Assembly (NCBI GenBank): GCA_905236065.1 | Contig: CAJONZ010000052.1 | Coordinates: 1-61,142, forward strand | Direction: 5' to 3' | DNA length: 61,142 nt | Origin: an uncultured Bacteroidaceae bacterium | GTDB lineage: Bacteria; Bacteroidota; Bacteroidia; Bacteroidales; Bacteroidaceae | Shown: one piece after another, positions 1 through 61,142 of the stretch | Layout: each line of letters opens with the position of its first letter | Position numbering within the stretch: position 1 is the first letter of the stretch | The notes under the pieces: model-generated | What the model saw: only the letters and a program-made list of their open reading frames with translations | Told to the model about the DNA's origin: nothing | Databases searched by the model: none | Program-made: the position numbers and the translations under genes

Positions 1-5
1 AACGG

Positions 6-40
6 CAAATCCGTGTAACTCAGAGAGCTACACGGATTTG
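6..40 (-). terminator. Inverted repeat downstream of dnaK, candidate terminator
   Basis: A perfect 12-bp inverted repeat (CAAATCCGTGTA / TACACGGATTTG, 6-17 and 29-40) lies just beyond the dnaK stop codon. The loop is 11 nt. Whether a T-tract follows on the minus strand cannot be seen because the window ends, so the terminator call is inferred from position. Confidence 0.5.
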
Positions 41-72
41 GTTTCCGATTGTTATTGTTTGTTATCTTTGAA

Positions 73-2016
73 CTAGTGGACCTCCTCAAAGTCGGCATCC
101 TGAACGTTGTCGTTGTTCTGGCTGGAAGGGCCGGACTGCTGACCGCCTTGGAAGCCAGCACCGCCGGGATTGAAACCTGCACCTGCGCCGGGTTGCTGGG
201 CTGCGCCACCTGCCTGACTGTACATCTTCTGGCTGGCAGCCTGCATCTTCTGGTTCAGGGCGTTGATGGCATTGTCAATCTGAGCAACATCACCGCTGTC
301 CTTGGCCTTCTTCAGGTCTTCGATGGCAGCTTCGATGCCAGGCTTGTCCTCTGCAGGCACCTTGTCACCGTTCTCCTTCATGAAGTGCTCGGTCTGGAAG
401 GCTACAGAGTCTGCCTCGTTGATTTTGTCAGCACGCTCGCGCTCCTTCTTGTCAGCCTCAGCGTTGGCCTCTGCCTCTGTCTTCATGCGCTCGATCTCAT
501 CCTTAGAGAGACCGGATGATGCCTCGATGCGGATTTCCTGCTCCTTGCCAGTAGCCTTATCCTTGGCAGACACCTTCAGAATACCGTTGGCATCGATATC
601 GAAGCTGACCTCAATCTGTGGAACACCACGCTGTGCAGGTGCAATGCCTGTCAGGTTGAAGTTACCGATGGACTTATTCTGTGCAGCCATTGGACGCTCG
701 CCCTGCAGCACGTGGATAGTCACTTCGGTCTGGTTGTCAACCGCCGTCGAGAAAGTCTCTGTCTTCTTGCACGGAATGGTTGTGTTGGCCTCAATCATCT
801 TAGTCATTACGCCACCCAGGGTTTCGATACCCATTGACAGTGGAGTCACATCGAGCAATACGATGTCGCCCACGCCTTCCTCCTTGTTCAGGATGGCACC
901 CTGGATGCTGGCACCTACGGCTACCACCTCGTCTGGGTTTACGCCCTTTGAAGGCACCTTGCCGAAGTAGTCCTGTACGAGCTGCTGAACGGCAGGAATA
1001 CGGCTGGAACCACCTACGAGGATAACTTCGTCAATGTCGCTGGTCGAAATGCCAGCGTCACGGATGGCAGCCTTACATGGCTCCAGACATGCCTGAATCA
1101 GTCCGTGTGCCAGACTCTCAAACTTCGCACGTGTCAGCGTCGTTACGAGGTGCTTGGGCACACCACCTACAGCTGTGATATACGGCAGGTTAATCTCAGT
1201 AGAAGAACCGCTCGAAAGCTCAATCTTAGCCTTCTCAGCAGCCTCCTTCAAGCGCTGCATAGCCATCGGATCCTGAGTAAGGTCGATACCCTCCTGTGCC
1301 TTGAAGTCGCCAGCCAGCCAGTCAATGATGACCTGGTCGAAATCGTCACCACCCAGGTGAGTGTTACCGTTGGTCGAGAGCACTTCAAACACGCCGCCAC
1401 CAAACTCAAGGATACTGATATCGAATGTACCGCCACCGAGGTCGAACACGGCAATCTTCATGTCCTTGTTGGCCTTGTCGATACCGTAGGCCAAGGCAGC
1501 TGCAGTCGGTTCGTTCACGATACGCTTCACATCGAGACCTGCAATCTGACCAGCCTCTTTCGTGGCCTGACGCTGACTGTCGGAGAAGTATGCCGGCACG
1601 GTGATGACAGCCTCCTTCACCTCCTGACCCAGATAGTCCTCAGCCGTCTTCTTCATCTTCTGCAGAATCATCGCGCTGATTTCCTGCGGTGTATAGAGCT
1701 TACCCTCGATGTCAACACGCGGCGTGTTGTTGTCGCCACGCTTTACAGTATAAGGTACGCGAGCGATTTCCTGCTGTACCTGGTCGTAAGTCTCACCCAT
1801 GAAACGCTTGATTGAGAACACCGTGTTCTTCGGGTTAGTGATGGCCTGACGCTTGGCGGGGTCGCCCACCTTACGCTCACCGTCCTTCACGAAACCTACT
1901 ACGGAAGGCGTTGTACGCTTGCCTTCGCTGTTTGCAATCACTACAGGCTCATTGCCTTCAAATACACTGACACAAGAGTTCGTTGTGCCAAGGTCAATTC
2001 CAATAATCTTTCCCAT
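73..2016 (-). CDS. dnaK: Molecular chaperone DnaK (Hsp70)
   Basis: Hsp70 ATPase that binds exposed hydrophobic peptides in the cytoplasm and works with DnaJ and GrpE. The 647-residue length is normal. The actin-like ATPase domain (about 1-385) opens with [11 protein letters not shown] and carries the phosphate loop DLGGGTFD and the adenosine motif [10 protein letters not shown]. The linker DVTPLS leads into the substrate domain and helical lid. The C-terminus is Gly/Gln-rich and ends DADFEEVH, close to the usual acidic EEVD-type tail. No dnaJ, grpE or hrcA is adjacent. It has its own upstream region rather than running on from upp, with three TGACA/TGTCA pentamers there that may be regulatory. 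Confidence 0.98.
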
Positions 2017-2128
2017 AATATACTTTGTTTTGTTTTTCGTTAATAATAAATAATGTTTACTCTTCGCAGCCCTTTTTCTGAACTACGCCGACAAAACAAA
2101 ACAAAGACCGTGCCATGTACATCACGAC

Positions 2129-2155
2129 TGACAAACACACTGACACGGTATGACA
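2129..2155 (-). promoter_or_regulatory. TGTCA triplet upstream of dnaK
   Basis: Three TGACA pentamers (TGTCA in the dnaK direction) start at 2129, 2141 and 2151, close to one helical turn apart, between the upp stop and the dnaK start. No clean TAnnTTTG box is seen for dnaK. A binding site for a stress regulator or an alternative promoter is inference. Confidence 0.3.
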
Positions 2156-2169
2156 AAATGGCAAGGAAC

Positions 2170-2829
2170 TCAGATTTTCTCCCCGTACATCAGGTCTCCG
2201 GCATCGCCCAGCCCAGGCACGATGTACTTGTGCCCGTTCAGTACCGGGTCGATGGTCGCACAGAACAGCACGACATCGTCATCTGGGAACAGCCGCTGCA
2301 AGTGCTCCACGCCCTGCTGACAGGCAATCACACAGGCCAGCAGCAACCGACGGGGCTTTCCCTTGGTGAGCAAAGCCTGATAGCCCAGTTCCATGCTCTC
2401 GCCCGTGGCCAGCATCGGATCCACAATGACCAACGTCTTGCCCTCAAGTGACGGCGAGGCAATGTACTCAATCTTTACCCCGACTTCCGCACACTCCCGA
2501 TCCTTGTAGTAGCGATAGGCCGAAACGAAAGCGTTGTCCGCATTGTCAAACACTTCCAGAAAGCCTTGATGGAAAGGCAGGCCTGCACGGAACACCGTGC
2601 CCAGCACAATCGGGTCGTCCAGCACCTGCACCCGGGCCGTCGCCACCGGTGTCTCTATCTCCCGCTCTGCATACGTCAGCAGCTTGCTCGCCTCATAGGC
2701 CATCAGGCGGCCAACACGTATCACATTTTGGCGGAATCGCATCCGATCCTTCTGTACATCCTTGTCACGCAATTCTGCCATATACTGACTCATGATGCTG
2801 CATGAGTCCGCAAGATTCACTATTCTCAT
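2170..2829 (-). CDS. upp: Uracil phosphoribosyltransferase
   Basis: Salvage enzyme that makes UMP from uracil and PRPP. The PRPP-binding loop DPMLATGESM is clear, and the C-terminal uracil-binding region IVPGLGDAGDLMYGEK is typical. I start it at 2829 (MRIVNLAD), giving 219 residues, because this matches Bacteroidota homologues. The frame stays open upstream to 2910, but that extension overlaps the promoter -7 box at 2880-2887. It is a single-gene unit, divergent from the thiamine operon. The segment between Asp-Pro and the C-terminus (VLFCATIDPVLNG) diverges somewhat from E. coli Upp but keeps the family pattern. Confidence 0.93.
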   Translation of the reverse strand: MRIVNLADSCSIMSQYMAELRDKDVQKDRMRFRQNVIRVGRLMAYEASKLLTYAEREIETPVATARVQVLDDPIVLGTVFRAGLPFHQGFLEVFDNADNAFVSAYRYYKDRECAEVGVKIEYIASPSLEGKTLVIVDPMLATGESMELGYQALLTKGKPRRLLLACVIACQQGVEHLQRLFPDDDVVLFCATIDPVLNGHKYIVPGLGDAGDLMYGEKI

Positions 2830-2879
2830 ACAGTTGTATATTTTGATGTCATATTTCTGCTCTCGCTTGTTTCTGGCCA

Positions 2880-2910
2880 CAAAGCTACTCATTACTTCCC
2901 ATTCTGTCAA
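2880..2910 (-). promoter_or_regulatory. Bacteroidota housekeeping promoter of upp
   Basis: On the minus strand TTG (2908-2910) is followed after 20 nt by TAGCTTTG (2880-2887), the TTG-N19/21-TAnnTTTG pattern of the Bacteroidota primary sigma factor. Transcription would begin about 45 nt before the upp ATG at 2829. Confidence 0.75.
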
Positions 2911-2989
2911 TTTTTAGCCCCAATTTCTTGTTCTTTCTTCCTGTCAAACCCACAAAGCGAACGTACCACCAGCAAGACCGTGGCGTGGG

Positions 2990-3029
2990 CACCATTCCGT
3001 AACCGAGGGTACGAGCGTAGCACCCCTGG
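2990..3029. repeat. Partial copy of a dispersed intergenic repeat
   Basis: The stretch shares CCGTAACCGAGGGTACGAGCG and a following CACCCC.GG with 46807-46850. It looks like a short or decayed member of the family described at 46807-47010 and 61067-61142. Confidence 0.6.
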
Positions 3030-3074
3030 ATTGAACAAGGGAACCATAAGAGACCGTTGGTTGCTTCGAAGATA

Positions 3075-3135
3075 CTCACACTCAAAAAAATCAATGATTT
3101 CTTTGCTTTTTCGCTCACTTAGTCGTACCTTTGCA
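3075..3135 (+). promoter_or_regulatory. Promoter of the thiamine operon within a conserved 61-bp block
   Basis: TTG (3103-3105), 20 nt, TACCTTTG (3126-3133) matches the Bacteroidota promoter. The whole 61 bp, including about 28 bp upstream of the -33 element, aligns without gaps to the rnpB promoter at 14908-14968 (50 of 61 identical by eye). Confidence 0.8.
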
Positions 3136-3147
3136 CCCGAATTTATA

Positions 3148-3226
3148 ACCGGGGGTGCTCCCACGTATGGGGGCTGAGATAATACCCATTGAACCTGATG
3201 CGGATAATGCCGCCGAAGGGAAGTCT
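3148..3226 (+). ncRNA. TPP riboswitch (THI element)
   Basis: The aptamer signature is complete: GGGGTGC, then GGGGGCTGAGAT, ACCC, TTGAACCTGATG, CGGATAATGCCG and CGAAGGGA in the right order. It starts just after the promoter and ends about 70 nt before the receptor ATG at 3295. This element senses thiamine pyrophosphate and represses thiamine uptake or synthesis genes; here it would control the receptor, pnuT and thiamine pyrophosphokinase. No strong intrinsic terminator is obvious after the aptamer, so control may be translational. Confidence 0.95.
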
Positions 3227-3294
3227 GTGTATAAAGTCTTGCAGCAGGAATGGCCTGCACCCCTTTATTGTTTAACATTATAAATAATAAAGGA

Positions 3295-5676
3295 ATGAAA
3301 AAAACGATTCATTTACCATTTTCCATCTACCGTATGCCATGTGCTATCGGGGTGAGGGCCGTGGCGTTCTCACTTCTGGCATTTCCACTTTCCACCACCC
3401 TGCTTCGGGCCGCAAAGCCTGACTCGCTGCGCACCATCGACTTGCAGAACGTGCAAGTGCTCTCGACCCGTGCCTCGGCGAAAACGCCGATGGCCTACAC
3501 GGACATGTCACAGGAGGACATCAAGACCGTGAACATGGGCAAGGATATCCCGCAGGTGCTGTCGATGACGCCTTCGGTGACGACGACGAGCGATGCCGGC
3601 AACGGCATTGGCTACACGACGTTCCGTGTACGCGGCAGCGACCCCAGCCGCATCAACGTCACCGTGAACGGTGTCCCGATGAACGATGCGGAGAGTTCAT
3701 CGGTGTTTTGGGTGAACATGGCCGACCTTGCCAGCAGTGTACAGTCAATGCAGATACAGCGTGGCGTGGGCACCAGCACGAACGGCGCGGGTGCATTCGG
3801 TGCGACGCTGAACATGCAGACGGAGAATGTGGGCACCAAGCCTTACTTCGGACTGGATGCCTCGGGGGGCTCGTACTATTCGCACAAGGAGACCCTGCGC
3901 TTCGGCACCGGCTTGCTGGGTGGCCACTGGGGGGTGCAAGGCCGCCTGTCGAACATCGGCTCCAAGGGCTACATAGACCGTGCGGATACGAAGCTGAACA
4001 GCTACCTGCTGCAAGGTGGCTACTTCGGCGAGAACACGGTGGTGAAGTTCATCACCTACAACGGCACGGAGCAGACCTACCACGCCTGGAACTATACGTC
4101 AAAGTATGAACAGGAGCTGTTTGGCCGGCGGTTCAACTCGTGCGGTGTGATGGGCTACGACGCGGACAGGAATCCCACGGGCTACTACAACGACCAGACC
4201 GACAACTACCACCAACAGAACTACCAACTGCTGTGGAACCAGATACTGGGCCTGGACTGGAAGATGAACGTGGCCCTGCACTACACCAAGGGCGAGGGGT
4301 ACTATCAACAGTACCAAAGCAAGGCAAACCAGGAGCTGTATGGCACGTCGTGGAAGACTTTCGGCATGAGCACGGACGAAAACGTGGTGGCCGACTTGGT
4401 GGACCAGCAGAAGATGGACAACGACTTCTACGGGGTGGTGGCCTCGCTGAACTATGACAACCACCGGCGGCTGCAAGGCACAGTGGGCGGTGGTTGGAAC
4501 ACGTATTCGGGCGACCAGTTCGGACACATCGTATGGACGATGCCCAATGTGCAAACCACTGTTCCCGAACCGAATGCGCTTTCGCCCGACTATGAGTATT
4601 ACCGCAACCATGCCCGTAAGACCGATTTCAATGTATATGGGAAGGTGAATTACGAGTTCGTGAGCGGGTTGAGTGCATTCCTCGATTTGCAGTTCCGCCA
4701 TGTAGGCTACAAGATGCAGGACCCAACCGTGGCTTACGGTGCCAACAAGGACGGAAGCTACGTCATTGACAATCAGTACGACTTTTTCAATCCGAAGGCG
4801 GGTATCAACTACGCCATCGGCGAGAACCACAGGCTTTACGCCTCGTATGGCATCGGACACAAGGAGCCGGTTCGCAACAATTTCATGCAGCAGATAGCCA
4901 ATCCTGACCGCACAGACGTCGTGGCCAAGACCGAACGGATGGGAGACTTGGAAGCAGGCTACAAGTTCCAGAGCGAACGTTTCAGTGCAGGCCTCAATCT
5001 CTACTGGATGAACTACAAAGACCAGTTGGTGCTGACGGGAGAGCTGAACAACATTGGTGAGGCGCTGACGAAGAACCTGGACAAGAGCTATCGCATAGGC
5101 ATTGAGCTGGAGGCAGCATGGCAACCCGTGGACTGGTTCCGTTGGGACATGAACCTAACATGGTCGCGCAACCGCGTGAAGGACATGATTGCCACGCTCA
5201 ACGACAACGAGACCAACGTGAACTTGGGCGACCAGCCATTGGCCTTCTCGCCCGACCTCATCTTTAACAACGTGTTTACGTTCCAGTTCCGTGGCTTGAA
5301 GGCTACCGTGCATAGCCAGTACGTAAGCGACCAATACCTGACCAACACGGGCTTCAAGGAGATGCTCTGCAAGGATGCTGCCGGCAACGACACCTACGAA
5401 ACGCTGATGCTGAAGCGGCACTTCACGACGAACCTTGACCTGAGCTATACCTTCGCCTGGGCATCATGCGGGCTCAAGAACGTCACGGTCGGCATCATGC
5501 TCTACAATCTGTTTGACAGCAAGTTCGACAACAATGGCTGGGCTGCCCCACAGCTTATCGACGACCAGGGAACCATCCGGGCTGTCAACGAATGGAAGGT
5601 ACGCGACCAGGGAGCCGTCGGCTTCGCACCCTCTGCGCCCTTCCACCTCATGGGGCACTTGTCACTGACGTTTTAA
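3295..5676 (+). CDS. TonB-dependent outer-membrane receptor for thiamine (OMPthi type)
   Basis: Outer-membrane beta-barrel receptor expected to import thiamine or its derivatives using TonB energy. ATG at 3295 follows the ribosome site AAAGGA; an in-frame upstream ATG at 3250 lies within the leader and is less likely. The product has 793 residues. A hydrophobic export segment covers about 15-37, the plug domain follows (ADLASSVQSMQIQRGVGTST, FRVRGSD.SRINVTVNGVPM), and the rest is an aromatic-rich barrel ending HLSLTF with a terminal Phe. The substrate is inferred from the TPP riboswitch upstream and the thiamine genes downstream, an arrangement known in Bacteroides. Confidence 0.9.
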   Translation: MKKTIHLPFSIYRMPCAIGVRAVAFSLLAFPLSTTLLRAAKPDSLRTIDLQNVQVLSTRASAKTPMAYTDMSQEDIKTVNMGKDIPQVLSMTPSVTTTSDAGNGIGYTTFRVRGSDPSRINVTVNGVPMNDAESSSVFWVNMADLASSVQSMQIQRGVGTSTNGAGAFGATLNMQTENVGTKPYFGLDASGGSYYSHKETLRFGTGLLGGHWGVQGRLSNIGSKGYIDRADTKLNSYLLQGGYFGENTVVKFITYNGTEQTYHAWNYTSKYEQELFGRRFNSCGVMGYDADRNPTGYYNDQTDNYHQQNYQLLWNQILGLDWKMNVALHYTKGEGYYQQYQSKANQELYGTSWKTFGMSTDENVVADLVDQQKMDNDFYGVVASLNYDNHRRLQGTVGGGWNTYSGDQFGHIVWTMPNVQTTVPEPNALSPDYEYYRNHARKTDFNVYGKVNYEFVSGLSAFLDLQFRHVGYKMQDPTVAYGANKDGSYVIDNQYDFFNPKAGINYAIGENHRLYASYGIGHKEPVRNNFMQQIANPDRTDVVAKTERMGDLEAGYKFQSERFSAGLNLYWMNYKDQLVLTGELNNIGEALTKNLDKSYRIGIELEAAWQPVDWFRWDMNLTWSRNRVKDMIATLNDNETNVNLGDQPLAFSPDLIFNNVFTFQFRGLKATVHSQYVSDQYLTNTGFKEMLCKDAAGNDTYETLMLKRHFTTNLDLSYTFAWASCGLKNVTVGIMLYNLFDSKFDNNGWAAPQLIDDQGTIRAVNEWKVRDQGAVGFAPSAPFHLMGHLSLTF

Positions 5677-5708
5677 GAAAATACCCCTTTTGAAGAGCAA
5701 AATGAAAA

Positions 5709-6320
5709 ATGGAAGAATACTTGATGGACAACGGACTTGAGATACTGGGAACGCTCTGCGGACTCGTGTATCTCTATCTGGAACTGAAAGCCAGCATCTT
5801 TATGTGGATAACGGGCATCATCATGCCCGCTATCTCCATTTTCGTATATTACGAGGCTGGACTGTACGCTGACTTCGGCATCAACATCTACTACCTGCTG
5901 GCCGCCATCTACGGTTTCGCCGTCTGGGCCTATTTCGGCAAAAGCAAACGCCAAAAAGTCAAGAACTTGGACATGCCCATCACCCACACGCCCAAGGGCA
6001 TCTACTGGAAGCTCGCGGCGTGTTTTCTCGTTTGCTTTTTCCTCATCGGCGTCGTTCTGGAGCGCTACACCGACAGCACCGTGCCTTGGTGGGACTCGTT
6101 CACCACGGCACTCTCCATCGTGGGCATGTGGATGCTTTCCCGCAAATGGATTGAGCAGTGGTGGGCGTGGGTGGCCGTCGATGCCGTCTGCTTCTTCCTA
6201 TATATATATAAAGGTATCTATTTCTATGCCGCACTCTACGGCCTTTACACCCTCATTGCCATCTACGGATATTTCAAATGGAAACAACTCATGCACCCCG
6301 CTTCCACCACGACTGCGTGA
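5709..6320 (+). CDS. pnuT: PnuC-family thiamine transporter PnuT
   Basis: Inner-membrane facilitator of the PnuC family; members in TPP-controlled operons carry thiamine, which is then trapped by pyrophosphorylation. 203 residues with about seven hydrophobic segments. The substrate-site region WIEQWWAWVAVD is the PnuC WxxxW/N hallmark. It sits 32 bp after the receptor gene and overlaps the kinase gene by 43 bp, so the three are co-expressed. Start 5709 gives MEEYLMDNG; the Met at 5724 is an alternative. Confidence 0.9.
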   Translation: MEEYLMDNGLEILGTLCGLVYLYLELKASIFMWITGIIMPAISIFVYYEAGLYADFGINIYYLLAAIYGFAVWAYFGKSKRQKVKNLDMPITHTPKGIYWKLAACFLVCFFLIGVVLERYTDSTVPWWDSFTTALSIVGMWMLSRKWIEQWWAWVAVDAVCFFLYIYKGIYFYAALYGLYTLIAIYGYFKWKQLMHPASTTTA

Positions 6321-6928
6321 TTCTGGGGAACGGAAGCTATCCCACTCATCCCCTGCCCGTTGAGATTCTGCGACAGGCTCCCTACCTCTGTTGCTGCGAC
6401 GGGGCTGCCCTTCAGCACCTGCAAGGGGGAGGCCAGTTGCCCGATGCCATCGTGGGCGACGGCGACTCGCTGCCAACGGATTTCAAGGAACGTTACGCCG
6501 ACCGCCTCCACATCGTCCGGGAGCAAATATATAACGACCTGACCAAGGCCACCCGCTTCTGCGTGGAGAGGGGCTTCCACGACATCGCCTACGTGGGCTG
6601 TCAGGGAAAGCGGGAAGACCACGCCCTGGGCAACTTCTCCCTCATGGCCTTTTACCTGCGGGAGTTCGGCATCAGCCCCGTGATGTACACCGACTACGGC
6701 ATCTTCATCCCCGCCCAGGGGACACGCACATTCCCCTGCTTCCCCCGCCAACAGGTCTCCATCTTCAACATGGACTGCACGACGCTGACCTCCGAGGGGC
6801 TCCGCTGGCAGTCCTATCCCTACGCCCAGCTTTGGCAAGGCACACTCAACGAGCCCCTTGGCGACAGCTTCACCCTCCATGCCGACCAGACTTACATCGT
6901 CTTCTTGACCTACGAGGGCAAGCAATAA
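6278..6928 (+). CDS. thiN: Thiamine pyrophosphokinase
   Basis: Converts thiamine and ATP to thiamine pyrophosphate and AMP in the cytoplasm, trapping the imported vitamin. 216 residues. Family motifs are visible in order: CCDGAALQHL (about 40-48), the acidic GDGDS (about 60), NDLTKATRF, and GCQGKREDHALGN (about 105-117), which bind Mg-ATP and substrate. The ATG lies within pnuT (43-bp overlap), implying translational coupling. Last gene of the riboswitch operon. Confidence 0.93.
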   Translation: METTHAPRFHHDCVILGNGSYPTHPLPVEILRQAPYLCCCDGAALQHLQGGGQLPDAIVGDGDSLPTDFKERYADRLHIVREQIYNDLTKATRFCVERGFHDIAYVGCQGKREDHALGNFSLMAFYLREFGISPVMYTDYGIFIPAQGTRTFPCFPRQQVSIFNMDCTTLTSEGLRWQSYPYAQLWQGTLNEPLGDSFTLHADQTYIVFLTYEGKQ

Positions 6929-7309
6929 AAAAGTTAGGCAGGACGATGTTACTCGTCCTACCCAACCCACCAAAACTAATAAAACTGACAAGAAAATAAC
7001 TGAGGACAAACCCTCATCTTACTCTCATCATCATATTATCGCTCTAATATGATCAAAAACATGCGATATGGTAGAAGTGCTTGTGTGGAATAAGAATTCC
7101 TTTTCAGTCGCAAAAGTACGACATTTTCCTTTCATCTTCAAAATCTCAAAGCAACCATTATTTGTCTAAAACGAAACAATGGGGGTATTTCATGCTCAGA
7201 TTGAGCCCCTACCCCAAAAGTCTTTTTCACAGCCAACACTTTTTTCATTCCGCTGACGAAAGATATTAAGTTTTTTAGCTACCTTTGCAAGCAAATTGCC
7301 ACAAAACCT
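6929..7309. other. Intergenic region before the AraC-type gene
   Basis: About 380 bp with no gene. It contains the hairpin at 6937-6963, an AT-rich inverted repeat ATCATATTA TCGCTC TAATATGAT (about 7030-7053) that could be an operator, and the -7 box TACCTTTG at 7280-7287 for the downstream gene. No good TTG -33 element lies at the usual distance from that box, which would suit an activator-dependent promoter. Confidence 0.5.
6937..6963 (+). terminator. Hairpin after the thiamine operon
   Basis: AGGACGA TGTTAC TCGTCCT forms a 7-bp stem and 6-nt loop about 20 nt after the kinase stop. No T-run follows on the plus strand, so termination here is uncertain. Confidence 0.3.
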
Positions 7310-8188
7310 ATGTACAAACTGACCGATTTAGTTTACGACGCGCTCAAATTGCCCCCATTGGAGAACTGGGACGGCAAGATGATTTGCGGGCCGAGCAACT
7401 ACGACAATGTCTTCCTTGTCAACAACATGAAGGGAAATCTGAGATGCTACTCCTTCACGCTGCTCGACAGCGGATGGTTAAAGGTTCTATTTAACCAACA
7501 AGAAATCACATTGCGAAAGAACGACCTCTACGTCTTCACACCCGGCATTGTCGGTTCGGTGATCGATGCCTCGGAAGACTATCATGGCCTGTGCCTCATC
7601 GTCGAGGAATCGTTCACCTTTGAGTCACCCGTAGTTCAGAACCTTATCAAGGCTGCCTATTTCCCGATAGCCAGACTGCACGAGCCTAAAATCACGTTGT
7701 CGGAGAGGGAAGCGGAACACCTGCGAGGGCTGATGCAGCTCTGCCACGACCGTATCCACTCCACCCACACGTTCAAGAGCGACAGCCTGCGCCTGATTTA
7801 CGAGCTTTTCATCCTCGACCTCATCGACATACAACGGAAGAGCATCGAGTACCACCCTATTTCGGGACAGGCTGAACACCTATTCATCGCCTTTATCCAA
7901 CTGGTGCCCCAACACTACATCGAGCACCACGACATCGGGTTCTACGCCTCCATGCTCCACATCACCCCCACCTACCTTTCACGCATCGTCAAGAAGATCA
8001 GCGGGCGCACCGTCATGGACTACATCAACCACATGCTCCTCATGGAAGCTTCCGGTCTGCTCCTGTTCACCACCCAAAGCATTGCGCAGATTGCCAGCAT
8101 CCTTCACTTTGCCGACCAGGCCAGCTTCTGCAAATTCTTCCTCCGCATGAAGGGGATGACTCCCACCGACTACCGAACGAAGAAATAA
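7310..8188 (+). CDS. AraC-family transcriptional regulator
   Basis: DNA-binding regulator of 292 residues. The N-terminal half (about 20-160) looks like a cupin-type ligand domain. The C-terminal 100 residues are the double helix-turn-helix: DIGFYASMLHITPTYLSRIV then SIAQIASILHFADQASFCKF and the closing motif GMTPTDYR. The start follows the -7 box at 7280 closely (about 22 nt). The effector and targets are unknown; the next gene, 31 bp on in the same direction, may be co-transcribed. Confidence 0.9.
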   Translation: MYKLTDLVYDALKLPPLENWDGKMICGPSNYDNVFLVNNMKGNLRCYSFTLLDSGWLKVLFNQQEITLRKNDLYVFTPGIVGSVIDASEDYHGLCLIVEESFTFESPVVQNLIKAAYFPIARLHEPKITLSEREAEHLRGLMQLCHDRIHSTHTFKSDSLRLIYELFILDLIDIQRKSIEYHPISGQAEHLFIAFIQLVPQHYIEHHDIGFYASMLHITPTYLSRIVKKISGRTVMDYINHMLLMEASGLLLFTTQSIAQIASILHFADQASFCKFFLRMKGMTPTDYRTKK

Positions 8189-8219
8189 CCTACGATTCAC
8201 ATCCAAAACCCATAATAAG

Positions 8220-9110
8220 ATGAAAAAACTATTCACAGCCTTGCTGTTTGTCCTGTGCGGCACTGCCCTGTGGGCACAGCAAATAGAAGTTACGCCGCAG
8301 GACTCGGCACGGGTCGTCACCCTGCTGCAAAAAGCGAAGACGGAACGCGGCGACCAACCCGCCATGCTCTACTTCGCCAAGCAGTTTGTCGGACTGCCCT
8401 ACGTGGCCCACACACTGGAGAATGGCGAGGAGGAACACCTCATCGTCAACCTCCACGAATTTGACTGCACCACCCTCGTCGAAACCGCTGCCGCCCTCAC
8501 CCTCTGCGACAAGCACGACCAGCGCACCTTCAAGGACTACTGCCACTGGCTCACGACCCTGCGCTACCGCGAGGGCAAGCTCACCGACTACACCAGCCGC
8601 CTGCACTATTTCACCTGGTGGGGTGAGGACAACGAGCAGAAGGGCCTCCTGGAGTGCATCAGCCAAGACCCGCAGCCCACGGCCTTCTACAAGAAGCTGA
8701 CCAGCGTCAAGCTCTTCAACGAGACCCAGACGCTCAACCTCAACTACATGTCCGAGCACCCCGGACTTTATAAACACCTGAAAGACCATCCCGAACGGGT
8801 GGAGATAATCCACGACTACGAGCGCATCACCTCGGGCAAAAGCTACCGCTACATCCCCACCATGCTGCTGAAACAGCGGCAAAGTGCCTCACTGGGACTC
8901 ATCAAGGACGGCGACATCCTGGCCATGATTACGACCAAGGCCGGACTCGATACCTCCCACCTTGGCATCGCCTTCTGGCAGGAAGGCCGCCTGCACATGC
9001 TCCATGCCTCCAGCCTCCGCAAAAAAGTCGTCATGGACGAGCAGACCCTCTTCGACTATCAACAGAAACAACCCAGCCAAGTCGGCATCCGAGTTTTCAG
9101 GATGAAGTAA
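8220..9110 (+). CDS. DUF1460 family N-acetylmuramoyl-L-alanine amidase-like protein
   Basis: Secreted protein of 296 residues with a signal peptide (MKKLFTALLFVLCGTALWAQ). NLHEFDCTTLVETA carries the probable catalytic Cys of the NlpC/P60-like fold of DUF1460, and DTSHLGIAFW the His region. Crystallised members from Bacteroidota have an amidase-like fold active on peptidoglycan fragments. A periplasmic role in muropeptide trimming or recycling is therefore likely but inferred. The gene stands alone apart from the AraC-type gene upstream. Confidence 0.85.
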   Translation: MKKLFTALLFVLCGTALWAQQIEVTPQDSARVVTLLQKAKTERGDQPAMLYFAKQFVGLPYVAHTLENGEEEHLIVNLHEFDCTTLVETAAALTLCDKHDQRTFKDYCHWLTTLRYREGKLTDYTSRLHYFTWWGEDNEQKGLLECISQDPQPTAFYKKLTSVKLFNETQTLNLNYMSEHPGLYKHLKDHPERVEIIHDYERITSGKSYRYIPTMLLKQRQSASLGLIKDGDILAMITTKAGLDTSHLGIAFWQEGRLHMLHASSLRKKVVMDEQTLFDYQQKQPSQVGIRVFRMK

Positions 9111-9131
9111 AGCCTCCCCTATCTATTTAGC

Positions 9132-9185
9132 CTATAGAAACTATAGTCACTATAGGTACTATAGAAACTATAGAAACTATAAAAA
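9132..9185. repeat. Six tandem 9-bp repeats (ctatagaaa type)
   Basis: CTATAG recurs with an exact 9-bp period at 9132, 9141, 9150, 9159 and 9168, and a sixth unit reads CTATAA at 9177. Variable triplets are AAA, TCA, GTA/GGT-like, AAA, AAA. It lies between the DUF1460 and cyclophilin genes, so copy number could vary without damage to either. Confidence 0.85.
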
Positions 9186-9213
9186 CCCCAGCCACCATAA
9201 AACCCATAAAACC

Positions 9214-10038
9214 ATGCCAAGCAACAAAATCGCAACCTTCTTTCTCCTGCTCTGCTGCATGATAGCCAGCAGCTGCAATGGGCAGAAACGCGAGGGAGCC
9301 AGCACCGAGGTGGTCCTTGAGACCACGTTGGGCGACATCCGCATCGCACTCTTCGACGACACCCCCATCCACCGCGACAACATGGTGCAGAACATCAAGG
9401 ACGGCAAATACGACGGTGTCACCTTCCACCGCGTCATCCGCAACTTCATGATTCAGACCGGCGACCCCGACACCCGTCCGGGTCAGGTGGCCGACACGAC
9501 CAAGGCCCACGAGCGCATCCCCGCAGAGTTCATCTACCCCAAGTACTACCACAAGCGCGGCTTTGTGGGTGCGGCACGAGACGGCGACGACGAGAACCCC
9601 AAGCGCATGTCCGACAAATATCAGTTCTACATCGTCACGGGAAAAATCTGCTCCGAGGGTGACCTCGACAGCTACGAGACCGCCCGCGAAGAACGTGACG
9701 CGGAAACCCTCTACAACGAGCTTTGCGCCCAGCACAAAAGCGAGATTGACGCCATCCGTGCCCTACGGAATCCCCGCAAACTCAGCGACCAGTTGGAGAA
9801 ATACCTTGACCAAGCCCGCACACAGGTTTCCGACAATCCGCCGCTCACCTTCACCCGTGAGCAGCGCAGCAGCTACCGCAGTCAGGGTGGTGCTCCGTGG
9901 CTCGACGGCGAATACACCGTTTTCGGCGAAGTCGTGGAAGGCATGGCCATCGTTGAAAAGATACAGAAACTGAAGACCAACGCCTCCGACGTTCCCCTAC
10001 AGGAGGTGCGCGTCAAGCGGGCATACGTGGTGGAATGA
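9214..10038 (+). CDS. Cyclophilin-type peptidyl-prolyl isomerase, lipoprotein
   Basis: Envelope foldase that isomerises X-Pro bonds. 274 residues with a lipoprotein signal (LLLCCMIASSC, acylated Cys about 21). The cyclophilin core is visible: LETTLGDIRIALF, VTFHRVIRNFMIQTGDP with the catalytic Arg, RGFVGAARDGD, SDKYQFYIV and WLDGEYTVFGEVVEGMAIV. An insertion rich in charged residues (about 150-210) interrupts the core, as in many Bacteroidota members. It ends at a strong bidirectional terminator. Confidence 0.92.
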   Translation: MPSNKIATFFLLLCCMIASSCNGQKREGASTEVVLETTLGDIRIALFDDTPIHRDNMVQNIKDGKYDGVTFHRVIRNFMIQTGDPDTRPGQVADTTKAHERIPAEFIYPKYYHKRGFVGAARDGDDENPKRMSDKYQFYIVTGKICSEGDLDSYETAREERDAETLYNELCAQHKSEIDAIRALRNPRKLSDQLEKYLDQARTQVSDNPPLTFTREQRSSYRSQGGAPWLDGEYTVFGEVVEGMAIVEKIQKLKTNASDVPLQEVRVKRAYVVE

Positions 10039-10066
10039 CATCCTGACAAGCCAACAAGAAAGGACT

Positions 10067-10097
10067 AAAAAAGGGACTCGCCTGAGTCCCTTTTTTT
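10067..10097. terminator. Bidirectional intrinsic terminator
   Basis: A-run, GGGACTC, GCCT loop, GAGTCCC and T-run (10091-10097) give a strong stem with tails on both strands, between the convergent cyclophilin and GlsB-type genes. Confidence 0.9.
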
Positions 10098-10345
10098 CAT
10101 TTTCCGCCTCTCAGCAGTGAGGCTACCCATAAAATGATGACCGCACCGATGATGGCCGTGCCAAGCTGTCCGAGGACACCGCCCCAGGTAATGCCCAGCC
10201 AGTTAAACAGTCCACCGCCCACGGCACCGCCAAACAGTCCTAACAACAGATTCATCAGGAAGCCAAAACCGCCTCCCTTCATCAGTTTGCCTGCGCAGAA
10301 ACCAGCCAGGCAACCCAGAATAATTGATCCAATCAATCCTCCCAT
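10097..10345 (-). CDS. GlsB/YeaQ/YmgE family small membrane protein
   Basis: 82-residue, very hydrophobic, Gly-rich protein with three probable transmembrane segments (GLIGSIILGCLAGFCAGKLM, FLMNLLLGLFGGAVGGG, GTAIIGAVIILWVASLL). This is the transglycosylase-associated (Tag) protein family, often stress-induced; the biochemical role is unknown. It has its own promoter on the minus strand (TAACTTTG at 10384-10391) and shares the terminator at 10067-10097. Confidence 0.88.
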   Translation of the reverse strand: MGGLIGSIILGCLAGFCAGKLMKGGGFGFLMNLLLGLFGGAVGGGLFNWLGITWGGVLGQLGTAIIGAVIILWVASLLRGGK

Positions 10346-10383
10346 AGTCTTTCTTTTTTACTTGTTATACATAATTTATGCTG

Positions 10384-10443
10384 CAAAGTTACGAATAAAA
10401 TGGTAAATGGTAAGCGGTAAATCGCAAATATTCCTTACCTTTG
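10384..10443. promoter_or_regulatory. Divergent -7 boxes for the GlsB-type gene and menA
   Basis: TAACTTTG on the minus strand (10384-10391) and TACCTTTG on the plus strand (10436-10443) match the Bacteroidota -7 consensus. The -33 elements are not clear for either. Confidence 0.55.
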
Positions 10444-10474
10444 TCGAAGAAAACAACCAAAACCAAACGAAACA

Positions 10475-11380
10475 ATGAGACAACACACTCTTATCGACTG
10501 GATCAGGGCCACACGCCCCTGGTCGTTCCCGGCTTCGGCCATGCCCGTATGCGTAACCCTTCTCTGGCTGCTCACCTTGCAGGAAGACCTGCCCCACTCG
10601 CTCACGACCCGCGATTGGTGTCTGGGCATCTGGGCGCTCGTCAACATCATCTTCGTCCATGCCGCCGGCAACGTGTGGAGCGACTACTTCGACTACCGCA
10701 GAGGCGTTGATGCCTCCGACACCTACGGTGTGCGCCAGCTCGTTGAAGGCCACTTCCAGCCTCGCGAATTTCTCCGCCTTTCCCTCGGCCTGCAAATCGT
10801 GGCCATCCTCGCCGGCATCGCCCTCGTATGCCTCACCGGCCTGCCCCTGCTCTACATCGGCATTGCGGGCATCCTTCTCTCACTGCTCTATCCGCCACTG
10901 AAATACAGCGCACTGGGCGACCTCGTCATCCTCTGCTGCTATGGCATCTTGCCCACACTCGGCACCACCTACATTGTCACGGGACAGATTCTCACCGACA
11001 TCCTCTGGCTGGCCGTGCCCATCGGCAGTATCACTGTCGCCATCCTCCATGTCAACAACACCCGCGACATTGAGACAGACCGCCGTGCCGGCATCCACAC
11101 CTTCGCCACCCTCACGGGCCGTGGCGTGGCCGCCGTCATCTACCTCCTGGAAATCCTCCTGCCCTACGTCTGGATTCCCATGCTCATCGTCAAGGACTTC
11201 CTTCCGCTTACCACACTCACGGTGCTTATCTCCCTGCCATTGGCCATCCGCAACGTCCGCACCATGCTCAAATACAAGCAGGAAGGCATCGAGGCCATCG
11301 CCCGCCTCGACGAACGCACCGCCCAGCTGCAACTCGTCTTCAGCGTCCTCCTCATGGTGGGCCTGGCCATCAGCCTGTAA
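10475..11380 (+). CDS. menA: 1,4-dihydroxy-2-naphthoate polyprenyltransferase (UbiA family)
   Basis: Membrane enzyme that attaches a polyprenyl tail to dihydroxynaphthoate in menaquinone synthesis. 301 residues, about eight or nine transmembrane helices. Both Asp-rich prenyl-diphosphate motifs are present: NVWSDYFDYRRGVD (about 67-80) and NNTRDIETDRRAG (about 191-203). The N-terminal W(I)RATRPWSFPAS is typical of MenA rather than of other UbiA enzymes. No other men gene is in the window. It is followed after 3 bp by the CPBP protease gene. Confidence 0.92.
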   Translation: MRQHTLIDWIRATRPWSFPASAMPVCVTLLWLLTLQEDLPHSLTTRDWCLGIWALVNIIFVHAAGNVWSDYFDYRRGVDASDTYGVRQLVEGHFQPREFLRLSLGLQIVAILAGIALVCLTGLPLLYIGIAGILLSLLYPPLKYSALGDLVILCCYGILPTLGTTYIVTGQILTDILWLAVPIGSITVAILHVNNTRDIETDRRAGIHTFATLTGRGVAAVIYLLEILLPYVWIPMLIVKDFLPLTTLTVLISLPLAIRNVRTMLKYKQEGIEAIARLDERTAQLQLVFSVLLMVGLAISL

Positions 11381-11383
11381 ACC

Positions 11384-12010
11384 ATGCTTCCCTTTTCCAT
11401 CCTCGTTGCAGCCGTCCTCTGGTTCGTCATGTTCTCCCCTTGGACGGCTTCCTACCTCAATTTCTGGTGGGCAATGACGGCCTCAGCCCTCATCCTCACC
11501 AGCTTTGCGCTCTTTTCACTCCGCAAAAACCTAAAGGCTTTCCGCCCGGCAGGGGAACTGAAAGGGGTTATCTCTACCGTGCTTCTTGCCCTCGCCATCG
11601 CTGCCGGGCTTTGGGGCATCTTCTACGTGGGCGACAAACTCTCCCAAGAGCTCTTCCATTTCGCTCGTCCGCAGGTGGACCTTATCTATGGCATGAAGGA
11701 CGGCACGTCCCCCCGCCTCATCGCCTGTCTGTTGCTTTTCATCATCGGCCCTGCCGAGGAAATCTTCTGGCGCGGCTACATCCAGCGCACCCTCTGTCAG
11801 CGATGGAATCCCGACCGTGCCTTCCTCCTCACCACGGCCCTCTACACCCTCGTCCATCTGCCCTCCTTCAACTTCATGCTTATCATGGCAGCCCTCGTCT
11901 GCGGCCTTGCTTGGGGCGGCCTCTACCGCCTCTTCCCTCGGCAGTTGCCAGCCATCATCCTCAGCCACGCCCTGTGGGATGCCGCCGCCTTCGTCTGGTT
12001 CCCGCTATAA
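11384..12010 (+). CDS. CPBP (CAAX/Abi) family intramembrane metalloprotease
   Basis: 208-residue polytopic membrane protein. The three family motifs are visible: EEIFWRGYIQ (Glu-Glu and Arg), then LYTLVHLPSFN with a conserved His, and ILSHALWD with a further His. Such proteins act as CAAX-like proteases or bacteriocin-immunity proteins; this one's substrate is unknown. It is 3 bp after menA and probably co-transcribed. Confidence 0.85.
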   Translation: MLPFSILVAAVLWFVMFSPWTASYLNFWWAMTASALILTSFALFSLRKNLKAFRPAGELKGVISTVLLALAIAAGLWGIFYVGDKLSQELFHFARPQVDLIYGMKDGTSPRLIACLLLFIIGPAEEIFWRGYIQRTLCQRWNPDRAFLLTTALYTLVHLPSFNFMLIMAALVCGLAWGGLYRLFPRQLPAIILSHALWDAAAFVWFPL

Positions 12011-12032
12011 CACGCAAAGGAGCCCCAAAAAC

Positions 12033-12066
12033 ACAGGCAGACAAGAAGAAATTCCTGTCTGCCTGT
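12033..12066. terminator. Intrinsic terminator between convergent genes
   Basis: ACAGGCAGACA (12033-12043) and TGTCTGCCTGT (12056-12066) form an 11-bp perfect stem with a 12-nt loop. It closes the menA-CPBP unit and may also serve the small-peptide gene on the minus strand. Confidence 0.8.
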
Positions 12067-12088
12067 TTCATTATATTCTATTGCTTTT

Positions 12089-12292
12089 TTACCAGATAGA
12101 ACCGTAGCTGGGTTCGTTCTCGATGGAGAGGATTTCCTCTGGATCCTCAACCTCCACCTCGGTGCGAGTGCCACGCTCCTTTACCAGCACCTCGCTATTG
12201 TTGGCGGGGGCATCGTGGAGTGAAAGGCAGATAAGCGATTCAATTTCAATTTTGTGTGCCGTCATCAACGGCTGCATATAAGTCTTTTTCAT
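12089..12292 (-). CDS. Small protein with MKK.Y..P start and YGSIW end (copy A)
   Basis: 67 residues, unknown function. It begins MKKTYMQP, has a hydrophobic patch (IEIESLICLSL, about 16-26), an acidic second half (RGTRTEVEVEDPEEILSI) and ends PSYGSIW. The 73-residue protein at 39331-39552 shares this layout: MKK.Y..P, a hydrophobic stretch ending in SL, RG..T, an acidic run with EE.L..I, and P.YGSIW. Both lie directly after a gene for a secreted protein on the same strand (here a 40-bp gap), so co-transcription is likely. No classical signal-peptidase site is evident. A peptide processed from a precursor, or a partner of the secreted protein, is speculation. Confidence 0.75.
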   Translation of the reverse strand: MKKTYMQPLMTAHKIEIESLICLSLHDAPANNSEVLVKERGTRTEVEVEDPEEILSIENEPSYGSIW

Positions 12293-12332
12293 ATTGTAAT
12301 TTCTGATTTTAAAAGTTACACAAGTCTTTATT

Positions 12333-14393
12333 TTACTTCACGAACACCTTGCTGGTCTTGCCATCGGCAGTTACCACGATGTTCAAGCCCTTCTGCAGTG
12401 ACTTCACCTCTACACCACTTGCGCTGTAGATGGCAACAATGTCCTCATCTGCGGGAGCTTCTACAGTCTCAATAGCTGTTGCGTCACCATTGAAGAAGAA
12501 GGCACGCTCCTTGGCATCTCCATAATCAGCTGGAAGATATGCACGACCAGCTGGAATCTTTGGAGTTGCAATACTTGTGTCCACTCTGTAGAAACCAACC
12601 TTACCATTTTGATTTTGGAGAACATACGAGCCATTGGGAGCAGGCATATCCTCACTGACAGATTCCAAATTAGTGTCAGTGTATTCTTCTCCATTATTTT
12701 CCACAACTGGAATCATATAGTCACCAGCTGTACCTTCAATAACAACACCATTGTTTGCAGGAACCACATTTCTAGGTACCAAGGTCAATGAATAACCAGT
12801 TCTGCTCGTGACGAGGTAAGCTTTTATACCTTCCACTTTCGAAAAGTCAACAGTCTTGTTTGATGAAAATGTAGCGTAACCAGCAGAAGTAATAGAGGTA
12901 TATACAACATCGGTCCTTATAATGCAAATATAGTCAATAACTTTAGGAGAACTGCCACCATTTCCTGTTGCAGCCAAAACGACTGTACTTTCCTCTTCCA
13001 ATGTTATCTCCTCACTTACTGCTTCATACTCATATCCCATCGTTGAAGCTGTAAATATATTTTTTTCATTAACTTTAAAATTAAAATCAGTACCAGCATT
13101 TCCAAATGTCGCTACTTTAAAGATGTATTTACCTGCAGGTAAAGTCACTATGTCAACATCTGAACTTGCATATGCGGCATTACCTTTTGAACAACGTACA
13201 GGAATATTATTATTAGTAGAGGATACTGTCATGCCCTCTATGTCCTCAGCTTCTGAACAAAAAGCAACTACAGAATTAGCAACCTTTTTATATGTTTCAT
13301 TTGCATTAACATCGTCTGTCACATTAGAAGCTGTATATTGGAAGCCTTGGTCATAACGATTTTTTACAATCTGATAGAGATTTGTACCACTGCTCAGATA
13401 ACGTGGGTAAGCATAAGTATAGCTCTTTGCGTCTTTCACAACAACACTGCTCAGTTGCTTTTCAAAGTCACCAATAGCGTTGAATGTAACAGTATGGTCT
13501 GCCAGAGCCTCACGAGAATATACGATAGTTACTGTTGCATTTTCTTCAACAGACGCTATTGACTCTGCACCACTCACGTATGTATAACGATAAGTGTCAT
13601 CATCAAACGATGTTTCATAGGCAGATTCAAAAGATTCTCCTTCCGTTATATAGTCAATTCGGTCTTCAAGTACCGCTGTCCCATCAGACAACTGATATTT
13701 CGTTGTAACCTCATAAGTCGCAGTTGTAGGCAAATCACCGTCTTCAATTTCGCGAATTACAATATTATCAATTGCAAAGTTTGCCATGTAACGACGTGTT
13801 ACAAATTCCATTTTTCCCAAACCACCTGTTGAACTTGGGGAAGTTACTGCCGAACGTTCAAATACTTCATTTCCATTAGCACCGGCAATGGTTACATAAG
13901 TATATGTCCCTGATCGTGTAACTTTAATGCTATACCAAGGCACATCAGAGATTGAATTAGAGCTATTACCTTTATTCGTGTTTGCCAAATTCACCTGAGT
14001 ATCAGAACCATTTATTTTCCAAGTGGTAGCCCATGTACCTGTAGCTGTCAAAGAAAACATTACGTTAGCATTTGAAGCATCATAAATATTGAACGATGCT
14101 GGTGACTGATTAGTAGAACTGCTAATCTTCAAATCGAACGTCATCGTGAAATCAGTTCCTGCTGCAACTTTTCCACTCAAAGAGGTACTGCTTATTGTAG
14201 TACCATTATTATTTCTGGTTCCCTGTTCCACAGACAAAAAATGATTGCCATTATCCTCCAAAATTACAGGTGTAAAACGGCCACTTGTACCAGTTGTCCA
14301 ATCAGCAGTAGCACCATCTGCTTCATAATCCTGTGAATAAATCACATCCGCCCATGCGTTTGCACCCATAAGCAACCCTGCTCCTACGAGCAA
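12333..14393 (-). CDS. Secreted protein with sorting-type C-terminal domain; start out of frame at an A7 run
   Basis: About 690 residues of envelope or secreted protein. After a hydrophobic leader (LLVGAGLLMGANAWA) comes a jelly-roll or LamG/CBM-like domain (about 17-215: FTMTFDLKI, NFAIDNIVIREIED), a middle region with MucBP/bacterial-Ig-like segments, a second CBM-like domain (about 400-500) and a C-terminus (AIYSASGVEVKSL...KVFVK) like type IX-style sorting domains. The natural start should be ATG at 14414-14416 followed by Lys-Lys, but seven A's after that ATG put it out of frame and it stops within 11 codons; eight A's would restore MKKNYFKALLVGAGLL. As it stands only a TTG at 14393 opens the frame. 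Ligand or enzyme activity is not identifiable. The peptide gene 12089-12292 follows. Confidence 0.8.
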   Translation of the reverse strand: MLVGAGLLMGANAWADVIYSQDYEADGATADWTTGTSGRFTPVILEDNGNHFLSVEQGTRNNNGTTISSTSLSGKVAAGTDFTMTFDLKISSSTNQSPASFNIYDASNANVMFSLTATGTWATTWKINGSDTQVNLANTNKGNSSNSISDVPWYSIKVTRSGTYTYVTIAGANGNEVFERSAVTSPSSTGGLGKMEFVTRRYMANFAIDNIVIREIEDGDLPTTATYEVTTKYQLSDGTAVLEDRIDYITEGESFESAYETSFDDDTYRYTYVSGAESIASVEENATVTIVYSREALADHTVTFNAIGDFEKQLSSVVVKDAKSYTYAYPRYLSSGTNLYQIVKNRYDQGFQYTASNVTDDVNANETYKKVANSVVAFCSEAEDIEGMTVSSTNNNIPVRCSKGNAAYASSDVDIVTLPAGKYIFKVATFGNAGTDFNFKVNEKNIFTASTMGYEYEAVSEEITLEEESTVVLAATGNGGSSPKVIDYICIIRTDVVYTSITSAGYATFSSNKTVDFSKVEGIKAYLVTSRTGYSLTLVPRNVVPANNGVVIEGTAGDYMIPVVENNGEEYTDTNLESVSEDMPAPNGSYVLQNQNGKVGFYRVDTSIATPKIPAGRAYLPADYGDAKERAFFFNGDATAIETVEAPADEDIVAIYSASGVEVKSLQKGLNIVVTADGKTSKVFVK

Positions 14394-14416
14394 AGCTTTA
14401 AAGTAGTTTTTTTCAT

Positions 14417-14971
14417 TTGATTTTTGTAAATAAATTAGGTTATATAAATAAGTTCGAAAGTTCGGTTGTTGTAGCGGTCGTCCGTCCTTACCTGGATGGA
14501 CACACCCAAAATTTGCGTAAAGATAAAGAAAAAAGCTATAAGGAGCATTGGAAAAAACGAAAAAAACGCAAAAAAAGTTTGTTTTTTCCTTCTCTACCCG
14601 CCCAATTGTACGTTTTCGGAGGGGTACGGAGTCAAAATCACTCCGAAGGTAATTGACCTACCTGATTCCTTGGATCACACCTTACCGTGGTTATTCGTAG
14701 TGCGGCCTCTCCGAGGCCTCGGTTCTGTAGCAAGATTTTCACGCAGAACTGCATTCACGAATAGAGTTCTGCGTGAAGTCGAATAGAGTTCTGCGTCGTC
14801 TCCGATAGAGTTAAGCGTTGCAACTTGTTGAAAAACATATCGCCGCAGACGAAAATATAAGAGGCCAAAGAACAAAGGGAAACCAAAAAGGGGCTACGCT
14901 GAAGGTGCTCACATTCAGAAAAATCAAAAAAACTTTTGCTATTTCGCTCACATAATCGTACCTTTGCAGTG
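14417..14971. other. Repeat-rich intergenic region before rnpB
   Basis: About 550 bp without a supported gene. It contains a hairpin GTCCGTCC TTACCT GGATGGAC (about 14479-14502), an A-rich tract, a 13-bp perfect inverted repeat TTCACGCAGAACT / AGTTCTGCGTGAA (14738-14750, 14765-14777), a 17-bp unit CGAATAGAGTTCTGCGT at 14758 and 14780 with a weaker third copy near 14803, and the rnpB promoter. Confidence 0.6.
14908..14968 (+). promoter_or_regulatory. rnpB promoter within the conserved 61-bp block
   Basis: TTG (14936-14938), 20 nt, TACCTTTG (14959-14966). The block matches the thiamine-operon promoter 3075-3135 without gaps, including CTCACA.TCA.AAAAATCAA upstream of the -33 element. Confidence 0.8.
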
Positions 14972-15405
14972 GCATAAGCAGTCGGACGATCCGTCGCTGC
15001 CGGAAGCCTTCGGGCGAACGGGAGAGGAAAGTCCGGGCAGCACAGGACGGTCCACTTCCTAATGTAGAAGCAGTCCGCGAGGGTTGAGTCATGCAGAAGA
15101 AAAAAACCGCCGTGCATGTCCCTTTGGGAGGTGCAGGGTAAGGGTGAGAAGGTGGGGTAAGAGCCCACCAGCGGTGTGGTGACACATCGGCTGTGCATCT
15201 TGGACGCTGCAAGTTCATGTAAACTGCCGTGAGGCCGGGGCGCTTGCGCCTGCGGGCCGAATGAGGGTTGTCCGCCCAAGGCAGAGGGTAGAACGCTGGA
15301 GGCCCGTGGTGACACGGGTCGTGGATAAATGACGGAAGGTCTCTGCCGCCTGATGTTAAGGGCGCGGAGATGACAGAACCCGGCTTACAGTCCGGCTGCT
15401 TTTGC
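14972..15405 (+). ncRNA. rnpB: RNase P RNA
   Basis: Catalytic RNA that removes the 5' leader of pre-tRNAs. Conserved bacterial type A segments are present in order: GAGGAAAGTCCGGGC near the 5' end, AGGGTGAGAAGGTGGGGTAAG followed by AGCCCACCAGCGG, and GACAGAACCCGGCTTAC near the 3' end. Helix P1 is formed by AGCAGTCGGAC (14977-14987) and GTCCGGCTGCT (15390-15400). The ends are set from P1, the promoter and the following T-rich tract, so they are approximate. Confidence 0.97.
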
Positions 15406-15549
15406 TTTTTTCATCAAACATGCCTTATTTAAGGAAACATCACCGTAGGCGGCAGGATTTTAACTTTCTTTGGCGCAAAGGGAAATAAACCTTTGGGAGG
15501 GAAGGTGCGTCTTACCGATGTACAATATACATATATTATAATAAGGAAT

Positions 15550-16890
15550 ATGAGAAGTAAGAATCTTTTTGTGATGGCGTTGCTGTTGGGACTGTCGGGG
15601 GGCTTGGCCGAGGCCAAGACCTGGACGTTGCAGGAGTGCATCGACTATGCACTGGCCAACAACATCAGCCTGAAGCAGTCGAAAATCAAGACGCTGGAGA
15701 GCCATGAGGATGTGCTGCAGAGCAAGTCGGCCTTGTTCCCTTCTGTGTCGTTCAGTACGAACCAGAACATGAACTACCGCCCGTTCAGCGAATCGACCAT
15801 CAACCTGACGAACGGTTCGATGACGTCGAACAGCAACAAGGTGAGCTACAACGGCTCGTATGGCATCAATGCCAACTGGACGGTGTGGAACGGCAACCGT
15901 AACCGCATGGCCATCAAGCAGAACAAGCTGACGGAAGAGCAAAACGAACTGAGCGAACAGCAGCAGGCCAACACGATTCAGGAGAAGATTGCACAGCTGT
16001 ATGTACAGATACTGTACGAAACGGAGGCTGTGCGCGTGATTGAAGAGACGATGAAAGCCTCGCAGATGCAGGCCGACCGTGCCCGGGAGATGGTGGCAGT
16101 GGGTAGCCTGGCCCGCGTGGATTTGGTGCAGTTGGAGGCACAAGTCGATCAGGACAAATACACAAGAGTCAACACACAGAGCCAGTTGGCCAACTACAAG
16201 CTGCAACTGAAGCAGTTGCTGGAACTGAGGGACGAGGAGGACTTCGACGTGGCCGACCCCGAAACGAGCGACAGCAAGGTGATGGGGCTCATCCCCGACA
16301 AGAACAGCGTGTATGCCGCCGCACTGGCCAGCCGACCGGAAATCAAGGCGGGCGAACTGAGCATCCAGGCTGCCGACCTCTCCATCAAGTCAGCCCGCAC
16401 GGGCTACATGCCCACGCTGAACCTGACGGCGGGCATCGGAACCAGCAACAGCAGCGGACAGAAGCTGGGATTTGGTACGCAGATTAAAAACAACCTATCC
16501 AATTCGCTGGGTCTGACCCTACAGGTGCCCCTCTTCGACCAGTCGCAGACGCGCACCGCCATCCGCAAGGCGAAATTTGCCAAGCAGGACAGCGAACTGG
16601 CCTTGCAGGACAAGCAGAAGACGCTGTACAACTCGGTGGAAAAGTACTGGCTGGACGCGACGACCTCGCAGCAGCAGTATGTCTTTGCCAAGAAAAACTG
16701 TGAGAGTATGCAGGAAAGCTATGAACTGGTGAGCGAGCAGTTCAACTGCGGTCTGAAGAACATCGTGGAGCTGACGACGGGCAAGAACAACCTGTTGCAG
16801 GCGGAACAGCAGTTGCTCCAGACGAAATACACGGCCTTGCTGAACCAAGCCCTGCTGAAATTCTATGCAGGAGAAAGGCTGGAGTTCTAA
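15550..16890 (+). CDS. TolC-family outer-membrane efflux protein
   Basis: Outer-membrane channel of a tripartite exporter. ATG at 15550 follows AAGGA and gives 446 residues; an in-frame upstream Met (15493) precedes an unlikely non-signal stretch. Signal peptide about 1-22 (LFVMALLLGLSGGLAEA). Two OEP repeats follow, each starting with a helical hairpin: LQECIDYALANNISLKQSKI near residue 28 and RPEIKAGELSIQAADLSIKSAR near 260. It leads the unit tolC-macA-macB(ATPase)-macB(permease), with a 108-bp gap containing a GC-rich palindromic repeat before macA. Confidence 0.92.
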   Translation: MRSKNLFVMALLLGLSGGLAEAKTWTLQECIDYALANNISLKQSKIKTLESHEDVLQSKSALFPSVSFSTNQNMNYRPFSESTINLTNGSMTSNSNKVSYNGSYGINANWTVWNGNRNRMAIKQNKLTEEQNELSEQQQANTIQEKIAQLYVQILYETEAVRVIEETMKASQMQADRAREMVAVGSLARVDLVQLEAQVDQDKYTRVNTQSQLANYKLQLKQLLELRDEEDFDVADPETSDSKVMGLIPDKNSVYAAALASRPEIKAGELSIQAADLSIKSARTGYMPTLNLTAGIGTSNSSGQKLGFGTQIKNNLSNSLGLTLQVPLFDQSQTRTAIRKAKFAKQDSELALQDKQKTLYNSVEKYWLDATTSQQQYVFAKKNCESMQESYELVSEQFNCGLKNIVELTTGKNNLLQAEQQLLQTKYTALLNQALLKFYAGERLEF

Positions 16891-16898
16891 AAAGACAG

Positions 16899-16971
16899 AG
16901 CCCCCATCCCCCAAAGGGGGCAGCCTTGCAAGATGGCATTCCTCCCCTATGGGGAAGGTCAGGAGGGGGCT
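16899..16971. repeat. GC-rich palindromic intergenic repeat
   Basis: The outer arms AGCCCCC (16899-16905) and GGGGGCT (16965-16971) enclose two further hairpins, CCCCC AAA GGGGG and CCTCCCC TAT GGGGAAGG. The compound fold sits between tolC and macA and might modulate read-through or stabilise upstream mRNA. Confidence 0.7.
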
Positions 16972-16998
16972 AAAACCGTAAAAAAATAATCAAACGAT

Positions 16999-18183
16999 AT
17001 GAAAATTCAGAATAAGATTTATGCGGCGTTGGTTGTTGCCGCGACGTTTGCCTCTTGTGCCAAGGAGGCAGAGGTGAGTTACAACACGACTGTCGTGGAG
17101 CGACAGAACATTTCGACCAGCATCACGGCCACGGGTACCATCGAGCCGGTGACCCAGGTCGAGGTGGGTACGCAGGTGAGCGGTATCATCGACAAAATCT
17201 ATGTGGATTACAACAGCGTGGTACACAAGGGACAGGTGATTGCAGAGCTGGACAAGACCAACCTGTTGAGCGAACTGGCCAGTACACAGAGCAACCTGTC
17301 GAACGCCCAGTCGGAACTGGCCTTCCAGAAGGCAAACTTCCAGCGCTACAAGACGCTGTTTGAGAAGGGACTGGTGAGTGCCAACGACTATGAGAACGCC
17401 AAACTGAGCTACGACAAGGCCGTGCAGACGGTGAAGGTGCAGCAACAGTCGGTGCAGAAGGCACAGACGAACCTGGGCTATGCCACCATCATGGCACCGA
17501 TTGACGGCGTGGTGCTTTCAAAGGAAGTGGAAGAGGGACAGACCGTGGCCTCGGCCATGACGACCCCGACGCTCTTCATCATTGCACAAGACCTGACGGA
17601 CATGCGCGTGATTGCCGACATTGACGAGGCCGACATCGGCGGCGTGGTGGAGGGACAGCGCGTGACGTTCAGCGTAGATGCCTTCCCCGACGACACGTTT
17701 GAGGGAACGGTGACGCAGGTGCGCCAACAGCCCACGACATCGAGCAACGTCGTGACCTACGGGGTGGTCATCTCGGCTCCGAACGAAGACCTGAAGCTGA
17801 AACCCGGACTGACGGCCAACGTGACCATCTACACCCTTGAGAAGAACGGCGTGGTGGCTGTACCCTCAAAGGCTTTGCGCTTTATGCCCAGCGAGGCCAT
17901 CCTGAAGAAGGACCAACGCATCGAGGACTGCCAGGCTGTCCACAAACTGTGGACGCTGGAGAACAATGTGTTTAAAGCACACGCTGTGGAGGTGGGCACG
18001 ACCAACGGTATGCTGACGGAAATCGTGAGCGGCATCAGCGAGGGCACGAAAGTGCTGACCGACTTCAGCATTTCGGGAGGCGAAGAGGAGGAAGAGGAAC
18101 AGGCCGCCAACCCGTTCATGCCAAGACCCAAAAACAGGAACAACAATAACAACAACAAAGCGGGTGGAGCCCCCAAGAAGTAA
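16999..18183 (+). CDS. MacA-type periplasmic adaptor (RND/HlyD family lipoprotein)
   Basis: Membrane-fusion protein bridging an ABC permease and TolC. 394 residues. Lipoprotein signal AALVVAATFASC with acylated Cys about 20. A barrel-sandwich half (GTIEPVTQVEVGTQVSGII), a coiled coil with heptad-like repeats (about 85-155) and the second lipoyl half (TIMAPIDGVVLSKEVEEGQTV) follow, then beta-barrel and membrane-proximal domains. The C-terminus has an acidic run (about 361-367) and an Asn-rich tail. It is 7 bp upstream of the ATPase gene. Confidence 0.92.
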   Translation: MKIQNKIYAALVVAATFASCAKEAEVSYNTTVVERQNISTSITATGTIEPVTQVEVGTQVSGIIDKIYVDYNSVVHKGQVIAELDKTNLLSELASTQSNLSNAQSELAFQKANFQRYKTLFEKGLVSANDYENAKLSYDKAVQTVKVQQQSVQKAQTNLGYATIMAPIDGVVLSKEVEEGQTVASAMTTPTLFIIAQDLTDMRVIADIDEADIGGVVEGQRVTFSVDAFPDDTFEGTVTQVRQQPTTSSNVVTYGVVISAPNEDLKLKPGLTANVTIYTLEKNGVVAVPSKALRFMPSEAILKKDQRIEDCQAVHKLWTLENNVFKAHAVEVGTTNGMLTEIVSGISEGTKVLTDFSISGGEEEEEEQAANPFMPRPKNRNNNNNNKAGGAPKK

Positions 18184-18189
18184 GGAACC

Positions 18190-18954
18190 ATGGCGGAAAA
18201 AGAAGATAACAGAAAGTGCGTCATCGAGTTGCAGAACGTGAAGCGCTACTTCCAGGTGGGTAGCGAGACGGTGAAGGCACTGCGTGGCGTCAGTTTCAAG
18301 ATTTACGAGGGTGAGTTTGTGACCATCCAGGGTACGTCGGGTTCGGGCAAATCGACCCTGCTGAACCAATTGGGCTGTCTGGACACACCGACGAGCGGCG
18401 AGTATTTCCTCGACGGAACGCCCGTGCGCCGCATGACGAAGAACCAGCGGGCCAAACTGCGCAACAGGAAGATTGGCTTCGTGTTCCAGAACTACAACCT
18501 GCTGGCAAAGACGACGGCGGTGGAGAACGTAGAACTGCCGCTGATGTACAACAACAAGTACAACTCCAAGCAGCGCAGGGAGGCAGCCATCAAGGCACTG
18601 GAGGCCGTGGGACTGGGCGACCGCCTGGAACACAAGTCGAATCAGATGTCGGGTGGACAGATGCAGCGCGTGGCCATTGCGCGGGCGCTGGTCAACAATC
18701 CGGCAGTGCTGCTGGCCGACGAGGCGACAGGAAACCTGGACACGAGGACTTCGTTCGAGATGCTGGTGCTGTTTCAGGAACTGTACAAGCAGGGACACAC
18801 CATCATCTTCGTAACCCACAACCCGGAGATTGCCGAGTACAGCAGCCGGAATATCAACCTGCGTGATGGCAAGATTCGGGAGGACACCATCAACCTGAAC
18901 ATCAAATCGGCAGCGGAGGCGCTGGCAGCCCTGCCCAAACCACAAGACGATTGA
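18190..18954 (+). CDS. MacB-type ABC transporter ATP-binding protein
   Basis: Cytoplasmic ATPase of 254 residues of the LolD/MacB class. Walker A GTSGSGKSTLLNQLGCLD (about 47), Q-loop FVFQNYNLLAKTT, signature SGGQMQRVAIARAL, Walker B VLLADEATGNLD and the switch His in IIFVTHNPEIAEYS are all intact. In this locus ATPase and permease are separate genes, unlike fused E. coli MacB. The permease gene begins 4 bp later. Confidence 0.95.
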   Translation: MAEKEDNRKCVIELQNVKRYFQVGSETVKALRGVSFKIYEGEFVTIQGTSGSGKSTLLNQLGCLDTPTSGEYFLDGTPVRRMTKNQRAKLRNRKIGFVFQNYNLLAKTTAVENVELPLMYNNKYNSKQRREAAIKALEAVGLGDRLEHKSNQMSGGQMQRVAIARALVNNPAVLLADEATGNLDTRTSFEMLVLFQELYKQGHTIIFVTHNPEIAEYSSRNINLRDGKIREDTINLNIKSAAEALAALPKPQDD

Positions 18955-18958
18955 AACG

Positions 18959-20179
18959 ATGAACATACTGAACCTTTTCAAAGTAAGCATCAATGCGGTG
19001 GCCAACAATAAGATGCGGTCGTTCCTGAGTATGCTGGGTATTATTATTGGCGTGGCTGCGGTCATCATCATGATGGCCATCGGACAGGGGTCGAAGGAGA
19101 GCATCCGCAAAGAACTTTCGACCATGGGCACGAACCTGCTGACGATACGTCCGGGTGCGGACATGCGTGGCGGTGTGCGTCAGGACCCATCGAGTATGCA
19201 GACGCTGAAGATGGCGGACTATGAGCGCATCATGCAGGAAAAGAAATTCGTGACGAACGTGTCGCCGGAGGTGACCGCGAGCGGCCAGGTGATTTACGGA
19301 AACAACAATACGACCACGACGGTGTATGGCGAAAGTCCTGAATATCTGGACATCAAGCTCTGGACAATCGAAAACGGCGACTGCTTCACGGAGGAGGACG
19401 TACACAAGGCGGCCAAAGTGGTCGTGGTGGGAAAGACCATCGTGACGGAGTTGTTCGGCGACGGGGTTGACCCGATTGGCAAGACCATCCGTTTCAAGTC
19501 GATACCTATGCGCATCGTGGGTGTGCTGAAGGCCAAGGGCTACAACAGCTGGGGCATGGACCAGGACAATGTCATCATTGCCCCCTACACCACCGTGATG
19601 AAGCGTATTGCCGCACAGACGTATTTTTCAAGCATCGTCTGCTCGGCCATCACGGAGGAACTTTCGGACGCAGCCATCGAGGAACTGACACAAATCTTGC
19701 GTGACAACCACAAGTTGAAGGGCGAAGCCGACGACGACTTCACCATCCGCTCACAGGCAGAGATCATGGAGACGATGTCAACGACCATGGACACGGTGAC
19801 ACTGATTCTGGTGGTAGCGGCAGCCTTCTCGCTGTTGGTTGCGGGCATCGGCATCATGAACATCATGCTGGTAAGCGTGACGGAGCGCACCAAGGAGATT
19901 GGCCTGCGCATGGCAGTCGGTGCGACGGGAGCGGTGATTTCGCTGCAATTCCTGATTGAGTCGGTGCTGATTTCCGTGACGGGCGGCCTATTAGGCATCC
20001 TGCTGGGCTTCACCGTCAGCGAATGGGCGGTTCCGGCGTTCGGAATGCCTTCGAGCGTACCGGCATGGTCCATCTATGTGTCGTTCCTGGTCTGCGTGTG
20101 CATCGGTGTGATTTTCGGTTACATCCCCGCACAGAAAGCCGCCAACATGGATCCAATCGAAGCAATCAGACATGAGTAA
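18959..20179 (+). CDS. MacB-type ABC transporter permease
   Basis: Inner-membrane mechanotransmission permease of 406 residues. The first helix is preceded by the typical NKMRSFLSMLGIIIGVAAVIIM. A large periplasmic MacB_PCD domain (about 45-275) follows, then three C-terminal helices with SVTERTKEIGLRMAVGATG between them. With the adaptor and TolC it would export a peptide, lipid or drug from the periplasm; the substrate cannot be read from sequence. It overlaps pgpA by 8 bp. Confidence 0.93.
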   Translation: MNILNLFKVSINAVANNKMRSFLSMLGIIIGVAAVIIMMAIGQGSKESIRKELSTMGTNLLTIRPGADMRGGVRQDPSSMQTLKMADYERIMQEKKFVTNVSPEVTASGQVIYGNNNTTTTVYGESPEYLDIKLWTIENGDCFTEEDVHKAAKVVVVGKTIVTELFGDGVDPIGKTIRFKSIPMRIVGVLKAKGYNSWGMDQDNVIIAPYTTVMKRIAAQTYFSSIVCSAITEELSDAAIEELTQILRDNHKLKGEADDDFTIRSQAEIMETMSTTMDTVTLILVVAAAFSLLVAGIGIMNIMLVSVTERTKEIGLRMAVGATGAVISLQFLIESVLISVTGGLLGILLGFTVSEWAVPAFGMPSSVPAWSIYVSFLVCVCIGVIFGYIPAQKAANMDPIEAIRHE

Positions 20180-20690
20180 CAACAACACAAAAACATTGGG
20201 AGAGGCCCCGTGGCTGCACGTGGCCATCTCCACTTGTCTGGGCACGGGACTGCTGCCCGGTGCGCCCGGCACGTATGCGGGTTTCTTAGGATTGCTGATT
20301 TGGCTGGGCTGCTGGAGCGTACTGTCGCATCTTGCCCTGTTCATCACGACCCTATTGTTGCTGGTCGTGACGACGCTGGTAGGCATCTGGACGACGAACG
20401 TGATGGAACGTTACTGGGGAGAAGACCCAAGGGCGGTGGTGATTGACGAACCGCTGGGCACGTGGATGGCCTGTCTGGCAGTCTGCTACTTCGACGGCCC
20501 CGCCTGGCAAGCAATTATGTTGGCTTGCATCGGCTTTTTGTGTTTCCGCATCATCGACATCACCAAACCGCTGGGATGCCGCTGGGTCGATAAGAATGTG
20601 CATGGAGGATGGGGCTGCATGGCCGACGACCTGCTGGCAGGCTTTTATGCCATGCTGATCACGGGAGCCGTGCGCCTGTTCATCATCTGA
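20172..20690 (+). CDS. pgpA: Phosphatidylglycerophosphatase A
   Basis: Membrane phosphatase that makes phosphatidylglycerol. 172 residues with four hydrophobic segments. Family motifs: GTGLLPGAPGTYAGFLG near the N-terminus, the metal-binding VVIDEPLGTWMA, and FRIIDITKPLG..WVDKNVHGGWGCMADDLLAG. It starts inside the permease gene, so it is translationally coupled to the exporter operon, and its last 8 bp overlap the convergent queE. Confidence 0.94.
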   Translation: MSNNNTKTLGEAPWLHVAISTCLGTGLLPGAPGTYAGFLGLLIWLGCWSVLSHLALFITTLLLLVVTTLVGIWTTNVMERYWGEDPRAVVIDEPLGTWMACLAVCYFDGPAWQAIMLACIGFLCFRIIDITKPLGCRWVDKNVHGGWGCMADDLLAGFYAMLITGAVRLFII

Positions 20691-21282
20691 CGTTGATGAT
20701 TTTGTGAAGCTGAAGGGACATGCGCCATTTGGGGTGCGAAAGAATATAGTCAAAGGTTGCTTTGACTATTTTTTTGTTCTCAGCCTCATCACCCGTGTCA
20801 CAGGGCTGAAGGAAATAGCTGCCGGCCTGGATGTCGTCGTAAAGCGAAAGGTCGTTATGCCCCGTAAAGACGACTTTGAGTTCGTCGCAAGTGGAAATTT
20901 GCAGCCGTGCGTCGGCAGAAGCGCAGAACTCAAACTTCGGACTACAGGTGACGTGGTCGATAGCCGGAAGGACGGGACGGGTGCCGTTGGTCTCCATCGC
21001 AATGCGGCATCCCATAGCATGGATGGCATCGCAGAGTTCCGCATCGACAAAGAGAGCAGGCTCGCCTCCCGTCAGGACGACCAACGAGGCGGGATATTGC
21101 TGAATCTCACGACAAATATCCTGGGCGGTCAGCATCGTGCCGTCAGCGTGTTGGGTGTCGCAAAAGGGGCACCGGAGATTGCACCCCGAAAAACGGACGA
21201 AGACTGCAGCGCATCCTGCGTTGTAGCCTTCACCCTGTATGGAATAAAAAATCTCGTTAATCTTATAAAGCTTCTTTTCCAT
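20683..21282 (-). CDS. queE: 7-carboxy-7-deazaguanine synthase (radical SAM)
   Basis: Converts 6-carboxy-5,6,7,8-tetrahydropterin to 7-carboxy-7-deazaguanine in queuosine synthesis. The start at 21282 (MEKKLYKINEIFYSIQGEG) gives 199 residues and places the ATG inside the end of queD (20-bp overlap). The radical-SAM cluster is FSGCNLRCPFCDTQH with the CxxxCxxC spacing, and the SAM-binding GGEP is in LTGGEPALF. It lies downstream of queD, the enzyme for the preceding step. Confidence 0.94.
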   Translation of the reverse strand: MEKKLYKINEIFYSIQGEGYNAGCAAVFVRFSGCNLRCPFCDTQHADGTMLTAQDICREIQQYPASLVVLTGGEPALFVDAELCDAIHAMGCRIAMETNGTRPVLPAIDHVTCSPKFEFCASADARLQISTCDELKVVFTGHNDLSLYDDIQAGSYFLQPCDTGDEAENKKIVKATFDYILSHPKWRMSLQLHKIINVR

Positions 21283-21622
21283 CGATTTTTGCGTCGTTGG
21301 TATATACTGCAATATTGTCTTCCGACTCCTGGACGCAGGCTTTGTAGCACTGCGGTATCTGTTCGGTCATCCAACGGGCGATATTCTCAGCCGTCGGATT
21401 GAAGGGAAGCAACTCGTTCAGGTTTCCATGGTCGAGATAGCCATGAATGGACTGCTTGATATGGGCAAAGTCACACACCATGCCGTCAGCATTCAGCTCT
21501 GCCGCCTTGCAGTAGAGCGTGACAATCCAATTATGGCCGTGCAAATTACAGCATTTGCTCTCGTAACTCAGCTCCAAATGATGGCAGGCCGAGATTTCCA
21601 TTCGTTTCGAGACGTAGTACAT
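21263..21622 (-). CDS. queD: 6-carboxytetrahydropterin synthase
   Basis: Makes 6-carboxy-tetrahydropterin from dihydroneopterin triphosphate, the step before QueE. 119 residues of the PTPS fold. The zinc site is formed by ISACHHLEL and CNLHGHNW, and the catalytic Cys lies in ESKCCNLHGH. The acid pair MVCDFAHIK and the late PTAENIARWM...E region follow the family pattern. queD-queE is a two-gene unit; queC and queF are not in the window. Confidence 0.93.
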   Translation of the reverse strand: MYYVSKRMEISACHHLELSYESKCCNLHGHNWIVTLYCKAAELNADGMVCDFAHIKQSIHGYLDHGNLNELLPFNPTAENIARWMTEQIPQCYKACVQESEDNIAVYTNDAKIDGKEAL

Positions 21623-21647
21623 ATATCTAAGTTAGAGGTTAGAAGTT

Positions 21648-21769
21648 AAAGGTTAAAAATTAAAAGTTAGGGGTTAGAGGTGAGAGGTTAATAACAAAAG
21701 CTATCGGGGAGGTAGCTTAGGATATTACAAAACCTGAAGCCTGATTCCAACTTTTAATTTTTAACTTTT
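21648..21769. repeat. AT-rich 21-bp inverted repeat in the queD-asnA gap
   Basis: AAAGGTTAAAAATTAAAAGTT (21648-21668) is complementary to 21749-21769 with one mismatch. A smaller hairpin AGCTA TCGGGGAGG TAGCT lies between them. Reiterated GGTTAGAGGTTAGAAG units precede it. It could end asnA transcription, but there is no clear T-run. Confidence 0.5.
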
Positions 21770-21776
21770 AATTTAT

Positions 21777-22814
21777 TCATATCAATGGCATTCCTGCTGC
21801 GGCACATTCACGGCGCATGTCCTCTGGCCAGATGCTGGCCTGAATCTCGCCAACGTGTGCCTTGTGGAGCAGCACCATGCAAAGACGGCTTTGTCCGATG
21901 CCACCGCCGATGGAGAGGGGCATTTCGTCGTTGAGCAGCTTCTTGTGGAAATACAATTGCGCACGCTCCATCTTGCCGGTGAGTTCGAGCTGACGCATCA
22001 TGGCTTTCTTATCGACGCGGATGCCCATGGAAGAAAGCTCGATGCTGCGGTTGAGAATGGGGTACCAAATCATGATGTCGCCGTTCAGCCCATAGAAACC
22101 GTCCTCGTTCGGGGTGCTCCAGTCGTCGTAGTCTGGGGCACGACCGTCGTGAACTTTTCCATCGCCCAGTTTGCCGCCGATGCCAATGATGAAGACTGCA
22201 CCGTATTGCTTACAGATGGCGTCCTCACGCTCCTTCGGTGTCAGTTCGGGATACATGCGGCGCAATTCCTCGCTGTGGATGAAGTGGATGTCCTCGGGCA
22301 GGAAGGAGGAAATCTGCGGATAGGTTTCGCAAACAAGATATTCCGTGCGGCGAATGGCAGCGTAGATGCTACAAACAATCTTGCGCAGGAAAGCCAGATT
22401 GCGGTCACCCTCTTTGATGGTTCGACACCAATCCCACTGGTCCACATAGAGCGAGTGGGTGTTGTCAAGCTCTTCGTCGCCACGGATGGCGTTCATGTCG
22501 GTATATAAGCCGTAGCCGGGCTTGATGGCATATTCTGCCAGCATCAGACGTTTCCATTTTGCCAATGAATGAACCACCTCAGCCACCTGGTCGCCCATAT
22601 CCTTGATGGGGAAGGTGACGGGACGCTCCACACCGTTCAAATCGTCGTTGATGCCCAATCCACGAAGGACGAAGAGCGGTGCGGTGACGCGGCGAAGGCG
22701 CAAAGCAGTGCTCAGGTTCATCTGAAAGAACTCCTTAATCTGTTTGATACCTTGCTCAGTCTGAGTAGGGTCAAGGAGTTGTCGATACCCCTCAACTTTT
22801 ATCAATTTGCTCAT
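21777..22814 (-). CDS. asnA: Aspartate-ammonia ligase
   Basis: ATP-dependent synthesis of asparagine from aspartate and ammonia. 345 residues, close to the family length of about 330-345. It resembles the catalytic core of class II aminoacyl-tRNA synthetases: RVTAPLFVLRGLGINDDLNG near the N-terminus, GYGLYTDMNAIR, THSLYVDQWDWC, YGAVFIIGIGGKLGDGK and the motif-3-like GGGIGQSRLCMVLL. It is preceded by a strong promoter and no T-box or other leader is visible. Confidence 0.96.
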   Translation of the reverse strand: MSKLIKVEGYRQLLDPTQTEQGIKQIKEFFQMNLSTALRLRRVTAPLFVLRGLGINDDLNGVERPVTFPIKDMGDQVAEVVHSLAKWKRLMLAEYAIKPGYGLYTDMNAIRGDEELDNTHSLYVDQWDWCRTIKEGDRNLAFLRKIVCSIYAAIRRTEYLVCETYPQISSFLPEDIHFIHSEELRRMYPELTPKEREDAICKQYGAVFIIGIGGKLGDGKVHDGRAPDYDDWSTPNEDGFYGLNGDIMIWYPILNRSIELSSMGIRVDKKAMMRQLELTGKMERAQLYFHKKLLNDEMPLSIGGGIGQSRLCMVLLHKAHVGEIQASIWPEDMRRECAAAGMPLI

Positions 22815-22845
22815 TACTTTGTCTTTTTAATTTCAAAATTTCGTG

Positions 22846-22876
22846 CAAAGGTAAGACTTATTTTATATTTTCACAA
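22846..22876 (-). promoter_or_regulatory. asnA promoter
   Basis: TTG (22874-22876), 20 nt, TACCTTTG (22846-22853) on the minus strand, about 32 nt before the asnA ATG. Confidence 0.75.
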
Positions 22877-22990
22877 CAGAAACGGAAAAATAATTACAAA
22901 TTGCTACAAAATTTAGTCAGACAGTTGTCGGGTTGAGCGGTTTTGTGGTTGGAAGGTTAGAAAGTTGCTTCGATTGCATAGATACAATTA

Positions 22991-23022
22991 GCGGTTACAC
23001 GGTGAAAACACCGCATAACCGC
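22991..23022. terminator. Hairpin downstream of the DUF3078 gene
   Basis: GCGGTTA (22991-22997) pairs with TAACCGC (23016-23022), and CGGTG AAAA CACCG continues the stem inward. No T-run follows on the minus strand, so the terminator role is tentative. Confidence 0.4.
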
Positions 23023-23053
23023 AAAGTCCTATATAACCGCGAAGTCTTCTCTT

Positions 23054-24427
23054 TTAGAATTTATAGGCAAGTCCTAAAGAAAAGAATTCCTTGAACTGGA
23101 AGAAACCAAGCGTATCGTCCCAGTATTTCATGTCGCGGTTATCGTCGAATCGCCACAGGGTATAAAGCTCGGTGGAGATGTATTGGTTGAAGTGGAATGA
23201 GAATTTGTTCTCAAACTCTGCCTCCACATATTTATAATTAGTATAATAGTAGAAACGGCTGCGCCAAGAGAAATTCTTCAGGATTTTCACGTCGGCATTC
23301 ACTTCTATCTTGGAACCGAAGTCGTTCTGACAACGGAGTCCGTCGCGCATCTTGTAGGCTTTGATGATGACTTCGTCGCCACCGCCGATGTAACGCATTT
23401 TGTAAGAAAGCGGCAAGAAGGCCAGGGATAAGGAAGAGCCGTTCTTGAAGCTGGGTTTATAGTCCATACCGAGAGAGACGAACACATCGATTGGCGCGAA
23501 GAAACGGGAATAGGCTGTGGTGTCGTTGGACTTATAGCCAGGAAGGAACTGGGTCTGTGCCTCGGCCTGCAAGGTGTAAAACAACTTTTCAACAGCCTTC
23601 ACACCCAACTTTGAAGTGAGATAAATCTTGTCGTTGTTGGTCAGGAAGCTGTGAACCGTATCGCTGGGCACACTGACAAAGCCCAGACGCATCTCCAGTT
23701 TGTTGTCCCACTGGATGCGCTGCTGGTCGTTGTAGTTGGCCTGCAAAATCAAGGTGGAAAGCAGGGTCACGTTGTTGTTACCTCCCTTGTACCAATTCTG
23801 GGAGAAATAGTTTTGCGTAAACTGAAGGTCGAACTCGCCGGATGTTTTCCAGAAATTCGGACGCTCAAACTTCAGACCGATGTCCATGGAGCCCAACACG
23901 TCGGCCACGTCGGTCATATCACCAACATTTCTCAGAATCTTGTCCAAATCCTTCGTCTCGGATTTGGCAACCTTGGCGTTGCTCACAATTGTCTCGCGGG
24001 CAATCTGCTGGTCGTAATACTTCACCGTGGCAGGACGGTTCATGTAGTTGCTAATGAGTGCCTGGTCGATGACGGATTCCAGATGCTCACGATACTCCAT
24101 GCCGCCAGACTCCTGGGCAGGTTGCTGGGTGTCGCCCACTTTCCAGTCCAGGTTGAAACGATTGCGAATGGCAGAGCTGTAATAAACGGCAGGCCCCGTC
24201 ACCTTATATAAATAGGGAGACACCTGCTTGTCGTCGGCCACGCTGGGCATCATCGCCGAGTCAGGACGGATGCTGTCCAAATAGGCAGCAAAAGATTTCA
24301 GCAGACTGTCGGCTTTCTCCTCGTAAACACGCTCATGGGTCGGCACGGCCCGACGTGCCCTGCTTTGTGCCATGACTTGCAAAATGCAACACGACAAACA
24401 AAGCAATATCAATGTAATTTTTCTCAT
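23054..24427 (-). CDS. DUF3078 outer-membrane-like protein
   Basis: 457 residues from the ATG at 24427, chosen because it begins a signal peptide (MRKITLILLCLSCCILQVMAQ) and follows a TAAATTTG -7 box; the longer open frame upstream has no such logic. The C-terminal 270 residues alternate aromatic and polar residues (NYFSQNWYKGGNNNVTLL, LEMRLGFVSVPSD) and end FSLGLAYKF with a terminal Phe, as in outer-membrane beta-barrels. DUF3078 is conserved in Bacteroidota and its role is unknown. Confidence 0.85.
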   Translation of the reverse strand: MRKITLILLCLSCCILQVMAQSRARRAVPTHERVYEEKADSLLKSFAAYLDSIRPDSAMMPSVADDKQVSPYLYKVTGPAVYYSSAIRNRFNLDWKVGDTQQPAQESGGMEYREHLESVIDQALISNYMNRPATVKYYDQQIARETIVSNAKVAKSETKDLDKILRNVGDMTDVADVLGSMDIGLKFERPNFWKTSGEFDLQFTQNYFSQNWYKGGNNNVTLLSTLILQANYNDQQRIQWDNKLEMRLGFVSVPSDTVHSFLTNNDKIYLTSKLGVKAVEKLFYTLQAEAQTQFLPGYKSNDTTAYSRFFAPIDVFVSLGMDYKPSFKNGSSLSLAFLPLSYKMRYIGGGDEVIIKAYKMRDGLRCQNDFGSKIEVNADVKILKNFSWRSRFYYYTNYKYVEAEFENKFSFHFNQYISTELYTLWRFDDNRDMKYWDDTLGFFQFKEFFSLGLAYKF

Positions 24428-24445
24428 GATGAAACAAATTTTGCG

Positions 24446-24494
24446 CAAATTTAAGTAAAAAATTTTCATAAATGGCAAGAAAGCACTATATTTG
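24446..24494. promoter_or_regulatory. Divergent -7 boxes (DUF3078 gene and small ribosomal-type gene)
   Basis: TAAATTTG on the minus strand (24446-24453) and TATATTTG on the plus strand (24487-24494). The -33 elements are weak or oddly spaced in both. Confidence 0.5.
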
Positions 24495-24580
24495 CAGCCC
24501 AAACGACTAAAATTTATTGTTTTGGTCAAAAACAGGCGAGTAATTAACATGATTATAAACAACTAAAACAACAAGAGACT

Positions 24581-24670
24581 ATGCCAAACGGTAAGAAAAA
24601 GAAAAGACACAAGATCTCTACGCACAAGCGCAAGAAGAGACTGAGAAAGAATCGTCATAAGAGTAAATAA
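24581..24670 (+). CDS. 29-residue AURKAIP1/COX24-domain protein, probable small-subunit ribosomal protein
   Basis: Very short and extremely basic: MPNGKKKKRHKIST, then HKRKKRLRKNRHKSK. The KKKRxKxxxHKRKKRLRKNRHK pattern is that of the AURKAIP1/COX24 family, whose mitochondrial member is mS38 and whose mycobacterial relative is bS22. A place in the small ribosomal subunit is therefore likely, by family rather than by direct evidence. It follows the -7 box at 24487 and lies upstream of the RNase E/G gene, separated by a large inverted repeat. Confidence 0.85.
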   Translation: MPNGKKKKRHKISTHKRKKRLRKNRHKSK

Positions 24671-24676
24671 AAGAGT

Positions 24677-24782
24677 CACAGAGAGCGCAGAGAAGACAGA
24701 GTACACAGAGATTCACAAATCACGAATTTATGCTATTCACCCTGTTTTCTCTGTGCTCTCCGTCTTCTCTGCGCTCTCTGTG
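24677..24782. repeat. 34-bp inverted repeat with 38-bp spacer
   Basis: The arms 24677-24710 and 24749-24782 are complementary with three mismatches (CACAGAGAGCGCAGAGAAGA on the left). The element lies between the small ribosomal-type gene and the RNase E/G gene and ends 20 bp before the latter's ATG. It would make a long hairpin in any read-through mRNA. Confidence 0.9.
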
Positions 24783-24802
24783 TTTAAACCCCGACTGCAA
24801 AA

Positions 24803-26377
24803 ATGACAAGTGAACTCATCATTGATGTGCAGCCACAGGAAGTGACGATTGCCCTGCTCGAAGACCAGAAGCTCGTAGAGTTTCAGAAAGAAGGGCAAGA
24901 CTCAAAATATTCCGTAGGCAACATCTATGCAGGCAAGGTCAAGAAGATTATGCCCGCACTGAATGCATGCTTTATTGATGTTGGACACGAACGCGAAGCA
25001 TTTCTGCACTACCAAGATTTAAGCCCACAGTTCTCATCGCTCAAAAAGTACGTAAAGCAAGTCGTCAGCGACCGTAAGAAACTGGCCCCCATGTCAAAGG
25101 CCGCCAACGTCGCCGACCTGCCCAAGGAGGGAAGCATACAGGATGTGCTTGAAAAAGACCAAGAGGTGATTGTACAAATCACCAAAGAGCCTATCAACAC
25201 CAAGGGACCCAGACTTTCGGGTGAAATTTCCTTTGCAGGACGTTTCCTCGTACTCATCCCATTCACCGACAAGGTGTCCGTAAGCTCCAAAATCAAGTCG
25301 AAAGAAGAAAGAGCACGCCTGAAACAACTCATTCAGAGTATCAAGCCCCGGAACTTCGGAGTCATCGTCCGCACCGTCGCAGAAGGAAAGCGGGCGGCGG
25401 AACTCAACAACGAGCTGTCCTTTCTCGTGGAAAACTGGAACGACAGCATCAAGAAACTTCAGAAGGCCGACAAGATGCCTGCACTCATCCATGAAGAGAC
25501 CGGACGCACCGTGAGTATGCTCCGCGACCTTTTCAACCCCTCCTATGAACACATCTACATTAACAGCGAAGACGTCTATAAGGAAGTAAAGAAGTACGTC
25601 TCGCTCATCGCCCCCGAACGGGAGAACATTGTAAAACTCTACACCGGAAACGTCCCCATCTTCGACAACTTCAATGTGACGAAGCAGATCAAGTCGGGCA
25701 TGGGACGCACCATCAGCTACAAGCACGGAGCCTACCTCATCATTGAACACACAGAGGCACTCCATGTCGTTGATGTCAACTCCGGCAACCGCTCCAGAGG
25801 TTTGGACTCACAAGAGGACAATGCCTTCGAGGTGAACATGGGCGCAGCCGAGGAACTGGCCCGCCAACTTCGCCTACGCGACATGGGAGGTATCATCGTC
25901 GTCGATTTCATTGACATGGACACGGCAGAACACCGCCAGAAGCTCTACGAGCACATGACCGAGCTCATGAAGAACGACCGTGCCAAGCACTGCATCCTTC
26001 CCCTCAGCAAGTTTGGGCTCATGCAAATCACCCGTCAACGGGTACGTCCAGCCATGGATGTCCATGTGGAAGAGACCTGCCCTACTTGTTTCGGCAAAGG
26101 AACTATCAAGCCCTCCATCCTCTTCACCGACACCCTCGAAAGCAAAATAGACTATCTGGTCAACAATCTTGGTACCAAGAAATTTAAACTCTACGTACAT
26201 CCCTACGTTGCCGCCTATATCAACCAAGGATTGGTCTCCTTGAACCTAAAGTGGCAAATGAAGTACGGATTCGGCCTCAAAATCGTCCCAAGTCAGGCAC
26301 TCGGTTTCCTGCAATACACATTCAAAGACAACAAAGGAAATGAGATTAACATGACGGAGGAGATTGAAACGAAGTAG
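24803..26377 (+). CDS. rng: Ribonuclease E/G family endoribonuclease
   Basis: Single-strand-specific endoribonuclease for rRNA and mRNA processing. 524 residues, RNase G-like length without the long RNase E scaffold. An S1 domain lies at about 38-125 (GNIYAGKVKKIMPALNACFIDVG), the 5'-sensor/RNase-H-like region follows, and the DNase I-like domain carries the catalytic metal ligands in LHVVDVNSGNR and GGIIVVDFIDM. The Zn-link Cys pair is in EETCPTCFGKG. The hairpin at 24677-24782 just upstream may be a target for autoregulation, as RNase E is known to control its own leader; that is inference. Confidence 0.95.
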   Translation: MTSELIIDVQPQEVTIALLEDQKLVEFQKEGQDSKYSVGNIYAGKVKKIMPALNACFIDVGHEREAFLHYQDLSPQFSSLKKYVKQVVSDRKKLAPMSKAANVADLPKEGSIQDVLEKDQEVIVQITKEPINTKGPRLSGEISFAGRFLVLIPFTDKVSVSSKIKSKEERARLKQLIQSIKPRNFGVIVRTVAEGKRAAELNNELSFLVENWNDSIKKLQKADKMPALIHEETGRTVSMLRDLFNPSYEHIYINSEDVYKEVKKYVSLIAPERENIVKLYTGNVPIFDNFNVTKQIKSGMGRTISYKHGAYLIIEHTEALHVVDVNSGNRSRGLDSQEDNAFEVNMGAAEELARQLRLRDMGGIIVVDFIDMDTAEHRQKLYEHMTELMKNDRAKHCILPLSKFGLMQITRQRVRPAMDVHVEETCPTCFGKGTIKPSILFTDTLESKIDYLVNNLGTKKFKLYVHPYVAAYINQGLVSLNLKWQMKYGFGLKIVPSQALGFLQYTFKDNKGNEINMTEEIETK

Positions 26378-26414
26378 AGATTCTTCGGGTTTCTCATCCA
26401 ACCCACAAAAGCAA

Positions 26415-26445
26415 AACCCTGCAAGCGAATGACACTTGCAGGGTT
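26415..26445. terminator. Intrinsic terminator of the RNase E/G gene
   Basis: AACCCTGCAAG and CTTGCAGGGTT form an 11-bp perfect stem with a 9-nt loop, followed by CTTTCTTTT on the plus strand. It also faces the end of the convergent LysM gene. Confidence 0.88.
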
Positions 26446-26457
26446 CTTTCTTTTCCA

Positions 26458-27438
26458 TTACCTAACGCGGAGAAAGTCGCCAGCCTGAAGGGTCTCTTCG
26501 GGATGACGGAAATTCATCTTGTAGAGATTTTTCAGCCGGATGCCGTATTGCTGGGAGACGGAATACATGGATTCGCCCGACACGACATGGTGCCAATAGT
26601 CTTTTCCATATTTTTCCTTGTCACCATGACGGGCTTTCTTACGCAGGAAGATATGTGTGCCGACAGGCGGAAAAAAGTCCTTGGAGGGTGCCTCGTTGTA
26701 TTTCCTCAATTTCCGTGCGGAAAGGCGGATGCCCCGTGCTTTCAATTCGCGGGAGAGGCTATCCCAGGTGTCGCCTTGCCGGGCAACGACACACTCAAGG
26801 TGATTAACCATGTATATCTGATGTTCGTCGTCCGTGGACATGTATTGGGGAGCCTTTCCACTGTCGAGGCGGTAAAGCTCATACAGTTCGATGACTTGGA
26901 TGAGTCGTTCGGCGTAAGTGGGCAAGGTTGCATAGCCACAAGCTTTCAGGCCACGTGCCCAACCTTTGTAGTCACGGATGTTGAGGTTGAAAAGGGAACG
27001 GTAGCGGCGAGTCTTGAGAAAGCGGGAATGGTCTTCGTAGCTGTCACGCACGGAAGAATAGACGCGGAAGCAGTCGTTCTTCCTGTCGTCGTCGTGGTAG
27101 GTGCGTTTTCCCTTCCAATCGGAATGGCACTTGATACCGAAGTGGTTGTTGGATTTCCGAGCCAATTCGCTCTGTCCTGCCCCACTCTCGAAAAGTCCCT
27201 GCGCCAATGTAATGCTGGCAGGAATGCCATGTTCCTTCATCTGGGCGACAGCAAGGTCTTTGTACTTATTGATATAGTTCACCCATACCTCATTTTTGCG
27301 AGTCTGAGCCCCCACAGGAATACTGAGGGCAAAGAAAAGACAGAGAACACAAAAAAGAAGAAGCCTCTTCTCCCTCCCTTTCTTCTTTAGGGAGATGGAG
27401 AAGTCTGCCGGGATGTTAATATTATAAATATGAGGCAT
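26458..27438 (-). CDS. Glucosaminidase with C-terminal LysM (peptidoglycan hydrolase)
   Basis: Secreted cell-wall enzyme. The start at 27438 (MPHIYNIN) gives 326 residues and overlaps the cdd stop by 17 bp; the longer frame only runs through cdd. A hydrophobic export segment lies about 24-44 (LLLFCVLCLFFALSIPVGA). The GH73-like glucosaminidase domain (about 52-190) has GIPASITLAQGLFESGAGQSE with the catalytic Glu, and NNHFGIKC. Two LysM-like segments follow; the last (HHVVSGESMYSVSQQYGI, about 278-326) binds glycan. It is the final gene of the minus-strand run that includes the his genes. Confidence 0.9.
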   Translation of the reverse strand: MPHIYNINIPADFSISLKKKGREKRLLLFCVLCLFFALSIPVGAQTRKNEVWVNYINKYKDLAVAQMKEHGIPASITLAQGLFESGAGQSELARKSNNHFGIKCHSDWKGKRTYHDDDRKNDCFRVYSSVRDSYEDHSRFLKTRRYRSLFNLNIRDYKGWARGLKACGYATLPTYAERLIQVIELYELYRLDSGKAPQYMSTDDEHQIYMVNHLECVVARQGDTWDSLSRELKARGIRLSARKLRKYNEAPSKDFFPPVGTHIFLRKKARHGDKEKYGKDYWHHVVSGESMYSVSQQYGIRLKNLYKMNFRHPEETLQAGDFLRVR

Positions 27439-27904
27439 CGAAATGGATGGGAAGGAGGTTTTTGACAGTGTCAATGAAATAGGTTCCTTGTCGGCCATAG
27501 AGCATGACGCGGAGAGGGGTCGTTTGCCGGCTTTCCGTCTCCATGAGCACTTGGCAACATGCGCCGCAGGGGGGGATGGGACGGTCGGTGAATTGACCTG
27601 ACGTGTCGCGGGCAACGACGCAAAGCAGGACTACAGCTTTGTCAGGATAACGAGACTTGGCATAGAACACGGCGGTACGTTCGGCACAAAGTCCGGAAGG
27701 ATAGGCTGCATTTTCCTGATTGCTTCCCTCAACGATGGTGCCATCCTCCAACAAGGCTGCGGCTCCCACGGAAAAACGGGAATAGGGAGAATAGCTGCGA
27801 TAGGTTGCTTCTTTTGCCTGTTTGAGCAGTCGTGCCTCCTCGGGGGTCAGGTCGGCCTCGTCTTTCTTGAGGAAGGGGATGGTGATGGTGTGTTCTTCTT
27901 GCAT
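27422..27904 (-). CDS. cdd: Cytidine deaminase
   Basis: Deaminates cytidine and deoxycytidine in pyrimidine salvage. 160 residues, homotetrameric type. The zinc and catalytic site is complete: GLCAERTAVFYA (Cys and Glu) and PPCGACCQVL (two Cys). RFSVGAAALLEDG binds the nucleoside. It lies 49 bp after hisB and overlaps the following glucosaminidase gene. Confidence 0.95.
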   Translation of the reverse strand: MQEEHTITIPFLKKDEADLTPEEARLLKQAKEATYRSYSPYSRFSVGAAALLEDGTIVEGSNQENAAYPSGLCAERTAVFYAKSRYPDKAVVLLCVVARDTSGQFTDRPIPPCGACCQVLMETESRQTTPLRVMLYGRQGTYFIDTVKNLLPIHFDASYL

Positions 27905-27953
27905 GGGAATGGAATTTTATAAGGAGGAAGGGTTAGGGGATGAAGGACAAATA

Positions 27954-29090
27954 TCAAAGGACTCCTTTGCTGGAGGGTAGTTGGAAGTTATGAATGTCAC
28001 GCTTTACGGCCATTTTAATGCTGCGAGCCAGTGCCTTGAAGATGCCTTCAATCTTGTGATGCTCATTCTCGCCTTCGGCACGAATGTTGAGGTTGATGCG
28101 GGCTGCGTCACTGAAACTCTTAAAGAAGTGGAGAAACATCTCGGTAGGCATGTCGCCAATGCGCTCCCGCTTGAATTCGGCGTTCCAGACCAACCAAGGA
28201 CGTCCGCCAAAATCCAAGGCTACCTGGCAGAGACAATCGTCCATGGGCAAAGTGTAGGAGGTGGACATGTCGAAGCCGTATCGCTCTATGCCCCGCTTGT
28301 CGCCAATGGCTTTGGCTATGCACTCGCCCAGGGCTATGCCTGTATCCTCAATGGTGTGGTGCTCATCAACATTCAAGTCGCCTTTCACCTTGATGCGCAG
28401 GTCGATGCTTCCGTGTTTGCCAATCTGTTCCAGCATGTGGTCGAAAAAGCCCAAGCCGGTCGAGATGTCACAGCGCCCCGTACCATCCAAGTCGAGCCAG
28501 ACGTCAATGTCGGTCTCTTTGGTCGTGCGGCGAACCGAAGCTGTGCGTTCACCCGCAAAGAGGTGTTCCGCAATCTCATCCCAAGAGCGGACGCAGCGCA
28601 AGGAAGAATGCTGAAGGAACAAAGGGTTGTTCACCACCTGTTCTTCACTGCTGAGGATGAGTGCCTTACAACCCAGATTCAAGGCCAACTGGGCATCGGT
28701 CATGCGGTCGCCTATCACACAACTGTTTGCCAAGTCATAATCGCCGCTCATATACTTTGTCAGCATTCCCGTGCCAGGTTTCCGGGTTGGCAGGCCATCT
28801 TCGGGAAAAGAACGGTCTATGAGTTGGTCGTCAAACTCCACACCCTCACCTTTCAGGGTATTCAGCATCAACTGATGAGTAGGCCAGAAGTCAGATTCGG
28901 GATAGGATGCAGTGCCAAGTCCATCCTGGTTGCTGACCATGACAAAGTCATAGTCGAGTTTCGTGCGGATAAAGTGCAAGTTGCGAATGACACCAGGAAC
29001 AAAAGCAAACTTATCGAAAGAATCGATTTGTTCGTCTGCCGGTTCTACAAGTATCGTACCGTCGCGGTCAATGAAAAGGGCTCGTTTCAT
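27954..29090 (-). CDS. hisB: Bifunctional histidinol-phosphatase / imidazoleglycerol-phosphate dehydratase
   Basis: Two steps of histidine synthesis in one 378-residue protein. The N-terminal HAD phosphatase (about 1-165) shows FIDRDGTIL and [12 protein letters not shown]. The C-terminal dehydratase (about 190-378) has the two metal motifs [12 protein letters not shown] and [11 protein letters not shown], and [22 protein letters not shown]. The fused form is the usual one in Bacteroidota and enterics. Last of hisGDCB; a small hairpin (29109-29130) separates it from hisC. Confidence 0.96.
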
Positions 29091-29108
29091 AGCTTTTATT
29101 TTGGGGTT

Positions 29109-29130
29109 CCTCTCCGTCCTTGCGGAGAGG
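29109..29130. repeat. Hairpin in the hisC-hisB gap
   Basis: CCTCTCCG TCCTTG CGGAGAGG, an 8-bp stem with a 6-nt loop between two genes of the operon. It lacks a T-run on the minus strand, so it is more likely an mRNA-stability or partial attenuation element than a full terminator. Confidence 0.55.
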
Positions 29131-29138
29131 GGCTTTGT

Positions 29139-30179
29139 TTATTGCACATACTGCCTCAGGGCGGCCAGCAATCTGGTATTCTCTTCCTTCAATCCAATCG
29201 TAATGCGCAGACAATCACCGCAAAGAGCCACTCGGTTTCGGTTACGGACAACCACTGCGTGTTCCACCAAATAGCGATAAATACGGTCTGCATCGGTCAC
29301 CTTTGCAAGGAAGAAGTTTGCATCCGTCGGATAAACCTTCTTGCAGATGGGCAACAGGGCAAACGCCTGCATGAGCGTCTGACGCTCTGCGAGAATCTGA
29401 GAAATATGCTGCTGCAACAATGCCTGATTGCGCAATGCCTCCATGGCTCGTTGCTGGGTTAGGACATTCACGTTGTAGGGGTACTTTACCTTGTTCATCA
29501 AGCCGATAATCTCCACACTGGCAAAAGCCATGCCCAGACGGATGCCCGCACAGCCCATCGCCTTGCTGAAGGTGTTCAGCACAATCAGGTTGGGATATTT
29601 AGCAAGGTCAAGGCGCAAGGGACGCTGGGATGAGAACTCGGAATAAGCCTCATCAACGATGACGATGCCCTGAAACTTTTCCAAGACCTCTTCAATCTTT
29701 TCTCGACGGAAGGCATTACCGGTCGGATTGTTGGGGGAGCAGATGAAAATAATCTTTGTATTGTCATCGCAGGCATCCAACAAAGCCTGCGGAGAGAAAT
29801 CATAGTGTTCGTCCAACAACACCTTTCTGTATTCCACGTCGTTCACGTCGGCGCAAACCTCATACATGCCATAGGTGGGAGCAATGGCAACGACGTTGTC
29901 AATGCCCGGACGACAGAAAATGCGGAAAGGAAGGTCAATGGCCTCGTCGGAACCATTACCCAAAAACATATTCTGGACAGGTACCCCCTTCAACGGAGCG
30001 ATACAGGCTTTCAGTTTCTCCTGCAATGGGTCGGGATAACGATTGACCCCATTGGGAAATGGGTTCTCGTTGGCATCGAGAAACACGTCTGCCTTGAATC
30101 CCTTAAATTCGTCACGAGCACAACTATATGGCTTCAATGCCCAGATATTGGGACGAACCAAATCTTGTAAATCTTTCAT
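29139..30179 (-). CDS. hisC: Histidinol-phosphate aminotransferase
   Basis: PLP-dependent class I/II aminotransferase of 346 residues that converts imidazole-acetol phosphate to histidinol phosphate. Visible landmarks: [20 protein letters not shown] near the N-terminus, [38 protein letters not shown] and the PLP Lys in [15 protein letters not shown]. Third gene of hisGDCB, 24 bp after hisD. Confidence 0.96.
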
Positions 30180-30203
30180 TTTGATATTTTACTTTTACCA
30201 TGC

Positions 30204-31493
30204 TTACGGACGGCCCACTTTCCTAAGCCGTACCGTCATTGCATATTTGTGGGCATCCAGATGTTCCGCCTCGGCCATCCGTTCAACCGCTACGCCAATG
30301 TTGCGAATGCCTTCGGGCGACAATTCCTGGAAGGTTATCTTGCGACAGAAAGAATCGAGATTCACACCGCTATACGCCTTCGCATACCCCGATGTGGGCA
30401 ATGTATGGTTTGTGCCCGAAGCGTAGTCACCCGCTGATTCACAAGAATAATTACCCAGGAACACTGAGCCGGCGTTCACAATCCGTCCAGCCACTTCCTC
30501 GTAATTTTTCATGGCCAAAATCAGATGTTCAGGCGCATACTCATTCGTAATCTCAACCACTTCCTCCAGATTCCTTACCACAATAATTTTACTATACTCC
30601 AAAGATTTCTCAGCAATATCCTTACGGGGTAAAACGGCCAACTGACGCTCCACCTCATCGGCTACGGCACGGGCAAGAGCTTCGCTGTCCGTGAACATCA
30701 CAGCCTGACTGTCCATACCATGCTCTGCCTGGCTCAACAAATCAGCTGCCACGAACTCAGCATCCGCAGAGTCGTCTGCCATCACTGCCACCTCACTCGG
30801 TCCGGCTGGCATGTCAATAGCCACCTCATGCAGGCTGACCTGCTGCTTGGCCGCTGTTACAAACTGGTTGCCCGGGCCGAAAATTTTGCTCACCTTCGAC
30901 ACCGTCTCCGTGCCGTAAGCCATGGCACCAATTGCCTGCACACCGCCAATCTTGTAAATACGATTCACACCCGCTATACGGGCTGCCACCAAAATGGCTG
31001 GATGTAGCTTTCCTTCACGGTCGGGCGGGCTGCAAAGCACGATGTCCTTGCAACCGGCAATCTTTGCTGGGGTTGCCAACATCAAGACGGTAGAGAATAG
31101 CGGTGCCGTTCCACCCGGAATGTATAAACCGACCTTCTCTATGGCCACGGCTTTCTGCCAGCAAACCACTCCGGGTTGCGTCTCGACCTTTATACCGTCA
31201 AACTTCTGAGCCACATGGAAGCGCTCGATATTTTCATGCGCCAGACGAATGGCCGCCTTCAAATCCTCCGAAACCAGCGATTCGGCCTCTTGCATCTCGA
31301 CTTCCGAAACAGCCAGCGAATCCAAGGAAACTTTGTCGAACTTCTGTTCGTAACGACGCACGGCCTCGTCCCCATGTTCCTGCACATCATCCAACACGGT
31401 TTTCACGATATCCCGCAGTTCTGAGGCTTCTCGATGCGGACGTTGCAAATAAGCCGACCAGCTTTCTTTTTCTGGATATAATATGATTTCCAT
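30204..31493 (-). CDS. hisD: Histidinol dehydrogenase
   Basis: Zn-dependent, NAD-linked enzyme for the last two oxidations of histidine synthesis. 429 residues. Family signatures include GLYIPGGTAPLFSTVLM, the NAD region FGPGNQFVTAAKQQVS, MPAGPSEVAVMADD, LLSQAEHGMDSQ with the catalytic Glu-His, and GNYSCESAGDYASGTNHTLP. Second gene of the operon, 22 bp after hisG. Confidence 0.97.
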   Translation of the reverse strand: MEIILYPEKESWSAYLQRPHREASELRDIVKTVLDDVQEHGDEAVRRYEQKFDKVSLDSLAVSEVEMQEAESLVSEDLKAAIRLAHENIERFHVAQKFDGIKVETQPGVVCWQKAVAIEKVGLYIPGGTAPLFSTVLMLATPAKIAGCKDIVLCSPPDREGKLHPAILVAARIAGVNRIYKIGGVQAIGAMAYGTETVSKVSKIFGPGNQFVTAAKQQVSLHEVAIDMPAGPSEVAVMADDSADAEFVAADLLSQAEHGMDSQAVMFTDSEALARAVADEVERQLAVLPRKDIAEKSLEYSKIIVVRNLEEVVEITNEYAPEHLILAMKNYEEVAGRIVNAGSVFLGNYSCESAGDYASGTNHTLPTSGYAKAYSGVNLDSFCRKITFQELSPEGIRNIGVAVERMAEAEHLDAHKYAMTVRLRKVGRP

Positions 31494-31515
31494 AGACCGA
31501 GGATTATTTTTACTT

Positions 31516-32367
31516 TCAAAGAATCATTTTCTCAATAGGAGTGACCAAAATGCCTTCCGCACCCAGCGCCTTCAACTGTCCGACGATTTCCCAGAAGTGC
31601 TTCTCGTCCAACACAGCGTGGACTGAGCACCACTCCTCATCGGCCAATGGAATGATCGTTGGGCTCTTCAAACCGGGCAACACCTTCACGATGTCAGCCA
31701 AACGGGCTTTCGGCGCATTCATGCGTACATATTTCTTATCGTCGGCAATCAGCACAGACTCTATACGGAAAAGCAACTGCTCAAGCACCGTCTTTTTCTC
31801 CTCGTCCATCTGCTTGTTTCCAATCAGCAACGCTTCACTCTGCATCACCACTTCAACCTCCTTCAGGTTATTGCTGACCAACGTTGAGCCAGAGCTGACA
31901 ATATCAAAAATGCCGTCAGCAAGTCCGATGCCCGGTGCGATCTCCACAGAGCCTTGAATCACGTGTACATTCGTACCCACACCCTTCTCCTGCATGAATT
32001 TACGCAGAATGCCTGGATAAGAGGTTGCTATCTTCTTTCCCTCAAACCATTCCACGCCTGGATAATCCACCAGCTTGGGAATGGCAAGCGAAAGCCTGCA
32101 CTTACTGAAACCCAGACGCTTCACGATGTCAGCATCAAAACCACGCTCCACAAACTCATTCTCTCCCACGATGCCGATATCGGCCACGCCATCGGCCACG
32201 GTCTGCGGAATATCATCGTCGCGCAGGTAAAGCACTTCAAGGGGAAAGTTCGATGCCTGCACCAAAAGCGTACGCTTTGTGCTGCTTACTTTGATACCCG
32301 CCTCCTTCAACAAATTCATGGTGTCCTCATACAGACGCCCTTTTGATTGAACTGCAATTCTTAACAT
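31516..32367 (-). CDS. hisG: ATP phosphoribosyltransferase, long form
   Basis: First and feedback-controlled step of histidine synthesis. 283 residues, so the long form with its own regulatory ACT-like C-terminal domain (about 210-283: VLPGLKSPTIIPL, ALGAEGILVTPIEKMI) and no need for HisZ. The catalytic part shows IAVQSKGRLYEDTM and DIVSSGSTLVSNNLKEV. It starts the his operon. The 43 bp before it hold no leader peptide or terminator, so attenuation is not evident. Confidence 0.96.
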   Translation of the reverse strand: MLRIAVQSKGRLYEDTMNLLKEAGIKVSSTKRTLLVQASNFPLEVLYLRDDDIPQTVADGVADIGIVGENEFVERGFDADIVKRLGFSKCRLSLAIPKLVDYPGVEWFEGKKIATSYPGILRKFMQEKGVGTNVHVIQGSVEIAPGIGLADGIFDIVSSGSTLVSNNLKEVEVVMQSEALLIGNKQMDEEKKTVLEQLLFRIESVLIADDKKYVRMNAPKARLADIVKVLPGLKSPTIIPLADEEWCSVHAVLDEKHFWEIVGQLKALGAEGILVTPIEKMIL

Positions 32368-32410
32368 ATTATTTCATTCAATTTTTATACATTTATAATA
32401 ATATTACGTC

Positions 32411-33571
32411 TTACCGTATCACACTGCCCGCCATCAAGATGGTCTGGCTCTGACTGATATACGTCGCAATGAGCGGCGACTTTCGCTGTGGCTCCTGATG
32501 TTTGAACCACTCCAGAATCTCCTCGAACGAATAAGCATCCGTATCAAACACCACATAGTCTGCCGTTGGCTCCAGTTTCTCAGGCAATCCATCCGCCACA
32601 GAATGGTAGAACTTGTGCGTTTCCATCAAGTGCTCCATTTGTCGCAGGTTATAGCCCTTGCCCACCAAGAGGAACTTCTTCTGCCGCAACTCATCCACAA
32701 TCTCCGTTTTCCGATGCTTGAGCTTCAACATCTGTTGCTTCACGTAGGTCATGAAGGCCATCAGATAAATCAGCAATGAAACCACACCCACCAAAAGGAA
32801 ATTATATCGAAAATGCTTCTTAAAGAAAATCAACATCGCCCTGTGAAACACAATGGCATACCTGTATGAGGTCTTCTGTGTACTCTCCCCCTTGTAATGC
32901 ATAATGGTGGTGGGCAGGAAATAATTCTTGTAGCCCGATTCCAAAATGCGGTACGACAAATCCACATCCTCACCATACATGAAAAACGTCTCGTCCAACA
33001 AACCGCAACGTTTCAAGGTCTCACGGCGAAGCCCCATAAAGGCACCCGACAGGATGTCAATCTCAACGGGAATGTCCAACGGAAGGTACTGCATGTAATA
33101 ACGACCGAACACCCGGGACTTCGGAAACAGCTTGCACAATCCCACTAACTTACAGAAGGATGTCCACGGAGTTGGAACGCCACGTCTCGACTCCAAGGCC
33201 AGACTGCCATCCACCCGCAACATATGGACACCCACAGCACCTGCTTTCGGATTATTCTCCAGGAAATCCACACATTGCCGGAAGGTTCCTTCGCCTACAA
33301 TCGTGTCAGGATTCAACAACACAATAAAGTCACCCCTCGACTGGCGAATGGCTAAATTGTTAGCCACCGAAAAACCGACGTTCTTCTCATTTTCTATATA
33401 ATAGACCCAGGGAAACTTTGCCCGCAAATACTCTATCGAGCCATCCGAACTGCCATTGTCAACCACAAACACCTCACCCTGCATTCCTGTCAACGCACGT
33501 TCCACCGAAAGCAGACACTGCTCCAGGTAATACTTCACATTATAATTGACAATAACAACAGATAACTTCAT
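32411..33571 (-). CDS. GT2-family glycosyltransferase, membrane-anchored
   Basis: 386 residues from ATG 33571 (MKLSVVIVNYN). The GT-A domain (about 1-230) has VVIVNYNVKYYLEQCL, VVDNGSSDGS, LLNPDT (DxD-like) and the acceptor region DETFFMYGEDVDLSYRI, typical of rhamnosyl- or WbbL-like transferases. A transmembrane segment (NFLLVGVVSLLIYLMAFM, about 263-280) and a cytoplasmic tail of about 100 residues follow. It probably adds a sugar to a surface glycan; the sugar is unknown. The gene sits between hisG and a small membrane-protein gene. Confidence 0.88.
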   Translation of the reverse strand: MKLSVVIVNYNVKYYLEQCLLSVERALTGMQGEVFVVDNGSSDGSIEYLRAKFPWVYYIENEKNVGFSVANNLAIRQSRGDFIVLLNPDTIVGEGTFRQCVDFLENNPKAGAVGVHMLRVDGSLALESRRGVPTPWTSFCKLVGLCKLFPKSRVFGRYYMQYLPLDIPVEIDILSGAFMGLRRETLKRCGLLDETFFMYGEDVDLSYRILESGYKNYFLPTTIMHYKGESTQKTSYRYAIVFHRAMLIFFKKHFRYNFLLVGVVSLLIYLMAFMTYVKQQMLKLKHRKTEIVDELRQKKFLLVGKGYNLRQMEHLMETHKFYHSVADGLPEKLEPTADYVVFDTDAYSFEEILEWFKHQEPQRKSPLIATYISQSQTILMAGSVIR

Positions 33572-33587
33572 ACGAAACACTCCTCCC

Positions 33588-34052
33588 CTACTGATTCACC
33601 AAGTCGTTATTCACCACCTCTAAATAGTCAACAACCTTCTGTTTCGTAGGCAAACAATACACCGTAATGCAGATACCTATCACCGCACAGAGCAATCCCG
33701 TCAGATTCTGCGTCATGAAATAGGCCACAATATTGAAACCGATACACAACACCACCAAAACCAACCGCACGGCACTCCATGCATGATAGAAATCCAATGC
33801 CTCGTCATGGTTCATGCGTCGCAAACTCTTCGTCGTGTTCAGCAAGAACAGCTTCATGGCCAACGGCAAAACAAGCAGCGTGGACATCACGCAGATTACA
33901 TTCATCACAAACTCATCGTGTGAGTTCGGAGCAATTGAGCCATTCTCAATCACCCCCACTTTTCCCAATACAAAAACCACGATGACCACAGCCCAACCCA
34001 AAACAGACTCACAGCGAAGTCTAAAAATCAGTGACTGTATTCTTTTTTCCAT
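33588..34052 (-). CDS. Four-helix membrane protein, function unknown
   Basis: 154 residues from ATG 34052 (MEKRIQSLIF). Four hydrophobic segments are seen (GWAVVIVVFVLGKVGV, VMNVICVMSTLLVLPLAM, LVLVVLCIGFNIVAYFM, GLLCAVIGICITVYCL). No catalytic motif. The recR stop lies 14 bp before this start, and the glycosyltransferase ATG is 17 bp after its stop, so recR, this gene and the glycosyltransferase form one unit. Confidence 0.75.
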   Translation of the reverse strand: MEKRIQSLIFRLRCESVLGWAVVIVVFVLGKVGVIENGSIAPNSHDEFVMNVICVMSTLLVLPLAMKLFLLNTTKSLRRMNHDEALDFYHAWSAVRLVLVVLCIGFNIVAYFMTQNLTGLLCAVIGICITVYCLPTKQKVVDYLEVVNNDLVNQ

Positions 34053-34065
34053 ATTTTCCGTTACT

Positions 34066-34683
34066 TCAATTACCAATAAACGGCACACGGTTTACCAATG
34101 AACGCCCCAGCGTCACCTCATCCGTGTACTGCAACTCATCATTCATACTCAGACCACGCGCCAGCACCGTCAGGCGTACATCCTTAAAAGCCGCCAGCCT
34201 TCGAGAAATGTAGAAATTGGTCGTGTCGCCCTCCATTGTGCTGCTCAGAGCCAAAATCACCTCGCTCACACCACCGTGGGCCACCCGCTCCACCAAACTC
34301 TCAATCTGCAAATCACCCGGACCAATGCCATCCATGGGAGAAATCACCCCACCCAACACATGGTAAAGTCCTTTGTATTGCATCGTTGCCTCCAATGCCA
34401 TCACATCCTGCACGTTCTCCACCACACAAATCGTCGAACGGTCCCGCTGCGGGTTGCTGCACAAACCACACATGTCCGTATCACAAATCGTGTGGCACAC
34501 ACGACAATACCTTACGTCGTGGCGAAACGTCCGCACCGCATCACAGAACGAATCCACCATTCCCACATCCATACGCAACGTATGAAGCACAAGCCTCATC
34601 GCCGTCTTGCGCCCAATGCCAGGAAGCTTCGCAAACTCATCCACGGCGCGTTCTAACAGTGCAGATGTAAACCGTTGGTCCAT
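34066..34683 (-). CDS. recR: Recombination mediator RecR
   Basis: Works with RecF and RecO to load RecA at single-strand gaps. 205 residues. The N-terminal helix-hairpin-helix ([17 protein letters not shown]), the C4 zinc finger ([16 protein letters not shown], about 58-73) and the Toprim domain ([30 protein letters not shown]) are complete. A near-consensus -7 box (TAACTTCG, 34695-34702) lies just upstream. Confidence 0.96.
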
Positions 34684-34818
34684 AAAAACGGCTGCGAAGT
34701 TACGAAAAAAATATCACTTCACAGCCATGAAAGCACAGATTTCTTTCAAGAACACCCATTCATTCATCCTTGAAAGACATACAAGCTACGGTTTTGAGTA
34801 TGCAAATGAAAAAAAGTT

Positions 34819-35070
34819 TTATTTCCAACGCCTTCTTGCAATGAAACTCACCACCTTCCGCACGGTATTAAAAGTCTTGAATGCCGTTATGCCATAGCCC
34901 ACATAACGCAAATAGGCAAAATCGGATGTCAAGAATGCATTGTTCGAAGGCAACACGCAATCTGCCGCATCCGCCTCCAACGCCTTCAACGTCTTTCCCA
35001 GCGAACGGCGCACCTTCGCCTTGTCAGCACGCAGTTCCTGCAATGAACTATACTCCAATTTCTTCTGCAT
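34819..35070 (-). CDS. Small conserved protein following the holin-type gene
   Basis: 83 residues, not assigned. The first half is charged and helical (LQELRADKAKVRRSLGKTLK); the second has one weak hydrophobic stretch (YLRYVGYGITAFKTFNTV) and a basic end (ARRRWK). It overlaps the preceding membrane-protein gene by 23 bp and is third in the YtxH - DUF1469-like unit, which suggests an envelope or stress context. Confidence 0.6.
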   Translation of the reverse strand: MQKKLEYSSLQELRADKAKVRRSLGKTLKALEADAADCVLPSNNAFLTSDFAYLRYVGYGITAFKTFNTVRKVVSFIARRRWK

Positions 35071-35422
35071 CCTCGTCCTCTTTTAACATCGACTGGGACA
35101 GGTTCCTCACCACAGGACGCTCAATCCAAGCCTTTCGTTTCAGATAAATGATTAAAATCAGCAGCAGCAACGCTCCGCCAACAATGTAATAAGCACCCGA
35201 TTCACTGCCAATCCACTCGCCCAAAGACTTCACCAGTCCTGTACACAAAAAGAAAATCGCGCTCGTGGCCAAGGCAAATATCAGACCGCCCAAAATCAAG
35301 AAGGTTGTGGCGACTGACAACTTGTCAACCGCCTCCAACCTCAAATAGTCATACAGCAATGTCAGCACCCCCCGGCTATCGTCTGCCAGGTTTGCCGCAT
35401 TACCCTTGTTATTCAACGTCAT
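35048..35422 (-). CDS. Phage-holin-family-like (DUF1469-type) membrane protein
   Basis: 124 residues from ATG 35422 (MTLNNKGNAANL). Two strong transmembrane helices (TTFLILGGLIFALATSAIFFL and YYIVGGALLLLILIIYL) flanked by helical, charged segments match the Actinobacterial holin-X/DUF1469 pattern common beside YtxH genes. It overlaps its neighbours by 14 and 23 bp. Despite the family name there is no sign of phage here; a structural envelope role is more likely. Confidence 0.78.
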   Translation of the reverse strand: MTLNNKGNAANLADDSRGVLTLLYDYLRLEAVDKLSVATTFLILGGLIFALATSAIFFLCTGLVKSLGEWIGSESGAYYIVGGALLLLILIIYLKRKAWIERPVVRNLSQSMLKEDEDAEEIGV

Positions 35423-35651
35423 AATCCTCTGATGGAACAGTCTCCTTCTTCTTGCCAATCGATTTAATCTCATCGACCAACTTTGAGAAATCTTCCTTTC
35501 CCAATTTCACACCATACTTATCCAGGGCAGCTTTAATCTTCTTACGCTGATCAACACCCTTTTCTGGAGCGAAAAGCAAACCACAAGCCGCTCCGGCAAT
35601 TGCTCCGCCAATAAAAGCGGCAGCCAATGCATAGCCATTACTCTTTGCCAT
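35409..35651 (-). CDS. YtxH domain protein
   Basis: 80 residues. One glycine-rich transmembrane helix (ALAAAFIGGAIAGAACGLLFAPEKG) followed by a charged helical tail is the YtxH signature. Members are often general-stress genes in Bacillus and common in Bacteroidota. First gene of a three-gene overlapping unit and preceded by a good promoter. Confidence 0.85.
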   Translation of the reverse strand: MAKSNGYALAAAFIGGAIAGAACGLLFAPEKGVDQRKKIKAALDKYGVKLGKEDFSKLVDEIKSIGKKKETVPSEDYDVE

Positions 35652-35692
35652 AATATCAATTTAAAATTTAAAGGTTTAACAAAAATGTTATG

Positions 35693-35722
35693 CAAAAATA
35701 CAACAACATCAATAAAAAACAA
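35693..35722 (-). promoter_or_regulatory. Promoter of the YtxH unit
   Basis: TTG (35720-35722), 19 nt, TATTTTTG (35693-35700) on the minus strand. Confidence 0.65.
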
Positions 35723-35762
35723 CAAAAACATACTATTTTTAACATTTTTTTTGCAAAAAACC

Positions 35763-35793
35763 TTGCAAGCACAGATTAATACCACTAAATTTG
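35763..35793 (+). promoter_or_regulatory. Promoter of the SPOR lipoprotein
   Basis: TTG (35763-35765), 20 nt, TAAATTTG (35786-35793), about 36 bp before the ATG at 35829. It diverges from the YtxH promoter. Confidence 0.75.
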
Positions 35794-35828
35794 CATAATT
35801 ATCAATACAATAATAACATTTTAGAGCT

Positions 35829-36308
35829 ATGAAAAGAAACATTCTCATCGGACTCACACTCATTGCGACTATCACACTCGCAGGCTGTAAATCATCCGAA
35901 AACAGCTACAGAAAAGCATACGAAAAGGCAAAGGCATTGGAAATGACAGAAGCAAAATCCGCCCAGCCCGTTGCCGTTACCCCGGTACAACCCGTTACTA
36001 CCCCCGTACAGCCCGTAACACCAGCTGACAACTCAGACCTCCGCTCCGAGCGTCTCAACGTCATGGCAGGCGGCATCCTCAGAGCCTTCAACATCGTTTG
36101 TGGTTCATTCAGAAGTCTCGACAACGCCAACAACCTGCGCAATACCCTCGTGTCCAGAGGATACAACGCCCAAGTGGCACAAAACCCAGAGACAGGCATG
36201 TACCGCGTCATAGCCGCATCTTTCGACGACCGTGCCGCAGCCATCAATGCCCGCAACGACCTCCGTGCTGCATATCCCGATGCATGGCTACTCCTCCGTA
36301 CCTATTAA
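35829..36308 (+). CDS. SPOR-domain lipoprotein
   Basis: 159 residues. Lipoprotein signal LIATITLAGC (Cys about 20), a Pro/Thr/Val-rich linker (VTPVQPVTTPVQPVTP) and a C-terminal SPOR domain (about 85-159: NIVCGSFRSLDNANNLRNTL, MYRVIAASFDDRAAAINARN). SPOR domains bind denuded glycan strands at division septa, so a role in cell division or wall remodelling is likely. Single-gene unit with its own promoter and terminator. Confidence 0.9.
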   Translation: MKRNILIGLTLIATITLAGCKSSENSYRKAYEKAKALEMTEAKSAQPVAVTPVQPVTTPVQPVTPADNSDLRSERLNVMAGGILRAFNIVCGSFRSLDNANNLRNTLVSRGYNAQVAQNPETGMYRVIAASFDDRAAAINARNDLRAAYPDAWLLLRTY

Positions 36309-36328
36309 ACGAGAACATATCAAAACAC

Positions 36329-36369
36329 AACGCCAGTCAGCGAGAACGCAGACTGGCGTTTTTATTTTC
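36329..36369 (+). terminator. Intrinsic terminator of the SPOR gene
   Basis: AACGCCAGTC and GACTGGCGTT make a 10-bp perfect stem with a 12-nt loop, followed by TTTATTTT. Confidence 0.9.
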
Positions 36370-36416
36370 CCAAAATCCACAAAAGCAAGCTACCGTCGGG
36401 ATTCTTCTGGCGCTTG

Positions 36417-37082
36417 TTAATGGAAGCTTTTCCAGAGCACATCGTCGGGGATGGGAGCCACCGCACTGATTTCCTTTCCGCTGACGGGATGGACAAATCG
36501 GATGCTGCGGGCATGGAGGCTGATGCTGCCGTCGGGATTGCTGCGTTTAGCCCCATATTTCAGGTCGCCCTTGATGGGACAGCCAATGGCTGCAAGCTGA
36601 CAGCGGATTTGGTGGTGACGGCCTGTCTTGAGGTGAACCTCCACAAGGCAGTAGCGGTCACTCCGCCCAATGACGCGGTAATCAAGCTCTGCCCGCTTGC
36701 TATTGGGCACTTCGTGGTCGTAAGCGTAGGATTTGTTCTGCTTCTCATTGCGCACAAGCCAATGGACAAGCGTACCCTGCGGCTGTGGAGGCGGCTGTTG
36801 CACAATGGCCCAGTAGTGTTTCTCCACCTCGCCACCGGCGAACATCTTGTTCAGTCGTGGCAACGCCTTGCTGGTACGGGCAAACAGAACAACACCACTG
36901 ACAGGCCGGTCGAGACGATGCACAACACCCAAGAAGACGTTGCCGGGTTTGGCATACGCCTCCTTGATGTATTGTTTCACGGTCTCACTCAGCGGTGTGT
37001 CGCCGGTCTTGTCACCTTGCACAATCTCCCCACTGGCTTTCGACACAATGATGAGATGGTTATCCTCGTAAAGAACAGTCAT
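36417..37082 (-). CDS. RluA-family RNA pseudouridine synthase
   Basis: Isomerises uridine to pseudouridine in rRNA or tRNA. 221 residues without an S4 domain, so nearer to RluA/TruC-type than RluC/D. The catalytic motif VVHRLDRPVSGVVLFA carries the Asp; KTGRHHQIRCQLAAIGCPI is the second family signature. It starts 27 bp after fabG, across a 21-bp duplication, and is last in TetR-fabG-rluA. Confidence 0.92.
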   Translation of the reverse strand: MTVLYEDNHLIIVSKASGEIVQGDKTGDTPLSETVKQYIKEAYAKPGNVFLGVVHRLDRPVSGVVLFARTSKALPRLNKMFAGGEVEKHYWAIVQQPPPQPQGTLVHWLVRNEKQNKSYAYDHEVPNSKRAELDYRVIGRSDRYCLVEVHLKTGRHHQIRCQLAAIGCPIKGDLKYGAKRSNPDGSISLHARSIRFVHPVSGKEISAVAPIPDDVLWKSFH

Positions 37083-37083
37083 T

Positions 37084-37125
37084 CCGTTTTACATATTCAT
37101 GCCACCGTTTTACATATTCATGCCA
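37084..37125. repeat. 21-bp tandem duplication across the fabG stop
   Basis: CCGTTTTACATATTCATGCCA occurs twice back to back (37084-37104, 37105-37125). In the fabG direction it repeats the last codons GGMNM, the stop and one extra codon, so fabG still ends normally and a second copy of its tail sits in the gap before the synthase gene. Confidence 0.95.
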
Positions 37126-37868
37126 CCGTCAATCTGGATGACCTGACCGCTCACGTAGCTTGACATGTCTGAAGCAAGGAAGAGGCACACATTGGCAATG
37201 TCCTCAACCTGACCGCCACGGCGAAGTGGAATCTTCTTCATCCAGTCATTGCGGATTTCCTCTGGAAGTTGAGCAGTCATGGCCGTCTCAATGAAACCTG
37301 GGGCAACGGCGTTGGCACGTACACCCTTCGGGCCCAGTTCCTGGGCGATGGACTTGGCCAAGCCAATCATACCAGCCTTTGAGGCAGAATAGTTACACTG
37401 ACCCGCATTGCCATGGACACCTACGACAGACGACATGTTGATGATGGAACCGCCACGCTGACGAAGCATGATGGGCGCACAAGCGTGAATGAAGTTGAAA
37501 GCGGACTTGAGGTTGACGTTCAGCACGGCATCCCACTGCTGTTCGCTCATACGGAGCATCAGGCCGTCTTTGGTAATACCGGCATTGTTGACGAGCACGT
37601 CGATGCTGCCGAAGTCAGCATGAATCTGCTTCACGACGGCCTCAGTCTCGGCAAAGTCGGCTGCGTTGCCAGCGTACGCACGACAGGTAACGCCAAGTGC
37701 CTCAATCTCCTTGCGGGTTGCCTCAAGGCCGGCTGCCATGTCGTCGTTGAGTACGAGGTCTGTAAATGCGATGTTTGCTCCTTCCTGAGCAAATTTGATG
37801 GCTACGGCCTTGCCGATGCCACGGGCAGCACCTGTAATCAGGGCTGTTTTTCCAGATAATAAAGCCAT
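37110..37868 (-). CDS. fabG: 3-oxoacyl-ACP reductase
   Basis: NADPH-dependent reductase of fatty-acid elongation. 252 residues from ATG 37868 (MALLSGKTALITGAARGIGK). SDR features are complete: TGxxxGIG cofactor loop, NNAG, and the catalytic Ser-Tyr-Lys in INMSSVVGV and CNYSASKAGMIG. The C-terminal VSGQVIQIDGGM is typical of FabG. It follows the TetR gene by about 70 bp. Confidence 0.92.
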   Translation of the reverse strand: MALLSGKTALITGAARGIGKAVAIKFAQEGANIAFTDLVLNDDMAAGLEATRKEIEALGVTCRAYAGNAADFAETEAVVKQIHADFGSIDVLVNNAGITKDGLMLRMSEQQWDAVLNVNLKSAFNFIHACAPIMLRQRGGSIINMSSVVGVHGNAGQCNYSASKAGMIGLAKSIAQELGPKGVRANAVAPGFIETAMTAQLPEEIRNDWMKKIPLRRGGQVEDIANVCLFLASDMSSYVSGQVIQIDGGMNM

Positions 37869-37937
37869 AATTCTATTTGTTTTTAACAATGAATAAATTC
37901 TGAGAATTTCATGTTTCCTCCTTGAGGATTCCATCCG

Positions 37938-38534
37938 TTACGGCAAGACTGCCGGCCCCTTGGAGAGTTGTTTGAGCACCATGCGGCGGACATACGGGTA
38001 AAGCTCTTCCGGGGTTTGTGCAGAATAGCGTCCATAAATGAAGGGGACCTCACAGCCTTTCAGACAGAAGTGGCAGATTTCCGACATCAGGCGCACGTTG
38101 CGCACGTCGAAAATCCCCTTGTCGTTCCCCTCGTTCATCACACGACGGAAAAGGCTGATTTCGTTCTTGTCGAAGTTCTTACGCACGGCCTCCACCTTCC
38201 AGACATTGCGGAAAAACTCCGCCCGCAGGTTTCCGTTCCGATACACCGCCTCCTTCACCACTTCAAGGTGAGCGAAGATAAGCTGCACCATCTTTTCGTC
38301 CGGGGAGATATTTTTGCGGGCCACCTCCTCCATACGCTCATAAAGAAGTTCCAACTCCGTCTGAATGACGGCGTAATAGATTTCCTCCTTATTATTAAAA
38401 TAGGTGTAGAGGGTGCGACGCCCCTTGCCCGATGCTATGGCAATGTCATTCATCGTCGTACTTTCAAACCCGCTCTTAGCAAACAATTGCCGCGCAACAT
38501 CTACTAATAACTTTCTTGTTTTTGAAACTGCCAT
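37938..38534 (-). CDS. TetR-family transcriptional regulator
   Basis: 198 residues. N-terminal helix-turn-helix: TTMNDIAIASGKGRRTLYTYFNNKEEIYYAV (about 27-57). The C-terminal ligand domain is unassigned. It is the first gene upstream of fabG on the same strand, a pairing seen in other Bacteroidales, so it may tune fatty-acid synthesis in response to acyl signals; this is inference from context. Confidence 0.9.
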   Translation of the reverse strand: MAVSKTRKLLVDVARQLFAKSGFESTTMNDIAIASGKGRRTLYTYFNNKEEIYYAVIQTELELLYERMEEVARKNISPDEKMVQLIFAHLEVVKEAVYRNGNLRAEFFRNVWKVEAVRKNFDKNEISLFRRVMNEGNDKGIFDVRNVRLMSEICHFCLKGCEVPFIYGRYSAQTPEELYPYVRRMVLKQLSKGPAVLP

Positions 38535-38638
38535 TTTGTAAGGTTTTGCGTTTTTACGTCCGCGTCTTCACGTGCCTTGTTGTAATCTACCATACAAACC
38601 GAACAACGAAAAGACCGCCAAACGTGTAAAATCGAGTG

Positions 38639-38668
38639 CAAAATTACACATTTTTTTTGAGACCGCAA
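38639..38668 (-). promoter_or_regulatory. Promoter of the TetR-fabG unit
   Basis: TTG (38666-38668), 19 nt, TAATTTTG (38639-38646) on the minus strand, about 105 nt before the TetR ATG. Confidence 0.65.
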
Positions 38669-38752
38669 AGCTTTTTTTGCACAAGTTTTACCACAATCAC
38701 CTTATCCACCTGTTTACCAACAAAATATTTTCCGCACATAAAAGGCCTTTTC

Positions 38753-38872
38753 TCATTCAAACCTCACTGCCCCATAAGGAATGAGCTTGTTCCAGATGGC
38801 ACAAAACTGAGACTTCTCCTTTTCAAGAAGACTCAGTAGTTCGCGCTGATCTTTTTCATGTCCAATAATCAT
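38753..38872 (-). pseudogene. N-terminal remnant of an AAA/DUF234-type ATPase
   Basis: A 39-codon frame starting MIIGHEKDQRELLSLLEKEK and continuing SQFCAIW resembles the first 30 residues of the ATPases that begin with IGREKE.ELL....S.F.AVYGRRR. The P-loop that should follow is missing; the frame ends after NKLIPYGAVRFE. I read it as a decayed gene; a real micro-protein is the alternative. Confidence 0.4.
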
Positions 38873-38895
38873 GATAATACAATTTTAATCAAAAT

Positions 38896-38963
38896 CCGCT
38901 GCAAATACAGTAAAAAGTCCTTATAACCAGCGGAAATTAGTGTTTTTCTTTATGTTTCCGCTG
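38896..38963. repeat. Small inverted and direct repeats
   Basis: CAGCGGAAA (38928-38936) is complementary to TTTCCGCTG (38955-38963), and TCCGCTG.AAATA occurs at about 38896 and 38957. They lie between the two gene remnants and may mark the edge of a lost element. Confidence 0.45.
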
Positions 38964-39052
38964 AAAATAGCGTGTTTTTAATGGATTCGGCTTAAATATG
39001 GGTGTTCTTTATGACCCATGTTGGAACATTTTTTGAAAACCCGTTGGCGGAA

Positions 39053-39226
39053 TTAAATCAGTGCGTACTTAATCCCACCTATAGGCTTGTTGTTGATGTA
39101 ATTGATGTATTGTAATGCGGTCATCTCACGGACTTTGCTCACTATTCGGGCAAAAAGGCCGCAGGTTTCCTTAACGTAGTTCCTGATAACGAGGATTTGG
39201 TCTGTCAGTTGAGAGACAAATATGTT
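39053..39226 (-). pseudogene. C-terminal remnant of an IS982-type transposase
   Basis: A 57-codon frame with no start codon reads FVSQLTDQILVIRNYVKE, ARIVSKVREMTALQYINYIN and ends NKPIGGIKYALI-stop. This matches the tail of IS982-family transposases (…SQL.DQ..VIRNY.K…LFARI..KI.ALT.LQYINY…KPIG.IK.AL). A stop codon lies just upstream in frame, and the catalytic part is absent, so this is a dead fragment. Confidence 0.6.
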
Positions 39227-39330
39227 CTAAAGAAAGCCCCGTCTTTATGTTTTTTACATATGGGAGGGAACGAAAAAAGCACTGGCCTTCAAACAGAAAG
39301 CCAGTGCCAATGCATTCCTCAGTCTCATTT

Positions 39331-39552
39331 CTAATTGCCCCAGATTGACCCGTAAGTCGGGCCGTCTCCAGCCTGAATATCCATCAGCATCTCCTCTTCT
39401 TCTTCCGTAAACTCATCGGTTTTCTTGCCACGTGCGCGGGCCTCGGCAGCCTCGCCTGCATAGCCTGTGGTCTGGGAAAGACTGACTGTCAAAAGGGTTG
39501 CCACCTTGACTGTCAACACACCTGTTTCGGGGGATATATATATCTTTTTCAT
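39331..39552 (-). CDS. Small protein with MKK.Y..P start and YGSIW end (copy B)
   Basis: 73 residues: MKKIYISPETG start, hydrophobic stretch VLTVKVATLLTVSLS (about 12-26), Gly/Ala-rich middle, RGKKTDEF, an acidic run EEEEEMLMDI and the end PTYGSIWGN. It is a clear relative of 12089-12292, sharing the first-position motif, the SL that ends the hydrophobic part, RG..T, the acid cluster and YGSIW. It lies 13 bp after the cohesin-like gene as the last gene of the secreted-protein operon. Function unknown. Confidence 0.78.
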   Translation of the reverse strand: MKKIYISPETGVLTVKVATLLTVSLSQTTGYAGEAAEARARGKKTDEFTEEEEEMLMDIQAGDGPTYGSIWGN

Positions 39553-39565
39553 CTTTACAACTACT

Positions 39566-40852
39566 TTATTTAACCAACATCAATTGCTTGTTTACAATAT
39601 ACACACCCGTCGTAACAGGCTTGGCAATCCTTTGTCCGCCAACCGTAAACACGTCGTAGCTTACCGACTGCATTTCGCTCTCAATCGCACCAATACCAGC
39701 AGGGTCTTCGCCTTCTATCAACACACGGTATGCTTTCACTTCGTTGGGTGTATTTGTCTGGAAGTAGGCACGATAGGGCGCAACAGTAAAATATTCAGTT
39801 CCCTTCTTAAACTGATTTTCCGCAATGTAATAGGAAGGTGCGGCCTCATCCACGTTTACGGTTGTTTGGGCATAGACGCCTTTCAGTGTGAACAGGCTTT
39901 CCACGTCCGTAATCTCCGTAGCCAGAAGGGCATTCTCCGCAGTCAAAGTCACAGCGTCGCCGCTCAACTTCTTGAATACGGACGGTTGGCCTGCCTCCAC
40001 CTCGTCAATCTCGTCGAAGTAGAACACGTTACCCTGTTGGCCGCTCAGTCTGTAGAACTGCACTGTTGCGTCCGATTTCACGGCATAGGGCAGACACACC
40101 GTGCCCCAATCGTTCGTCATCGTGCGGGAGTAAGTAGCCACAGGTACTGTCACATCCGCTGCTACAGGAGGTACAAAGTTGCGCCCATCCACCAACGTCA
40201 ATGTTCCACCCATGCCTGTCACGGCACTGCAATCCAGGGTGCCGATGGCAGTCTCTGTGGCCAGTGCCTCATTGACAAACGAAGGCACATAGCCTGTAAG
40301 CGGTAGCGTGGCATTCGTGGGACTTCCAATCTTTACGTATGAGGTCGATGTAGCTGGTTTTACTCCTGTGTGACTATCCACACCAAGTACTGTTCCTGAA
40401 ATCGTGATAGGATATACCCCCGGTTGCATATCGGCAGCCGTCTCATAATAGAAGATGAGAAGTTCGCCTTCCGTGCCACGGATGGTTTCCAAATCCTCGT
40501 TATAGATGGTGATGTAATAATGTCCATCTGATTGCAAAGTCACATCGTAATTATGGTTGGGAATAAAAACGCCTTTTCTAAATCTGCCAGGAAATCGTTC
40601 TGAGCTCAATTCCATCGGATCGTACTCATCGCTTTCTGTGATAAGGGTCATGCCTTCTGGTAGATAAAGATTGAACTCGATGGCTGTGTAGCTTTGGGTA
40701 TTCTTCATTTCAATGCTGAAAGTTTCGTCGCTACCTTCTTCTACACCTGCAACCGTTGCAAAAGGCGTTACTTGCAGCACATCCTCTGCCCTTGCCACAG
40801 ATAGCGGCAAGAGCAGTAGGATATAAATAATGGTTCTAAAAAATTTATTCAT
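39566..40852 (-). CDS. Secreted protein with cohesin-like domain and sorting-type C-terminus
   Basis: 428 residues. Signal peptide MNKFFRTIIYILLLLPLSVARA. Residues about 25-180 look like a cohesin/CBM2-CBM3-type beta-sandwich (GSDETFSIEMKN, AIEFNLYLPEGMTL, YYITIYNEDLETIRG, GELLIFYYE), the fold used to hold dockerins in cellulosomes. A middle region (about 215-380) matches the beta-rich domain common in Prevotella surface proteins (TNDWGTVCLPYAV). The end SYDVFTVGGQRI...YIVNKQLMLVK resembles a type IX-style C-terminal domain. It overlaps the upstream dockerin-bearing gene by 8 bp. Confidence 0.78.
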   Translation of the reverse strand: MNKFFRTIIYILLLLPLSVARAEDVLQVTPFATVAGVEEGSDETFSIEMKNTQSYTAIEFNLYLPEGMTLITESDEYDPMELSSERFPGRFRKGVFIPNHNYDVTLQSDGHYYITIYNEDLETIRGTEGELLIFYYETAADMQPGVYPITISGTVLGVDSHTGVKPATSTSYVKIGSPTNATLPLTGYVPSFVNEALATETAIGTLDCSAVTGMGGTLTLVDGRNFVPPVAADVTVPVATYSRTMTNDWGTVCLPYAVKSDATVQFYRLSGQQGNVFYFDEIDEVEAGQPSVFKKLSGDAVTLTAENALLATEITDVESLFTLKGVYAQTTVNVDEAAPSYYIAENQFKKGTEYFTVAPYRAYFQTNTPNEVKAYRVLIEGEDPAGIGAIESEMQSVSYDVFTVGGQRIAKPVTTGVYIVNKQLMLVK

Positions 40853-42338
40853 TGTCTTCTTCGTTATTTGATTTCATGATTTCAAGGATGCCAATCACGT
40901 CAAGGATGTTTATTTCCTTTTCGTCGTTGGTGTTGGCAGCCTCCTTTATTAGCGTATCATCCTCAATGCCTTTCATTATAGTCAATGTGGAAACAACATC
41001 CAGAATGTTTACCGCATCATCGCCGTTGGCATCTCCTCGTTTGTACACACCCATCCTTCCGTTTCTGGTGCGTGTCGTCACAGTGGTTCCGTCTGTCTGA
41101 GTCACCGAAATCTGGTTGATTTTCACTTGGTATGAGACACCCGTCTGGGCTGTATCGGCCACATTTACGTGGAAGGTCAGGAATGGTGTGGTACACTCAG
41201 GCGTTTTTCCTCCTACCAATGAGAATATATAAACAGAGTCGTTAAGTGCAGTGAGCGAACTCTCATAGCCTACAGCCTTGTCCGACACCGTGATACTGTC
41301 CATATCGGGCATCATGGCTGTGGGGAACATCAGTTGGAACGTCATGTCACACAGCGAGTCCTTGCTGGCCAGATAGAGCGGGTAGTCAATGATTCGCCCC
41401 GGAATGCTGTTCACGGTCATCAGATAGAAAGAATATTTATCCAATGCTGGCATATTGGGTTCGCGTGGCGATGTCGGGTTGAATTTGAACCGGGCTTGGA
41501 AATCCACATCCTCTTCGCCCAGCGTGTAGGAGAAGTTGCGGAGCGTGGTGTAAAGTTCGCCATTCAGATACCAGCCCTCGAAACTATAGCCGTCGTTCAC
41601 ATACGCATACAGCGTGAACGAGCTACCTTCATACACCAGACCGCTTGTGCCGCTCCAGTAACCGCCTTCCGTGGCATTCACCTTTACATGATGGCGTAAC
41701 GTGGGCTTCACGGGTTCCATTGGTGAACTTGGCGCAAAAGCGTAATTGGCATAGAGCGTATCTTTGTATGTCTTTGTAGTATAGCTGAACGAGCGGTCTG
41801 TGGATATCACTTCGCCGTCCTTGTTAGTCCAGTTCACGAAGGAATAGCCATCCTCGGTGTAGGCATACACGGTTACGTTTCTTCCGGCCTGGTAGCTGCC
41901 GCCGCCCGATACGCCGCTACTACCTGTGCGACCAATCAAGGTGAGCTTATAGTAAAGAATGGTGGATGGATCCACGGGTTCACTGGGCGCACCAGGTGTG
42001 AACTCGTAGTTTGCAATCAGGGTGTCGGCCTTGTCCGTGTTTGTAAAGTAGAACGACGTGGCCGTTGACAGGACATTCCCCTTGGTGTCAGTCCAGTTTC
42101 GGAATGTGTAGCCGCTGTTGACGTAGGCATACACACGAACGGGCGTGTTCACCAAGTGCTTGCCACCACCCGACACGCTTCCTGCCTCGGATGAAGTGTT
42201 CATCAGCAGCACCAACCGTGAATACACATTGGGTGCCGACGGCTCCGACGGGGAAGCGGGGTTGTAGCTGTCCTGCCCATGGGCAGTGATGCCCAACAGG
42301 AGCATCACTACCATAGACAAATAACGTATCTTGTTCAT
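40845..42338 (-). CDS. Secreted protein with InlB-type repeats, cohesin-like domain and dockerin-like end
   Basis: 497 residues. Signal peptide about 1-21. Three InlB B-repeat (Listeria-Bacteroides) units follow at about 38-110, 120-200 and 205-290, each with YAY..DGYSF..W and a Gly-Gly turn. Residues about 300-420 form a cohesin-like sandwich (CDMTFQLMFPTAM, FLTFHVNV). The end has two Ca-loop repeats, GDANGDDAVNILDVVSTLTIM and EKEINILDVIGILEIM, the dockerin type I pattern. There is no sorting-type tail, unlike its two neighbours, so anchoring through the cohesin-bearing neighbour is an attractive guess. Confidence 0.78.
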   Translation of the reverse strand: MNKIRYLSMVVMLLLGITAHGQDSYNPASPSEPSAPNVYSRLVLLMNTSSEAGSVSGGGKHLVNTPVRVYAYVNSGYTFRNWTDTKGNVLSTATSFYFTNTDKADTLIANYEFTPGAPSEPVDPSTILYYKLTLIGRTGSSGVSGGGSYQAGRNVTVYAYTEDGYSFVNWTNKDGEVISTDRSFSYTTKTYKDTLYANYAFAPSSPMEPVKPTLRHHVKVNATEGGYWSGTSGLVYEGSSFTLYAYVNDGYSFEGWYLNGELYTTLRNFSYTLGEEDVDFQARFKFNPTSPREPNMPALDKYSFYLMTVNSIPGRIIDYPLYLASKDSLCDMTFQLMFPTAMMPDMDSITVSDKAVGYESSLTALNDSVYIFSLVGGKTPECTTPFLTFHVNVADTAQTGVSYQVKINQISVTQTDGTTVTTRTRNGRMGVYKRGDANGDDAVNILDVVSTLTIMKGIEDDTLIKEAANTNDEKEINILDVIGILEIMKSNNEEDNE

Positions 42339-42345
42339 AAGCCTC

Positions 42346-45300
42346 TTACTTTACGATTACTTTCACTGCCTTGCCATTGGCGCGGACAATATATGTGCCT
42401 TGTGGCATCTCTACGGTTTCGCCCTCAGCCGTGAGTGTCTTTGTCTGAATAAGGCGACCGTCGAGTGCATAAATCTGAGCTTCGCCGTCGATGCCAACGA
42501 GGTTGATACCACCATCAGTGCCGTTAATCACGGTCTGCTGCTGTTCTGTATCGGTAATCTCAGAAGCCATGCCGGCAAACTGCAAGGTGAAGCGGCCCTC
42601 ATCGATGCCTGCCTGGGTGGTGAAGGCATAGTCCTGTGCACTGAGGTTCACGGTCTGGTTGGCATAGTTGTCGGTCAGAATCACTTGCTTGGCATCGCAT
42701 CGTGGCATAGTCAGAGTATATTGTCCGGCCTTCGTTGCATACAGCCCAAGCTGGATGCTGCCCTCGGCCATGGGACGCTCGTTGATGGCATACTCCGTGC
42801 CGTCTGTGCCCAAAGTGTAAATCTGCGGACATTCCGTGTCGGCACTGAGGAACTTGCTGGCATCATAGTCCGTCTCGTAGCCGCATTGCGCCTGCTCGTT
42901 CAGTACGATACGGGTCTGGTCGCTGAACTGCTCATTGTAAATCTGTATGTCGATGAGTTGGCGGTCGGCTGTTGAGGCCACACGGGACTTTGCTGCGTTC
43001 TGGCTCTCAATCACGGCACTGAACTGACGGCCTTGCAACGGGAACGAAATGGTGTTCAGTTCTGCGCTGGGGCATTGTACGAAGAAGGCTTCGTTCGGGC
43101 GGATGGCATAGTCGTCGTCCGTGATGGAATAAGCCGTGTAGGTTCTGTTATATTCATTCCATACGGTGATGGGTGCCGTGAAGTTCAGGGCGTGGTTGTT
43201 GTAGTAGCACTGATACGGATTGCCCACCAGGTTCCACCCCCTGTCGGCTGCGTTTTCGCAAGCGTTTACCTCCAGTGTCTTCGTGAATTCATTGTTGGCC
43301 ACGATGTTCTGCTTGTTGGCGTTGTCAACAGAGTAGAAGTAGTTCCATGTATCCTTGTTGGTCTGAATGATGAAACCTGTGCCCGCAGGAATGATTTCGT
43401 CGGTCTCACAGTTCTTCCATGAGCCTGTTGCCCCGTATGTGGCACGGTTGGCACCGTCGTAGCGGCGGATGGCAAACTGCACATCTGCGGCCTTGTGAGT
43501 GATTTCAGAAACTTTCATGTCATAAGGCAAAGAGAAGAAGTACCAATATTTCTCACGGGTAAAGAGACTGTTGCGAATCGTACCGTTCACGGTTACATGG
43601 TCACAATTGCTGTAAATCTGAGCCGGGAAATTTCCCTCACTATAATAGTAATGATATCCGCCAATATACAGGTCGTTTATCTCCTGTGCGTTTTCACCAT
43701 TGATTTTCAGATAGGGCAGACGTTCTTTATTACCTTCAATGCGGATATTCGGGTTCCCCTCAAAGCGGTCGCGGGCATTCATCACCAATGGTTTACGGAT
43801 GTGCCAGTCACCTACTTCTTCGGTGTCGAAGCCTTCAATGGCATAGGCATCGTACCAGTATTCATCCAGTTTATAGGAATTGACCAAATAGGAAGGTACC
43901 TCTATCGTGATGTTGGCAAGATTGGGTCCCAGTTTGTAGTTGTTTTTGTAATCGTGCTCTACAACCGTTGGGCAATCCATGCGGACGCGATTGAGGGCGG
44001 TACAACCTGAGAAAATGGGACTGTTCACGGCAATTTTATAATACGACACTGGCAAATGCACATATTTCAGATTTGTGCAATCTATAAAGGCATAACCGTC
44101 AATATTAATGTCGTTCTGCGGACATTTCAACGAATCCAATGAGGTGCAGTATGCAAAAGCATAACTACCGATAGAGGTCAAGGCCGAAGGCAGGCTGTCC
44201 ATCGTCATAGAGTAGCAATATTGGAAAGCATAGTCCCCGATGGTCTCCACGGTATTGGGCATAACAATCTGTGCAAAGCGATCTCCACTAAAAGCATAAC
44301 TGGGTATGGCCTTAATAATCTTGCCAAGATTAATAGACAAGGCCAGGCGATTTCCATTAAAGGCATAGCTTCCTAACGATGCAATAGAGTCTGGTAAGTT
44401 GATTTCTCTGAGTTGAGAATAATAGAAAGCATCTGTGCCAATAGATGTGAGTCGAGATGGAAAGTTGATTTCCTCTATATAAGTGTATTCAAATGCGTAG
44501 TTTCCGATGGTCTCTACGGTCTCTGGCAATATCACTTTGTGCAGGAACTTGGCGGCTGAAGCAGATTCGGATCCTCTGAACTGATTGGCGGGTACGGCTT
44601 CGGTGATGGCATCCTCCAAATCCAGTTCACACAGGCTGGTCATCATCTGAATCTTGGCCCAGTCGTCATCGTTCATCCTGCCATGTACCTTCAGGCGCTT
44701 TACGTTCTTGATGTGGTCGGTGTTGTAGAGCACCTCGGTACCAAGGCTTCCGGGCTCCAACAGGCTCACCTCAATCAGCGGTGTGGCTATGCACCCAACA
44801 TTATAGATAGATACAGACTGACTGCTTGTGGAGGTGTTCTCATACACCCACTTCACGGTGTGTGTACCGGCAGACAGGTTCTCGAAGAAACGGTGGTGTG
44901 AACCTGCATAGCTGAAACCTTGATCGTAGGTCATGTATCCATAGAAATGCCGTGTCTTCACACCATCCACATAGACATCGACCGAATAACCATTGGATGG
45001 CGTCGCTATTTCATACACAAAGGTTGCCTCCTGATCCACAGTGACGGTTGCGTCGAGCGAGCTGATAGAGTTCACATCAAGAACCCTTGAGTAATACGTA
45101 CCAGTCGTATAGTGTTCATTGGGCAGTGCCCATGTGTACCAATAACCATCTCCAAATGTTCCGTCGCTGGTGGAAATCAAAATGGGGTACTCATTCCACG
45201 ACGGAGCCTCGTAGCCGCTTGACATGCGCAGTCCGTTGGTCAGTTGCTGGGCCAGCGTGGTCAGTTCCTCTGGGGTCTTTTCTGCACGCTGGGTATAGGC

Positions 45301-45915
45301 TTCCTCGTAATTGTCTAAATACCAGCCACGACTGCTATAGGTTTCTGAGGCTTGCAGGGCACGATACAACCTGCGCTCAGCCATGTAGCGCTCTCCATCC
45401 TCAATGGTGAAAAGCTTCCAGTGAATGGCCCCATCCGCCGGACGGTTGGCATAGACGTAGTCGGAGGAGGGATCGCCTGTCCAGCCGAGATATTCGTCGG
45501 CGTTGTAGTAAGATGTATTAACTGGTGAGCGCTGAATGGTGTAACCGTTGTCTGTAGCGGTAATCGTCCAGTAGCAATAACGTTCAAGATAGGAATAGTT
45601 TAGGTTAGCATAGGGGGCACTATAGCTACAAACATAGCCACTGCTGTAGTTTGTGTAGAAAAGAGAGTAAGAGCCATTGGCTTCCAAGGTTATCCGCACG
45701 GGCTCCGCTTTGTCTTGTTTGACACCAACATAACCGCTGCTGTTGGTCGTGGTGTGCATAAACATGTCGGCTTCCACATTATAAATATAATACGTCTCTC
45801 CCGAAACAGGAGCTACCGCAGTGGGCATGGTGGGCGCCACTCTTTCTGTTGCCCACGCCGTGAGCGAACAGAGACTTACCGCAAAGGCGGAAAGAATTTG
45901 TAAGGATTTTTTCAT
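42346..45915 (-). CDS. BspA-like leucine-rich-repeat surface protein
   Basis: 1189 residues, first gene of the secreted operon. Signal peptide about 1-22. N-terminal carbohydrate-binding-type regions (about 40-180 and 240-390, the latter with DVYVDGVKTRHFYG) precede a block of BspA/LRR_5 repeats (about 430-690: VETIGNYAFEYTYIEEINFP, LTSIGTDAFYYSQLREINLP and so on). A beta-rich region with WYFFSLPYDMKVSEIT and the sorting-type C-terminus (AQIYALDGRLIQTKTL...VKVIVK) complete it. BspA proteins mediate adhesion or mucosal interactions. Eight bp separate it from the next gene. Confidence 0.88.
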   Translation of the reverse strand: MKKSLQILSAFAVSLCSLTAWATERVAPTMPTAVAPVSGETYYIYNVEADMFMHTTTNSSGYVGVKQDKAEPVRITLEANGSYSLFYTNYSSGYVCSYSAPYANLNYSYLERYCYWTITATDNGYTIQRSPVNTSYYNADEYLGWTGDPSSDYVYANRPADGAIHWKLFTIEDGERYMAERRLYRALQASETYSSRGWYLDNYEEAYTQRAEKTPEELTTLAQQLTNGLRMSSGYEAPSWNEYPILISTSDGTFGDGYWYTWALPNEHYTTGTYYSRVLDVNSISSLDATVTVDQEATFVYEIATPSNGYSVDVYVDGVKTRHFYGYMTYDQGFSYAGSHHRFFENLSAGTHTVKWVYENTSTSSQSVSIYNVGCIATPLIEVSLLEPGSLGTEVLYNTDHIKNVKRLKVHGRMNDDDWAKIQMMTSLCELDLEDAITEAVPANQFRGSESASAAKFLHKVILPETVETIGNYAFEYTYIEEINFPSRLTSIGTDAFYYSQLREINLPDSIASLGSYAFNGNRLALSINLGKIIKAIPSYAFSGDRFAQIVMPNTVETIGDYAFQYCYSMTMDSLPSALTSIGSYAFAYCTSLDSLKCPQNDINIDGYAFIDCTNLKYVHLPVSYYKIAVNSPIFSGCTALNRVRMDCPTVVEHDYKNNYKLGPNLANITIEVPSYLVNSYKLDEYWYDAYAIEGFDTEEVGDWHIRKPLVMNARDRFEGNPNIRIEGNKERLPYLKINGENAQEINDLYIGGYHYYYSEGNFPAQIYSNCDHVTVNGTIRNSLFTREKYWYFFSLPYDMKVSEITHKAADVQFAIRRYDGANRATYGATGSWKNCETDEIIPAGTGFIIQTNKDTWNYFYSVDNANKQNIVANNEFTKTLEVNACENAADRGWNLVGNPYQCYYNNHALNFTAPITVWNEYNRTYTAYSITDDDYAIRPNEAFFVQCPSAELNTISFPLQGRQFSAVIESQNAAKSRVASTADRQLIDIQIYNEQFSDQTRIVLNEQAQCGYETDYDASKFLSADTECPQIYTLGTDGTEYAINERPMAEGSIQLGLYATKAGQYTLTMPRCDAKQVILTDNYANQTVNLSAQDYAFTTQAGIDEGRFTLQFAGMASEITDTEQQQTVINGTDGGINLVGIDGEAQIYALDGRLIQTKTLTAEGETVEMPQGTYIVRANGKAVKVIVK

Positions 45916-45925
45916 GTTACTATTT

Positions 45926-46122
45926 GTTTGGTGTGAATAAAAAAGTGTTGGCGGTTGGTTGTAGGATACAAAAAGAGGACGTGAACTTTCTTGCCTATCC
46001 TACAACGGGCACCGCCAAGCGCCTCACCAAACAATAAGCAGAGAGAGTCCTCGTCCACACGGACGGGAACTTCTGCACAGCTTATTCTCGTTTGGTTGAA
46101 ATTGGCGGTTTCTGTTGTAGGA
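45926..46122 (-). promoter_or_regulatory. Structured leader of the LRR operon with three alternating complementary segments
   Basis: In mRNA sense, segment 1 (46122 to 46090) reads TCCTACAA..ACCGCCAA..CCAAAC, segment 2 (46039 to 45996) GTTTGG..TTGGCGGT..TTGTAGGATA, and segment 3 (45968 to 45926) TATCCTACAA..ACCGCCAA..CCAAAC. Segment 2 can pair in nested order with 1 or with 3, never both. The 1-2 form is extended by GCTTATT/AATAAGC and an internal CGTCC ACAC GGACG hairpin. Segment 3 ends 10 nt before the ATG, so the 2-3 form would mask the ribosome-binding region. A bistable regulatory RNA is inferred. Confidence 0.6.
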
Positions 46123-46269
46123 GAATAAGAAGCAAAAGCCTCGTTATATAATCTTCAATTGACTATCTTTTTTCTATTCCATTGGATTATGTTTTTTTAA
46201 AAAAGTTTAATATTGAGTTTCAAATATCTTTCTCGCAGTATTCTTTATGCCGCTTTTAGGTCTTTCCCT

Positions 46270-46459
46270 TTACGATAAAGGTAATTCTGAGGCAAATTCT
46301 GCACCGTTATACCATTCCAGCGCCCAGTGATTCTGACCGAATTGGATAAAGTTGTCAGGGTCTTTCAGTGGTTCGTGTTTTGACATGAAAATGCGGAGGG
46401 TTGTGGTCATCTGCAAACATTGCAATGATAATACCATAAAATCCACATAGTTCTGACAT
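46270..46459 (-). pseudogene. Decayed DUF4160-DUF2442 gene pair
   Basis: From ATG 46459 one frame reads MSELCGFYGIIIAMFADDHN then PPHFHVKTR before a stop at 46355; FYGIIIxMF...DHxPPHFHV is the DUF4160 start. An overlapping frame (46386 to 46270) reads MSKHEPLKDPDNFIQF, then WALEWYNGAEFASELPLS, like the DUF2442 tail (LKD...F......WPNGADFAPE). The two families are usual neighbours, so a deletion seems to have joined the head of one to the tail of the other. A perfect promoter (TTG at 46496-46498, 20 nt, TATTTTTG at 46468-46475) still lies upstream. Confidence 0.55.
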
Positions 46460-46467
46460 TTCCGCCG

Positions 46468-46498
46468 CAAAAATAGCAAATTATCTTTAATGGTGCAA
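46468..46498 (-). promoter_or_regulatory. Consensus promoter upstream of the decayed pair
   Basis: TTG (46496-46498), 20 nt, TATTTTTG (46468-46475) on the minus strand. It may now drive only the remnant, or run on into the LRR operon, for which no nearer TAnnTTTG box was found. Confidence 0.6.
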
Positions 46499-46541
46499 AT
46501 TTTTTGAAAACACTTTTTGTTTCAGAGGTAATCAACATTTT

Positions 46542-46665
46542 CTCACGCAGTACTGTTTAAAAATATTCTCGTCGATATATTTTTTATTCCCGACGAGAAT
46601 ATTAAATATGGCGGCGATATATTTTTTATTCTCGTCGAGAATATTTTTAAACAGTACTGCGTGAG
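46542..46665. repeat. 124-bp near-perfect palindromic element
   Basis: Arms of 34 bp (46542-46575 and 46632-46665; left arm begins CTCACGCAGTACTGTTTAAA) are complementary with one mismatch. Inside, a unit GATATATTTTTTATTC followed by CCGACGAGAATATT or TCGTCGAGAATATT is repeated in direct orientation. No gene is inside. It resembles a miniature element or a very strong cruciform; flanks end in TTTT and GAAAA without a convincing target duplication. Confidence 0.9.
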
Positions 46666-46806
46666 GAAAAAAAAAGCCCTGCATGAGAAAACGTTCAGAA
46701 AGGTTCACCCATGTTTATCCCTGCATTTTCAAACTTTTTCCACCTTATTGGACAAAAAATTGAATGATTATCCACCAAGACACCACCATTAAGACCGCAA
46801 CGCGGT

Positions 46807-47010
46807 CACCGCTCCGTAACCGAGGGTACGAGCGCAGCGAGCACCCCCGGTTATCAGGTGATAGAGCGACATCGACCCTAAATGGGTCGCCCAGTGCGAT
46901 TGACGGGGCACCCCTCCAGGGTGCATCCCTCCTTACACTCCATCCGCAGGTCATTCCGACCTACGGTTACGAAGCGGAGACGCCTTCAGCGTCCTAATGG
47001 TACAATAGCA
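46807..47010. repeat. Dispersed intergenic repeat, MITE-like
   Basis: The left end CGCTCCGTAACCGAGGGTAC (about 46810) and the right end (reverse complement CCGCTTCGTAACCGTAGGTC, about 46958-46979) form imperfect terminal inverted repeats. The right 71 bp (46940-47010) match 61067-61137 in the opposite orientation with about six differences, and the left part matches 2990-3029. Simple palindromes (GGTCGGAATGACC-like) lie within. No frame inside is convincing. Confidence 0.8.
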
Positions 47011-47053
47011 GATAGTCTGGAAAAAGTTTTCGTTATTTTTGCGAGACGATTTG

Positions 47054-48430
47054 TCACCCAAACAACTCGCGCAAGGCTTCCTCTACTTTGCGGACGCCGA
47101 CCACGCGGATGGTGGTGGAGACGGTGTCGAGGGCGGAAAGGTTGGCCTGAGGAATGATGATGGTGGAGAAGCCCAGCTTCTCGGCCTCGGCAATGCGTTG
47201 CTGAATGCGGCTGACGGGACGGATTTCGCCCGACAGGCCCACCTCGCCCGTCATGCAGATGTCACGGTCGATGCCCGTATCGACGTTGCTCGACAGGATG
47301 GCAGCAATTACGCTGAGGTCGATGGCGGTATCGGTCACACGGATGCCACCGGCGATGTTCAGATAGACATCCTTCTGCATCAGTTTGAAGCCCACCCGCT
47401 TCTCCAGGACAGCCAGCAACATGTTCAGGCGGCGGGTGTCGAAGCCCGTAGCCGAACGCTGCGGTGTGCCGTATGCAGCCGAACTGACAAGTGCCTGGGT
47501 CTCAATGAGCAAAGGCCGCACTCCTTCAATGGCACTGGCAATGGCCACCCCCGAAAGTCCCTCGCTGTTGTCCACGTCGCTGAGGAGCAGTTCCGACGGA
47601 TTGTTGACCGGTCGAAGGCCCGTTTGCCGCATCTCGTAAATGCCCAGTTCGGCGGTGGAGCCAAAGCGGTTCTTGATGGCTCGCACAATGCGGTACATAT
47701 AATGTTGGTCACCTTCAAACTGCAAGACCGTATCGACCATGTGCTCCAGGATTTTTGGGCCGGCGATGGAACCTTCCTTGGTGATGTGGCCGATGATGAT
47801 GACAGGGATGCCCGACACCTTTGCGAACTGCAAAAGCATGGCTGCGCATTCACGAATCTGACTCACACTGCCCGGAGCGGATTCCACGGTTTCCGTGGCC
47901 ATGGTCTGAATAGAGTCAATGACCACCATGTCGGGCGCGGAAGCCTCAATATGCTTGAACACCTTCTCAATCATCGACTCACAGACGACCAACACACCGC
48001 TCTCCTCACGGGTGATGCGGTCGGCACGGAGTTTAATCTGCCGGGCACTCTCCTCGCCACTTACGTAGAGCACGGTTTTGTCGTGCAACATCAGGGCTGT
48101 TTGCAAAATCAACGTCGATTTGCCGATGCCCGGCTCACCGCCCAACAACGTGAGCGAACCCGGCACCAGTCCGCCGCCCAGCACACGGTTCAGTTCCCCG
48201 TCGAGCAGGTTGATACGCGGCTCCTGGCTCGTTTCAATCGTACTCATCCGAATCGGCCCCTGCTCCAGCGGGGGATTGTCGCTGAATTGCAGGCGCTTGT
48301 CATAGACCGTGCTACCACCCGTGCGCTGCTCCACAAACGTGTTCCACTCACCGCATGAAGGACACTTCCCTATCCATTTGGGGCTGTCGTAGCCACATGC
48401 GGAACAAACATATTGAACCTTCTGTTTCAA
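47054..48430 (-). CDS. radA: DNA repair protein RadA
   Basis: RecA-related ATPase that drives branch migration in recombination. 458 residues. The N-terminal C4 zinc finger (CSACGYDSPKWIGKCPSCGEW), Walker A GGEPGIGKSTLI (about 95-106), the RadA-specific KNRFG in AIKNRFGSTAELG (about 253), and the C-terminal Lon-protease-like domain (GGIRVTDTAIDLSVIAAILS, FGEVGLSGEIRPV-like MTGEVGLSGEIRPV) are intact. It has its own promoter and stands alone. Confidence 0.97.
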   Translation of the reverse strand: MKQKVQYVCSACGYDSPKWIGKCPSCGEWNTFVEQRTGGSTVYDKRLQFSDNPPLEQGPIRMSTIETSQEPRINLLDGELNRVLGGGLVPGSLTLLGGEPGIGKSTLILQTALMLHDKTVLYVSGEESARQIKLRADRITREESGVLVVCESMIEKVFKHIEASAPDMVVIDSIQTMATETVESAPGSVSQIRECAAMLLQFAKVSGIPVIIIGHITKEGSIAGPKILEHMVDTVLQFEGDQHYMYRIVRAIKNRFGSTAELGIYEMRQTGLRPVNNPSELLLSDVDNSEGLSGVAIASAIEGVRPLLIETQALVSSAAYGTPQRSATGFDTRRLNMLLAVLEKRVGFKLMQKDVYLNIAGGIRVTDTAIDLSVIAAILSSNVDTGIDRDICMTGEVGLSGEIRPVSRIQQRIAEAEKLGFSTIIIPQANLSALDTVSTTIRVVGVRKVEEALRELFG

Positions 48431-48523
48431 AAAAAATGGATTTTGAAAATTAAACCTTATTTCTATTCTTCTCTATTTTTCGTCAGATTTTAAACGACTC
48501 GCTGTCAGCCACCTAAAACAGGA

Positions 48524-48553
48524 CAAAAGTAAGGAAAAAACAAATAGCCGCAA
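48524..48553 (-). promoter_or_regulatory. radA promoter
   Basis: TTG (48551-48553), 19 nt, TACTTTTG (48524-48531) on the minus strand, about 95 nt before the radA ATG. The 48431-48635 stretch otherwise holds only A/T-rich sequence with no gene. Confidence 0.65.
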
Positions 48554-48635
48554 AAAAAAAGCGCATTTTTCTTCGGCTCACAGGCAAAAGAACTTCCGGT
48601 GCGCAACCGTTGCAACAAATAAATGGGGAAAAGTT

Positions 48636-48665
48636 TTGTCAAAAGGAGAAAAGGTTGTAACTTTG
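48636..48665 (+). promoter_or_regulatory. leu operon promoter
   Basis: TTG (48636-48638), 19 nt, TAACTTTG (48658-48665). It places the RNA start near 48671 and gives a leader of about 260 nt before leuA. Confidence 0.8.
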
Positions 48666-48737
48666 CAGCCAAATCTGCGAAGAGAACCGACGTTTTGTCA
48701 GTTTAGGAATGAAAGCAGATTCTATCATCTAAGGAAT

Positions 48738-48824
48738 ATGGCAATCTACGCACTACAGAACCTTTTGGGACTGCGACTTACGGGGTCGGAGGTGAGAAAG
48801 GTATGCATGTGCTATCAGGCATAG
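48738..48824 (+). CDS. leuL: Leucine-rich leader peptide of the leu operon
   Basis: 28 codons from ATG 48738, preceded by AAGGAA: MAIYALQNLLGLRLTG then SEVRKVCMCYQA. Five of codons 6-14 are Leu (CTA, CTT, TTG, CTG, CTT). Codons 19-22 encode the left arm of the antiterminator. This is the arrangement of a ribosome-stalling leader: starvation for Leu stalls ribosomes at 48753-48779, leaving the antiterminator arm free. The peptide itself has no other expected role. Confidence 0.8.
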   Translation: MAIYALQNLLGLRLTGSEVRKVCMCYQA

Positions 48825-48879
48825 TAATATAAAGACAATGTTAAACCTTTCTCACAGCCGTGGGGAAGGTTTTGTTTTT
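48792..48879 (+). promoter_or_regulatory. Transcription attenuator of the leu operon (antiterminator/terminator)
   Basis: Terminator: AAACCTTTCTCAC (48843-48855), loop AGCC, GTGGGGAAGGTTT (48860-48872; two G-U pairs) and T-rich tail TTGTTTTTG-like (48873-48879). Antiterminator: GTGAGAAAGGT (48792-48802) is a perfect 11-bp complement of the terminator's left arm. A ribosome that finishes the leader peptide (stop 48822-48824) covers 48792-48802 and lets the terminator form; one stalled at the Leu codons does not. Confidence 0.85.
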
Positions 48880-48934
48880 GTAGGGATGATGCCTTGTGCC
48901 CATGGCCTGTGAGATTTAAATTCTATTCAAAAAT

Positions 48935-50437
48935 ATGGCAGACAGATTATTTATTTTTGACACGACGCTGCGCGATGGCGAACAGGTGCCAGGATGTCAG
49001 CTCAACACGGTTGAGAAGATTCAGGTGGCCAAACAGCTGGAAGCGTTGGGCGTGGACGTCATCGAGGCTGGCTTTCCCATCTCCAGCCCGGGCGATTTCA
49101 ATAGTGTAGTGGAGATTTCAAAGGCAGTCACATGGCCAACCATCTGTGCGCTGACCCGTGCAGTGGAGAAGGACATCGACGTGGCAGCCGAGGCTTTGCA
49201 GTATGCGAAACGCAAGCGCATCCACACAGGTATCGGCACATCGCCTTCACACATTAAGTATAAATTCAACTCAACGCCCGAGGAAATCATCGAGCGAGCC
49301 GTGGCTGCGGTGAAGTATGCCAAGCGCTACGTGGAGGACGTGGAGTTCTATGCCGAGGATGCAGGCCGCACGGACAACGAGTACCTGGCCCGTGTCATCG
49401 ACGCCGTGACCAAGGCTGGTGCGACGGTTTGTAACATCCCCGACACGACGGGCTTCCGTGTTCCGAACGAATATCATGAGAAAATCAAGTATCTCTATGA
49501 GCATGTGGATGCCTTTGCCGCTGGCAAGTCCATCCTCTCGACCCACTGCCACAACGACCTCGGCATGGCTACGGCCAACACCGTGGCTGGCGTTTTGGCC
49601 GGTGCGCGTCAGGTGGAGGTCACCATCAACGGTATCGGCGAACGTGCCGGCAACACGTCGCTCGAAGAAGTGGCCATGATTTTCAAGACTCACCCCGACC
49701 TGGGCATCGAGACGAACATCAACACAACGAAGATTTATCCGACGAGCCGCATGGTTTCCTCCCTGATGAACATGCCCGTGCAGCCCAACAAGGCCATCGT
49801 GGGCAAGAACGCCTTTGCCCATTCGAGCGGCATCCATCAGGATGGCGTACTGAAGAACGCCTCAACCTATGAAATCATGGATCCGAAAGATGTGGGCATT
49901 GACGACAACGCCATCGTACTGACAGCCCGCAGCGGTCGTGCTGCCTTGAAGCATCGCTTGCACGTGAACGGCGTGGACGTGGATGGCGAAAAGCTTGACA
50001 AGGTATACGAGGCATTCCTCAAACTGGCCGACCGCAAGAAGGAAGTGACCGACGACGACATCCTCGTACTGGCCGGTGCCAACCGTTCGGAGACGCACAA
50101 CGTGAAACTCGACTACTTGCAGGTAACTACCGGCATGGGTGTCCGCTCCGTGGCATCCATCGGTTTGGCCATCGCCAACGAGCACTTCGAGGCTGCCGCA
50201 TCGGGCAACGGCCCTGTGGATGCAGCCATCAAGGCACTCAAGCAAATCATCAAGCGACAGATGACGCTCCGCGAGTTCACCATTCAGGCTATTTCAAAGG
50301 GAAGCGACGACATGGGTAAGGTACACATGCAGGTGGAGTACGACGGCCACAGCTATTATGGCTTTGGTGCCAACACCGACATCGTAACCGCTTCCGTCGA
50401 AGCATACATTGACTGTATCAATAAATTCAGAGACTAA
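48935..50437 (+). CDS. leuA: 2-isopropylmalate synthase
   Basis: Condenses acetyl-CoA with 2-oxoisovalerate, the committed step of leucine synthesis. 500 residues. The HMGL-like TIM barrel (about 1-270) has [15 protein letters not shown], the metal ligands in [14 protein letters not shown] and [20 protein letters not shown]. The C-terminal regulatory LeuA dimer domain (about 370-500) provides Leu feedback inhibition. First gene of leuACD, downstream of the attenuator; 3 bp before leuC. Confidence 0.95.
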
Positions 50438-50440
50438 ACA

Positions 50441-51832
50441 ATGGGAAAAACATTATTTGACAAGATTTGGGATGCCCACGTCGTTCAGAACGTGGAGGAT
50501 GGTCCCACACAACTTTATATCGACCGCCTGTATGCGCATGAGGTGACGAGTCCGCAGGCGTTCGACACATTGAGAGACAAGAACATCAAAGTGTTCCGTC
50601 CAGATCATGTAGTGGCAATGCCTGACCACAACACCCCCAGCGACCAGCAGGAGGTCATCAACGACCCCGTAGGCCGCAAGCAGGTGGAAACACTGGCTAA
50701 GAACTGCGCCGAGTTTGGCATCAAGCACTTTGCCATGGGAACGAAGGACAACGGTATCATCCACGTGGTAGGCCCAGAGAAGGCACTCTCGTTGCCAGGC
50801 ATGACCATCGTGTGCGGTGACTCCCACACCTCTACGCATGGTGCAGTGGGTGCCATCGCCATGGGTATCGGCACCAGCGAAGTGGCTCAGGTGCTGGCTT
50901 CTCAGTGCATCTTGCAGAGCAAGCCCAAGACCATGCGCATCAACATCGAAGGCACACTTCCTGAAGGCACGACTGCCAAGGACGTGGCTCTCTACATCAT
51001 GGCACAGATGACGACCTCGGGCGCAACGGGCTATGCCGTAGAGTACGCAGGTTCAGCCGTGCGCAAGATGAGCATGGAAGGCCGCTTGACACTCTCTAAC
51101 CTTTCCATCGAGATGGGTAGCCGTGCCGGTCTGATTGCTCCCGACGAGACTACGTTTGCCTACTTGAAAGGGCGTGAGTATGCGCCAAAGGGCGCCGAGT
51201 GGGACAAGGCCGTGGAAGCATGGAAAGAACTCCACTCAGACGAGGATGCCGTGTTCGACAAGGAGGTAACCTACCGTGCTGAGGACATTGCACCACGCAT
51301 CACTTACGGAACGAATCCCGGAGCTGGCATCGCCATCGACGAGTGCATCCCGACGCTTGAGGAGATTCCCGAAGCAGACCGCGCTCAGTTCCTCGGTATG
51401 CTCGACTACATGCAGTTCAAGCCTGGTCAGAAACTTGAAGGCGTACCCGTGGATTATTGCTTCCTCGGTGCATGTACCAATGGCCGCATCGAAGACTTCC
51501 GCGCTTTCGCCTCAGTGGTGAAGGGCAAGAAGAAGGCTGCAAACGTTGTGGCTTGGCTCGTACCTGGCTCATGGCTCGTTCGCCAGCAAATCATCGACGA
51601 GGGCATCGACAAGATTCTGGAAGAGGCTGGCTTTGAACTCCGTCTCCCGTCCTGCTCTTCATGCCTTGCCATGAATCCCGACAAGGTGCCGGCAGGCAAA
51701 CTCTCCATCTCCACCAGCAACCGCAACTTCGTGGGCCGTCAGGGTCCCGGTGCCCGCACCATCCTTGCCTCGCCGCTTGTTGTGGCAGCATCCGCAATCA
51801 CAGGAGTAGTAACCGACCCAAGAAAGATTTAA
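50441..51832 (+). CDS. leuC: 3-isopropylmalate dehydratase, large subunit
   Basis: Aconitase-family enzyme with a [4Fe-4S] cluster that isomerises 2- to 3-isopropylmalate together with LeuD. 463 residues. Cluster ligands lie in [13 protein letters not shown] and [13 protein letters not shown]. Other landmarks are [31 protein letters not shown] and [18 protein letters not shown]. It is followed after 1 bp by leuD. Confidence 0.97.
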
Positions 51833-51833
51833 T

Positions 51834-52451
51834 ATGAAAGAGAAATTTGATATTATCCAGTCAACCTGCATTCCTATTCAGATTGACAATTGCAATACAG
51901 ACCTCATCATCCCTGCCCGCTATTTGGCAAGCACCACACGCGACCCCAAATTCTTCGGCGACGCCTTCATGCACGACCTCCGTTTCGACGCTGAGGGCAA
52001 TCCCGTGGCAGACTTCGTAATGAATCAGCCCGAATACAGTGAGGCACCTCGCAAGGGTGTACACGAAATCATCGTGGGCGGCCAGAACTGGGGTTCCGGT
52101 TCCAGCCGTGAACATGCCGCATGGGCCATTGCCGGCTACGGCGTTCGTGTCGTCATCTCCAGTTCCTTTGCCGACATCCACCGCAACAACCTCCTCAACT
52201 GTTTCGTTCTGCCTGTCATCGTGAGCAAGGAATTCCAGCAGGAACTTTTCGACAGCATCGCTGCCAATCCGCAGACCGAGGTGAAGGTCGATGTGCCGAA
52301 CCAGACCGTGACAAACCTTGCCACCGGCCACTCCATGCACTTCGACATCAACTCATATAAGAAGTATTGCCTGATGAATGCCTATGACGACATAGACTTC
52401 TTACTGAGCAACACCAACAAAATCGAGGATTTCGAGAATGGGAAGAAATAA
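51834..52451 (+). CDS. leuD: 3-isopropylmalate dehydratase, small subunit
   Basis: Swivelling partner of LeuC. 205 residues with DLIIPARYL near the N-terminus and the substrate loop GGQNWGSGSSREHAAWAI. Length and domain match the family. Its 3' end overlaps the next small gene by 14 bp, suggesting coupled translation. leuB is not in the window. Confidence 0.96.
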   Translation: MKEKFDIIQSTCIPIQIDNCNTDLIIPARYLASTTRDPKFFGDAFMHDLRFDAEGNPVADFVMNQPEYSEAPRKGVHEIIVGGQNWGSGSSREHAAWAIAGYGVRVVISSSFADIHRNNLLNCFVLPVIVSKEFQQELFDSIAANPQTEVKVDVPNQTVTNLATGHSMHFDINSYKKYCLMNAYDDIDFLLSNTNKIEDFENGKK

Positions 52452-52746
52452 GTTCTCAGAGAAAGAAATCAAGTCTATCCGCACACTTCTGGGCAAGAAG
52501 TGTGCGGGTACTCGTTTTCAGCAAAAGGAAATCCGACACAAACTGCGTGTTGACTACGAATTCAACATCAGCGATTTCGGCGTACAGGGCAAAGCCTTTG
52601 GCCCCGAGGAACTTGACCATTGCGTAGCCCACGGCGTCATCAAAATCCTGGACGATGCCACCATTGAGGACATGAAAGCCAAACGCGCAAGAGACAAAAA
52701 ACGCGACATCGTCATCGAAGACTACACCAACTACCCCATAGAATGA
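52438..52746 (+). CDS. Small conserved-looking protein in the leu operon
   Basis: 102 residues, not recognised. Charged and mostly helical, no signal or membrane segment, many Lys/Arg early (KEIKSIRTLLGKKC, QQKEIRHKLR) and an acidic-basic tail (KRARDKKRDIVIEDY). The early part could be a helix-turn-helix-like fold, but no clear motif supports DNA binding. It overlaps leuD by 14 bp and the phosphatase by 4 bp, so it belongs to this transcript. Confidence 0.65.
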   Translation: MGRNKFSEKEIKSIRTLLGKKCAGTRFQQKEIRHKLRVDYEFNISDFGVQGKAFGPEELDHCVAHGVIKILDDATIEDMKAKRARDKKRDIVIEDYTNYPIE

Positions 52747-53249
52747 CAAAGGAAAACAAGCAGAAAAAAACGTCCATCCTCTTCGTTTGCCTGGGGAACA
52801 TCTGCCGTTCGCCGATGGCGGAAGCCATTATGCAAAAGCTGGTCAACGAGGCCGGACAGCAAGCGCACTACCACATTGACTCGGCGGGACTCATCAGCTA
52901 CCACGAGGGGGAAGGCGCAGACCCACGAATGAAGTCACACGCCTTCCGGCATGGCTATCGTCTGACACACATTTCAAGACCCGTGCGTCCGTCGGATTTT
53001 GATGATTTCGACCTCATCATCGGCATGGACGACAGCAACTACGACAAACTGCGACGACTGGCTCCCACCCTTGAGGCAGAGGCAAAAGTCAGGCACATGA
53101 CCGACTTCTGCACCCTGCATGTCATCGACCATGTGCCTGACCCTTACTACGGCGGCGCACAAGGCTTCGAGAATGTCATTGAAATTCTTGAAGATGCCTG
53201 CGCCGGGCTATTCAATTCCTTACAGCTATCGCCTCAATCTCAATATTAG
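52743..53249 (+). CDS. Low-molecular-weight protein-tyrosine phosphatase
   Basis: 168 residues. The P-loop VCLGNICRSPMAE (CX5RS, about 15-27) and the general-acid loop HVPDPYYGG (about 131-139) are intact. Such enzymes often reverse tyrosine kinases of capsule synthesis, but no such kinase is nearby. Last gene of the leu transcript; its 3' end overlaps the convergent ridA by 38 bp. Confidence 0.93.
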   Translation: MTKENKQKKTSILFVCLGNICRSPMAEAIMQKLVNEAGQQAHYHIDSAGLISYHEGEGADPRMKSHAFRHGYRLTHISRPVRPSDFDDFDLIIGMDDSNYDKLRRLAPTLEAEAKVRHMTDFCTLHVIDHVPDPYYGGAQGFENVIEILEDACAGLFNSLQLSPQSQY

Positions 53250-53589
53250 CCCCCTTGGGCAGGGCAGCCACGGCAAAGGCAGAGCGGGCAGGATAAGGAG
53301 CCTCGAAAAACTCTGCATACACTTCGTTCACAGCGGCGAAATCCTTAATGTCGGCAAGGAGCACGGTCACCTTGGCGACATTTTTCATGGTAAGCCCCAC
53401 TTCGGCAAGAATGTTCTTGATGTTGGTGAGCGACTGGCGGGCTTCTGCCTGAATGCCGCCTTCGGGGAAATTACCCGTGGCAGGGTCGATGGGCAGCTGG
53501 CCTGAAACATAAATCGTCTGACCTGCATCGATGGCCTGGCTATAGGGACCTATGGCCGCAGGTGCATTTTTTGTTGAAATTGCGTTCAT
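53212..53589 (-). CDS. ridA: RidA family enamine/imine deaminase
   Basis: Hydrolyses reactive 2-aminoacrylate-type enamines formed by PLP enzymes. 125 residues. Typical pattern: APAAIGPYSQAIDAG, VSGQLPIDPATG, a trimer-core NIKNILAEVG, and the catalytic Arg in PYPARSAFAVAALPKGA. It sits tail to tail with the phosphatase gene, sharing 38 bp. Confidence 0.94.
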   Translation of the reverse strand: MNAISTKNAPAAIGPYSQAIDAGQTIYVSGQLPIDPATGNFPEGGIQAEARQSLTNIKNILAEVGLTMKNVAKVTVLLADIKDFAAVNEVYAEFFEAPYPARSAFAVAALPKGANIEIEAIAVRN

Positions 53590-53614
53590 TGTCTTATATG
53601 TATTTTATGATGAA

Positions 53615-54127
53615 TCAATTATTTACGGTTTCCTTCTCCACTTTTCCACTGGCCACCGACACACCGCGCAGCTCCATGTAGTCGCAGCTCGTCTTCGTGG
53701 GGCAATGGGCATAGATTTCCGTCAACACACATTCTTTTCCGTTTATGGTGGTAATCCCCACCCACTTGCCACCACGCTTGCAAACTCTCAGCAAGCGTTT
53801 TTTGTAGGCTTTCAGCTTCACTGTCACCTCGTTGTTGCCTTTTTCCACCACCGTGTAGCCATACGCCAACCGACGTTGGATGAAATTCAATTCGTTGGTG
53901 GTAATCGGGTTGTGCTCAATGTTATACCAATACACGTGTAGGGGCTCCTTCTGGTTCAGCACCCCATTTTTCTGCTGAATATCATAGACAATGATGTTCC
54001 TGTTCAGATTCCGGGATACAAAGAACACCCTGTTTTGCGCAGCGTCCGCAGACTGAGGCTCATCAGCCGCAAACAGCGCCATGCAACAGGCAAACACACA
54101 GAGGAAAAACAATATACTCCTTTTCAT
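53615..54127 (-). CDS. DUF4833-type secreted protein
   Basis: 170 residues from ATG 54127. Signal peptide MKRSILFFLCVFACCMALFA. The body has NRVFFVSRNLNRNIIVYDI, PLHVYWYNIE and LNFIQRRLAYGYTV, matching the DUF4833 pattern of Bacteroidota periplasmic proteins. Function unknown. A TACCTTTG -7 box (54142-54149) lies 15 nt upstream; the gene stops 25 bp before ridA starts. Confidence 0.75.
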   Translation of the reverse strand: MKRSILFFLCVFACCMALFAADEPQSADAAQNRVFFVSRNLNRNIIVYDIQQKNGVLNQKEPLHVYWYNIEHNPITTNELNFIQRRLAYGYTVVEKGNNEVTVKLKAYKKRLLRVCKRGGKWVGITTINGKECVLTEIYAHCPTKTSCDYMELRGVSVASGKVEKETVNN

Positions 54128-54141
54128 AACCAAAATTTTCG

Positions 54142-54335
54142 CAAAGGTAAGAAATATTTACCATTTAGTCATTTACCTTTTGCGATTTATTTTTCAAAGC
54201 CCCTACTCCACCCTTTAACTTCCCTTCTATTCCTTTCCATTCTACTTTTTGAGGAATTTAAAAAGAATATTCGGTGATGGGGTGTGATTTTCATGGCCAT
54301 GCCGAGGTGAAAACGAATTATTTTACATATCTTTG
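54142..54335. promoter_or_regulatory. Divergent -7 boxes for the DUF4833 and RNase-H-like genes
   Basis: TACCTTTG on the minus strand (54142-54149) and TATCTTTG on the plus strand (54328-54335). The -33 parts are not clear. The sequence between them holds no gene. Confidence 0.5.
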
Positions 54336-54356
54336 CAATCAAAAAACAGAGAGAAC

Positions 54357-54764
54357 ATGGATTACAATGCAATAGCCGTGGATGCGGCCTGTAGTGGAAA
54401 CCCCGGCCCGATGGAGTATCGGGGCATTTACCTGCGTACGGGAAAGGAGATTTTTCACTACGGCCCCGTGCAGGGCACAAACAACATTGGGGAGTTTCTG
54501 GCTATTGTCCATGCACTGGCCTTGCTCCAGCAAAAGGGACAGCCCACGATGCCCATCTACAGCGACAGCGGGTGCGCCATCAGCTGGGTGAGGAAGAAGA
54601 CGTGCAAGACGACCCTGCAACGGACACCCGAAAACGAGGCTCTGTTCGGAGTCATTGCCCGTGCGGAGAGGTGGCTGAGAACCCACACATACCAAAACGA
54701 GATTCTCAAATGGCCGACCGACCAATGGGGGGAGATTCCCGCAGACTTCGGAAGGAAGAAATAA
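54357..54764 (+). CDS. Ribonuclease H-like protein
   Basis: 135 residues from ATG 54357 (MDYNAIAVDAACSGNPGP). RNase H1-fold acidic residues are visible: the first Asp in VDAACSGNPG, the Glu in TNNIGEFLAIVHAL, the Asp in IYSDSGCAISW, and a late Glu in TPENEALFG. It degrades RNA in RNA-DNA hybrids if active. A typical Bacteroidota short form without an N-terminal hybrid-binding domain. It lies 35 bp before the GH95 gene. Confidence 0.85.
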   Translation: MDYNAIAVDAACSGNPGPMEYRGIYLRTGKEIFHYGPVQGTNNIGEFLAIVHALALLQQKGQPTMPIYSDSGCAISWVRKKTCKTTLQRTPENEALFGVIARAERWLRTHTYQNEILKWPTDQWGEIPADFGRKK

Positions 54765-54799
54765 GAGCTTCATACGATTTAAACATAACCTATTGAAAT

Positions 54800-57289
54800 A
54801 TGAAAACACGTTTCCTTTTCAACAGCCTTAACAACCTACGTGGGCTGACACTGATTTCAACCTTGTTGCTGGGCATGGAGGCAAAGGCTCAGTCCTGCCT
54901 GCTTCACTACGACAAACCCGCCACCTTCTTTGAGGAGGCCCTGCCCATCGGCAACGGCACACAGGGTGCCATGGTGTATGGCGGCATGGACGAAGAGCGC
55001 ATTTCGCTGAACGACATCACGCTGTGGACGGGTGAACCCGACCGTGAAGTCTATTCGCCCGATGCCCACAAAGCCATTCAGGGCATCCGCGAGGCACTTT
55101 TCAATGAGGACTACCGCCGGGCCGACGAACTGCAAAAGGCCGTTCAGGGGCACTACACCCAGAACTATCAGCCATTAGGCACACTGACCATCCGCAACAC
55201 GACAGCGACGGGTACCGACCTCCTTGCAGGCTATTCGCGGACACTCGACATCAGCAAAGCCATCGCCACGGTTCAGACAACCCGTCAGTTGCGCGAGTAT
55301 TTTGCCTCGGCACCCGACTCTGTCATCGTCATCCACCTGCAAGCCCTTGGCGGCAGCAAGCTGAACCAGCGGTTCGGCTACCACTGCCAGTTGGCCAACC
55401 AGCGGCGGGCAAACGTGAGCAAGGAGAACGTGGCCGAAATGACCATTGACGGCTACGCAGCCTGGACCAGCAAGCCCAACTATGCAGGTGGCGGCAACAG
55501 TTTTCAATACGACAGCAACCGAAGCATCCACTTCCGCACCCTCATCCGTGTGCTGAACAAAGACGGACAGGTAAAAGTGGCGAACAACGACGAGCTGCAA
55601 CTGACGGACTGCACCGAGGCCATCGTCCTGATTGCCAACGTGACCAGTTTCAACGGCAACGACAAAGACCCCGTGAAGGAGGGACGCAACTACAAGGCGC
55701 TGGTGCGCAACCGCATCGACCAGGCCGTGGGCAAGGCATACGACGAGCTGCGGCAACGCCATGAGGCTGACTACACGCCTTTCTTCAACCGGGTCAGCAT
55801 TGATTTCGGCACGACCGACCCCGCCATTCAGGCAAAGACGACGGAACAGCAACTGCTGGACTATACGGTCAAGCAGGAAAACAACCCCGACCTGGAGGAA
55901 CTTTACTTCAACTACGGACGCTACCTGCTGATTTCCTGCTCGCGCACCTCAGGCGTTCCGGCCAACCTGCAAGGACTGTGGAACGAGAAAATCCTGCCAC
56001 CCTGGTCGTGCAACTACACCAGCAACATCAACGTGGAAGAAAACTACTGGCCAGCTGAGACAGGCAACCTGGGCGAAATGCACCAGGCTTTGCTGGGCTT
56101 CATCCGCAAACTGCCCGTGACCGGCACGACGACGGCCAAGGCATACTACGGCGTACAGGAGGGCTGGTGTCTGGCCCACAATACCGACATCTGGGGAATG
56201 ACCTGCCCCGTGGGTGAACATGGCGGCGACCCCTCATGGGCAAACTGGAACACGGGTGGCGCATGGACCAGCACCCACCTGTGGGAACACTATGCGTTCA
56301 GCATGGACAAGGACTACCTGCGCGAGGTCTATCCCGTATTGAGGGGTGCCGCCGACTTCTGCCTGGGCTGGCTCGTCGAGAAGGACGGCTACCTGCTGAC
56401 GGCTCCGGCCACCTCGCCCGAGAACATCTACAGAACGCCCGACGGCTATGACGGTCGCACGGTGTATGGCGGATTTGCCGACATCGCCATGATCAAGGAA
56501 TGCCTGATTGACACCCGCGATGCCGCATTGGTATTGGGTGAGCCGAAGGAATACATCGACCGCCTGAACCAGACCCTCGCCAAGCTGTTGCCCTACCGCA
56601 TCGGCAAGAACGGCAATTTGCAGGAGTGGTACCACGACTGGGCCGACCAAGACCCACACCACCGCCACCAGTCACACCTGTTCGGACTCTATCCCGGCCA
56701 CCACATCACCGTGGCTGCCACGCCCGACCTGGCTGCTGCCTGCAAGCGGACGCTGGAGATAAAAGGCGACAAGACAACAGGCTGGAGCACAGGCTGGCGC
56801 GTGAACCTGCAAGCCCGTCTGCACGAGGCGGAAGCTGCCTACCACATCTACCGCGTGTTGCTCAACTACGTCTCGCCCGACGAGTACCAAGGCCCGGGAC
56901 GACGCAGGGGTGGAGGCACCTATCCCAACTTGCTCGACGCACACTCACCCTTCCAGATTGACGGAAACTTCGGCGGTTGCGCCGGTGTGATGGAGATGCT
57001 GATGCAGAGCAGACTCACGGATTTCTCAACCTCCCAAAGCCCCACTGCCCGCATCGAGCTGTTGCCCGCCCTGCCCAAAGCCTGGGCTGCAAGCGGAAGC
57101 ATCAAGGGCATCCGCGCACGTGGCGGCTACGAACTGGATTTCGCTTGGAAGAACGGAAAAATCACGTCGCTGACCATCCACGACAAACGTCCAGCCAACT
57201 CCCCCGCAGGAAAACTAATTCTCACACAGGGCAGCAAGCAGTGGAAGGTCACGACAAAGGCCGGACAGAGCAAAAATCTATCATTGTAA
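54800..57289 (+). CDS. Glycoside hydrolase family 95 (alpha-L-fucosidase / alpha-L-galactosidase)
   Basis: 829 residues. Signal peptide about 1-30 ([13 protein letters not shown]). GH95 layout: N-terminal beta domain ([41 protein letters not shown]), then an (alpha/alpha)6 barrel with [20 protein letters not shown], the probable acid Glu in [23 protein letters not shown], and [17 protein letters not shown], closed by a beta domain. It releases alpha-1,2-linked fucose or galactose from plant or host glycans. Beside the PL11 lyase this points to pectin (RG-I/RG-II-type) chains. Confidence 0.93.
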
Positions 57290-57312
57290 ATTACACATAA
57301 AAACACTAACCT

Positions 57313-59484
57313 ATGAACCTACTGAAGCAAACTTTCATCTTGGGATGCCTGGCCTGCACAACAAGCCAGGCTTTGGCCCAAGGACGTGGAAAACCCCAAC
57401 CGACGGACACTCCACAGAGTCAATGTGAGAAACTGGACCGTGGTTTCGTACAAATACAAACCACTTCGGCCAGTGCCTTCCTTTCGTGGCGTTACCTAAA
57501 CACCGACGATGAGCACACCTCCTTCCTGATTCTGAAAGATGGAAAGGTGAACGGCGACACCCTGCGCAACGCTACCAGCAAGCGCCTGTTGGCCATGGCA
57601 CGGAACGTCATCGAGCTGGTGGTGCTGCAAAACGGCGTACCTACCGATACACTCTCCCCCAACCTGTTCAACCAGACAGGCTATCACCTGATGCAGCTGA
57701 AAAAACCTTCGGATGCCACCACGCTGGCCGGCGAGACATACACCTACTCGCCCAATGACTGCTCCGTAGGCGACGTAGATGGAGACGGACAGTATGAGTT
57801 GATTGTCAAGTGGTACCCAAGCAATGCGAAAGACAACTCACAGGGCGGCTATACGGGAAAAATCTTTTTCGACTGCTACCGCATCTTCACGGGTGAACGG
57901 CTTTGGCGCATCGACCTTGGCTATAACATCCGTGCCGGTGCCCACTACAACCAATTCCTGGTCTATGACTTCGACGGCGACGGCAAGGCCGAAATGGTGT
58001 GCAAGACGGCTCCGGGTTCAAGGGACGGCACAGGCAAATACGTGAGCGAAGCTGCCGACCTGGATGCCATCAAGAATGTGGATAACACCAAGAACCACCG
58101 CACCACCGACGGACGCATCAACAGCGGACATGAATACCTCACCGTGTTCGACGGTCTGACAGGACAAGCCATCCACACCATTCCCTACTACCCCAACCGC
58201 AATGCAAAGAACGAACTGAGCGAGGCATCGGGTACGTTTAACTGGTATATGAGCAGCAGCAAATCCGACACGGGCAGCTATGGAAACCGTGGTGAGCGGT
58301 ATCTGGCCTGCGTGGCCTACCTCGACGGTCCCGACAGCAACCCCTCTGCAGTGATGTGCCGTGGCATGTACACCCGTTCCTACCTCTGGGCGGTTGACCT
58401 CAAAGATGGAAAGCTGAAGACGAAATGGCTACATGCCTCACTGAGTAACACGCTTGTACAGGTGACAGACGCAGAGGGACAAACAACACCCAAAAGCTAT
58501 AACACCAATACCGACCCCAAGAAAACACACGCTGCCTACACGGCCTACGGACAAGGAGCGCACAGCCTAACCGTGGGCGATGTGGATGGAGATGGCTGCG
58601 ACGAGATTGTATATGGAAACGCCGTTGTCAACAACGACGGAACCCTGCTCTACTCCACGGGCTTTGGCCACGGCGACGCACTACACCTGGGCGATCTCGA
58701 CCCAGACCGCCCGGGATTGGAGGTATTCATGGTACACGAGGAAAGTCCCTATGGTTGCAACTACCGAGATGCTGGTACTGGCGAGGTCATCTTCTACGCC
58801 AGCGGCAGTGAGGACAACGGACGCGGCCTGGCAGCCAATGTGTTGGCCACGCAACGAGGATATGAGTTTTGGTCGGCCAAGGTGGACAATACCCGGAATG
58901 TACAAACGGGCGTTGTGACAAGCAAGAAGCCCTCCATGAATTTCCGCATCTTCTGGGACGGAGACCCCGAGGACGAGTTGCTGGATGGTACGACCATCAC
59001 CAAATGGAACGGTAGTAGCACCACCTCGTTGGGCATTCAAACCAGTGCGTCGGCCAGCAAGTCGTTTGCCGACCTTGGACTGACCCCCGGCTCATGTAAC
59101 AGTACCAAGGCGACGCCCTGCCTGCAAGCAGACCTTTTCGGAGACTGGCGTGAGGAGGTCATCTTCTGGAACACGGAAGACCCGTCACAAATCTATATTC
59201 TCTCTTCGACGACGGCGACCAACTATCGGGTGCCTACACTGATGCACGACCACAACTACCGAATGGCCATAGCCTGGCAGAATGTGGGCTACAACCAACC
59301 GCCGCACCTGGGCTACTATCTGCCCGACTTCATTGACTCGTTCCAAGGCACAGCTGACGTAGTGGAACCTGAACCGAAGCCAGAGGAGCCGACGGAGAAT
59401 CCTTACGACCTTGACGGCGACAAGATGGTCACCCTCAAAGACATCAAGAAACTGATTGATATTTATTTGAACAGAATTAAGTGA
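57313..59484 (+). CDS. Rhamnogalacturonan lyase family PL11 with dockerin-like end
   Basis: 723 residues. Signal peptide about 1-22. PL11 beta-propeller: CEKLDRGFVQIQT, SAFLSWRYLNTDD, repeated Ca-binding DGDG loops (GDVDGDGQYELIVKW, YDFDGDGKAEMVCKT, GDVDGDGCDEIVYGN), and HDHNYRMAIAWQNVGYNQPP near the C-terminus. It cleaves the rhamnose-galacturonate backbone of RG-I. After the acidic linker EPEPKPEEPTENP the last 25 residues (YDLDGDKMVTLKDIKKLIDI) form a single dockerin-like Ca loop, a possible docking tag. 23 bp after the GH95 gene. Confidence 0.93.
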   Translation: MNLLKQTFILGCLACTTSQALAQGRGKPQPTDTPQSQCEKLDRGFVQIQTTSASAFLSWRYLNTDDEHTSFLILKDGKVNGDTLRNATSKRLLAMARNVIELVVLQNGVPTDTLSPNLFNQTGYHLMQLKKPSDATTLAGETYTYSPNDCSVGDVDGDGQYELIVKWYPSNAKDNSQGGYTGKIFFDCYRIFTGERLWRIDLGYNIRAGAHYNQFLVYDFDGDGKAEMVCKTAPGSRDGTGKYVSEAADLDAIKNVDNTKNHRTTDGRINSGHEYLTVFDGLTGQAIHTIPYYPNRNAKNELSEASGTFNWYMSSSKSDTGSYGNRGERYLACVAYLDGPDSNPSAVMCRGMYTRSYLWAVDLKDGKLKTKWLHASLSNTLVQVTDAEGQTTPKSYNTNTDPKKTHAAYTAYGQGAHSLTVGDVDGDGCDEIVYGNAVVNNDGTLLYSTGFGHGDALHLGDLDPDRPGLEVFMVHEESPYGCNYRDAGTGEVIFYASGSEDNGRGLAANVLATQRGYEFWSAKVDNTRNVQTGVVTSKKPSMNFRIFWDGDPEDELLDGTTITKWNGSSTTSLGIQTSASASKSFADLGLTPGSCNSTKATPCLQADLFGDWREEVIFWNTEDPSQIYILSSTTATNYRVPTLMHDHNYRMAIAWQNVGYNQPPHLGYYLPDFIDSFQGTADVVEPEPKPEEPTENPYDLDGDKMVTLKDIKKLIDIYLNRIK

Positions 59485-59495
59485 GAAGGGGGGGC

Positions 59496-59852
59496 TTACT
59501 CGTACAAATGGAAAATGCGCTCCATGCGTTGCCACTTCTCATCGCTGCGAGCATCGGCAGCGCAATTCTGGAAACGGGAAACGAAGGCCTCCCACTCTGC
59601 CTGCCGGGGCAGGGTCGAGAGACGGTTCATGGCTTCCTGCCAATTAAAATCGGCGGGTGCCTCCACAATCATGGTAAGATGGTTTCCGATGAGGTAGATT
59701 TCCATTTCAAGGATGCCTACCTCACGGATGCCATCACGGATTTCTTTCCAATGGTATTCCTCTGAGTGCCACTTGCAGTACTCAGCTATCAGTTCGGGAT
59801 TGTCGCTAATCTCCAGATACTGCACATATCGTTTTGTTTTCGTTCCTTTCAT
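59496..59852 (-). CDS. rhaM: L-rhamnose/L-fucose mutarotase (DUF718 family)
   Basis: 118 residues. Interconverts alpha and beta anomers of the deoxy-sugar. RhaM pattern: RYVQYLEISDNPELIAEYCKWHSEEYHWKEI with the active-site His/Tyr, GIREVGILEMEIYLIGNHLTM, and WQRMERIFHLYE. Overlaps the upstream fusion gene by 4 bp (ATGA type). Which deoxyhexose is used cannot be told from sequence. Confidence 0.88.
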   Translation of the reverse strand: MKGTKTKRYVQYLEISDNPELIAEYCKWHSEEYHWKEIRDGIREVGILEMEIYLIGNHLTMIVEAPADFNWQEAMNRLSTLPRQAEWEAFVSRFQNCAADARSDEKWQRMERIFHLYE

Positions 59853-61039
59853 TTCCTTCTAATTGTCAAGGGTATGGCTTCGGAATGTTGCCGACAGAAG
59901 GTAGTGACGTCGGTAACCACGAGTGCCAAATAGCCTCCACCACCTGCTCCGGGCATTTTCCATGCCAAGACATCCGGGAGCGGTGCATAGCGGTCGATGT
60001 AGTCTTGCACTCCGGGCTGCAACATGGCGGGAAAAAGTGTGATTTGTGCGACGAAAGAAGCACGGTAGGCCGCCGCGAAAGCTTCCAGGTCGGTTTGCAG
60101 GATGGCCTGCCAACAACGGTCGGCAGCCTCGGCCAAGGCTTTCACATGGGTTTCGTTGACGACTTTTCCCTGAATGACGGAGCAGCCCTGACGACGCGGG
60201 AACATGGGTATCATGCAGAGGTGTTCCTCCAGCCAATGAAGGATGGGCTCGTCGGTGCAGGATTCGATGCGTTCGGGCCAATAGTGGGCGTTGTAATAGT
60301 GGCGGCAGAGTCCCGGAATGCAGATGCCAATGGCATCTTGTGCGCCGCTGATGATGCCGTCGGTGCGTTCGGGGTCGTTCTCAAAGCAGAAAACGAGTTT
60401 TGCCAACATTTCAGGATCCATGTCAGGCAGACGTACCGGCCAAATACGCTGAATTTGTTTACGGGTAGAGGTGGAAAGTCCGCAACGCTCACGCACCTCG
60501 AAAGTGGGCAACAACGAAATGGTGATGGCCCAACCAGGGGCGTATGCACTTACATAGGGCTGGTCTATCCATGTGCCGGCAAGGTCGAGACGGGTGGGAA
60601 TGCCCACATTCTCCGTCGGTTTCACCTCCGATGCCAAGGTTTGCTTGATGCTCGTGCTACTACGTGCCTCCAGGCCTTCGGCTGGCGTACGGTCGAGCAC
60701 AATGTATTCGATGCCACGTTCCTCACAGAACCGACGCTTTTCCTCGCTTGAGCCGTCGGCATTCACCACGAAGCGGTCGGGCTTGAGGGCTTCCACCGTG
60801 GGGACAAAGTCCATGATGCCACTCCCCTGATTGATGAAAGCATCTTTCACATAGCGAATGCTCTTTACCATGAAAAGACGTTCCTGCTCAGGGTAGAGTG
60901 TTTTGTGGTTCTTGTAGGACAGGATGGTGGCGTCTGACCCGATTCCCACGTAGAGGTCGCCATACTGGCTCGCTTGCCGGAAAAACTCGACATGACCGCT
61001 GTGGAGAAGGTCGTAACAACCGCTAACAAAAACTTTCAT
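59849..61039 (-). CDS. Nucleotidyltransferase - GHMP sugar kinase fusion
   Basis: 396 residues, two domains. Residues 1-130 are a cytidylyltransferase-like fold with the nucleotide motif GCYDLLHSGHVEFFRQA (HxGH at 13-16) and LKPDRFVVNADGSSEEK. Residues about 145-396 look like a GHMP kinase: PTRLDLAGTWIDQPYV (galactokinase-like substrate loop), GIISGAQDAIGICIPGL where the ATP loop should be, and KMPGAGGGGYLALVV (motif 3). The middle motif lacks the usual PxxxGLGSSA, so kinase activity is uncertain. With the mutarotase and GH95/PL11 neighbours, a role in fucose or rhamnose handling is plausible. Confidence 0.82.
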   Translation of the reverse strand: MKVFVSGCYDLLHSGHVEFFRQASQYGDLYVGIGSDATILSYKNHKTLYPEQERLFMVKSIRYVKDAFINQGSGIMDFVPTVEALKPDRFVVNADGSSEEKRRFCEERGIEYIVLDRTPAEGLEARSSTSIKQTLASEVKPTENVGIPTRLDLAGTWIDQPYVSAYAPGWAITISLLPTFEVRERCGLSTSTRKQIQRIWPVRLPDMDPEMLAKLVFCFENDPERTDGIISGAQDAIGICIPGLCRHYYNAHYWPERIESCTDEPILHWLEEHLCMIPMFPRRQGCSVIQGKVVNETHVKALAEAADRCWQAILQTDLEAFAAAYRASFVAQITLFPAMLQPGVQDYIDRYAPLPDVLAWKMPGAGGGGYLALVVTDVTTFCRQHSEAIPLTIRRK

Positions 61040-61066
61040 TGCAACACATTATTTATTATGATTATC

Positions 61067-61137
61067 CGCTATTGTACCCCCAGGACGCTGAAGGCGTCTC
61101 CGCTCCGTAACCGTAGGTCGGAACGACCTGCGGATGG
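61067..61137. repeat. Second copy of the dispersed intergenic repeat
   Basis: 71 bp matching 46940-47010 in reverse orientation with about six differences; it includes GACGCTGAAGGCGTC and CCGTAACCGTAGGTCGGAAC. The copy probably continues past the window end. Confidence 0.85.
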
Positions 61138-61142
61138 GATGC

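Follow-up and report, generated by a model that had tools for sequence, protein, structure and literature searches.

The window, that is, the whole 61,142-nucleotide stretch of DNA from an uncultured Bacteroidaceae bacterium that we analysed, contains two small genes, copies A and B, whose products are 67 and 73 residues long. Both ORFs lie where an earlier note on this DNA had placed them, and their products are homologous almost end to end, as that note had proposed (BLASTP E 1e-05, 18/71 identities). Each follows a gene for a secreted protein with a C-terminal sorting domain (CTD) in the style of type IX secretion (T9SS), hereafter its cargo gene, and the previously described intervals between the cargo stop and the small gene, 40 bp for A and 13 bp for B, were confirmed. 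The positions of these genes, of the motifs in the small proteins and of the hairpins behind them are collected in Table 1.

Table 1. Features of the two small-gene loci in the window (residue numbers refer to the respective protein).
Feature	Coordinates	Strand	Basis
Copy A, 67-aa YxxP small protein, proposed precursor peptide	12089..12292	-	homology, paralogues, dN/dS
Copy A, proposed leader, residues 1-21 (predicted cut point)	12230..12292	-	analogy with LPP
Copy A, YxxP motif (YMQP)	12269..12280	-	sequence, alignment
Copy A, Ser24 (Y+19), predicted phosphorylation site	12221..12223	-	family position; LPP Ser3
Copy A, proposed acidic core, residues 22-67, ending YGSIW	12092..12229	-	
Copy A, terminator-like hairpin, 15 pairs, T-run	12033..12066	-	22 bases past stop
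Cargo gene upstream of A, 686-aa ORF; T9SS-type sorting domain at residues 606-686	12333..14393	-	
Copy B, 73-aa YxxP small protein	39331..39552	-	homology, dN/dS
Copy B, YxxP motif (YISP)	39529..39540	-	sequence, alignment
Copy B, Ser24 (Y+19)	39481..39483	-	family position
Copy B, terminator-like hairpin, 13 pairs, T-run	39278..39308	-	22 bases past stop
Cargo gene upstream of B; T9SS-type sorting domain at residues 346-428	39566..40852	-	
LRR surface protein further upstream in the B gene row; DUF6383 / Por_Secre_tail-type C-terminus	42346..45915	-	

The C-termini of the two cargo proteins score 77 bits (A) and 72 bits (B) with a T9SS C-terminus profile and that of the LRR protein scores 22 bits, all three sequences being among the 32 C-termini, from the window and the genus included, on which the profile (A3) was built. 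In the cargo C-termini, which form a short domain, G and KG lie close to the middle and VK at the end. Curated models TIGR04183 and PF18962 each match one of the 32 at E 0.1, and the cargo C-termini are a divergent version of the T9SS type A domain that these models describe. A structure model of the CTD contains three confident C-terminal strands. The best hit in a PDB fold search with this model had an E of 1.3, which is uninformative, so that the model does not prove a T9SS fold. The T9SS label fits because the genome encodes PorU, the sortase of that system.

Two further observations concern the upstream genes. The cargo frame before A starts at a TTG within the signal-peptide region (14393-14420, minus strand), and just upstream of this TTG is an ATG with a poly-A run that lies in a different frame, which makes the gene start in the assembly doubtful. 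In the B gene row, 40845-42338 encodes a 497-aa secreted protein that has three InlB B-type repeats and no CTD of its own, and that sits between two CTD genes. Two further repeats at its C terminus are, we assume, dockerin-like.

The small gene appears to close its transcription unit. At both A and B a long hairpin with a T-run begins 22 bases past the stop, and a hairpin is present 22-63 bases past the stop in 6/7 of the copies examined in this genome, the C61 copy being the exception. This reading leans on stem length and position and not on site count, which is at chance level near A (1 site found, 0.8 expected) and not above chance in the region of B (2 sites, 0.7 expected).

No convincing family assignment came from Pfam or NCBIfam for A and B or for any of 31 further members. 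The lead to the YxxP motif came from a weak match to lasso_PadeA (E 0.014) in one of the 33 members searched. A profile search of the PDB with the small family gave no match at E 10, and the predicted structure of A, which is of low confidence (pLDDT 62), has neither secondary structure nor a folded domain. The tail of the small proteins is acidic and, as modelled, apparently disordered. No cleavable signal peptide is seen by eye in A or B, and the small proteins themselves carry no T9SS-type sorting domain.

The genome from which the window comes (2.73 Mb in 130 contigs) encodes eight members of the family at E ≤0.01 with a six-row profile, namely A, B, C68, C95, C70:17547, C5, C61 and C70:10231, the last two of which are weaker. 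Four clear paralogues are 76, 73, 48 and 24% identical to A (alignment A2). Members occur in 38 of the 45 genomes of the genus (E 0.01) and, across the bacterial family, in 271/399 genomes and 22/30 genera with a 33-row profile (E 0.001). With the best 16 candidates scored in each genome, PorU-positive genomes average 3.6 matches and the highest count for one genome is at least 16. A spread across the phylum was considered and rejected: among 395 genomes drawn from the phylum, few of them from the same family or order, two match, this genome itself and another of the same bacterial family. The small proteins belong to a large family of Prevotella-type gut bacteria that is apparently undescribed.

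The small ORFs were shown to evolve as coding sequences. For A and its two closest paralogues dN/dS is 0.15-0.20, with third codon positions varying most; B, compared with its relative from genome G014, gives 0.35. In all 14 scorable pairs dN is lower than dS (plain ratios of 0.12-0.68; 15 pairs were run, one of which gave no value, and the pairs are not all independent).

Three elements are fixed in the family: MKKxYxxP at the N terminus, a short run of hydrophobic residues and a serine. Leader residues Y5 and P8 are invariant in alignment A2 (33/33), and [YFWH]xxP is found in all 92 members of a larger set that combines the 33 profile rows with 59 members from outside the genus. Within this set the serine falls at Y+19 in 91 members and at Y+18 in the remaining one, with Ala or Cys two positions ahead of it in 84/92. 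Conserved positions are favoured in such counts, since members were found with profiles built from other members. A plain YxxP pattern scan also yields shadow ORFs, and the pattern alone is therefore not evidence. The region past the predicted leader has a median pI of 4.05 and a median length of 34-39 residues in the family sample. Its ending varies: the YGSIW after which the small proteins had been named is real in A but is one tail form only, alongside GNLW, DLW and DIW, and what is shared more widely is a Trp within the last seven residues (81/92).

The pairing with cargo genes extends well beyond the window. Seven of the eight members in this genome sit behind a gene with a T9SS-style C-terminus, and the eighth behind a gene for an 826-residue protein without a CTD. 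Counted from the cargo side, profile A3 finds 42 CTD genes in the genome at E 0.01, seven of which have a recognised small partner. Elsewhere in the genus a CTD gene is upstream of the member at 27/29 loci, the other two (L026 and L042) being interrupted by a contig end. Of these 27 C-termini, 25 were among the training sequences of the profile; those of L022 and L047, which were not, score 65 and 60 bits. Outside the genus, a CTD gene (score >10 bits) lies upstream of the member in 52/55 assessable loci, compared with 2/87 for the remaining genes at these loci. This set comprises the 59 top-ranked members, one per genome and hence not random, from which four with a contig end just upstream were set aside; the three misses are L136, L151 and L153, and the median gap between cargo and member is 32 bp. 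The earlier note had argued for a functional pair from two loci and had looked to a broad search for an enrichment of secreted-protein genes upstream. That enrichment was found, and the pairing is strongly supported in far more than two copies.

The distribution of the sortase gives the same picture on a larger scale. PorU is present in 44 of the 45 genus genomes, and family-wide the small proteins occur in 248/309 PorU-positive compared with 23/90 PorU-negative genomes, seven of the latter 23 being drafts of genera that are usually PorU-positive. With these seven drafts left out, the loci of the other 16 genomes were inspected, and a CTD gene precedes the diverged relatives in none of 30. For PorU-negative genomes a general linkage to cargo was accordingly rejected. 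The PorU-negative relatives keep the leader, and 21 of the 23 sequences with a readable motif, out of 30, have a serine at Y+19 or Y+20 with a small residue two positions before it. Cargo is therefore unneeded in the wider family, and the linkage is a specialisation of its PorU-positive side. One PorU-negative genome, G486, has four weak YxxP-type matches inside ~7.5 kb (C23:59768-67097); one of these, L187, is a longer form with another ending (MKNTYVKPEM...YVAAC).

That no modification enzyme adjoins either copy, another point of the earlier note, holds for the genes inspected beside A and B; the candidates are on a different contig, C65. A PqqD-type recognition protein (RRE; PF05402) is above the cut-off in 43/45 genus genomes, including this one, where it is encoded on C65. 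The two genomes without a match are G007 and G022. G007 has nine family members yet no PqqD match, which counts against the reading proposed below; it is 83% complete, and the missing gene may be an assembly gap. Enzyme and substrate are near-universal in the genus, so their co-occurrence there tests little.

The genes around PqqD fall into a few arrangements. At 17 of 26 loci, in 17 genomes, the order is a clostripain-type C11 protease, an HprK-like kinase, an S24/S26 peptidase and PqqD. Six loci have HprK-PqqD without these peptidases, of which three also contain an ABC exporter and one a nucleotidyltransferase-like gene; one locus has a nucleotidyltransferase and PqqD, and two are radical-SAM clusters. 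Among named genomes, the trio of HprK, S24 and PqqD is together in 76 of the best 80 loci, drawn from at least 588 relatives, and clostripain was found in just 17 of the same 80. These 80 are apparently all Bacteroidales: Prevotella, Paraprevotella, Segatella, Hoylesella, Leyella, Xylanibacter and uncultured relatives. Searched with one query each and within the loci only, an NTP transferase was found in 2/26 PqqD loci and in 0/80 named-genome loci, and an ABC exporter in 3/26 and 0/80. In many genomes (L201-L210) the kinase-peptidase-PqqD locus is flanked by genes that we take to be RpoD-like sigma factor and uracil-DNA-glycosylase-like genes, which is a stable, housekeeping-like address.

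The residues expected of active enzymes are largely retained. In the HprK-like kinase, H150, G165, G170, K171, S172, D190 and D191 are invariant and G168 nearly so, and the motif equals the one printed for BsfK, a kinase of lasso precursors, except for two extra residues ahead of the Asp pair; the kinases fall far below the NCBIfam cut-offs for HprK. The S24/S26 peptidase, which scores just below the PF00717 cut-off, has an invariant Ser74, His112 and Asp127 (11/11). In PqqD, N36 is invariant (18/18) and D74 is found in 15/18, at a spacing of 38 residues. In LppB, residues N33 and D70, which hold the Pro and Tyr of the leader, are 37 residues apart (PMC13381572); the two pairs are matched by position only.

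In the stretches read, none of the 17 main enzyme loci contains a precursor at E <1. The link between these enzymes and the scattered small genes therefore rests on the motif and on a few secondary loci. A YxxP ORF is beside or near HprK/PqqD in three of the six secondary HprK loci. In L211 a CTD cargo gene (53 bits), a YxxP ORF, PqqD and HprK are direct neighbours in that order; the peptide has no conserved Ser, which counts against a simple rule. L219 has a YxxP ORF, HprK and PqqD in a row, the preceding gene not being cargo and the Ser being at Y+20. L218 has a CTD cargo gene (55 bits) and a YxxP ORF, followed after ~2.9 kb and two intervening ORFs by HprK, PqqD and an ABC exporter. At L213, on the opposite strand and ~2.5 kb past the exporter, a CTD cargo gene (47 bits) is followed by a weak match (E 0.036).

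The two radical-SAM loci, L216 and L217, bear on the nature of the N terminus. Both have a leader much like that of the small proteins, MKK[E/Q]FVKPEIK...ENILAGSG, beside a radical-SAM maturase and PqqD, which suggests that an N terminus of this kind is likely a RiPP leader in the genus. These TIGR04463-like RiPP clusters resemble the system described here in their MKKxFxxP leader, which adjoins PqqD. They differ in having a Cys-containing core and a radical SAM maturase, and no HprK-like gene was found in either locus. The clusters, at L216 5966-7853 and L217 7805-9700, are compact.

The closest described system is that of the linear polyphosphorylated peptides (LPP) of Bacillota, which combines a YxxP leader, a discrete RRE, an HprK-like kinase and a leader peptidase and has no need of a lasso cyclase (PMC13381572). 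YxxP is the docking motif by which lasso and LPP leaders are bound by PqqD-type recognition elements, the peptidase LppS uses Ser, His and Asp, and the cut leaves a phosphorylated Ser as residue 3 of the core (PMC13381572). The family studied here resembles LPP in its YxxP leader, in a core that would start with small-x-S (A-Q-S in LPP) and in its variable C terminus, and the genome encodes an RRE, an HprK-like kinase and a signal-peptidase-like peptidase with Ser, His and Asp (PMC13381572). The distance from Tyr to Ser is 19 residues here and 18 in the LPP consensus (PMC13381572). By analogy, we infer that the conserved Ser would be position 3 of the core.

There are also differences. LPP precursors are encoded within their cluster, one to three in each, whereas those described here are scattered over the genome; the LPP set includes an NTP transferase and an MsbA-like exporter, which are mostly absent from our loci; and clostripain is often present and T9SS cargo linked here, unlike in LPP (PMC13381572). 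The authors call LPP restricted to Bacillota, and the string 'bacteroid' does not occur in the main text of that paper (PMC13381572). The present system would work like LPP but is not filed as LPP, because its precursors lie outside the main locus and because the NTP transferase and the exporter are not part of that locus.

Similar parts are found in the lasso peptide BsfA, which has a YxxP leader and in which a B1-type RRE speeds an HprK-like kinase that phosphorylates core Ser3, a change of the leader Tyr alone not stopping phosphorylation (PMC10368454). The likeness to the paeninodin/Bsf systems comprises the YxxP leader, the RRE and the HprK-like kinase, whereas in the present system the leader would be removed by an S24/S26-type peptidase (PMC10368454). 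The lasso B2 protease (PF13471) is above the cut-off in none of the 45 genus genomes, with matches below the cut-off in five. No lasso is therefore expected, and a lasso pathway was rejected.

Taken together, A and B are probably precursors of a trans-acting, LPP-like RiPP pathway that are co-transcribed with T9SS cargo. As far as sequence can tell, the family seems to supply the starting material for a peptide that is processed and probably phosphorylated, by enzymes encoded elsewhere in the genome. In the mechanism that we propose, the PqqD-type RRE would bind the YxxP leader, the HprK-like kinase would phosphorylate Ser24, and the S24/S26 peptidase would cut just ahead of the [A/C]-x-S motif, before residue 22, to set free an acidic core of ~35-45 residues. 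Where it is present, the C11 protease (clostripain) would perhaps trim this core after Lys/Arg. Since the precursor would be transcribed with a T9SS cargo gene, both would be made together, and it is probable that the peptide works together with its cargo at the cell surface or reports on it. A RiPP-like precursor was the option that the earlier note had rated weak, for want of an enzyme next to it. Among the options it now has the strongest support, from the YxxP leader, the fixed Ser (91/92) and the set of PqqD, HprK, S24/S26 and C11 genes, so that of the original interpretation the cargo pairing stands and the low rank of this option does not.

Among the alternatives, the nearest to this proposal keeps the same RiPP machinery and explains the cargo linkage as expression hitch-hiking with no functional link; it is a variant of the preferred explanation and does not exclude it. 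The absence of cargo at all 30 PorU-negative loci would agree with it, as would the copy in this genome that follows a gene without a CTD and the L219 precursor behind a non-cargo gene. However, an association of 52/55 against 2/87 across many genomes is hard to obtain without a selected link, and the presence of PorU predicts that of the family, so we consider hitch-hiking rather unlikely. The tight position behind the cargo gene (median gap 32), the lack of a visible cleavable signal peptide in A and B and the acidic, apparently disordered tail could also suit an unmodified partner, a cytoplasmic chaperone or pilot encoded in the same operon that keeps T9SS cargo export-competent. We hold this to be improbable. 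Only 7/42 CTD genes in this genome have a recognised small gene, which indicates that cargo export has no general need of the small protein; what is best conserved is a RiPP-type leader and one Ser, and the model of A has no folded domain; and related leaders are found beside RiPP enzymes and, in PorU-negative genomes, without cargo.

A peptide pheromone or signal that is processed by a protease and otherwise unmodified would agree with the presence of several such proteins in one genome, with their conserved start and with the Trp near the end in 81/92, and the C11 protease of the enzyme locus could serve such a role. This possibility would leave unexplained why kinase and RRE genes are conserved, and it appears distinctly improbable to us. 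That the ORFs are not genes at all is suggested by their small size only, and the chance of it is practically negligible given that dN is below dS in every scorable pair, that members occur in 271/399 genomes and that hairpins follow soon after the ORF.

The preferred reading, a trans-acting pathway with precursors behind cargo genes, can be taken one step further. It is possible, though we put it forward tentatively, that Prevotella-lineage bacteria run a single genome-wide phosphopeptide factory, in which many T9SS cargo operons each feed in a precursor of their own and the resulting peptide anchors or tags the cargo or reports its secretion. In Porphyromonas, T9SS cargo is anchored to surface polysaccharide, and abstracts in the literature speak of an anionic modification. 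LPP and paeninodin clusters are often found within capsular polysaccharide loci (PMC13381572), and one may guess at a cell-surface role common to the LPP/paeninodin peptides and those described here.

If the proposal is true, a RiPP pathway would be a routine part of protein secretion and not a self-contained natural-product cluster. It would be a Bacteroidota RiPP system with one enzyme set and many scattered precursors, and its maturation would be tied to type IX secretion, a connection for which we found no paper in open-licence PubMed Central; a search of titles and the starts of abstracts there returned neither RiPP precursors linked to T9SS cargo nor this family. For hundreds of short genes of dominant gut, oral and rumen bacteria, which have no Pfam or NCBIfam family, the proposal also offers a role that can be tested.

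A further feature was noticed by eye in front of the small genes. Copies A, C68, C95, C70 and C5 share an AT-rich stretch, approximately TTAAAA-n-CAGAA, ~15-30 bases before their start, which may be a translation or stability element.
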